Source: Treponema sp. (GTDB taxonomy: Bacteria > Spirochaetota > Spirochaetia > Treponematales > Breznakiellaceae). Taken from it: 38,376 bases of DNA. The notes beneath the pieces were generated by a model, which ran no database searches, was not told the origin of the DNA, and worked only from the letters and a program-made list of their open reading frames with translations. A program made the position numbers and the translations under genes. This document shows, piece after piece, positions 1-38,376 of the stretch (positions are counted from its first letter, which is position 1; each line of letters opens with the position of its first letter). The stretch is from contig WQUW01000011.1 of NCBI GenBank assembly GCA_009781915.1, forward strand, positions 1 to 38,376, read 5' to 3'.

Positions 1-58
1 AGAACTCAACCGCAGATTCCTTGAACTCACTCGTGTAACTTTTTCTTCGTTTCCTCAT
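1..58 (-). mobile_element. 5' end of an IS3-family-like transposase OrfA, cut by window edge
   Basis: Reverse complement of 1-58 reads ATG AGG AAA CGA ... = MRKRRKSYTSEFKESAVEF, typical of IS3/IS150-type OrfA N-termini; preceded by aaggagag SD. IS terminus probably lies around 93-121 (tgaacttcccccgtttgagtggacaca on the minus strand). Confidence 0.6.
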
Positions 59-87
59 GATTTACTCTCCTTAGGTTTATCATGAGC

Positions 88-837
88 TTAACTTTGTGTC
101 CACTCAAACGGGGGAAGTTCAGTCAGCCTGTAGCCCAGCCGCTGTACTACCTCGACCATGCCGCCAAAGCCCGGATCGTCCCATGACGCGAGGTGCGCCA
201 CTCTAAGCTGTACGCCTGCCGTCAGGTCGGGGATGCCAAAGTAATTAAACCCAAAAAGAGCGTGCCCGTTGGAACCAATGTTGTAGGCGAAAACAGCGTT
301 GAACATGGGATGCTAGTATGTCGCGCCGAACATTGCCCGCTCGATAAGCTGCCGCTCCGTGCCGCCTTCGGTGCGGAACACGACCCCAACGGTAAGGCCG
401 GGCAAGGGCGTAGAGTACTGAAGGCGGAAACCGGTAACCTTGTCGAAGTACCACTGGTGGTCGGGGTCAAGGCTTACAACCCACAGGGGGCTAGAGATGC
501 GCCCCATGGTAAGGCGCGGGCCCTGCATCACATCAACCCAGCCGTACACGCCTTCCAGAATTACTTCCCCGCCGCCTGACAGGTCGGTTTGGAAACTGGT
601 GTCCAGCCTTGCCCCGGCGTTTGGCCTGTTGAACGTGGCCGCCAGATTAAACACAGGCTCGCCCTCCCTGCGGTGGTGGGGGTAGATGGTGTTTTCCTGA
701 TGGCTGCCGTCTCTGGCGTTACCGTAGGGAATTTCCATCTGGACACCAGCGTACAGACTGCCGCTGAACGTGAGCTGGGCGAAAGCGCTGGCAGCGGAAA
801 CACTGAACAGCAGGGCAAAAATAATAAAATTTTTCAT
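88..837 (-). pseudogene. Truncated outer-membrane beta-barrel-like protein gene with internal TAG
   Basis: ORF 313-858 (signal peptide MKNFIIFALLFSVSAASAFAQ) and ORF 88-306 are in the same frame, separated by TAG at 313-315 and two codons; the C-terminus runs into the putative IS end. Confidence 0.65.
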
Positions 838-857
838 GTGGTCTCCTTGGAACGGCA

Positions 858-1253
858 TTATAAAAATGCTCCGGTGTTTACCAAAGCGTTTTCCCCAGCT
901 TCCCGTATCGCGTTGCGGGTAATGGTCGCGCCCGACATGCCATCCAGGAAACCAAAGGAATTGGTGATTATTACCATTCTTGGCGCGTTCTGCAAAAGCA
1001 TATTTGTATGAGACGGGGTTTCTCTGGGAGCGTTGATTGTCGCTTCGGTAATTCTACCGTTCTGCACCATGACCGTTACCGTGATGGTTCCGCCCCAACC
1101 TCTGGCTGTACCGGTACCCCTGTTTGTAACATTCTGACCCCCCGATGTTACCCACTCTGGAGCCGTGTCAAAATCATATTCAATTATGCACGAGCTGAAC
1201 AAAACAAGAATTGCCGCCAGCGCAGGCGCTAAAGCGCAAGTTTTTCTTGCCAT
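858..1253 (-). CDS. FMN-binding domain lipoprotein (FMN_bind-like)
   Basis: Lipobox-like LFSSC; C-terminal DGMSGATIT matches the ApbE flavinylation motif; start MARKTCALAP at 1253. Confidence 0.75.
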   Translation of the reverse strand: MARKTCALAPALAAILVLFSSCIIEYDFDTAPEWVTSGGQNVTNRGTGTARGWGGTITVTVMVQNGRITEATINAPRETPSHTNMLLQNAPRMVIITNSFGFLDGMSGATITRNAIREAGENALVNTGAFL

Positions 1254-1254
1254 A

Positions 1255-1749
1255 TTAGTTTCCTCCTTCCATCGGGTGGCTTGCTCTAATTTGAGCCAGA
1301 GCATCGAGGCCGGCTTCCCTGATTCCGTTAAAGGTAAGAGTCGCTCCACCTACCACATCCATCCCGACCTGATATCCCAAAAGTTCAAAAGTGTTCCTGT
1401 CTCGGGCTACACCCGGCATTCTTTCCAATAGCCGCCCAGCGATAATTGTTGATTCAGCGTGATTCCCGATTTCCACAGATGTAATGAACCTGTTATTCAC
1501 GATTACAGTTACGGGTATCAGTGTACCAACTCCCGGCTCATACGGCCCTTCCTTTGCCGCTTTTCCATCATGACCAGGGTCAGCGGCATAACCGACACCA
1601 TAACCTGTAGCTGTGAATGGGCCGCCGTCAGCAATCCCTTCAAGAGGTTCTCCGGTAATTTCTGGTTCTATGGGATAAGAAATGGGGCAACCGATAAAAA
1701 CGAGCACTGCCATTAACGCGACGGCGATCAGACTAAGCATTTTCTTCAT
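1255..1749 (-). CDS. FMN-binding domain lipoprotein (FMN_bind-like), paralogue
   Basis: Lipobox-like LVFIGC; DVVGGATLTFNGIREAGLDAL resembles the FMN_bind motif; start MKKMLSLIAV. Confidence 0.72.
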   Translation of the reverse strand: MKKMLSLIAVALMAVLVFIGCPISYPIEPEITGEPLEGIADGGPFTATGYGVGYAADPGHDGKAAKEGPYEPGVGTLIPVTVIVNNRFITSVEIGNHAESTIIAGRLLERMPGVARDRNTFELLGYQVGMDVVGGATLTFNGIREAGLDALAQIRASHPMEGGN

Positions 1750-1785
1750 TACCTTCTCCATCCATGTGATTAATTGATTTAAGAA

Positions 1786-1816
1786 GAGGTTCCAAAATAT
1801 TGAATTTTGGAACCTC
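1786..1816. repeat. 13-bp stem hairpin gaggttccaaaat-attga-attttggaacctc
   Basis: Perfect inverted repeat read directly; lies between the FAD protein gene and the FMN_bind gene. Confidence 0.8.
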
Positions 1817-1852
1817 CAATTACGTATGGAAACGTGGTTTAACTGGCGGCGG

Positions 1853-3625
1853 TTAAGGCGCCAGTTGCCTCATTACCTCCAGAGCAGCCGCATGGCCTAT
1901 GCCGGGGTAAATTGTCACAGAAGTACCGCCCAAATAGTGCTGATCAAACAGATCGCGATTTGAGGCTCCGCCTACCGCAAAAAGGCCGGGAATAATGACT
2001 CCAGCGCGGTTGTACACAGCGCCAACGGAATTGGTTATTACTCCGCCAAAAGTATCCCAGCCGGAAGGATAGATGCGAATAGCATAAAAGGTACTCCCGG
2101 TAATCAGAAGGGCGTTGTCTTCGAGCTTTCCGCGTCCAATCGGCGGCCAATAAGCGGCTGACGCCTGTACGGTAATTGGGTCGACCCATGTGGCAGCGGC
2201 CACTGCTGTGTTATATGCAACAACCTCGGCAATGAACGCATCCTGGACAGCAGTGTTACCGGGGAACATCAGGGCGGCAAGGCCAGCGATGCTGGTGGAG
2301 CTCACAATTTCACTGCTAATCGGATTCCATGATTCCGCTGCCGCTCTTTCGGCGGCGAATGCTAGCCATTCCTGGGTGGTTCTTCCGGCTATCACCGCAG
2401 GGTTAGCTCCGTCCATCACCTGAGGAAGAGTGTCGGTGTAGATCCAATACGGAGGCCTATTGAGCGTCATCATGCGTGCTGCGCCACGGCCGGAGTTAAT
2501 GTCGTTTTCGGCCCTGAAGCGGCGGCCTTCGCCGGTAACAACTATGCTGTTAGGTACCATGGGAAGAAGCGCCGGAGCGTTAAAGGCATCTGTCGAATTT
2601 GAGTTGATGGCAAAGGCCGCATGGAATCTATTGTCGTTGAACCACGCCCTGCCAAAAGCCGCGTTGGAAACCGCGCCAAACCCACCCATGAACACGGCGG
2701 CATTGGCATCGTCTCTCATTATCTCGATACCAAGGCCATCAAGATTCAGCGCCTGCGCCCTCATCATAAATTCGGATAGATACACGGCAGGCTGATTTTC
2801 TGAATCATCTTCCCACTCGGCAAGCAGAGCGAGATTGTTGCCGGCATTGCCTGTCGCCATGATAACGTACCTTGCCCGGACGTCATAAACCCTGTCATTC
2901 AGCCGTATTTGTACGCCGACGACGCTATTGCCGTACGGCCCCAACAGTGGAGCGGTAAATAAGCCTACGGCTGTGGCATTTAGCAGTATTGAGTCCTGCC
3001 CATACCTGGCCCTTGCCGCAGCGGTCATTCTTTCCATTACCGCCCTGCCGCTGCCGGGGGCGATTTGGACACCAAGGCTTTCGATAAGGTCGCGGCTAGG
3101 AAGCGCATTCGATGCCGCCGTCCACAGTTTGTCCATAAAGGGGTAGACAGGTACGCCGCCTACGCGCCTAACGGTAGTTGCCGTATGGTTTTGGTGGAGC
3201 GAATCGGCATTTCCCCGCATTTCGTTATAATGCCATGTTTCAAATAGCACTCTGGTTCCGGTGTTAGCAGCCTGAGCAGCAGGAGCTCTCGTCGGATGCC
3301 CCGCAAACAGCATGTTGGCATTGTTAAAAATACCGCCAGCAGTATTGCTAAGCCCGCCTGTAATGGCTGCCCGTTCGATGAACAGGATATCCAGTTCCCT
3401 TCCCACAATACTGGGGCCCAACTCCTTTAGCGCAAAGAAAGAGGCAAAACCAGTAATGCCTGTTCCGACCACTATTACGTCGTATTCCCTGTAGGGATCA
3501 AACGCTGGAGCCTGGGGAAAATGGTTGTGGGTGGTGTTGACAATTTCGTCAGCACATCCAGCAAAAACCATCGCCATCATCATAATCAGGGCAACAGCGC
3601 CCGATCTGATCCATCTTCTCTTCAT
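1853..3625 (-). CDS. Secreted FAD-dependent oxidoreductase (fumarate/urocanate reductase-like flavoprotein subunit), lipoprotein
   Basis: 590 aa; lipobox MVFAGC; Rossmann motif YDVIVVGTGITGFASFFAL; C-terminal FAVGGASN...GGTSVTIYPGIGHAAALEV typical of the FAD_binding_2 family. Confidence 0.8.
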   Translation of the reverse strand: MKRRWIRSGAVALIMMMAMVFAGCADEIVNTTHNHFPQAPAFDPYREYDVIVVGTGITGFASFFALKELGPSIVGRELDILFIERAAITGGLSNTAGGIFNNANMLFAGHPTRAPAAQAANTGTRVLFETWHYNEMRGNADSLHQNHTATTVRRVGGVPVYPFMDKLWTAASNALPSRDLIESLGVQIAPGSGRAVMERMTAAARARYGQDSILLNATAVGLFTAPLLGPYGNSVVGVQIRLNDRVYDVRARYVIMATGNAGNNLALLAEWEDDSENQPAVYLSEFMMRAQALNLDGLGIEIMRDDANAAVFMGGFGAVSNAAFGRAWFNDNRFHAAFAINSNSTDAFNAPALLPMVPNSIVVTGEGRRFRAENDINSGRGAARMMTLNRPPYWIYTDTLPQVMDGANPAVIAGRTTQEWLAFAAERAAAESWNPISSEIVSSTSIAGLAALMFPGNTAVQDAFIAEVVAYNTAVAAATWVDPITVQASAAYWPPIGRGKLEDNALLITGSTFYAIRIYPSGWDTFGGVITNSVGAVYNRAGVIIPGLFAVGGASNRDLFDQHYLGGTSVTIYPGIGHAAALEVMRQLAP

Positions 3626-3694
3626 CTTCTACCTCCGTACATTTCTTCTAAAAATATTTTCACAGGCATACGCCCGCGAATGCCACTGAGTCCG

Positions 3695-3868
3695 TTTCGA
3701 ACCTCGGTTAGGTTCGGAATGGGCTTTGGGAGAAAGCGGCTGTAAGCCGTTTTCTCCGCTAAGTCTAAGGTAGCTGTTCCAAAATCTGACATTTTGGAAC
3801 AGCCTCTCGTGGCAACTGTCAAAACCTATAGGTTTTGACAGTTGCTTGGGCAGGGTAAACGGCCCTGC
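3695..3868. repeat. Cluster of five tandem hairpins
   Basis: Inverted repeats at 3695-3719, 3730-3756, 3773-3803 (13-bp stem), 3812-3845 (34-bp perfect palindrome) and 3850-3868. Confidence 0.75.
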
Positions 3869-3955
3869 TGGACAGGTCAGACTGCCGGATCAAGCGGCGG
3901 GCTTTGCGGCGCAGAAATCAATGTTCAGAGTTTCGCCACGCCAAGCCGCAGATAG

Positions 3956-4069
3956 CGGGAAAACACTATCCGCGCGGTACTTCAACTCTTGGTTGAACTT
4001 AGTGAACGGGATGTGGAAACGGTGCTTGCCGTTACGAAAGTGCTGGAAGCCCGCGCGGAAGGAACCTAA
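3956..4069 (+). pseudogene. Possible remnant of a small regulator/antitoxin-like protein C-terminus
   Basis: Frame reads RENTIRAVLQLLVELSERDVETVLAVTKVLEARAEGT*, amphipathic and coding-like, but with no start codon and a TAG immediately upstream. Confidence 0.3.
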
Positions 4070-4088
4070 CGCCAGCCGCCTCGCGCAG

Positions 4089-4111
4089 CATTCCCGGCTC
4101 CGCCGGGAATG
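4089..4111. repeat. 10-bp perfect hairpin cattcccggc-tcc-gccgggaatg
   Basis: Inverted repeat read directly. Confidence 0.7.
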
Positions 4112-4122
4112 CCCCCAGCGAT

Positions 4123-4166
4123 GCCCCCGCCGTGCGTGAGCCAGCCGTACAATGCCCGGCGGGGGG
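4123..4166 (-). terminator. GC-rich hairpin downstream of polB; short relative of the large IR element
   Basis: gcccccgccg ... cggcgggggg stem; contains ccccgccgtgcgtgagc and acaatgcccggc, shared with the 22.1-kb element. Confidence 0.5.
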
Positions 4167-4170
4167 CGGC

Positions 4171-6744
4171 CTACAGCCCCAGTTCCATCTGACCATCCCT
4201 AAAGTAGCCCCGTCCCGGCGAGGGGAACAGTTCAGCGCCCCAGCCCGCCGCTGAAGCGATGGAACGGGCCGCCGGAAGCACTTGGGAATCGGCGTAGTGG
4301 TCGTAGTCCAAAGGCGCGTGGGAAAGAGGCTGGCGCTGTTCGTCTGCCGAGGGCTGGGGGCCGTTGATTGTCCAGACATACTCTACCGTGCCCCGCCTGT
4401 TTTTCCAGCCAAGGGCCCGCGCCGCTTTTACTTGGGGCGGCGTGGAAGCCGTGTAAGCTTCCGGGGCGCGGGAAAGGCGCTTGCGGTACACTAGCTCTCC
4501 GTCAAGTTTTCCCCGCCTCATGTCGTTAAGGATGGCGTACACTTCGCGCGCAAACTCCCCTTCGCCGCAGCCGGAGAAAACCAGTTCCAGAAGCTCCAGT
4601 TGAATGCGCCGCGCAAGGGGCGTATAATCGCTTCTGACTGCCTCCATGCCTTTAACTTCCACGGAAAGACCGCCCTCGCGGTTTAGCAGGTGGCCCCCGT
4701 AGCCCTTAGCCCTGCCCCGGCTTTCGTCCGAGTTTCTTAAAGGCGGAATCATGAAGCGCCTGTATGCTTTTTCAAACCGCATATCCAGAAAGGATTCCAC
4801 ATCGTACTCGTCCCTCGCCTGCCGCGCGATAACGGCGTTCAGTTCACGGGTACTGCTCTTTCCCCATTCAAAAAAATCATCGTAGGCGGCGCTGTCCCCA
4901 AGACCGGTCTGCACAAAAAGGGAATCGGTGTCGCCGTAAAGCACCCGGAACCCTTCGCGGGTAAACCAGTCGCGGGAAACGTGCAGCCACTTCCTGGCAA
5001 AAGACGTTATCGCCCCGGCTAACTGCGAGCGCCCGTAGCGGCACTTTGGCGTTCCCAGTACGCCGTAAAAACTGTTCATCAAAATCTTGTACACAAAACT
5101 GGCTTCCTCGTCCCCAGCGTCCAAGGCGCGGCGGCGGGCGGCGAAATATCTTTCAATCAGTTCCGGCAAGATTCCCCTTTCCCGTGAAAAGGCCGCCCCG
5201 TTAGGCGCTACGATTGCCCGTTCTCCACGGGCCCGCGCATGCGCCAAGGGATCGATGTTAAAACTCAGCATGATGCTGGGGTAAAGGCTGCGGAAATCAA
5301 AAACCGCCACGTTGGAAAAAAGCCCTGGCGAAGGTTCCAGCACCGTTCCCCCGGAAGCGCCGGACACCGGGCGGCTTGGGTCAAGGGGAACGGGGGCGAT
5401 GCCCCTGTAGCGCAGTTCCATCGCGTAGACGCGCTCAAAACTCACCACGCTCGTCCATGCCTTGTCCAGAGACACACCGGTAAGGCTTGCCCGTTCCACA
5501 GTCAGGTTGAAAAGGCCCGTCTTTTCAAGGATTTCCAGAACCAGCTCGGCGTCCCTCCCGCAATAGCGCCCAAAGCGGGCCGGGTCTTTGTGATACAGCT
5601 CCTTTAACTCGGCGATTTTGTTGCCGCCGCTTGAAGAAACAAGTTTGCCCTCGCCCAGTACGGATTTCGCTACCGCTTCCAGCGAAAACCCGTCCAGACT
5701 GCCGCCCTGCCAGCCCTTTGGGCCTGAGCGAAAAATCCGCAGTGCGTCCACTATCTGCCGGCCCGGAACAAGCGCCGCCGCAGACCGCCGCCTGCCGCTT
5801 TCGTCCCCGTCTTTCAAGGCGGGGAAAAATTTCGCCTCATCTTCGCAACGGCTCAGAGTGAAGGGAATGCGGTGAAAGGCGCAGCGTTCAGCAAGGCGGG
5901 GAAAATCAAAATCCAGAAAGTTCCAGCCGGTAATGACATCCGGGTCTAGCCTTCGTATATCCTGAAGGAAGGCGGCAAGAAGGGAAGCTTCGGCGGGATG
6001 AAAAAAGATTCCCTCATTGGGGGATCGGGCATCGGGGGCGGGGGAAGGAGCAAGCACCCGTACAACACTGCCTCCGACAGAACTGTCGCTAGCAACACTG
6101 TCGCTGACAGCGCTATCGCTGGCTTTGCCCCCGGCCTTGCCGCCATTCGCCTGCCAGACGCTTATGCCCGCCGCCAGAATGGTTCCGTTCTGCACATCGG
6201 TTTCAATATCGACCGAGGCGACTTTAAGCGAAACCCTGCTTTCACTGGCGGGGCATATCCGCGGGCGGGGAAAAACGAGGTCAACAAAGCGTCCGGGCCT
6301 TGTTTCGCCTTCAAGGTCTACGGGGCCCTTGATACGATTCATGATGAAGTACGCTTCCGGCGGCTTTATGTCACCATCGGGGCTGGCTATGCCGGCCTGT
6401 TCCAGCAGCCTTCCGGCGGCGCTGTAATCACGGTAGTGGGAGAACGTGAGCAAAAGCAGCGCTTCCCTGCCGTCGAATGCTTCAAGGGCGGCGGCGGTCA
6501 GGGGTTCGCTCGTTTCATACTTTAGCGAGGCGAGAACACGCTTTGCCCTGCCTTCTTCCCCGGCGGGGATGTGAAGGGACGGCCGCCATGCGGCATCGAC
6601 AGCGGCAAAGGAGCGTCCGTCTTCAAGGCGGCCTACGAGGTAGAGCCGGTCGCGGCGCGTGTCGGCGTAGCAGTGGACAACAAACCCACGGGCTTTCATT
6701 GTAATTGTATGGTACGCAAGCGGCGGGGTAAAGTCCACCCGCAT
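4171..6744 (-). CDS. polB: Family-B DNA polymerase (PolB / Pol II-like)
   Basis: DIET exonuclease motif, DFRSLYPSIM, KILMNSFYGVLG and YGDTDSLFV motifs; start may be the internal M at MKARGF. Confidence 0.88.
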   Translation of the reverse strand: MRVDFTPPLAYHTITMKARGFVVHCYADTRRDRLYLVGRLEDGRSFAAVDAAWRPSLHIPAGEEGRAKRVLASLKYETSEPLTAAALEAFDGREALLLLTFSHYRDYSAAGRLLEQAGIASPDGDIKPPEAYFIMNRIKGPVDLEGETRPGRFVDLVFPRPRICPASESRVSLKVASVDIETDVQNGTILAAGISVWQANGGKAGGKASDSAVSDSVASDSSVGGSVVRVLAPSPAPDARSPNEGIFFHPAEASLLAAFLQDIRRLDPDVITGWNFLDFDFPRLAERCAFHRIPFTLSRCEDEAKFFPALKDGDESGRRRSAAALVPGRQIVDALRIFRSGPKGWQGGSLDGFSLEAVAKSVLGEGKLVSSSGGNKIAELKELYHKDPARFGRYCGRDAELVLEILEKTGLFNLTVERASLTGVSLDKAWTSVVSFERVYAMELRYRGIAPVPLDPSRPVSGASGGTVLEPSPGLFSNVAVFDFRSLYPSIMLSFNIDPLAHARARGERAIVAPNGAAFSRERGILPELIERYFAARRRALDAGDEEASFVYKILMNSFYGVLGTPKCRYGRSQLAGAITSFARKWLHVSRDWFTREGFRVLYGDTDSLFVQTGLGDSAAYDDFFEWGKSSTRELNAVIARQARDEYDVESFLDMRFEKAYRRFMIPPLRNSDESRGRAKGYGGHLLNREGGLSVEVKGMEAVRSDYTPLARRIQLELLELVFSGCGEGEFAREVYAILNDMRRGKLDGELVYRKRLSRAPEAYTASTPPQVKAARALGWKNRRGTVEYVWTINGPQPSADEQRQPLSHAPLDYDHYADSQVLPAARSIASAAGWGAELFPSPGRGYFRDGQMELGL

Positions 6745-6769
6745 TTCCGCTTTTCCAGTTATATTTTGC

Positions 6770-6797
6770 TTGACAGCGCAAAGGGGCGTGGTATAAT
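6770..6797 (+). promoter_or_regulatory. Sigma-70-type promoter for glycerol dehydrogenase gene
   Basis: TTGACA (6770-6775), 16-bp spacer, TATAAT (6792-6797); SD ggaaaggag before ATG 6838. Confidence 0.8.
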
Positions 6798-6837
6798 AAT
6801 GCGAGCATTAACACATGATATGGAAAGGAGAATTAAA

Positions 6838-7935
6838 ATGAGCAAGAGAAGCATTATTTCACCGGCAAAGTATGTGCAAGGCCCGGGAGAAATCGGGAAT
6901 TTGGCGGCATACTTTAAAACTCTGGGGCAAAAAAAGGCGTTTTTGCTTTTTAGCCCGTCCAACCTGCGTAACAATAAAGAAAAAGTTACGGCGGGCTTTG
7001 ACGCGGAGGGCATTGCGTATGAGGCCGTTCAGTTTGGCGGCGAATGCAGCAAGGCAGAAATTGAACGCCAGCGGGGGCTTTTGGGAAATGCCGATGTGGT
7101 AATTGGCATTGGCGGTGGTAAGGTCATTGACACGGCAAAGGCCGTGGCGTACTACTCCAAACTGCCTGTCATTGTCGCCCCGACTGTCGCGTCCACAGAC
7201 GCGCCGTGCAGCGCGCTGGCTGTGCTTTACAAGGATGGCGGCGAGTTTGACGAATATTTGCTGTTGCCGTCAAACCCAAACTGTGTTGTTCTGGACACCA
7301 CCATCATAGCCGCCGCCCCCTCCCGTCTGCTTGTTGCCGGAATGGGTGATGCCTTGGCTACCTATTTTGAAGCCCGCGCCTCCAATGCCTCGCAGAAGCA
7401 AACAATGGCCGGAGGACTCAGCAGCCTTTCGGCAATGGCGCTGGCAAGGCTTTCCTATGACACCCTCCTTCGAGACGGCCTTAAGGCCAAAATGTCCGTA
7501 GACGCGGGCATGGTTTCCGCCGCTGTTGAAAACATTATCGAGGCCAACACATTTCTTTCCGGCATTGGCTTTGAAAGCGGAGGCATTGCGGCGGCCCACG
7601 CCATCCACAACGGCCTTACAGTCCTGCATGAAACCCACGACTACTACCACGGCGAGAAGGTAGCCTTTGGCGTCATTGCCCAGTTGGCGCTGGAAAATCT
7701 CTGCCTTGACGAAATTTCCACGGTGGTTAATTTCTGCGCATCCGTTGGCCTTCCCACAACGCTGGCGCAGATTGGCATTAAAGAGGTAACGCCCGAAAAG
7801 CTCATGGCGGTTGCCCGCGCGGCTTGCGCCCCCGGAGAAACCACCCACAATATGCCCTTTGCCGTTACGCCGGAGGCAGTTTGTAGCGCAATGATTGTCG
7901 CGGACAAGCTGGGACAGGCCGTAAGCCGCCGGTAA
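6838..7935 (+). CDS. gldA: Glycerol dehydrogenase (iron-containing alcohol dehydrogenase family)
   Basis: GIGGGKVIDTAKAVA, APTVASTDAPCSALAVLY, GLTVLHETHDYYHGEKVAFG motifs; strong SD at the ATG 6838. Confidence 0.9.
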   Translation: MSKRSIISPAKYVQGPGEIGNLAAYFKTLGQKKAFLLFSPSNLRNNKEKVTAGFDAEGIAYEAVQFGGECSKAEIERQRGLLGNADVVIGIGGGKVIDTAKAVAYYSKLPVIVAPTVASTDAPCSALAVLYKDGGEFDEYLLLPSNPNCVVLDTTIIAAAPSRLLVAGMGDALATYFEARASNASQKQTMAGGLSSLSAMALARLSYDTLLRDGLKAKMSVDAGMVSAAVENIIEANTFLSGIGFESGGIAAAHAIHNGLTVLHETHDYYHGEKVAFGVIAQLALENLCLDEISTVVNFCASVGLPTTLAQIGIKEVTPEKLMAVARAACAPGETTHNMPFAVTPEAVCSAMIVADKLGQAVSRR

Positions 7936-7950
7936 CCAGTCTTGACTCAT

Positions 7951-7982
7951 GCGCCGCCCTGTTGCCGGAGGCGGCGCTTTTC
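7951..7982 (+). terminator. Intrinsic terminator after gldA
   Basis: gcgccgcc ... ggcggcgc hairpin followed by tttt. Confidence 0.75.
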
Positions 7983-7987
7983 CGCCC

Positions 7988-8016
7988 TTGCCACGCCGCC
8001 GTGTTCCGTGTATAAT
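7988..8016 (+). promoter_or_regulatory. Promoter for DEAH-box helicase gene
   Basis: TTGCCA, 17-bp spacer, TATAAT. Confidence 0.6.
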
Positions 8017-8083
8017 CTAACCTATTACTTAAAAAGGCCGCTTTTCTGGAGCCTGTGGTTTTTGGAAAGCCTAGACTATCGAC

Positions 8084-10723
8084 ATGAAATACCTTGATCT
8101 GCCTGTGTACAAACACAAAGACCTTATCCTTGCCGCGCTCGAAAGCCATCAGGCGATTGTTGTAGAAAGCCCCACCGGTTCGGGGAAAACCACCCAGCTT
8201 CCGGTGATTCTTCATCAAGCGGGCTACGCCGAAAACGGCATAATCGGAGTTACCCAGCCCCGGCGTATTGCCGCGCTTAGTGTAAGCGAGTTCATTGCCC
8301 GCCAGATGCAAAGCGCCCCCGGAAGGCTCGTGGGCTACAAGATGCGGTTTGAGGACAAAACCTCGCCGGAAACGCAAATAAAAGTCATGACCGACGGGAT
8401 TCTTTTGCAAGAGATGAAGCTTGACCCTTGGCTCTCCAAGTACAACTGCCTTATCGTGGATGAAGCCCACGAGCGCAGTCTTAATATCGACTTTATTCTG
8501 GGGCTTTTGAAGCGGGTGCTGGAAGCCCGGCGGGAGTTCAAAGTGATTGTTTCCTCGGCTACGATTAACGCCAAGGTTTTCTCCGAATACTTTGCCGGAT
8601 ATTCATCCGCTGGATATTCATCCGCCGGACAAGTGTCCGCAGAATGCCCCGTGGTAAAGATCGAAGCCCAAACGTACCCCGTAACGCTTATCTACGACCC
8701 GCCGGCTCTGGAAAGCGGCGCGGGAAACCAGCTTGCCGAAGATGCCCTGCTTTCAAAAATCTCTTCCATTGCTGAGCGCTTTGTCAGCGAAAAGCACGGC
8801 GCAGGAAAAGACCGCGCGGCGGCAGGGGACATCCTTATCTTTCTGTCCGGCGAAAAGATAATAAAGAACTGTATGTCCCGCCTTGAGTTTTCTCCGGCAG
8901 GCGCGTATCTTCACCTTTTGCCGCTTTACGGAAGGCTCGGCAAGGAGGAACAGGAGCGGGTCTTTGATCCCGCCCCGCGGGGAAAGACCAAGGTGGTAGT
9001 TTCGACCAACATTGCCGAAACATCACTGACCATCGACGGAATAACCGTGGTAATGGACTGCGGGCTTTCAAAACTCAACCATTACAACCCGCACACATTT
9101 ACTTCAAGTCTGGTCGAGGCTCCCGTTTCCAGAGCTTCGGCGAACCAGCGCAAGGGCCGGGCCGGGCGCACGCAGGAAGGAACCTGTTACCGCCTTTACA
9201 GCCGCAAAGATTTTGAAACCCGCCCGCTTTTTACCACCGAAGAAATTTACCGCACGGATTTGTCCGAAGTGGTGCTGCGTATGGCAGAGCTTGGAATTAC
9301 CGCCTTTGAGGAATTTGACTTTATCTCCCCGCCGAACCGGGAAGGCCTTATCGCCGCCATTGAAACCCTGAATTTTCTTGACGCTCTGGAAAACGATCAC
9401 AGCCTTTCAAACACCGGAAAGCTCATGACCGAATTTCCCCTTGCGCCGCGTCATTCAAGAATTATCGTAGAGGCCATATTAAAGTACCCGCAGGTTGTGA
9501 AAGAAACTATCATTGCCGCCGCCTTTCTTTCCACCCCAAGCCCGTATGTGCTGCCGCCGGGGGAAGAAACCGACGCCCGCCAAGCGCATCACCGCTTTAG
9601 GGACGAGGACGGCGATTTTGTTTCGTACTTGAAGCTCTACCAGTCATACATGGATGCCAGCGCCAAACAGAAATTCTGCGAAAAGAATTATTTGGACGAG
9701 CGGGCCATGGCGGAAATCGCCAACGTGGTTTCGCAGCTGCAGGAGATTGTCTGTAACATCGGCGTTCCCATTCTGGAAGGCGGGGCCCGTGATGACTACC
9801 TGTGCGCTGTAGCCAAGGGGCTTATTCAATTTGTTTGCGTCCGTGACGGGCGGGAACTGTACCGGAGCCTGACTGCCGAAAAGATACTGATTCATCCGGG
9901 CTCTGTTATGTTCAGGAAAAACCCCGACTACATTGTCGCCGGAGAAATCGTAAGAACGACACGAATGTACGCCATGTCCGTAAGCCCCATTCCCTACCGG
10001 GTGCTGGAACAGATAAGCCCGCCCTTGGCTGCCACCCTGCGGACATCCGCGCGGAGAAAAGCGAAAGACCCGGTGGCCTTTGAGCCCTTTACGCACGACA
10101 GACATGACAGGCACGACAGGCACGGCGAAAAACCGGAAGCCGGAAGCCGGCCCAAGCGGGCAAGGGATTTCACCAACCGCATCAAAATAGGCGGTGAGTT
10201 TTTCGAGATAGAAACCGTAAAGGGAAAAAAGCAGGCCCGGCTTCCGTGGGAAAAACTTAAAACCGTGATGGATTACATAAACCCGGACACTGCCGCCATG
10301 TACAAGGGCCTGCGGGGAGTCATTGTTGTGGACGGAACGTACAGTCTGCTTGAAGGGGAAAAACTTCAGCTCATCCTTTCCCTTGCCCCTTCGCTGGAAA
10401 TCGAGGGGGCGCTGGGCCGAAAATGGTTTTCTAAGGAAACGTACAATTCTTCCTCCGGCCTTGATGAACTTTTGGCTGTCCTTCCCGGCCTTGTAAGACC
10501 GGCTCTCTGGAAACGGGGCAAAAAGGAACTGGGCTTTACCGGCCTTTTTACCGATGGCGAAGGCAGTTACCGGGTCAGGTGTTCGCGGGGCTTTCACACG
10601 AGCCTTAACGAGAGCTTTGCGAGCGTGGAAACGCTTATCAACGAGCTAGGCGATGATGTGGATGCCGGGAAAAAGCGTGTTGTCAACCAGTGTTACCGCC
10701 GGCTTTCGGATTATCTTGGGTAA
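8084..10723 (+). CDS. DEAH-box ATP-dependent RNA helicase (HrpA/HrpB-like)
   Basis: Walker A GSGKTTQ, DEAH box, SATI, QRKGRAGRT motif VI. Confidence 0.9.
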   Translation: MKYLDLPVYKHKDLILAALESHQAIVVESPTGSGKTTQLPVILHQAGYAENGIIGVTQPRRIAALSVSEFIARQMQSAPGRLVGYKMRFEDKTSPETQIKVMTDGILLQEMKLDPWLSKYNCLIVDEAHERSLNIDFILGLLKRVLEARREFKVIVSSATINAKVFSEYFAGYSSAGYSSAGQVSAECPVVKIEAQTYPVTLIYDPPALESGAGNQLAEDALLSKISSIAERFVSEKHGAGKDRAAAGDILIFLSGEKIIKNCMSRLEFSPAGAYLHLLPLYGRLGKEEQERVFDPAPRGKTKVVVSTNIAETSLTIDGITVVMDCGLSKLNHYNPHTFTSSLVEAPVSRASANQRKGRAGRTQEGTCYRLYSRKDFETRPLFTTEEIYRTDLSEVVLRMAELGITAFEEFDFISPPNREGLIAAIETLNFLDALENDHSLSNTGKLMTEFPLAPRHSRIIVEAILKYPQVVKETIIAAAFLSTPSPYVLPPGEETDARQAHHRFRDEDGDFVSYLKLYQSYMDASAKQKFCEKNYLDERAMAEIANVVSQLQEIVCNIGVPILEGGARDDYLCAVAKGLIQFVCVRDGRELYRSLTAEKILIHPGSVMFRKNPDYIVAGEIVRTTRMYAMSVSPIPYRVLEQISPPLAATLRTSARRKAKDPVAFEPFTHDRHDRHDRHGEKPEAGSRPKRARDFTNRIKIGGEFFEIETVKGKKQARLPWEKLKTVMDYINPDTAAMYKGLRGVIVVDGTYSLLEGEKLQLILSLAPSLEIEGALGRKWFSKETYNSSSGLDELLAVLPGLVRPALWKRGKKELGFTGLFTDGEGSYRVRCSRGFHTSLNESFASVETLINELGDDVDAGKKRVVNQCYRRLSDYLG
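8597..8641 (+). repeat. Three tandem 15-bp in-frame repeats inside the helicase gene
   Basis: ggatattcatccgct / ggatattcatccgcc / ggacaagtgtccgca encode GYSSA GYSSA GQVSA. Confidence 0.75.
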
Positions 10724-10769
10724 AGGGCGGCCAATCATGGATGGACTGCGGCAAATGCGGCGGAAAGCC

Positions 10770-10798
10770 TTGACATTATTTCGCATATAGCGTACTAT
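10770..10798 (+). promoter_or_regulatory. Promoter for ABC exporter gene
   Basis: TTGACA, 17-bp spacer, TACTAT. Confidence 0.6.
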
Positions 10799-10895
10799 TA
10801 TAGAATACATTGCGCTATACTGCGGCCGCTCCGGAATACTGGATTTTGGAGCGCGCTATACCATAAATACCTTATAATTAAGGGAAGGAGTCTTT

Positions 10896-12503
10896 ATGCT
10901 TTCCAGCGAAATTTCCAGAATACTGCGCCCATTGCGAAAATACCGCAACGCCGTTGTATTTGTAAGCGGGCTGTACATCCTTGCGGGGCTGTTGCCGCCA
11001 TATCTTATGAGCCTTTTGATCGATCAACTGTATCCGTACATCAACGAAAATTCCGCTCACCTGTTCATAGCCGGAACAATAGTTGGCCTGTTGCTTGTCT
11101 GTTTTTTCCTTGACTGGCTGCAGGGCTATCTGTGGGCTGACTTGCTGAACAACGGAACCGGCATTGTGCGCAGCTTCTTTTTCTCGAATGTGCTGCACAA
11201 GAACTACAGGTTCTTTGTGGAACATCAGGTGGGCGACATAAACAACAAGGTCATTAACGACGCATACATATATGTGCAAAGCAAGCTCATGTGGAAGCCC
11301 ACGCTTTTTCTGAACCTGCTGCACATTGTCGTAATTTTCGCCCTGTTGTTCTTTTTGAACGTGTACATGAAGCTAATGACAATAGCGTTTACCGTGCTGT
11401 TTTTTGTGGTGTACAGCCAGATTAACCGGCATCTGCGCAAAAGCGCCGTCAAGGAGCGGGAGGGGTTTTCTACGCTGTTGTCCGAAGCGAACGAGACCCT
11501 GACGGGAATTGACACGATACAGTTGTATGCCGCGGAAGAACATTCCGCCGAACACTTTGAAAAGCTGTCGGAAAGATACGAGCGCCATTTGAGCAAGCTT
11601 AAATACTGGCAGGCTCTGTCAAAAGCGTCCAGAAATATCATCATGAACATAATACCGGTGGCGGCGATACTGGCGGGGATATTTTATCTGGCACAGGGCG
11701 GCGATATAACGATAGGCGGCATTATTGCCTTCTATTATTTGCTTCCCCGGCTGAGGGAGCCAATTAAGGCGCTGACGGATTTTAACATTGATATGCAAAA
11801 CGCCAGAGCTGTCGAAAAACGGCTTGAGGAACTGCTTACAAAGGAAGTGCGTGAACACGTTGATCTTGAAAAAGTGGACAAGATTGACGAGCTTGAGTTT
11901 AAGAACCTTGGCTTTGGCTACCCGGACGGCGAAGTGGTGCTAAGCGGGCTAAACGCCAAGCTTGAGCGCGGTGACGCGCTGGCGATTACCGGGGCATCGG
12001 GGACGGGCAAAACGACTCTTATGCGTCTTTTGATGCGCCAGATTACACCGAACAAGGGTGAAATATCCATTAACGGTAAAAACTACGCAGACATAGACCC
12101 GGCGAGCTACCTTTCACGCATAGCCGTACTGCCGCAAGACGTGTACATCTTTGACTCGACGCTTCACGACAACATTAGCTTTAGCAAGAATCACTCGGAA
12201 AAGCGTATCCGGGACGCCGCAAAGCTCAGCGGCATTGACCATTTCTCGCTGGACGAAAACGCCCGCGGACTGTCCGGCGGCGAACGCCAGCGCATTGGCC
12301 TTGCGAGGGCCTTGGCCTGCGACTTTGACGTGCTGATTCTGGACGAGCCGACATCCAGCTTAGACCAAGAGACTGAATGCCTGATTATCGAAAATTTGCG
12401 GCAGGCGCAAAAGGCCACCAACTGCATAATGATCGTGATAACGCACAGCGCAAATGTCCTTGAAAAGCTGTGCACGAAGCAGCTTGAACTGCCGAAACAT
12501 TAG
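10896..12503 (+). CDS. ABC exporter with fused permease and ATP-binding domains
   Basis: N-terminal TM segments; GASGTGKTT Walker A, LSGGERQRIGLARAL signature, VLILDEPTSSLD Walker B. Confidence 0.9.
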   Translation: MLSSEISRILRPLRKYRNAVVFVSGLYILAGLLPPYLMSLLIDQLYPYINENSAHLFIAGTIVGLLLVCFFLDWLQGYLWADLLNNGTGIVRSFFFSNVLHKNYRFFVEHQVGDINNKVINDAYIYVQSKLMWKPTLFLNLLHIVVIFALLFFLNVYMKLMTIAFTVLFFVVYSQINRHLRKSAVKEREGFSTLLSEANETLTGIDTIQLYAAEEHSAEHFEKLSERYERHLSKLKYWQALSKASRNIIMNIIPVAAILAGIFYLAQGGDITIGGIIAFYYLLPRLREPIKALTDFNIDMQNARAVEKRLEELLTKEVREHVDLEKVDKIDELEFKNLGFGYPDGEVVLSGLNAKLERGDALAITGASGTGKTTLMRLLMRQITPNKGEISINGKNYADIDPASYLSRIAVLPQDVYIFDSTLHDNISFSKNHSEKRIRDAAKLSGIDHFSLDENARGLSGGERQRIGLARALACDFDVLILDEPTSSLDQETECLIIENLRQAQKATNCIMIVITHSANVLEKLCTKQLELPKH

Positions 12504-12517
12504 GAAGTTTGCCCCCT

Positions 12518-12558
12518 CCCCCACCGTGCATTGCCTTGATGCTGATGCACGGCGGGGG
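12518..12558. terminator. Strong 13-bp GC-rich hairpin after the ABC exporter gene
   Basis: ccccaccgtgcat ... atgcacggcgggg with one G-U pair; no clear T-run. Confidence 0.5.
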
Positions 12559-12569
12559 ATGAATGTTCC

Positions 12570-12598
12570 TTGACAATATAGGGGTTATATCTTACGCT
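12570..12598 (+). promoter_or_regulatory. Promoter for DUF5678-like/retropepsin-like gene pair
   Basis: TTGACA, 17-bp spacer, TACGCT. Confidence 0.5.
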
Positions 12599-12618
12599 AT
12601 AGCTTGGGGGTATATTTT

Positions 12619-12867
12619 ATGTCGCTTGAAAACGAACAGGCTTTTTATGAGGCAAACAGAACTGAGCTGCGGGCAAAATATGCCGGGAAGCGTGTTGTTA
12701 TTGTTACAAATAGGGTTTTAGGCGTTTATAATACTGATCGTGAGGCCATTCAGGAAACGTCAAAAACCATGCCCCGTGGTTCATTCATGGTAAAGTATAT
12801 TCCCGAAGATCCCCAAAAGGAAAAGATACGTCTTTCGCCTGTAGGAAATATAGTTTCTTATGGATAA
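12619..12867 (+). CDS. Small DUF5678-like protein
   Basis: MSLENEQAFYEANRTELRAKYAGKRVVIVTNRVLGVYNTDREAIQ... resembles DUF5678-type proteins; ORF track extends to 12604. Confidence 0.6.
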   Translation: MSLENEQAFYEANRTELRAKYAGKRVVIVTNRVLGVYNTDREAIQETSKTMPRGSFMVKYIPEDPQKEKIRLSPVGNIVSYG

Positions 12868-13315
12868 ACCCATCTCACTCACATACACTCATGCGGGACT
12901 GGTGGATGCCATACTGACACCTGTTGAGCTGTTTTCCGATTTGTACAAGGAAACGACAAGTTATTCGACCAACGCCCTTTGGGATACTGGCGCCATGTTA
13001 TCAGTAATATCACCTGAAATCGCAAAGAAATTACTGCTCGATACGGTGGATACTATTCAAATCATGGGCATTAACGGAGAAAGCGTAGCAGAAGTAACCG
13101 TTATATCTATTCGTTTTCCTAATAATGCGATAATTAAGGATGTCCGGGCGGCAATCTGTAGTATGTCACCAGACAACGGAATGATTATTGGTATGGATGT
13201 TATTACACAGATGGATATAGCAATTACCAACGGTGGAGGAAAAACTCAATTTTCATTCGCAATACCGCCATTCAAAGATAGAATAGATTTTTCTGACACT
13301 TCTTGCAGGGCCTAA
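12860..13315 (+). CDS. Retropepsin-like aspartyl protease family protein
   Basis: ALWDTGAMLSVIS (D-T-G catalytic motif) and downstream IIGMDVI; 8-bp overlap with the upstream gene. Confidence 0.75.
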   Translation: MDKPISLTYTHAGLVDAILTPVELFSDLYKETTSYSTNALWDTGAMLSVISPEIAKKLLLDTVDTIQIMGINGESVAEVTVISIRFPNNAIIKDVRAAICSMSPDNGMIIGMDVITQMDIAITNGGGKTQFSFAIPPFKDRIDFSDTSCRA

Positions 13316-13391
13316 TTAACATTGCTTTGTAGATGCTGCAAATGGAATACTTAGCAGGGGCCGCCCGCAAAATAGCGAACAGCCCCTGCCC

Positions 13392-13829
13392 TTACCGGTA
13401 TGCCTCTGCCCAGGCTTCTATGGCAATCCCTGTTGCGATGTACCTGCGTGTGCTGAAGAAAAACAAGATGTTGGAGTCGATGCGGTCAATTTGCACACTG
13501 GTAACGACATTGGCGTTGGGAAACTGCCGCTGCGCTTCGGCAAGCAAGTTGGCGTAGGTTACCTGCTGGTTGGTAAAGCTGAAAAGGGCGGCTTCAATTC
13601 CGGTAAAGGGAATGCCAAGGCGGATAATGCGTGTTGTTGTTCCTTCTATCTGCACCGTGCCAAGGATGGTATGGTCACGAATATACACATACCCGCCTAT
13701 GGCAAAAAGCGGAACCTGATTAGTGTCCCAGCCCGATCTCACCCCGGCGACATTTGTCGCGCAACCTGTCAGCGAAACCCCAATTATCGCCACAGCGATA
13801 CACCCGAAAAGCCTAAAACTATTCTTCAT
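13392..13829 (-). CDS. Lipoprotein of unknown function
   Basis: MKNSFRLFGCIAVAIIGVSLTGCATNVAGV; lipobox LTGC. Confidence 0.7.
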   Translation of the reverse strand: MKNSFRLFGCIAVAIIGVSLTGCATNVAGVRSGWDTNQVPLFAIGGYVYIRDHTILGTVQIEGTTTRIIRLGIPFTGIEAALFSFTNQQVTYANLLAEAQRQFPNANVVTSVQIDRIDSNILFFFSTRRYIATGIAIEAWAEAYR

Positions 13830-13831
13830 AA

Positions 13832-13884
13832 AAATCTCCTGTTGCGGTGTTACTGCCGCCGCCGGCATATATTTTTTACAGCCC
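13832..13884 (-). repeat. Duplicated leader sequence, copy B
   Basis: Near-identical to 14679-14731. Confidence 0.75.
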
Positions 13885-14676
13885 GAACCCGATACCAAAA
13901 AGAAGGCTAATGCCCCAACCTCCGCTGTGCGATGCATCGCTAATGGAATTGGCAGCCCGATCACGAACGATTCTTGGAGCAAACGTGTAATGCCCTAGCA
14001 CTGATGTCCTAAAAAACGTATTGTTTCCAATGGGTAAATCCAAGCCTACGCCAAACAGGATACGAACAGTGTTAAAATGGGAAGCATCTCTAATATTCCT
14101 GTTGAATGGGAAACGTACGATGTTATACCCTGCGCCAAGAAGCGGGAAAACGTAGCCTTCCAATGGCAGTCCTGATGGCAGTTGCAATGGCAGTTTGAAC
14201 AGTAAGTTAAAGTCCAGCACGGGAAAGGCGATGCCCTCCCCATCACCCCCCCAGTCTCTCCAGAATTGACTTACGATTGAAATTCCAACTGACAGTTCCA
14301 CGTATCTTGCATCAAAAAAAGCCCCAATTCCAAAAATACTCCAATGGGCTAGGCGATTTTCGCTAGTCCAAGTTCTTCCCTGATAATCAGTTCCGCTTGT
14401 GATTACGGAGCCGAGGTCTCTAAAGCTGGAAAGAAACGTGAAGTTAAGACCAACACTGAACATCGACAATTGCCCTTCGGCATCGGTTTCCGCTTGCATG
14501 GGCCGTGCGACAGCGCCAAACGCAGCATCATTGGGAAGAAACAAGGAAGGAAAGGGCGTAGCGCTCAAAACAGGCGCAGGGGTAATCCAGTACCCTTCGT
14601 CAAAGCTGGCAGTTTGGGCGTAAAGGCCCGCCACAGCGATAAACCCCGCCAGTATCGCAGATAGCGTTTTTTTCAT
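13876..14676 (-). CDS. Secreted outer-membrane beta-barrel-like protein
   Basis: Signal peptide MKKTLSAILAGFIAVAGLYAQ; alternating aromatic/glycine strands, C-terminal SLLFGIGFGL. Confidence 0.65.
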   Translation of the reverse strand: MKKTLSAILAGFIAVAGLYAQTASFDEGYWITPAPVLSATPFPSLFLPNDAAFGAVARPMQAETDAEGQLSMFSVGLNFTFLSSFRDLGSVITSGTDYQGRTWTSENRLAHWSIFGIGAFFDARYVELSVGISIVSQFWRDWGGDGEGIAFPVLDFNLLFKLPLQLPSGLPLEGYVFPLLGAGYNIVRFPFNRNIRDASHFNTVRILFGVGLDLPIGNNTFFRTSVLGHYTFAPRIVRDRAANSISDASHSGGWGISLLFGIGFGL

Positions 14677-14714
14677 TCAAATCTCCTGTGCGGTGTTAAC
14701 GCCGCCGCCGGCAT
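14673..14714 (-). other. Putative leader mini-ORF MPAAALTPHRRFE* overlapping the barrel gene start (ATGA)
   Basis: Minus strand: ATG CCG GCG GCG GCG TTA ACA CCG CAC AGG AGA TTT GAA TGA; the TGA overlaps ATG at 14676. Confidence 0.4.
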
Positions 14715-14731
14715 ATGTGTTTTTACAGCCC
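14679..14731 (-). repeat. Duplicated leader sequence, copy A
   Basis: Near-identical to 13832-13884. Confidence 0.75.
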
Positions 14732-14843
14732 CTACGGGCCGCTTGTGTTCAGGCGGAACGGCGCTGTGACGAAAGGCGGTAGTTGCGCGGCGGGGAGCGC
14801 TTTTTTGGGGCAAATTTTTTTAGGTAAAAGGATCAGGTGAGTC

Positions 14844-14891
<48 letters not shown>

Positions 14892-15172
14892 AAAAACCGT
14901 GCCAAGTTTGCCTAATTCGGGGAATTTTTCGTAAAAAAAGCGCAAAAATGCTCTTTGTCTCAACCTCATGCTGGAATACTAGCATGGGCGGCGGCAGAAT
15001 GTCAAGCGGAGAATTGCCAAATCTTGCGTACGGTTACAGCCCGCTATCGTAGCCGCGCCCCATAGCGCCCATTCATAAAATTTCCACGCAATTTCTATTG
15101 TAAACCAGGCTGTGTTGCACCATACTTATGTAAGCAGTAGTTTTTTACATCATAATGGGGGCACAGAGTACT

Positions 15173-16405
15173 ATGAAATACACGGCGATACTTCTTTTTC
15201 TATGTCTTGCGGGGGCGAATATCTTTGCCCAAAACGCCAATTTATCACATCTTGAACGTGATTTTAACAGGCTGGACGCAACCTTTGCCGAGCGCCTTAC
15301 AATACTGGAAGTTGTCCGGGATTCAGGGCTTACGGGCATTGGCGATTTTTACCACAACGCCCTTGGAATCCTGCTTCAAAGGCTGCCGGACGTTAGCACA
15401 AACGCGGATCGGCACGCCACTGAGGCCTCCGCGCGAATCCTTGCCCAAGGCTTGGGAGCGGAGCGGCACACCGCCGCAGCGCCGGATCTCTGGCGGACAG
15501 TTCAGGCTTTCGACATTGCCTTGGCCCACAACGACGGCCTTGTCATGCATGACGCCCTGACCGCCCTGGGGCAAGTGGACGGCAGGGATTTCATTCCCCA
15601 CATCGCGCAGCTCCTGACCGACCTTAACACTCAGGCACAGCGTGTTTCGGACGCGGAGACCAGGCGCAGGATGCAGCGGGCAGTTATCGGCGCTGTCAGC
15701 GCGCTGGAAGCGTTCCGTGACCTCGCTGGCTTTCGGCCCGTATTCTTCGTTTCCATAGGCCCGTATGATCCGGCCATACAGAACATGGCTTCAATCGCCC
15801 TCCCCAACATTGTCGATGATCCCGGAGATATTATCACCGTGATTATCAGAGACCCTTCGATTCCCCCCAGCGTCAAATACCATGCGTGGCGGGAATTGTT
15901 ACGGAGCAACGCGCCCGGTGAATCCAGAGCAAGGGTAGCGGCGGCGGCCCTTGCCACAAGCTGGACGTACGCCACGAATAACCCCGTCCAGCAAAGGGAT
16001 TTACGGTCGATGCGGGTAAGCGCAATTGACACTATCCGGGCGCTGGGAGTTACGGACGATTCGGTTTATGCCGACTTGGAACGGACGTATAGAAGCAACT
16101 TTGTCAGCGCCACGCCCGATTATGACGAGATTCGAAGAACGCTTGCCTGTCTGTCTGCAAGCGGAAGCGACTTGGCGGTTGACCTTCTGTTAAGTTTCCT
16201 AAGGGAACTCCACGAAAGACGGCGGGCTGGTCCGTGGGGCAACAGGGAGCGGCAAATTTTCGGCTGGGTAATTTCCAGCTTGGGAGCCACCGGCACTCAG
16301 TCACAGGAGGCCCGGTTTCTCCTTGGCATGATTGAGCGGTCTAACGACTATACCGGCGCGGAACAAGCATGGGCCAGAAATGCCCTGCAGATGCTGGGCA
16401 ACTAA
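15173..16405 (+). CDS. Secreted HEAT-repeat-like protein
   Basis: Signal peptide MKYTAILLFLCLAGANIFAQ; repeated helical ALxALGxxxxxxFIPHIAQLL-type units. Confidence 0.65.
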   Translation: MKYTAILLFLCLAGANIFAQNANLSHLERDFNRLDATFAERLTILEVVRDSGLTGIGDFYHNALGILLQRLPDVSTNADRHATEASARILAQGLGAERHTAAAPDLWRTVQAFDIALAHNDGLVMHDALTALGQVDGRDFIPHIAQLLTDLNTQAQRVSDAETRRRMQRAVIGAVSALEAFRDLAGFRPVFFVSIGPYDPAIQNMASIALPNIVDDPGDIITVIIRDPSIPPSVKYHAWRELLRSNAPGESRARVAAAALATSWTYATNNPVQQRDLRSMRVSAIDTIRALGVTDDSVYADLERTYRSNFVSATPDYDEIRRTLACLSASGSDLAVDLLLSFLRELHERRRAGPWGNRERQIFGWVISSLGATGTQSQEARFLLGMIERSNDYTGAEQAWARNALQMLGN

Positions 16406-16420
16406 AACCCCGCGCGAACC

Positions 16421-16867
16421 TTATTCCGACAGAGTTTTAATGACTTCCTCTGCGGAGGAAGCCTTAAGAATCTGCTGCCGTTTCTCCGCGCTTTTGAACA
16501 GAAGGCTTATCTCCGCCAAAAACTGGAGATGAGGCCCTGTTTTTTCCTGCGGAGAAAGGGTCATGATGAATATCCGGCAGGGTTCGCGGTCCAGAGAGTC
16601 AAAATCAACCGCCGTGTTGGACACCCCTATGCAGGCCACAAGATCGTTAATCGTCGGGCTTTTCCCGTGCGGAATGGCGATGCCGTGCTTCATGCCTGTC
16701 GACATCTTCCGCTCCCGGTCCATTATGGCGGTATAGGCCGCGTCCCTGTCGCTGATTTTCTTCGCCGCCACGAGCATATCAAGCAGCTCGTTGACGATCT
16801 CTTCCTTGGTCGTTCCCTTCAAGTTAAGGGAGATCGTATCTTTGGTAAGGACTGTTTTAAGATTCAT
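16421..16867 (-). CDS. ptsN: PTS EIIA-Ntr family protein
   Basis: MSTGMKHGIAIPHGKSP active-site region, SLSP/FLAEISLLFK features; start M at 16867. Confidence 0.82.
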   Translation of the reverse strand: MNLKTVLTKDTISLNLKGTTKEEIVNELLDMLVAAKKISDRDAAYTAIMDRERKMSTGMKHGIAIPHGKSPTINDLVACIGVSNTAVDFDSLDREPCRIFIMTLSPQEKTGPHLQFLAEISLLFKSAEKRQQILKASSAEEVIKTLSE

Positions 16868-16926
16868 AATGACAGTGTAAAACCCTTGCGCGGAAAAGTC
16901 AAGGTTTTTTTGCAAATGTAGCTGGC

Positions 16927-16956
16927 TTGCCAATCACGGTACGCCCCCTGTATAAT
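16927..16956 (+). promoter_or_regulatory. Promoter for rsh gene
   Basis: TTGCCA, 18-bp spacer, TATAAT. Confidence 0.5.
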
Positions 16957-16974
16957 CGGGGCAGGGGCGGAAGA

Positions 16975-18990
16975 ATGAAACGGCAACCTGTGGTCTTGGC
17001 GGAAAAAATAGGCTCCTTTGCGCGCGGCGACCGGGAGCGGGTTCTCGACGCTCTTGAAGCGGGCACAGACCGGGCGGCAGGCACGGCGGACATACTCGTT
17101 GACCTTGGCATGGACGCCGATACCGTTATCGCGGCGCTGGTTCTGGGCGGCGTTTCCGAGCGCCCGCTTCCCGAAGCCGCCACCGGGCGGTTCGGCCCGG
17201 CGGTAACCCGGCTTGTAAACGGAGCCGTAAAAATCGAGCGGCTTCCGGTAGACACCAGAACCATCCTTGAAGCGCAGAATATCAGGAACATGATCTTCGC
17301 CCTGACCGATGACATCCGGGTAATCATGATCAAGCTGGCCGAAAAACTCAACGCCCTGCGCCTGTTGGATTCGTCCCCTGACCAGGAGCGCAAGGCCCGC
17401 GCGCGCGAATGTCTGGATATTTACGCTCCGCTTGCCAGCAGGCTGGGTATGTTCTGGCTTAAAGACGAAATGGAAGACCTTTCCCTTAAATTCATTAACC
17501 GCGAGGCCTATCAACAGATAAAAAACCTTGTTGCCCAAAAAAAGGATCAGCGCGGCGAGTTTTTAGAGCTTGCGCAAACCGCCATTAGAGCGGAGGCGGA
17601 GGCGGCGGAGATCAGGGTTGAAGTAAAAAGCCGTGCCAAGCACTTCTACTCGGTGTACATGAAAATGCGAAAGCGGGGAAAGAGCGCTGACGAGATTTAC
17701 GACCTGTCCGGCATACGGATACTCTGTGACAGCATCGAAAACTGTTATACGCTATTGGGAATTGTCCACCGGCTCTGGACGCCCATAAGCGGCTGCTTTG
17801 ACGATTATGTCGCCAAGCCCAAGCCAAACGGCTACCAGAGCCTTCACACATCGGTGCTGTCCAGCGCGGACGGGGAAGAACGGCGGCTGGAGATACAAAT
17901 CCGCACCAAAGAAATGCATCAGATGGCCGAAAACGGCGTTGCCAGCCATTGGCTGTACAAAAAGAGTTCAGGCTCTTCAAGGGAGGCCGGACAGGCGCAG
18001 GATATCGGCGTTATGAGCCGCCTTAAAGAGTGGAAGCATGGCGAACAGGCCAATGGCGGCGAGGCGGCGGGTGAGTTTTCCGGCCCGTGGCTGGATGAAA
18101 TTAAGCGGGACATTTTCCGCAATTCCATTTACACGCTTACCCCGCTGGGCAGGGTGATAAAACTGCCGGCGGGAGCGACACCCATCGACTTTGCCTACAG
18201 TGTGCATACGGCGGTTGGCGAGCGGTGCGTGGGGGCGAAAGCCAACGGCTCCATTGTTCCCCTAAGCGCGGAACTGAAAAACACTCAGGTCGTGGAAATC
18301 CTTACCAGTTCCTCCGGCCGTCCGCACCGGGGCTGGCTGGAGACGGTAAAAACCGCCAAGGCCCGCGGCAAAATACGCTCGTGGCTGGAGGAAAACGACC
18401 GTTCCCTTAGCGCCGACAAGCCTGAAAAAACCATCGAGAAAAAGAAGCCCGCTTCCGACACCCCTGCCCCCGCCGCCACGCCCACGGCCGAAAAGGAAGC
18501 CCTCGCCGCGCAGAGGGTCTTACAGCCCCTTAAATCCGTTCTGCAGGTACGCATTCAAGACGAAAAAAACCTGCTGATCCGTTTTGCCCGCTGTTGTAGT
18601 CCGGTTACCGGCGACTCGATTATTGGATACGTGTCACGTGGAAGGGGCATTATTATTCACCGTGAAACCTGCCCCGACCTTGCGAACAATCCCGAACTGG
18701 AAAGCCGGAGGATCAACGCCGCGTGGGAAAGCTCAACATCGGCGCTGGTTAAGCGCTTCAGGATTGACGCGCGACAGACGGCAAACTTGTTTTCGGAAAT
18801 CGAGGGGGCTATCCGCAGGCGGCAGGGACATCTTATCGAAGGCCGCCTTGAGGAAGTTCCGGGTTCCGCGAAGGGGGCGACCCGGCTTACCGGCTTTTTT
18901 ACCATTCAGCTTGTGAATGCCGAAGATTTAAAGCCGGTAATAAAGAACATCCGGGGCATACCGGGGATTCTTGGAATCCAGCAGATTTAG
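16975..18990 (+). CDS. RelA/SpoT homologue (Rsh) with degenerate hydrolase domain
   Basis: Synthetase domain YDLSGIRILCDS...CFDDYVAKPKPNGYQSLHTS; TGS domain LPAGATPIDFAYSVHT; C-terminal ACT-like domain. Confidence 0.88.
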   Translation: MKRQPVVLAEKIGSFARGDRERVLDALEAGTDRAAGTADILVDLGMDADTVIAALVLGGVSERPLPEAATGRFGPAVTRLVNGAVKIERLPVDTRTILEAQNIRNMIFALTDDIRVIMIKLAEKLNALRLLDSSPDQERKARARECLDIYAPLASRLGMFWLKDEMEDLSLKFINREAYQQIKNLVAQKKDQRGEFLELAQTAIRAEAEAAEIRVEVKSRAKHFYSVYMKMRKRGKSADEIYDLSGIRILCDSIENCYTLLGIVHRLWTPISGCFDDYVAKPKPNGYQSLHTSVLSSADGEERRLEIQIRTKEMHQMAENGVASHWLYKKSSGSSREAGQAQDIGVMSRLKEWKHGEQANGGEAAGEFSGPWLDEIKRDIFRNSIYTLTPLGRVIKLPAGATPIDFAYSVHTAVGERCVGAKANGSIVPLSAELKNTQVVEILTSSSGRPHRGWLETVKTAKARGKIRSWLEENDRSLSADKPEKTIEKKKPASDTPAPAATPTAEKEALAAQRVLQPLKSVLQVRIQDEKNLLIRFARCCSPVTGDSIIGYVSRGRGIIIHRETCPDLANNPELESRRINAAWESSTSALVKRFRIDARQTANLFSEIEGAIRRRQGHLIEGRLEEVPGSAKGATRLTGFFTIQLVNAEDLKPVIKNIRGIPGILGIQQI

Positions 18991-19078
18991 AACCTCCAGC
19001 CAAACGGGGGGGCGGCTCGTCATTGACAAAACCGCTAAAGGTTACCTATACTTTATTAGACCCAGCCTCGGAGCGGTG

Positions 19079-20314
19079 ATGACAGACCAGTTGCATTTGA
19101 GTTTTGTACATTTCAAAAAGGACTCGTATATTGTTGTTGAAGGCAAGGACAACGTTGACCGCTTTTTCATCATCAATCAGGGGAAGGTGGGGATTTCCAA
19201 AGAGGTGGAGGTGGTGGCGGAGGAAAAGGGCAACGTGCTGGGGCCCGGGGACCTGTTTGGGGTCGTTTCTTCCATGTCCTCGCACAGCCACATAGAAACC
19301 GCCCGCGCCCTGACCGATGTTGTCCTTATCTCGGTTCACCGGGAGCAGTACGGCGATCTTATCGAGAAAAATACCTCGGTGGCCATGAAGGTAATTCTTC
19401 AGTTTTCTAAGCGGCTCCGGCATCTTGACGAGGCCCTTTCCCGGCTTACCCTGAAAAGCAGCGCCGAGGCGGACGCCGCCCACCTTTTTAACGTGGCCGA
19501 GTGCTATGTCCGCCAGAGCCAGTACAAACAAGCTTTTTACGCCTACTCCAAGTACATTGAATACTGCCCTGACGGGGAGAATGCCGCCGTTGCCAAGGAG
19601 CGGGCGGCAAAGATAGCCGCTTACGCGAAGGGGGTGAAAACCTCGTTCGGCCCTGAGGAATTCAACCGGACGTACCCCAAAGATACCATGCTTTTCGCCG
19701 AGGGGGAGCCGGGGAATGAACTGTTTGTTATTCAAAAGGGGGCGGTAAAAATCGTCAAGATAGTGGATAACAACGAGGTGTTGCTGGCGGTGCTGAAAGT
19801 GGGGGATATATTCGGGGAAATGGCTCTGCTGGAAGCCAAACCCCGGCTTGCCAGCGCGGTTGCCCGTGAGGATTGCCAAGTGCTTGCCGTAAACCGGGCC
19901 AATTTCCAGCGCATGATAACAACGCAGTCCCAGCTTATCGCGCGGCTTACCACTCTTTTGGCGGATCGCATCTGGTTTATCTACAAGCAATTGGCGAACA
20001 CCCTGCTTGTCGATCCGCTGGGCCGGGTGTACGACCTTTTGTGCATTCAACTGGAGAAAAATCGTATTTCCCTTGGCAGCGCCGCCCCCTATACCTTCGA
20101 TTTTGGCCCAAAGGAGCTGGCGAATATGCTGGGTCTTACGCAGGAAGAAACCAACGGCGTACTAAGGAAAATGCTGGAAGGCAAAAAAATACAGATTGTG
20201 GACAACAAGATTCACGCCGCCAGAGCGAGCGACATAGCCAAGCAGACGGAGTTTCACTGGAAGATGCAGAAGCTGGAAAAGGCCCGGAAAGAAGCCCGCG
20301 CTCAGAACGCTTAA
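19079..20314 (+). CDS. Tandem cyclic-nucleotide-binding domain protein (Crp/Fnr-like)
   Basis: Two cNMP-domain blocks (FFIINQGKVGI..GPGDLFG; ELFVIQKGAVKIV..VGDIFGEMALLE) with an intervening TPR-like segment and a C-terminal winged-helix-like region. Confidence 0.75.
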   Translation: MTDQLHLSFVHFKKDSYIVVEGKDNVDRFFIINQGKVGISKEVEVVAEEKGNVLGPGDLFGVVSSMSSHSHIETARALTDVVLISVHREQYGDLIEKNTSVAMKVILQFSKRLRHLDEALSRLTLKSSAEADAAHLFNVAECYVRQSQYKQAFYAYSKYIEYCPDGENAAVAKERAAKIAAYAKGVKTSFGPEEFNRTYPKDTMLFAEGEPGNELFVIQKGAVKIVKIVDNNEVLLAVLKVGDIFGEMALLEAKPRLASAVAREDCQVLAVNRANFQRMITTQSQLIARLTTLLADRIWFIYKQLANTLLVDPLGRVYDLLCIQLEKNRISLGSAAPYTFDFGPKELANMLGLTQEETNGVLRKMLEGKKIQIVDNKIHAARASDIAKQTEFHWKMQKLEKARKEARAQNA

Positions 20315-20336
20315 TAACGTTAGAAAGGGGACAGTT

Positions 20337-20831
20337 ATGAAGAAAATGGTTTTTTGCGGATGTATATTCCTTATGATCCTGCCCCACATTCCCGCCGGGG
20401 AAGAACCCTCCGGTAGTGCGTATCTTTTTCCGTGGCAATTGAGGAACGTTTTCTTTGGGGAAAATGGCGGCGATACGGGTTTTTTTGATCTGGCAATTGA
20501 TTCCGGCGGCAATCTTTTATCGCAAAATTTCGATGGTTTCGATCCGCTTCCTTATACTGCTCCCCGGTTTATGCTGCCTTATGGCATCTGGGAGAATGAA
20601 TTTACCGCCGCTATAGGGCTATTCCTTTTGCCAATGGCAGTTAGCAGGTACATTAGAGAGTACAGAGAATTTTTGAGAGATACCAGGGTGCTAAGGGCAC
20701 GTAACCCGCTATTATGGCATCAAATTTTACATGGTTCAGAAAATAGAAATCAAGCGCTGGATGACAGGTGGGAAACTCAACAAAGGGAATTGAGGGAAAG
20801 AAGAGAAGATGTGATGAACCCGTGGCGGTAA
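20337..20831 (+). CDS. Hypothetical secreted protein
   Basis: Signal-peptide-like N-terminus MKKMVFCGCIFLMILPHIPAG; SD gaaagggg. Confidence 0.55.
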   Translation: MKKMVFCGCIFLMILPHIPAGEEPSGSAYLFPWQLRNVFFGENGGDTGFFDLAIDSGGNLLSQNFDGFDPLPYTAPRFMLPYGIWENEFTAAIGLFLLPMAVSRYIREYREFLRDTRVLRARNPLLWHQILHGSENRNQALDDRWETQQRELRERREDVMNPWR

Positions 20832-20846
20832 ACGGGCTATTATTCA

Positions 20847-20883
20847 AAATCTTCATAATTTCTTCACAAACGTGCCTTACAAT
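20847..20883 (+). promoter_or_regulatory. 22-bp regulatory box plus -10 upstream of PepSY-like gene
   Basis: aaatcttcataatttcttcaca (20847-20868), 9 nt, TACAAT (20878-20883); identical box and spacing at 25435-25471. Confidence 0.7.
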
Positions 20884-20906
20884 AAATGGAGCATAGGGGG
20901 ATTTTT

Positions 20907-21509
20907 ATGAGAAAGAGTTTTGTATGTATTCTTGCCGTGGCTTTTTTGGCCGCGGGCTACGCGCAGGGGCAGGCTATTTCCGCCATTCAGGCCAGGGATA
21001 TTGCCCTTATCATTACGGAGGGGGGTGTCGTAAGCAGCGTTGATCAGGTTTCCGACCCCGCTGTGGGCCTTGCCTTTCAGGTCGTGGTTACCAACAACAA
21101 TGTACGGTACGAGGTTTTTATTAACGCCAGCACCGGGGACATATTCAGGCTTACCACCGCCCAAACGGCTGCCGCCCCGCCGCCCGCCGACGGATCCGGC
21201 AGGGCCATTACTTCGCAGGGCATAGATCTAACCGCGTTAGGCATCACACCCGCGCCGCCGCCGCATTGGTTTAGACTTACAAGGCCGAGAAACCCTCCTG
21301 TCTCCCGTGAGAACGCTGTTAAGATAGGTTATCTATTCCTTGCTTCCCGCGGCTTTCCCCATGCCAATTTCAGGCGGCATCAATTTTTTGCGGAACGTGA
21401 TTATGGAAGATGGGCATGGCAGCTCTATTTTATGGACGGCTGGCGAGAAATAGAGTTGTACATCGATATGCACTCAGGCGAAGTCGTGATCTTCGATATT
21501 GACTGGTAA
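20907..21509 (+). CDS. Secreted PepSY-like domain protein
   Basis: MRKSFVCILAVAFLAAGYAQ; VVVTNNNVRYEVFINASTGDIF and WREIELYIDMHSGEVVIFDI match PepSY-type patterns. Confidence 0.7.
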   Translation: MRKSFVCILAVAFLAAGYAQGQAISAIQARDIALIITEGGVVSSVDQVSDPAVGLAFQVVVTNNNVRYEVFINASTGDIFRLTTAQTAAAPPPADGSGRAITSQGIDLTALGITPAPPPHWFRLTRPRNPPVSRENAVKIGYLFLASRGFPHANFRRHQFFAERDYGRWAWQLYFMDGWREIELYIDMHSGEVVIFDIDW

Positions 21510-21523
21510 GAGGAGAGATTGTC

Positions 21524-22099
21524 ATGAACAGAACTACAAAGCTTTTTGCGGGCGTATGCGCTCTGATTATTTTCGCCGCCGTAGCGGCCTACGGGCAGAT
21601 GGTTTCCGCTCCCGCCGCGAGGGAACAGGCCCTTGCCATGACTGGCGGGGGAACGGTGGACAGCATGGAACTTGTTTCCGGCCCGGACGGCCCTGTGTAC
21701 CGGTTCATAATCACAAACGCCGCCACCCGTTTCGAGGTGTCCGTGGATGCCAGCACCGGAAACGTAACCGGCCTTAGCTCCCTTGCGGCGCCCGCCCCCG
21801 GTGTTACGGCTGCCCCGCCGCCCGCCACGCCCGGCCCCGGTGTTATGGCTACCCCCACGCCCCGGCACGGCGGGACGGCGATGCCTCAAAATCCGCCGGT
21901 AAGCCGGGCCGCCGCCGTCGACATAGCGCGGGCTTACCTCGCTTCCCGTAACATCAGGGCGGATTTTAGAAGCGTGAAGATGGACTGGGAAAGGGGAAGA
22001 TGGGTGTGGGAGGTAGAGTTCAGGGACGGCAGGACGGAGATAGAGTTTTACATTGACGTACACTCAGGCGAGATCGTGAAGTTCGAGATTGAACGATAG
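21524..22099 (+). CDS. Secreted PepSY-like domain protein, tandem paralogue
   Basis: FIITNAATRFEVSVDASTGNV ... TEIEFYIDVHSGEIVKFEI; similar layout to the upstream gene. Confidence 0.7.
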   Translation: MNRTTKLFAGVCALIIFAAVAAYGQMVSAPAAREQALAMTGGGTVDSMELVSGPDGPVYRFIITNAATRFEVSVDASTGNVTGLSSLAAPAPGVTAAPPPATPGPGVMATPTPRHGGTAMPQNPPVSRAAAVDIARAYLASRNIRADFRSVKMDWERGRWVWEVEFRDGRTEIEFYIDVHSGEIVKFEIER

Positions 22100-22109
22100 C
22101 CGCCCCCGC

Positions 22110-22280
22110 CGCGCGTGAGCATTCCCGCACAATGCCCGGCAGGGGAGGATATACGTTTTAAGAATCCCGCATGGGGAACCCGCTCCGGAGCCACGGTCTC
22201 CTACGCGGAAACACCATGCAAATGGCTTCTTAAAACGTATATCCTCCCCTGCCGGGCATTGTGCCGATGGCTCACGCGCG
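22110..22280. repeat. Large structured inverted-repeat element, copy 1
   Basis: Perfect 37-bp arms 22128-22164 / 22227-22263, outer 11-bp arms 22110-22120 / 22270-22280, inner stem GCATGG/CCATGC. Confidence 0.9.
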
Positions 22281-22323
22281 ACGGGGCATTTCTGGGGGGC
22301 TCCGCAGAGCAGAACACCCGCGC

Positions 22324-22359
22324 AAAAAAAACCGCCGCCCCCTTGCGGAGGCGGCGGCG
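22324..22359 (-). terminator. Intrinsic terminator of RCC1-like gene
   Basis: Minus strand: cgccgccgcctccgcaagggggcggcggtttttttt. Confidence 0.75.
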
Positions 22360-22384
22360 TTACAAATCCGTTAGGGAATTACCC

Positions 22385-24709
22385 CTAGGGCTTGATAATC
22401 CGAACCGGGCGGGTGCGGTTAGTCGTGGTGCCATCGCCAAGCATTCCGAAAGCGTTGTGCCCCCACGCCCACAGGTAGCCTTCGCTGTCAATTGCAAGGC
22501 TGAAACTGCCGCCCCCGATGGAAGTGTGCCATAGAGTGGTATCATCAAGGTCTTCATCCAATGATAGCGCCCTTGTTATCCTCACCGGGTAGTCACCTTG
22601 ACCTCCTGTATTATCAAGGCGTCCCAACTGCCCATAGACATTGCTACCCCAAGTGAAAAGAGCCCCAGTAATATGCTGTATGGCAACGCCGTGGCTGGTG
22701 TTGTTCAAATCGATGGAAGAGAACTCCATCGGAGCGGTCACCCTTCCCGGTATATAGGAAGTTCCCGTCCGGCCAAGTCGCCCGTTTCCACTATTCCCCC
22801 AGGTAAACAGGCCACGGTTCTCTGCGCCGCCTCCGTCCCTAATACCAGCAGACCACTGGTTTCCCGCGGATACGCTGCTCCACCGCCATGCTGGATTCCC
22901 TACCGGCACGGGCACATTCGATCCATCGCTGGAGACACCGTTGGTAAGCTGGAACTGGGTGTTGTTGCCCCAGCCGTACAGCCTGCCGTCGGTTCTTAAA
23001 GCCAGGGCGTGATGCCAGCCTGCGGCAACGGAACCCCAGTCGTTTCCGGGCAGCCGCCGCAATTCAGTCACATGATCCCCTCTTTCGCCGCCAAGTCCCA
23101 CCACATTGTAGTTGTTGCTTCCCATGGAATACAGGAATCTGCTGCTACCTTCTTGCCGAATGGCAAAGATGGTTGCGTGAGCCGCATGGATGGCTACCCA
23201 GCCGTTACGAGGATCCAACTGCCTCATCCGTCCATCCGAACCCGATCCGCCCAGGTTATCCGTCAAGCCAGTGCTTACATCCACAACCATGTTGGTAAGG
23301 TTACCGAAGCCAGTGTAGAATATTCTGCCAGTTCCCCAGATGGTTCCGTCCGACCTAAGCGCCACGGTGTGAGCCCACCCGCCGGACACGTATGTCCAGT
23401 AGTGGCCCGCAGGTAAGGGTGGATGCGCCACGCGCGTTGGTAGGTTCCTGTCGTAGGCGGCGGGGCGGTTATCTCCGGTAGGGTTGGGAAGAGAGGTTCG
23501 ACTGTCGTGACCGAGTTGGCCGTGCTCGCCCCTGCCCCACGTGTACAGCTCGCCGCCGGAATTATCCGCCCTGTTCCTCCACGTTATCGCCATGGTGTGG
23601 TCTATGCCCACACGCACCATGGCCCAGTCGCCATGCTGCATATCACCTGTAGCCCTGACGTTAAAGGTAGCAGAGAGGTCTCCGCCGCCTAAAGTGTGGA
23701 CATCGCTTGCGGCAACAGTTGCCCGCACCGTGATGAACTCCTCATCTTCAGGGTGAATTCCGTGCACAATAAGGCCGTTATCAGCGTCTATCCGTGTTCC
23801 AACGAAATTCCCCCCCGTAATTTCCCAGCTTACAATACCCTGCGGGGCATCATTCGCCGGGCTTTCAACACGAGCGTACAATTCATGCCTGCTTGCCCTT
23901 GGCACATTAACAAAGGTGGTTATGGCTGCGCCAGCGGCATCGGTTATCACTACCCCGGTTGCGGTCGGCGGGATGGTTACGGTGGTTCTTGCTGGCCCCG
24001 CAACGCCGTAATCCGGTGTTGCTACTACGGTAATTGTTCTTTCCGCTTCGTTAGAAAGTACGGTCAGAACACCGAAGGGGTTGATTATGCTCCCCGTCGT
24101 AGTCATGTGGGGGTTAGCAAGCGTGCCCTCTTCCAGCGTCCAAGTAAGATCGCCAATGTTGGGGTGGTTCGCGCCACTTATCGAAAAGTCCGGTGAATCC
24201 TGAAAGTTAAAGTACTCTCCCCTGCGGACAGTCTCCGCCAAGGGCATATTCAACACGTTCACCTCGGCCTCGCCGCGGACAGCGCGGATAATCACCGGCG
24301 TGGAAGGAACATCGTATTCCCGCAGCCGCGCGGTAATCTGAACATAGCCATCCGCATACTGCGCAAACGTCAGGATTGCCTCATTGCCGCCGTTTTCCTC
24401 GGTGAAGTGAGCAGCCTCTTCAAAAGTAGTAATAGGAGGGGGGGGGAAAAAGGGCCTGTTGGGGGGGGGGGCAGGCTCCACGACCCATTCAATACCCTGC
24501 CCCATCTGGCCAACTCCGGTAAGCTCAACGCTGAACGTGTGGGAGGGGGTATGGCCTTCTCCTGTTCTGATTACGTTCCCTGGAGGTATTTCGGTGATTG
24601 TTATAACAGCTACGTGCGGCCCGACTAGCGGCCTGCCGCATCCGGCAAAAAACACAATGCCAAGGGCCAATAACAGCGCCGCAGGCATCATCCATAGGTT
24701 GTTTCTCAT
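22385..24709 (-). CDS. Lipoprotein with RCC1-like repeats
   Basis: Start MRNNLWMMPAALLLALGIVFFAGC at 24709; repeats ELYTWGRGEHGQLGHD, RLYGWGNNTQFQL, ALFTWGSNVYGQLG, YLWAWGHNAFGMLGDGT. The longer ORF start at 25228 is antisense to the GNAT gene. Confidence 0.82.
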   Translation of the reverse strand: MRNNLWMMPAALLLALGIVFFAGCGRPLVGPHVAVITITEIPPGNVIRTGEGHTPSHTFSVELTGVGQMGQGIEWVVEPAPPPNRPFFPPPPITTFEEAAHFTEENGGNEAILTFAQYADGYVQITARLREYDVPSTPVIIRAVRGEAEVNVLNMPLAETVRRGEYFNFQDSPDFSISGANHPNIGDLTWTLEEGTLANPHMTTTGSIINPFGVLTVLSNEAERTITVVATPDYGVAGPARTTVTIPPTATGVVITDAAGAAITTFVNVPRASRHELYARVESPANDAPQGIVSWEITGGNFVGTRIDADNGLIVHGIHPEDEEFITVRATVAASDVHTLGGGDLSATFNVRATGDMQHGDWAMVRVGIDHTMAITWRNRADNSGGELYTWGRGEHGQLGHDSRTSLPNPTGDNRPAAYDRNLPTRVAHPPLPAGHYWTYVSGGWAHTVALRSDGTIWGTGRIFYTGFGNLTNMVVDVSTGLTDNLGGSGSDGRMRQLDPRNGWVAIHAAHATIFAIRQEGSSRFLYSMGSNNYNVVGLGGERGDHVTELRRLPGNDWGSVAAGWHHALALRTDGRLYGWGNNTQFQLTNGVSSDGSNVPVPVGNPAWRWSSVSAGNQWSAGIRDGGGAENRGLFTWGNSGNGRLGRTGTSYIPGRVTAPMEFSSIDLNNTSHGVAIQHITGALFTWGSNVYGQLGRLDNTGGQGDYPVRITRALSLDEDLDDTTLWHTSIGGGSFSLAIDSEGYLWAWGHNAFGMLGDGTTTNRTRPVRIIKP
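24438..24471 (+). repeat. Two poly-G tracts (G9 at 24438-24446, G11 at 24461-24471) inside the RCC1-like gene
   Basis: Read directly; encode proline runs on the minus strand. Confidence 0.9.
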
Positions 24710-24932
24710 AGTGTTCTCCTTAATTATGACATACTTGTTGTTCAATAAGAGTGTATGTTGCCCAACGAGCAACATTATAACCAAAAGATAGTGCAAAAAA
24801 TACGTATTGTCAACAGTTTTTTGACACTTTCTTCTTGACACCAGCGCTGCCGTATGCGAAAATACGGACGGAGCTAACCGTACATTAACGGCAGAAACCC
24901 GCGAAAACTTTATACCAGGAGGGGTAGCACAC

Positions 24933-25445
24933 ATGGCGCGCATCACATTTCGCTCTGCGGGCCCCGGCGACATTCCGCTGATACTGCGGTTTATCCGGGA
25001 CCTTGCCAGATACGAAAAACTGGAACACGAGGTTGTTGCCACAGAAGAACTGCTTTGCCAGTGGCTGTTTGAAAAAAACGCCGCGGAGGTGATTTTTGCC
25101 GTGGTTGACGGCACGGAGGCCGGCTTTGCGTTGTTTTTTTCCACGTACTCTACCTTCCTTGGGCGCGCGGGTATGTTTCTGGAGGATTTGTTTGTCTCGC
25201 CCGAATACCGCAGAACCGGCATCGGCAAGGCGCTGTTCTGTGAGCTTGCGCGGCTGTCCGTAGAGCGGGGCTACGGCCGCTTGGAGTGGCGCTGCCTTGA
25301 CTGGAACACCCCAAGTATCGACTTCTACCTGTCGCTTGGCGCGAAGCCAAAGAGCGAGTGGACAGAATACCGCATAGCCGGCGGCGCGTTGAGTAAACTG
25401 GCCGGGATGGCAAGAGAAAACGCAACAAACTCGAAATCTTCATAA
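24933..25445 (+). CDS. GNAT-family N-acetyltransferase
   Basis: MARITFRSAGPGDIPLILRFIRDLARYEKL...EDLFVSPEYRRTGIGKALF...WNTPSIDFYLSLGA. Confidence 0.88.
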   Translation: MARITFRSAGPGDIPLILRFIRDLARYEKLEHEVVATEELLCQWLFEKNAAEVIFAVVDGTEAGFALFFSTYSTFLGRAGMFLEDLFVSPEYRRTGIGKALFCELARLSVERGYGRLEWRCLDWNTPSIDFYLSLGAKPKSEWTEYRIAGGALSKLAGMARENATNSKSS

Positions 25446-25471
25446 TTTCTTCACATTTGTGGTGTAGAATA
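25435..25471 (+). promoter_or_regulatory. 22-bp regulatory box plus -10 upstream of Gly-rich gene
   Basis: aaatcttcataatttcttcaca (25435-25456), 9 nt, TAGAAT (25466-25471). Confidence 0.7.
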
Positions 25472-25507
25472 CAGGTATAAACGGAGTATCTACGGAGGAT
25501 AAAAACG

Positions 25508-25942
25508 ATGAAGAAAATGGTAACACTGGCTTTGGTAGCCGCTCTCGCGGCCGGATTCTCGGCGGCGGCGTTCGCTCAGGATGCCTTCCCGGGCGGCGGA
25601 CAGGGTTTTGGCCCAGGGCAGGGCTTTGGCGGCGGCGGTTGGGGCGGCCGTGGCGGCGGCGGGATGATGTGGCGCTTTATGCTGGACGAGGACGGCAGCG
25701 TCCTTAGCCGGGAAGCGTTTGCCGGGCGGCTGGATCAGGCGGTCGGGATTGGGCTTATTGCCGAATGGGAAAGGGACAGAATGCTGGCGGCATTTGACTG
25801 GCGCCAGTCACGCATGGCTCAGGACGATGCTGGCCCCGGCGTGGCTCCCGGCTCGTTTGGCTTTTGCTGTGACGGCTTCGGCGCGGGCTTTGGCCGGGGC
25901 CGTCGTGGCGGCGGCGGTGGCCCACGAGGGGGCCGCTGGTAG
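25508..25942 (+). CDS. Small Gly-rich secreted protein
   Basis: Signal peptide MKKMVTLALVAALAAGFSAAAFAQ; GFGGGGWGGRGGGG; SD ggagga. Confidence 0.65.
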   Translation: MKKMVTLALVAALAAGFSAAAFAQDAFPGGGQGFGPGQGFGGGGWGGRGGGGMMWRFMLDEDGSVLSREAFAGRLDQAVGIGLIAEWERDRMLAAFDWRQSRMAQDDAGPGVAPGSFGFCCDGFGAGFGRGRRGGGGGPRGGRW

Positions 25943-25951
25943 GCCAGCGCT

Positions 25952-26689
25952 TCATTCCGGGCCCGGCGGCATATGCCGGATCAGAACCCGCTCCATCTCC
26001 GCGGCGGCGGCGGAACCGTAGGCCCTGTCTTCCGGGCAAAGATCGATTTCCTTGTCAAAGACAATCCCTTCGCCCGGCCTTCCCAGAATGATGATCCTCC
26101 CGCCCATGTAAAGCGCCTCGCGGGGGTCGTGGGTTACGGCGACAAGAAGGCGGTTTTCCCGCCCGTTGAGGGACAGGCAAAGATCCATCAGCCGTATTCT
26201 TAGGGGAATGTCAAGGGACTGGAACGGCTCGTCCATGAAAAGCGCCCCGGCGGGCCACGCGAAGGCTCTGGCCAGGGAAACACGCTGGGCCTGCCCGCCG
26301 GAAATTTCGCCGGGGTATGCGTCCTTCTTTTCGTCCAGAAAAACCAGCGAAAGAAAATGCCTGGCCCTTGCTTTGGCTTCATTCTTGCCGAAATCTTTTT
26401 CAAGAGGAAGGGCGATGTTGTCCACGACCGTAAGCCAAGGAAGAAGGCGGCTTTCCTGAAACATGAAGGCCGTCTTGCCCGGCGTTTCCCCCCCGGAAAA
26501 CCGTATCCGCCCGGCTTGGGGTTTCAAAAGCCCCCCAAGGAGCTTTAAAAGCGTGGTTTTCCCGCACCCGGACGGGCCAAGGATAACCAAAGGCCGCCCG
26601 TCCCCGCCGCCGCTCAGTTCGGCGCTGAAACGGTCAAACAGGGGAAGGCCGGTATACCCGAAAGAAAGCCCGCTGACGCTGATGTTCAT
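25952..26689 (-). CDS. ABC transporter ATP-binding protein (SsuB/TauB-like)
   Basis: GPSGCGKTTLLKLLGGL, EISGGQAQRVSLARAF, LFMDEPFQSLD. Confidence 0.85.
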   Translation of the reverse strand: MNISVSGLSFGYTGLPLFDRFSAELSGGGDGRPLVILGPSGCGKTTLLKLLGGLLKPQAGRIRFSGGETPGKTAFMFQESRLLPWLTVVDNIALPLEKDFGKNEAKARARHFLSLVFLDEKKDAYPGEISGGQAQRVSLARAFAWPAGALFMDEPFQSLDIPLRIRLMDLCLSLNGRENRLLVAVTHDPREALYMGGRIIILGRPGEGIVFDKEIDLCPEDRAYGSAAAAEMERVLIRHMPPGPE

Positions 26690-27456
26690 CCCGCGCCGCC
26701 CCTTGTTCCGCCCGCTCTGCCGGCCTTGGGCCCTAGCGTAAGGGCCAGGGAAAGAATGCCTTGGCAAAAGGCGGCGGCGAACACTGTCGCCATAGTCCAC
26801 GCAAAAAGTTCGGGCGCTTGAAGATGGGCCCTTGCCTGCTGCATTCCCGCGCCAAGGCTTCTTAGGGGTTGAACCAGCACTTCAGCCGCCACCACCACTT
26901 TCCAGCACAGGGACAGCGAACTTCGCAGGCCCCCAAGAATGAAGGGAGCGATTGAAGGAACATAAAGGTATTTCAGGGTTTCCCGGCGGCTCATTCTAAA
27001 CGCAGCGAAAAGTTCCTTTAACTTGGGGTCGGCGCTTTTTACGCCTTCGATAGTTGTGGCGGCCATCACCGGAAAAATCATCAAAAAGGCCGTGAAAACC
27101 GGAGTTCGGCCTGACCCAAGAAAAAGAAAGGCGATAAGGATAACCGATATTACCGGAGTCGCCGAGACCACGGAAAAGAGGGGCTTTAGAAACGAATGCA
27201 GCCGCCTGTCCAGCCCTGCCGCTATGCCCGCGGCGATTCCCAGGGGAACGGCGATGGCGATACTCCCCAGCACCCGCAGAAAGCTGTGCCAAAGGGCGGC
27301 GTGAAAGCGGGGGGTCTGAACCAGAGCGGCAAAGCTAAAGATAACGGGCAGGGGGCCGGGCAGAATAAGCCCCGCTCCGTATACCCGCGAGGCGAGTTCC
27401 CAGACAAGCAGCAGGAACACGGCCCCCGCCAGCGCCCACAGCGCCTGTCCTTTCAA
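26686..27456 (-). CDS. ABC transporter permease (SsuC/TauC-like)
   Basis: Multiple TM segments; FAAFRMSRRETLKYLYVPSIAPFILGGLRSSLSLCWKVVVAAEVL EAA-loop region; 4-bp overlap with the ATPase gene. Confidence 0.82.
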   Translation of the reverse strand: MKGQALWALAGAVFLLLVWELASRVYGAGLILPGPLPVIFSFAALVQTPRFHAALWHSFLRVLGSIAIAVPLGIAAGIAAGLDRRLHSFLKPLFSVVSATPVISVILIAFLFLGSGRTPVFTAFLMIFPVMAATTIEGVKSADPKLKELFAAFRMSRRETLKYLYVPSIAPFILGGLRSSLSLCWKVVVAAEVLVQPLRSLGAGMQQARAHLQAPELFAWTMATVFAAAFCQGILSLALTLGPKAGRAGGTRGGAG

Positions 27457-27460
27457 GGCT

Positions 27461-28447
27461 CTAGTCGTCCCGTGTCCAGTAAAACCCGTCGTCCGGCAGA
27501 GCGCCGCCTATGGAAACCGGCGTATTCTCCAGAAACGCCCTGAACAGCGATTCCATAGAGGCCCGCCCCTCGACAGCCGGGATAAACGTATAGTTGCTAT
27601 GGGGGATCGCGGCGGCGGCGACAGAGGCGCTCAGGCCCAGATCGTGCCGCTGGACCAAAGTCCCGGCTTCGGCGGGGTTGGCCTTGACCCATTCGATAGA
27701 ATCCCTTACGGCGTTCAGTATCGCGTCCACCGCTGCGGGATTGGCGGCAGCAAAGGCCCCGTCTACCACAAGAACCGTCATGGGATAATTCCCCTCGCCG
27801 CCAGCCCTGACCCATTCTTCCTGAATGTCCACGACCGCCCTTAAATCCGGCCTGCCAGCGCGGGCCATGGTGGCGAACGGTTCGGGAAGCAGGGCGATAG
27901 AAACCCTGCCGGCGATAAGGGACAGGGCGATTTCGGGAAGGGCAAGGGCAAAGCCCAGGGTTACATCCCGATCCGGCTCAATGCCGTTGGCGATGAGGAT
28001 TTTGCGGAACACATACTCCGGCGTACCCCCCTGTCCCGCCACTTCCACAGTCCTGCCCCTAAGGTCTTCCAGACTTTGCACGCTGGGGTCAGAGCTTAGA
28101 AGGCTTAACATTCCCGTGCCGATAATCGCCGCGGCCTGCACATCCCTGCCCAGCGACCTGATTCTGGCGGCCATGTTGGCGGGCAGTATGCCTACCTGCG
28201 CCTGCCCAGAAAGGAAGCGGGCGGCCATAAGGTCGGGGCCGGCGAGGGCCTGCATCTGCACGGCAAAGCCGGGGATTTCCGGCGGCTCTTCAAAGAGGCG
28301 TATCATCCCCACGCCCGAAGGCCCCCTAATCGCGTATATCGTTAGCGGCTGCCCGTCATGCTCCGGCGCTCCCCGCGCGTGAAGAAGACCGGGGAGGCAA
28401 AGGGCCAGCAAAAGCGGAAGCAAGATTTTTATTTGTCGTGTTTTCAT
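27461..28447 (-). CDS. ABC transporter substrate-binding protein (NMT1/SsuA-like)
   Basis: Signal peptide; SVQSLEDLRGRTVEVAGQGGTPEYVFRKIL..., typical of the nitrate/sulfonate/thiamine-precursor binding family. Confidence 0.75.
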   Translation of the reverse strand: MKTRQIKILLPLLLALCLPGLLHARGAPEHDGQPLTIYAIRGPSGVGMIRLFEEPPEIPGFAVQMQALAGPDLMAARFLSGQAQVGILPANMAARIRSLGRDVQAAAIIGTGMLSLLSSDPSVQSLEDLRGRTVEVAGQGGTPEYVFRKILIANGIEPDRDVTLGFALALPEIALSLIAGRVSIALLPEPFATMARAGRPDLRAVVDIQEEWVRAGGEGNYPMTVLVVDGAFAAANPAAVDAILNAVRDSIEWVKANPAEAGTLVQRHDLGLSASVAAAAIPHSNYTFIPAVEGRASMESLFRAFLENTPVSIGGALPDDGFYWTRDD

Positions 28448-28500
28448 GGGCTAATAATAAAACATTCGCGGCGTTTTTTGAAGCCCGCGCGGGGCCGAAC

Positions 28501-29631
28501 TTAAGGCAGGAGCCCCACCGCCGCTTCAAGGTAGGGGGCGGGGCTCCTGCGCGCCCGCTCTCCCCACACTCCGGCGTGGGCGTTTTGGGCCAGAAACGTC
28601 CATAGCTGCATAGCCGGCACTGTTCTTCCCGTGGCGTACAGAGCGGCGGAAAAATAAAAGGCTGTTCTAAAGTATTCTGTTTCTTCCATAAAGTCCACAA
28701 GCGCCGGCCTTGAAAGAACCCGCTCCATAAGATCGTCCAGCGTGGTAAAGGCAAAGTCAAACTGACGGCGTATAACATAGTCAATAAGCACGGTGTTCTG
28801 GATTAAGAAGGCAAACATAAGATGGTCAACCGCCGTAATGTCCCGGCTTGTCGCGTGCAGAAAAAAGCCCAAAAGCCGGTGCGCCCTTTCGGTAACCATA
28901 TTGTTGTGCCGGTACAGTTCAAGAAAACGGTACGCCCCTTCGGTTTCCAATAGCCTTGCCATAGCGGCCCGAAGATGAACCATTGTCCAAAGATCGTCTC
29001 TGGGAAGGCCGGAGGGCCCGGCCCCCGTGATAATCTCGTTCGCCAGCCTTTCCATTTCCGGGTAATCCTGACGCATCCTGTGGATGTCGGTCATTCGATA
29101 GAGAATTTCCGTGTCAAATCCCGGTGTTTCAAGAAGCGCCCGGTACTCCCACGCCCGCTCGTACTGGCGAAGGGCCAAAAGGAGTTCCCCCTCGGCCATG
29201 AAAGCCTCGCCCATCCAGAACTCCGCCTCGGGAAAGCCTTTCAGGCGGTCGATTTCTTCCAGCGCGCGAGTGGCGGATCCGCCAACAGCCGTTCTTGGAA
29301 CACGGTGAAAAAGGTAGGCAAGGGCGGCGGCGGCGGCGGTTTCGTTGCGGAACGCGATATATTGCTCAATGAAATACAGGGAATCTCCCAAAAGCCTGGC
29401 CTCGGGGGTGGAAAGAAGGCGGATAAGGTCTTCTTCCATCCGGGTAAACTGGGCGTGGCGGCCCCGGCGGGCATCCTCGAAGGCGATAAGGGCGTTCCCA
29501 TAAGCGCCGCTTCGCAACAGGAGTTTGCCTTCTTCCAGCCTGTACCACCACGGCCGTCCGGTCTGCCACTGCCCCCACGACAGCCCCGAAGCGAGCAGTA
29601 TCAGAATACATCCACAGGTAACAATTTTCAT
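28501..29631 (-). CDS. Secreted TPR-like helical repeat protein
   Basis: Signal peptide MKIVTCGCILILLASGLSWG; helical repeat pattern; start overlaps ispG stop by 4 bp. Confidence 0.55.
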   Translation of the reverse strand: MKIVTCGCILILLASGLSWGQWQTGRPWWYRLEEGKLLLRSGAYGNALIAFEDARRGRHAQFTRMEEDLIRLLSTPEARLLGDSLYFIEQYIAFRNETAAAAALAYLFHRVPRTAVGGSATRALEEIDRLKGFPEAEFWMGEAFMAEGELLLALRQYERAWEYRALLETPGFDTEILYRMTDIHRMRQDYPEMERLANEIITGAGPSGLPRDDLWTMVHLRAAMARLLETEGAYRFLELYRHNNMVTERAHRLLGFFLHATSRDITAVDHLMFAFLIQNTVLIDYVIRRQFDFAFTTLDDLMERVLSRPALVDFMEETEYFRTAFYFSAALYATGRTVPAMQLWTFLAQNAHAGVWGERARRSPAPYLEAAVGLLP

Positions 29632-30764
29632 ATCCTGTTCAATTCCTCTTCAAAGGCGGCGTCCGCCTGATTTAACTCTACGCTCCGGATCATCTGCCCT
29701 TTACGGAAGATGAGCGCTTTGTCGCCCGCCCCGGTAATGCCGATGTCCGCGTGGCGGGCTTCGCCGGGGCCGTTAACGGCGCAGCCCATTATCGCCACGG
29801 TAACGTTTTTGCCCAAGGCGTAAAGCCTGTCCTGCCAGCGCCCGGTAAAGGCGTGGGTATCAAAGCCGCTGCGTCCGCACAGCGGGCAGGAAATAACGCG
29901 GACTCCCGGGGAGCCCAGGAGCCTACTCCCCTGCCCTTCACCGCCAGCTACACCAGCGGCGGCCATAAGGATTTCCCGCCCGGCGATTATCTCGTTTTCC
30001 ATGGTGTCCGAAAGGGACACCCGGATGGTATCGCCGATGCCTTCGCCCAAAAGAACCATCAGGGCCGCCGTATTCCGCGCCACCCCCGCGATAAGGGGCC
30101 CGGCCTCGGTTACCCCCACGTGCAGGGGAGCGTCGCTTTGGGCGGCGAACATCCGGTTCGCCTTTATAGTATCGGCAACCGAGGATGCCTTTATTGAGAC
30201 TAGATAATCCTTAAAACCAAACTCGTCAAAAAAGGCGGTTTCCCGCTCCGCCGCCAGCACCAGCGCCTGCGCCGTTTCAAGCGCGCCTTCGTCCACGCGC
30301 AGGCGCAGGTCTAGAGGCAGGCTTCCGCCGTTAACGCCAATGCGGATGGGGCGTGAAAGAGAAGCGGCTTTTTCCAGCACGGCCCTGACCTTATCCTTGC
30401 CGCCAATATTGCCGGGGTTTATCCGTATCTTCGCTATGGGAAAATCGAGGCAGCGCAGGGCGATAGTGTAGTCAAAGTGAATGTCAGCCACCAGGGGCAT
30501 GGACACCCGGCGGGCTAGTTCGCCAAGGGTTTCGGCGGCGGCGATATCGGGGACGGCGAACCGAAGCACGGCGCAGCCCATCTTTTTCAGGCGCTGGATA
30601 CGGGCCGCAAGATCATTCGCCGCCCGTCCCCCTAGGTCAGAAAAAGAAAGGCGGCTTTTCCACATGGTCTGAGCGACCACCGGAAAACCGCCTCCGAGGA
30701 ACACAGGCTCGACATGATCGAAGCCGCCGATTTTGACGCTTCGTGAAATTCGCCCCGGTTTCAT
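29628..30764 (-). CDS. ispG: 4-hydroxy-3-methylbut-2-enyl diphosphate synthase
   Basis: RINPGNIGGKDKVRAVLEKA, IRIGVNGGSL, VISCPLCGR and VAIMGCAVNGPGEARHADIGITG motifs. Confidence 0.93.
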   Translation of the reverse strand: MKPGRISRSVKIGGFDHVEPVFLGGGFPVVAQTMWKSRLSFSDLGGRAANDLAARIQRLKKMGCAVLRFAVPDIAAAETLGELARRVSMPLVADIHFDYTIALRCLDFPIAKIRINPGNIGGKDKVRAVLEKAASLSRPIRIGVNGGSLPLDLRLRVDEGALETAQALVLAAERETAFFDEFGFKDYLVSIKASSVADTIKANRMFAAQSDAPLHVGVTEAGPLIAGVARNTAALMVLLGEGIGDTIRVSLSDTMENEIIAGREILMAAAGVAGGEGQGSRLLGSPGVRVISCPLCGRSGFDTHAFTGRWQDRLYALGKNVTVAIMGCAVNGPGEARHADIGITGAGDKALIFRKGQMIRSVELNQADAAFEEELNRI

Positions 30765-30782
30765 TCCAATCCAGTAAACGTA

Positions 30783-31211
30783 TTACTGAATAATCGTAAT
30801 TACCATCGCGAAAAGGCCAATTGTTTCGGCAATGCCGACAACCATTAGATAGTTACCGAAGCCCTGACCCGTTTCCGCATAAGCGTCGGCGGCGGCGGCG
30901 GCGCACTTGGCCTGTGTATAGGCAACGATGGCGATACAAAGACCCGTGCCCACGCCCAAAATGAAAAGCCGTTCCGGGCTAAGGGTGGGCGTAATAAGCA
31001 GCATCGTAAGAAATCCGTATATAACGTTCGTTATACAAGTAGCCGCAAACACCAGCAAAATGAAAGGCGCGGGCCGCTTTTGAATATAACATTTTTTCCA
31101 CGCGCCAATAACGGTAGGCCCGTTAGCGACCATCCCTATCGCAGCTCCAATCGAGGCAAGTACAAAACTGGCTGCAATTCCAATTTCGCCCAAATTCAAA
31201 CTTCCTTCCAT
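30783..31211 (-). CDS. ntpK: V-type ATP synthase subunit K (proteolipid)
   Basis: Two hairpin-type TM pairs; GIAETIGLFAMVI with conserved Glu. Confidence 0.88.
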   Translation of the reverse strand: MEGSLNLGEIGIAASFVLASIGAAIGMVANGPTVIGAWKKCYIQKRPAPFILLVFAATCITNVIYGFLTMLLITPTLSPERLFILGVGTGLCIAIVAYTQAKCAAAAADAYAETGQGFGNYLMVVGIAETIGLFAMVITIIQ

Positions 31212-31226
31212 GTTAGTGACTCCTTA

Positions 31227-33233
31227 TCACAGCTTGTTCTTTTGCTTGAGCGCAAAAGGATTATATGCGTAACCGGACCATTCCATCTCTAGATGATTGC
31301 CGGCATACTCCAAAAGATTCAGGCGCACCCCGTGGACTATTACCGACAGGGAGGCCAATGCCAAGTTAAGGGCATGACCGAAAACGACAAGCACGACGGC
31401 AAGAGCCATCCGCACGACAAACATGAGGCCGAAAGCGCCCAAGCCCTCCGCGGGGAACGCCATCTGGTTAAATGTTAACCCTATCATGGCCCCGGCCAGT
31501 CCCACCGCGAAAAGGCGTATATAACTGATGATATCGGCAAAACAGCTTACCGTCTTCAAAAATAACGGAAACAGGCCGGCAAAGCTCTTTCCCACGTTTA
31601 CCAGAAAATTGCCGCCATGCTGCTCGGAAAAAACAAGGACAAGGGCCAGCCCCGCCCCCAACAGCCACGGGGCGAAATCCGGAAACGCCACCCCAAGCAG
31701 CATGGTCAAGACAAGGAAGTACAGGCCAAGCATAAACAGAAGCCAGCCCACCTGAGCCACCGCCGCGAGCGACGGCAAAAGCCTGAGTATCCTTTTGCCA
31801 CGGGCCAACACCAATTGCGTTATCGCGATGGTAAAACAGAGAAACATAATCGACCAGCGGGTCTTGTATTCGTCCGCCGGCACTTCGGCGGGAAGCCGGA
31901 ACACGTTCTGCAAAAACAGCGGAAACTCCACCATAGGCCCGACATTGTTGAAGGGCGGAAGTATCAGCGCGCTTAGAAAAAGCGGAAGGTGATTATGGGG
32001 AATCATGAACCACGAACCGGTTATCGTCCCCCACACTATGGTGGTAGAAGAAAGAAGCAATAGCAACTTCGCCACATCCGGGAATACGCCGTTTTTCTTT
32101 TTCATGACAAAGCCCAGCGCCAAGGCGGCTCCCATAATCAGCGCGCCGTAGGCCGCGTCCCCAAGGATCATGGCAAAGAAAACGCTGAAGAAAAGCAAAT
32201 ACGAAGGGCTTATGTCAAACTCCCGGTAGCCGGGAACCGTTCCCAAGAAAGAAAGCAGGGGCTGAAGAGTCCGCGCCACCGGCCCATTCCTAAGCAGGGT
32301 CGGGGGGTTGTCGGACGGGGACGGGTCGTCCCACACCAGCGCCCAGCCGTTTTCCCCGGCTGTCTGCCGCAGTAAATCAATCTTATCGCCGGGAATAAAG
32401 CCGGAAAGCCATGAAACGGTAGACTGCGCGGGCGCATCCTCCAGCGTCCCCATGCCTTCGCTCGCGGTCTGGAACTCAATCTGGGCCAGCACGGCTTCCA
32501 GTTCCTGTTCAAGCGCGTCCTTGCGAAACGAAAGCGCGATAAACTGGCTGTCCAAACGGGCAAGCTCGCCACGGACACCAGCCAAAAGGCCGTCAATCTC
32601 GGAGAAGGACTGTTTGCCCGCCTCGACCGGGGTTTCGCCGGGAACTTCCCCGCCGGGAACAACAACGTACACAATCGCCTTGGTTTTGGCTATGGCGATG
32701 TACGGAATACCGGCGGGCAGGGATTTAAGGGCCTTTGGGGTAAGCTCGTACAGGTAAAGGTCAACGCCGTTTTCTTTCAAAAACTGAATATCCCGCGGGT
32801 CAAAATCGCCCCAGCCCTTTATCCTGGCCTGCTCACGGGAAAGAACGCTTACCTTTTCCTGCAAGGATTTCCGCTTGTCCTCCATGTTCAATATGTGGCG
32901 GAAAAACTCAACACGTTTGCCGTCAGGGGCGTCAAGCGCCTCGGCTGAAAAGGGAACCCCTTCGGAATTGATAAAATCGGTGGAACGCTTGTGGTCGGCC
33001 GGGATACCCTGTCCGGGCGCGCGTTTTTGGGCTTTCGCCTTGGCGGCGTACAACTGTAAAAGCCCAATGGCGCTTTCAATCCCCGCCTTCCGGTTCAAAA
33101 GCTGCGCCAAGGTATCGGACGAGACATTCTTTTTTTCAAGGTGAAGCACCCCGGTTTCCCGAAGTTTTTTAAGCGATATTTCCCGGTATTTGTCCATCAC
33201 CACCAAGGAAACTTTTTTCATGGGTACTATCAT
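31227..33233 (-). CDS. ntpI: V-type ATP synthase subunit I
   Basis: N-terminal MIVPMKKVSLVVMDKYREISLKKLRETGVLHLE; C-terminal ADIISYIRLFAVGLAGAMIG. Confidence 0.92.
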   Translation of the reverse strand: MIVPMKKVSLVVMDKYREISLKKLRETGVLHLEKKNVSSDTLAQLLNRKAGIESAIGLLQLYAAKAKAQKRAPGQGIPADHKRSTDFINSEGVPFSAEALDAPDGKRVEFFRHILNMEDKRKSLQEKVSVLSREQARIKGWGDFDPRDIQFLKENGVDLYLYELTPKALKSLPAGIPYIAIAKTKAIVYVVVPGGEVPGETPVEAGKQSFSEIDGLLAGVRGELARLDSQFIALSFRKDALEQELEAVLAQIEFQTASEGMGTLEDAPAQSTVSWLSGFIPGDKIDLLRQTAGENGWALVWDDPSPSDNPPTLLRNGPVARTLQPLLSFLGTVPGYREFDISPSYLLFFSVFFAMILGDAAYGALIMGAALALGFVMKKKNGVFPDVAKLLLLLSSTTIVWGTITGSWFMIPHNHLPLFLSALILPPFNNVGPMVEFPLFLQNVFRLPAEVPADEYKTRWSIMFLCFTIAITQLVLARGKRILRLLPSLAAVAQVGWLLFMLGLYFLVLTMLLGVAFPDFAPWLLGAGLALVLVFSEQHGGNFLVNVGKSFAGLFPLFLKTVSCFADIISYIRLFAVGLAGAMIGLTFNQMAFPAEGLGAFGLMFVVRMALAVVLVVFGHALNLALASLSVIVHGVRLNLLEYAGNHLEMEWSGYAYNPFALKQKNKL

Positions 33234-33847
33234 GCTGTCGCACCTCTTTGGGCAGGTTTTACCAGGTTCCGTTTGGCTATTTTGCCCCGGACTACCGCGG
33301 CGGTCTGCTGATCGCCCAAGTACACCTGTATCTTCTTGATATTTCCCTTTGTTTCCGGAATCTTTATCTTCTCGAAAAGGTTTACCCGCTGGGTAGTAAC
33401 ACGCAGTTCGTGGCTCAGGCGGCGGCGCTGTTCCTCGACAACTTGGGCTTCAAGGTCAAGAAGGAAGACCGCTTTCAGCCGTTCCACCGCCATATCGAGC
33501 CAAAGGGGCATTCCCACAAGATCGTAAAGGGATACCTCAAACTCAGCGCCCTTAAAAATGGGGATGCTTACGCCTGCGATATTGCCATGCCCTGTCTTTA
33601 CCTCGGTAATTTTGAGAATACCGGGCGTAAAAATCCCCTTCTCCCCGAAAACAGCGATCCACGACTTGAACGTTTCGTTAAGGCGCTTTTTCTCGTCCAT
33701 AAGTTCCTGAATGCGTATCTCCGTTGTCCGTATCTCCGCCTGAAGTTGCTGTTTTTTGAGTATCAGGGTAGGCAGATACCGTTTATACATCTTTAGGGAA
33801 TCTTTCTGTTTTTTCAGCTCGTTTTTGGTGAGCTTGATTTTCGCCAT
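33230..33847 (-). CDS. ntpD: V-type ATP synthase subunit D
   Basis: IKLTKNELKKQKDSLKMYKRYLPTLILKKQQLQ; RRLSHELRVTTQRVNLFEKIKIPE. Confidence 0.92.
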   Translation of the reverse strand: MAKIKLTKNELKKQKDSLKMYKRYLPTLILKKQQLQAEIRTTEIRIQELMDEKKRLNETFKSWIAVFGEKGIFTPGILKITEVKTGHGNIAGVSIPIFKGAEFEVSLYDLVGMPLWLDMAVERLKAVFLLDLEAQVVEEQRRRLSHELRVTTQRVNLFEKIKIPETKGNIKKIQVYLGDQQTAAVVRGKIAKRNLVKPAQRGATA

Positions 33848-33861
33848 CGCCTAAGCCTTCC

Positions 33862-35160
33862 CTAATCTTTTTTCGGCCAGAATTTGGATGTCAGTTCCGT
33901 CCGCAGCCCGGTTTCTTCAGGGCTAAAACAGGCGGAAAGAATTTCCCAGCCCAAATCCAGAGCGCGTTCCAGAGGAATATTTACCGAAAGATCCATCATC
34001 TGTTTTTCAAACAAATCCCCGTATTTAAGAAGCTTTTCGTCCCACGATGTCATGATAAAGCCCATCGACTTTTTCTCCAGCGTGTCTTTGAAAGAGGAGT
34101 AAAGCTTGATCATGCCGTCCATAAGGGCCCGGTGATCCTCCCGTGTTTTGCCGTTGACCATCTGTTTAAGGCGGGAAAGGGAGCCAAACGGCTCGATGCG
34201 CTTGTTTTTAAGGTAATACTGCCCCTCGGTGATGTAGCCGGTGTTGTCCGGCACAGGATGCGTTACGTCGTCGCCGGGCATGGTTGTTACGCCCAATACG
34301 GTGATGGAACCGGCGCTTTCAAAGTCAACGGCCTTCTCGTAACGGCTGGCAAGCTGGCTGTAAAGGTCGCCGGGATACCCCCGGTTACTGGGAACCTGCT
34401 CCTGTATGATCGAGATTTCCTTCATGGCGTCGGCGAAATTGGTCATGTCGGTCAAAAGCACCAGTACGTCCTTGCCTTTAAGGGCGAACTGCTCGGCCAC
34501 GGCAAGGGACATATCGGGAATCATAAGACATTCGACCGTGGGGTCGCTCGCGGTGTGAACAAACATTACGGTGCGGCTTAACGCCCCACCCTCTTCAAGC
34601 GTGTCCTTGAAGTAAAGGTAGTCGTCGTATTTAAGGCCCATGCCGCCAAGGACAATGACGTCAACTTCGGCCTGCATGGCGATACGGGCAAGGAGTTCGT
34701 TGTACGGCTCGCCGGAAACCGAGAAAATCGGCAGCTTCTGGGAAACAACAAGCGTGTTGAACAGGTCGATCATCGGGATGCCGGTGCGGATCATGTTACG
34801 GGGGATGATGCGCTGAGACGGGTTTACCGAGGGCCCGCCTATGGGGATCATGTTGTCTTTAAGCGAAGGCCCCTTGTCCCTTGGCTCGCCTGAACCGGTA
34901 AAAACCCGGCCCATGAGGTTTTCCGAAAAGGAGACCTGCATTTGGCGGCCCAAAAAGCGCACCGTGTCGCCTGTGGAAATACCCCGGCCCCCGGCAAAAA
35001 CTTGCAGGGAAACAATGTCGTTTTCAAGACGGTTTACTTCGGCGAGGGAGGTTCCGAATACCGTGTCAACCTCCGCCAGATCTCCGTAGCGGATTCCGTC
35101 GGCCCTGACCGTAATAACGCTTCCGGTAATTGATTCTATCTTGCTGTATACCTTTTTCAT
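33862..35160 (-). CDS. ntpB: V-type ATP synthase subunit B
   Basis: [52 protein letters not shown]. Confidence 0.95.
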
Positions 35161-35172
35161 TATAACCTAACC

Positions 35173-36933
35173 TTACGCCAATAGTTTTTCGGCCGTGTTG
35201 TCCAGCCCGCCGGATATTTCCGCAATCATGGAATGAATCTCTTTTTCGAGGGAAACAAAGCGCTCGCCCTGCCACTCTGAGCCGTTAAAGTCAAGGAACT
35301 TCTGCCTGAGCCGGTTAAACCACGCGCGGGCCTCGTTTTTGTCCTCGAAAGAGAACTTCGAGCCCAGCACCTTGATAAGCACCCTAAAGACATAGGTCTG
35401 CCGCTCCGGTTTTACGGCGGCGTCTACCGGGTCGAAAGAGTTCTGCTGGAAGTACACAGCGTCAATCAAATCGCCTTTAAGGTAGATGATGTAGTCGTCA
35501 ATGCTGGTTCCTTCCTCGCCTACTACCTTCATCATCTGCTCGACCTCGCTGCCCCGGCGCATAAAGCCGTGGGCGTAGGAGACCGTTTCTGACGGGATAA
35601 TTCCCGTGTACTTCGACCACGAATCCATCGGGTGAATGGCGGGAAACTTGCGGGCGTCCGATCGCTCGCGGGAAAGGCCGTGGAAGGCCCCGACCACTTT
35701 CAGCGTTGCCTGCGTTACCGGCTCCTCGAAGTTGCCGCCGGCGGGGCTGACCGTGCCGCCAATCGTAACCGAACCCAGCGAGCCGTCCCGCAGCCGCACG
35801 ATACCGGCCCGCTCGTAGAAACTGGCGATGGTGGATTCAAGGTAGGCCGGGAATGCTTCTTCGCCGGGGATTTCTTCAAGGCGGCCCGACATTTCGCGCA
35901 TGGCCTGCGCCCAGCGGCTGGTAGAGTCCGCCAGCAACAGGACGTTAAGGCCCATCTGCCGGTAGTACTCGGCCAGAGTCGCGGCGGTGTATACGGACGC
36001 TTCCCGCGCCGCTACGGGCATGGACGAGGTATTGCAGATTATTATCGTGCGTTCCATAAGGGAGCGCCCGGTTCTTTCGTCTATCAATTCGGGGAATTCT
36101 TTGAGCGTCTCGACAACCTCGCCCGCCCGCTCGCCGCAGGCCGCCACGATAACAACGTCCACGTCGGCGAAGCGGCTGGTGATCTGCTGTAGAACCGTCT
36201 TTCCGGCTCCGAAGGGGCCGGGGATGCAGTAAGTTCCGCCGCGGGCCACGGGGAAAAAGGTGTCGATAAGGCGCACCCGTGTTACCATTGGGTCTTTCGG
36301 CTTTAGGCGCTCTTCGTAGCAGTCTATGGCCCGCTTGACAGGCCAGCGGAACGACAGCGTAACCGGAACGGCGTTGCCTTTCTCGTCCTTTAGCGTGGCG
36401 ATGGTGTCTTTAAGCTTGTAGGAACCGGCGGGGGCGACGGAAGCCACCGTGTAGTTCCCGTAAAGGTTAAACGGAACCATGATCCGGTGGGTAAACGAGC
36501 CCTCCGGAACCGTGCCGAGGGTATCGGCCCTTTCGACGCTGTCTCCTTCCTTTACGGCGGGGGTAAACGCCCACTCCTTGTCGGCGGACAGGGGGGCAAG
36601 GTACACTCCCCTTTCCAGAAAGAAGCCTGTCTTTTCCGCCAACTGCGGCAGAGGGTTTTGAAGGCCGTCGTACACCTGCCCCAAAAGCCCCGGCCCCAGT
36701 TCTACCGCAAGCATGTCGCCTGAGTATTCGACCTCGTCGCCAACGGTAATTCCCTTGGTGATTTCAAAGACCTGAAGCTGGGACACGTCCCCTCTTACCC
36801 GGATGACTTCACTTTTGAGCCGCTTGTCGGCGACTTTAACAAAACCCACTTCGTTCATGGAAACAGCGCCGTCAAAGCGAACGCTGACCATATTGCCGTT
36901 TACGGCAAGCACAGTACCTTTTGTTCCGATCAT
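35173..36933 (-). CDS. ntpA: V-type ATP synthase subunit A
   Basis: GPFGAGKTVLQQ P-loop; ACGERAGEV; LADSTSRWAQAMREMSGRLEEIPGEEAFPAYL. Confidence 0.96.
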   Translation of the reverse strand: MIGTKGTVLAVNGNMVSVRFDGAVSMNEVGFVKVADKRLKSEVIRVRGDVSQLQVFEITKGITVGDEVEYSGDMLAVELGPGLLGQVYDGLQNPLPQLAEKTGFFLERGVYLAPLSADKEWAFTPAVKEGDSVERADTLGTVPEGSFTHRIMVPFNLYGNYTVASVAPAGSYKLKDTIATLKDEKGNAVPVTLSFRWPVKRAIDCYEERLKPKDPMVTRVRLIDTFFPVARGGTYCIPGPFGAGKTVLQQITSRFADVDVVIVAACGERAGEVVETLKEFPELIDERTGRSLMERTIIICNTSSMPVAAREASVYTAATLAEYYRQMGLNVLLLADSTSRWAQAMREMSGRLEEIPGEEAFPAYLESTIASFYERAGIVRLRDGSLGSVTIGGTVSPAGGNFEEPVTQATLKVVGAFHGLSRERSDARKFPAIHPMDSWSKYTGIIPSETVSYAHGFMRRGSEVEQMMKVVGEEGTSIDDYIIYLKGDLIDAVYFQQNSFDPVDAAVKPERQTYVFRVLIKVLGSKFSFEDKNEARAWFNRLRQKFLDFNGSEWQGERFVSLEKEIHSMIAEISGGLDNTAEKLLA

Positions 36934-37514
36934 TTCGGTTCTCCCAGAATGGCGGCGTATAGCCCCTTGTATTCGGTATATCCTTCTTCGGTATTGAAAG
37001 CCATTCTCCGCTCCATTAGAAGAAGTTTAAGTAAGTAAGCGTAAATGGCGCTTTCGCTGAAGCTGTCAAGGCCCTGAAAGCCCTCTATGGCGTCCCATCT
37101 GGCTTTGTCCAGATAGAGTTCGGCCTCCAACGGCGATTCAAAGGCGAGGGCGGCCCTCGCGGCGACGGCGGCGTCATAGGGATAGTCCGGAACTTCCGCC
37201 TGAAAGCCCCCTTCCCGCTTGAGCTTTTTCGCCCGGTTTTTGGCGAGGTTAAGGCGCAGCGTCCTTTCCCACTCCTTCCACTTGCTAACCACGCTGGAAG
37301 AAGCGGGAGCGGCGGGGCAGGTTTCGCCGGGTTCATCGGGCAGGGCCGACTGCGCCGGGCATATGTCCAGCGTACAGTGATCCAGCACGGCGGCGGCGGA
37401 AGAATCCATGTGTTCCCCGGCGAGCTTTTTAAAAGCACCGGAACTCATTGGAACATTCTGCCCGTAAATCAGATAGGGAAGCTGCGCCGCAAGATAATAG
37501 TAGGAACCCACCAT
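36930..37514 (-). CDS. DUF2764-family-like protein of the V-ATPase operon
   Basis: Position between subunits E and A; MVGSYYYLAAQLPYLIYGQ start; 4-bp overlap with ntpA. Confidence 0.7.
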   Translation of the reverse strand: MVGSYYYLAAQLPYLIYGQNVPMSSGAFKKLAGEHMDSSAAAVLDHCTLDICPAQSALPDEPGETCPAAPASSSVVSKWKEWERTLRLNLAKNRAKKLKREGGFQAEVPDYPYDAAVAARAALAFESPLEAELYLDKARWDAIEGFQGLDSFSESAIYAYLLKLLLMERRMAFNTEEGYTEYKGLYAAILGEPK

Positions 37515-38131
37515 TAATTTCCTTTATCCGTATGTTGTAATATCCCGGCAAGGCGGGGGTTAAGGTATGTCGAAAGAAGCTGCGCTACGGACTCAGCGGA
37601 AAAGTCGTAGTACGCCGATCCGTCCTTGTCGGAAATCCGGAACCCGGCCCCAAGATTGCGGACGGGTTTGAGTTCCACGCCCTTTTTAAGTTCAGCGGCC
37701 AGCTTGCCATCGAACCATGACTGGAGTTTTTGAAGGTCGCCTTCCGGCAGAAGCACATCCAAGGTGTCGCTTCCGGCTTTTGAGGCCCAGATTTTCAGGA
37801 TTTCCGGCAGGGCGGCCTTAAGCGTGTCTTCCCCGTAGGCGGCGGTGGCGGCTTGAGCTACGATCTTATCCAGAAGGGCCTGAATCTCGCCCTTGAAGGC
37901 CAGAATAAGGTTGCGGGAAGCCTGTTCCAGCGCGGCGATCCCGGCCTTTTCGGAGCGATCGGCGTCGGCCTTGCCCCGGCTTACAATACCGGCCGCTTCT
38001 TTCTGGGCGGCGGCTACAATCCGGGCGGCTTCGGCTTCGGCTTCGGCCTTTAGCTTAGCGGCTTCGGCGGAGGCGGATTCAATTCCGTCCTTTTTTATTT
38101 TGTCGAGTAGTTCTTGCAACTGGATTTCCAT
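37514..38131 (-). CDS. ntpE: V-type ATP synthase subunit E
   Basis: Ala/Glu/Lys-rich coiled coil followed by a subunit-E-like C-terminal domain; first gene of the operon. Confidence 0.85.
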   Translation of the reverse strand: MEIQLQELLDKIKKDGIESASAEAAKLKAEAEAEAARIVAAAQKEAAGIVSRGKADADRSEKAGIAALEQASRNLILAFKGEIQALLDKIVAQAATAAYGEDTLKAALPEILKIWASKAGSDTLDVLLPEGDLQKLQSWFDGKLAAELKKGVELKPVRNLGAGFRISDKDGSAYYDFSAESVAQLLSTYLNPRLAGILQHTDKGN

Positions 38132-38220
38132 ATGTTCCTCTTATTTCCACACGTTTCTGTTCAAGATGATTTATGTTCCGTAATTCCATTATATAAAAAA
38201 AATAAAATCTACGCAAGGCC

Positions 38221-38376
38221 CCCCCGCCGTGCGTGAGCGTGAGCATTTCCGCGTAAAGCTCCGGCAGGGGAGGATATACGGTTTAAGAATCCCGCCCAAG
38301 GAACACGGCTACGGAGCCTCGGTCTCCTTCGCCTAAGAATTTGGGCAAATGGCTTCTTAAACCGTATATCCTCCCC
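38221..38376. repeat. Large structured inverted-repeat element, copy 2, truncated by window end
   Basis: 23-bp perfect arms 38267-38289 / 38354-38376; inner stem GCCCAA/TTGGGC; same core as the 22.1-kb copy. Confidence 0.9.

Follow-up and report, generated by a model that had tools for sequence, protein, structure and literature searches.

The Treponema window analysed here, a stretch of 38,376 nucleotides that constitutes contig C11 of the assembly G000 (2.82 Mb, 180 contigs), carries a large inverted repeat between two genes and a second copy at its end. It raises the question of whether such a structure is a conserved RNA, a MITE-like element or a repeat of the REP/BIME type, the options entertained by an earlier note on this DNA. 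The structure is a member of a hitherto undescribed repeat family in which the folded shape persists as the stem sequences diverge. We favour, with a probability of about 0.55, a non-autonomous dispersed palindromic mobile element of termite-gut spirochaetes, similar to MITEs, REPs and foldback elements in behaviour and forming the outer ends of inserted cassettes in this genome. The features on which the analysis bears are listed in Table 1.

Table 1. Copies and relics of the hairpin element in the window, and the genes next to them
Feature	Position	Strand	Evidence
Element copy 1, full length	22098-22298	+	nhmmer 213 bits
Left arm of copy 1, 38 bp	22127-22164	+	
Right arm of copy 1, 38 bp	22227-22264	+	
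Conserved apex of copy 1, GCGTAGGAGACCGTGGCTCCGGAGC on the minus (sense) strand	22182-22206	-	R2 match 22158-22232 (-), 62.6 bits
Element copy 2, cut by the contig end	38219-38376	+	nhmmer 139 bits; R2 match 38283-38359 (-), 66.9 bits
Short relic, outer-stem sequences only	4113-4165	-	22 bits, E 8e-5
Probable short relic, weak match	12515-12562	-	13.7 bits, E 0.035
PepSY gene, host side; stop codon adjoins the 5' end of copy 1	21524-22099	+	Pfam PepSY
RCC1-repeat protein, 15-gene family (cluster 9)	22385-25228	-	Pfam RCC1
Host-side gene beside copy 2, weak V-ATPase subunit E match	37514-38131	-	

The arms of copy 1 are perfect, as the earlier note described them, and measure 38 bp instead of the 37 bp given there; the 62-nt insert between 22164 and 22227 was described correctly. 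The longest perfect arm in shuffled versions of the window (n=50) is 16 bp. The outer stem pairs GCGCGTGAGC (22111) with GCTCACGCGC (22270), and RNA folding of the whole copy returns -141.2 kcal/mol (z = -14). The place assigned to it, 22101-22285, was right, and its best extent as a family member is slightly wider. Copy 2 is present at 38.2 kb as claimed and is incomplete, since the contig stops at 38376 within the second arm and leaves only 23 bp of arms. Both paired changes reported between the two copies, acgTttt/aaaAcgt to acgGttt/aaaCcgt and GCATGG/CCATGC to GCCCAA/TTGGGC, are found. Elsewhere in the window, a perfect (GA)21 microsatellite lies between genes (14848-14890), and a family B DNA polymerase gene occupies the minus strand (4171-6744).

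Iterated nhmmer over the genome reports 290 non-redundant matches (246 with E<1e-3; 220 above 55 bits), including 129-137 near-full-length copies; 61 matches touch a contig edge, and dozens are short relics composed of the outer stem only. The scan for further copies, which had been proposed as a check, thus replaces the two copies first counted with more than 200. Full copies share a median identity of 94% with their nearest neighbour (maximum 98%), and no recent burst is therefore visible. Subfamilies within the genome swap entire arms or the outer stem with pairing kept, and truncated copies retain their 5' end more often than their 3' end. At five unrelated loci (C137:2958, C37:518, C82:12840, C84:13021 and C115:8452), a half copy ending in the apex (GGTCTC) stands directly before a full copy, and 18-nt partial copies precede full ones at several other loci of G000. 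A template-jump reading of the half-plus-full arrangement was dropped, because the pattern can be accounted for equally well by an insertion into the apex and a subsequent collapse. IS-like ends (tgaacttcccccgattgagtggacac... and tggagttcccccgattttttggacag...) are inserted within element copies at C60:17494, C53:122, C124:123 and C90:12216 of the same assembly. Contigs of the metagenome Ga0123355, which includes the window as contig 10001044, are filled with the same repeat; we infer a termite-gut habitat for the source from the label Emb289P3 that Ga0123356 carries in public records.

The earlier note had argued from covarying pairs that the folded structure is maintained, and this holds both in 137 copies of the genome and in 61 distinct matches from this genome and about 20 related ones. 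Across the former, 57 two-sided Watson-Crick changes occur in a 29-bp arm core; when the right arms are shuffled, 4.3 remain. Two models were used, R1 derived from a 12-copy core alignment and R2, a covariance model, from an alignment of the shared apex. The R2 alignments, which hold the 61 matches, display both-sided changes at 18/23 and 17/23 pairs and a pairing of 86% and 80%, versus 28-55% in slid controls. Covariation and pairing above controls together indicate that the fold is conserved, its arms being free to drift together. The arms are unrelated between genomes and still paired, and conservation throughout the family is seen in the asymmetric, bulged apex, which reads GGAGGAGACC...GGCUCCGUAG on the window's minus strand. 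The element is about 200 nt long here and 120-270 nt overall, and its foot, CCCCCCGCCGCGCG in the source genome, is a different one in other genomes.

Searches with R1 identify the element, with completely different arms, in a further 17 genomes of this family, and R2 extends this to 52 of 203 same-family genomes and 17 of 59 genera. Many R2-positive relatives hold at least 23 copies, among them the complete genome G175, which we take to be T. primitia ZAS-2. In 301 order-level and 251 phylum-level genomes (some family members included; ~450 further spirochaete genomes), no other family yields an R2 match. When 85,666 species genomes were scanned for the exact motif, 25 stretches came up. Spirochaetes account for 19, most of which bear the label Treponema or Spirochaetia and derive from termite samples; the remaining six agree in little more than the short pattern and look like chance hits. 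Nothing convincing emerged from phage, plasmid and viral collections. Rfam, a match to which would have spoken against a new family according to the earlier note, reports no gathering-threshold hit in the window and nothing credible at the element, and the hairpins of relatives return only below-threshold matches to microRNA models. A literature search found no description of this repeat. Termite-gut spirochetes have been placed in the Breznakiellaceae (PMC13067680).

Whether pairing is maintained in RNA or in DNA can be judged from the mismatches, as selection on RNA pairing should let G.U be tolerated above A.C on the functional strand. The long arms of relatives contain 27 G.T and 24 A.C among 3,429 Watson-Crick pairs, each below 1%, and given this lack of a G.U preference, arm pairing looks, from the sequence comparison, to be maintained mainly at the DNA level. 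In the source genome, minus-strand mismatches lean to G.U (93 versus 56 A.C); an early reading of this asymmetry as minus-strand RNA selection was rejected, for it is not reproduced in the relatives. With respect to the gene upstream, elements are oriented at random, 57 in the same direction and 59 in the opposite one. A conserved structured RNA, with transcribed copies whose hairpin would serve as a 3'-UTR stabiliser, a terminator or a small RNA and which would have spread by duplication, could draw on the very stable fold, the bulged asymmetric apex, the minus-strand lean and the strong covariation of helices across homologues, although DNA-level pairing gives that last signal as well. The balanced mismatches in relatives, the random orientation and the lack of an Rfam match went against this option of the earlier note, and we consider it unlikely. 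The asymmetric apex itself could act as single-stranded DNA or RNA.

The copies occupy polarised positions. Gene calls were home-made, and both they and the family clusters are approximate. In most of 68 cases, no more than about 20 nt separate the 5' end from the stop codon of the preceding gene on the same strand, and the element's own TGA sometimes serves as that stop. The remaining 5' ends mostly stand immediately upstream of the -35 region of an opposing gene. Families of at least five members supply 62% of 3' neighbours, compared with 16% of 5' neighbours and 19% of genes genome-wide (p=2e-17), and elements nearest contig ends point their 3' side outward in 135/157. The adjacency counts are inflated by paralogous gene-plus-element duplications, and short-read contigs are also broken by multi-copy genes. 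The 3'-side families comprise BspA-like LRR, RCC1, FGE-type and lipoprotein genes and Rpn nucleases. In G000, the FGE-type family counts 15 members, several beside the hairpin element, and one diversity-generating retroelement (DGR; C132:243-2865, L127) combines an accessory protein and a DGR-type reverse transcriptase (RT) with an FGE-type target gene that ends GFRVARP.

Nine inverted pairs of elements, 1.3-3.5 kb apart with their 5' ends outward, each enclose a cassette. Five are complete (C10, C54, C17, C32, C12), and the other four (C60, C75, C101, C25) are cut by a contig edge or involve a partial copy; the cargo is one gene of a multi-copy family in 8/9 pairs, C101 holding two gene calls, and a tenth inverted pair (C86) contains no called gene. 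Rpn-type PD-(D/E)XK nuclease genes (PF12784, TIGR01784) also occur between two directly repeated elements (C15:30865-31722, C137, C70, C140 and C3 of G000), starting ~40-50 bp after one element and ending with a stop codon at the start of the next. Among relatives, some element pairs enclose a lipoprotein or Rpn gene (G186, G189, G193, G206; L160, L163, L178, L179, L180). Many copies in these genomes stand alone between housekeeping genes and flank no cassette. Within the window, the 5' end of copy 1 lies directly at or after the TAG of the PepSY gene, and its 3' side points to the RCC1 gene, the 3' end of which faces the element like that of other cassette-type genes. Upstream of this gene, the window holds no second element, and the cassette arrangement is thus observed on one side only. 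The 5' end of copy 2 lies upstream of the promoter region of a minus-strand operon starting at 38131. The flanks of single copies and of cassettes exhibit no consistent target-site duplication, C/G-run ends blurring the boundaries, and the two same-genus genomes compared yielded no empty site, their identity being too low to provide an informative pair.

MITEs and foldback elements such as ERIC, Correia, RUP and Nezha are short non-autonomous inverted-repeat elements of intergenic space, and the element shares with them terminal inverted repeats, many dispersed copies and the lack of coding capacity. Were it an ordinary MITE or the end of a composite transposon, a DDE transposase would act on its arms as terminal inverted repeats, and single genes would be moved between pairs of copies, as the sharp 5' ends and the pairs with 5' ends outward around such genes suggest. 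However, arms and ends differ completely between genomes around a conserved structured centre, the opposite of what is expected of transposase-bound ends; the bracketing of cassettes sets the element further apart, no consistent target-site duplication was seen at its blurred boundaries, and the IS-like ends are inserted into copies and do not share the ends of these copies. This explanation is quite improbable. REP/BIME sequences and REPINs, 20-40 bp long with a GTAG or CGTC foot, tend to have RAYT (TnpA_REP) genes (PMC3733652, PMC3116915, PMC8266576). Like the element, they are high-copy, intergenic and palindromic, often lie near gene ends and are proposed to move as folded DNA; unlike them, the element is longer, conserves its apex and is devoid of a GTAG/CGTC foot. 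A Y1 transposase recognising the hairpin would suit the dispersed intergenic palindromes and the Y1/RAYT-like genes of many relatives, but the source genome, with its more than 200 copies, returns no PF01797 match, Y1 presence is not associated with the element (29/52 positive versus 88/151 negative genomes, p=0.75), and 0/8 Y1/RAYT-like loci of relatives have an element nearby within the stretch fetched. RAYT/Y1 was therefore rejected as the mobiliser, and a classical REP/RAYT system, given that the source genome has no Y1 transposase, is highly improbable.

No linked or strictly co-occurring mobilising gene was identified in the source genome and its relatives, and the copies of relatives have no neighbour gene in common. 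In the attC sites of integrons, the conserved part is the foot. These sites resemble the element in that structure is conserved over sequence, that hairpins stand by stop codons and that cassettes hold single genes. On an integron-like view, the folded hairpins would be attC-like sites on which a tyrosine recombinase acts. A recombinase distantly similar to integron integrases is indeed commoner in element-positive genomes (35/52 versus 67/151, p=0.006), a modest enrichment in a test that ignores phylogeny, and we retain it only as a lead. True integron integrases (TIGR02249 above cut-off), however, occur in 5/203 genomes, none element-positive, and were discarded as mobilisers; the element conserves its apex and not its foot, its cassettes are dispersed and not arrayed, and no integron has been reported in T. 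primitia or T. azotonutricium (PMC3607928). An integron-like origin is accordingly very unlikely. Tyrosine recombinases of ~400 aa, distantly like integron integrases and carrying an insert that falls between positions 181 and 230 of the profile, are found family-wide (e.g. G203:C3 and G187:C49) and in truncated form in C72 of G000. The msDNA-like repeats of Nannocystis, for which retrotransposition has been proposed, are likewise dispersed hairpins without an adjacent enzyme, but the source genome has no retron RT. Copying of an RNA form of the element by an RT would agree with the partial 5' copies joined to full ones and with the preferential retention of 5' ends, yet the sole RT of the source genome is of the diversity-generating type, RT presence is not associated with the element (20/52 versus 50/151, p=0.50), and G175 has no RT listed. 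The RT was dismissed as a mobiliser, and retrotransposition is barely credible. Neither RT, RAYT nor integron integrase accounts for the element. The Rpn nuclease (PDDEXK_2) is strikingly adjacent in the source genome and modestly enriched in element-positive genomes (43/52 versus 91/151, p=0.004, again ignoring phylogeny), yet only 2/20 Rpn loci in relatives have the element nearby; it was rejected as a mobiliser and is treated as cargo on that account.

The MITE/REP-like option of the earlier note fits best, and the element is best read as a new non-autonomous palindromic mobile element. Its copy number, family-restricted distribution, covariation, conserved apex, polarity and cassette arrangement are observed, and its mobility is inferred. 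Under this mobile-element reading, a single strand would fold into a long stem topped by the conserved asymmetric apex, and the stem sequence could change freely provided that the arms stay complementary. Because the stem is free to change in this way, a trans-acting recombinase or transposase would most likely recognise the folded apex and not fixed terminal sequences. The element would form the outer ends of inserted cassettes, its 5' ends pointing outward against host stop codons or promoters and its 3' sides facing one multi-copy gene for a surface protein, a lipoprotein or an Rpn nuclease. Points against this reading are that the searches revealed no target-site duplication, empty site or mobilising gene, the solitary copies of many relatives, the absence of a visible recent burst and the minus-strand G.U lean, which would be expected of an RNA as well. 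We suggest only tentatively, as a rather doubtful possibility, that a previously unknown cassette-mobilisation system is at work in termite-gut spirochaetes, where apex-recognised folded hairpins would bracket single surface-protein, lipoprotein or nuclease genes and allow their insertion at gene edges without integrons, RAYTs or retroelements.

With its apex fixed and its arms free, the repeat family would stand for a kind of recognition that is new among mobile elements. It provides a natural covariation experiment, and its covariance model is a direct marker for finding the missing recombinase. The termite-gut spirochaetes of the Breznakiellaceae are dominant symbionts, and little is understood of their surface-protein repertoire. 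Should the cassette reading be right, it would explain how lipoprotein and surface-protein gene families have spread in these bacteria, as well as why their assemblies break at the points observed.
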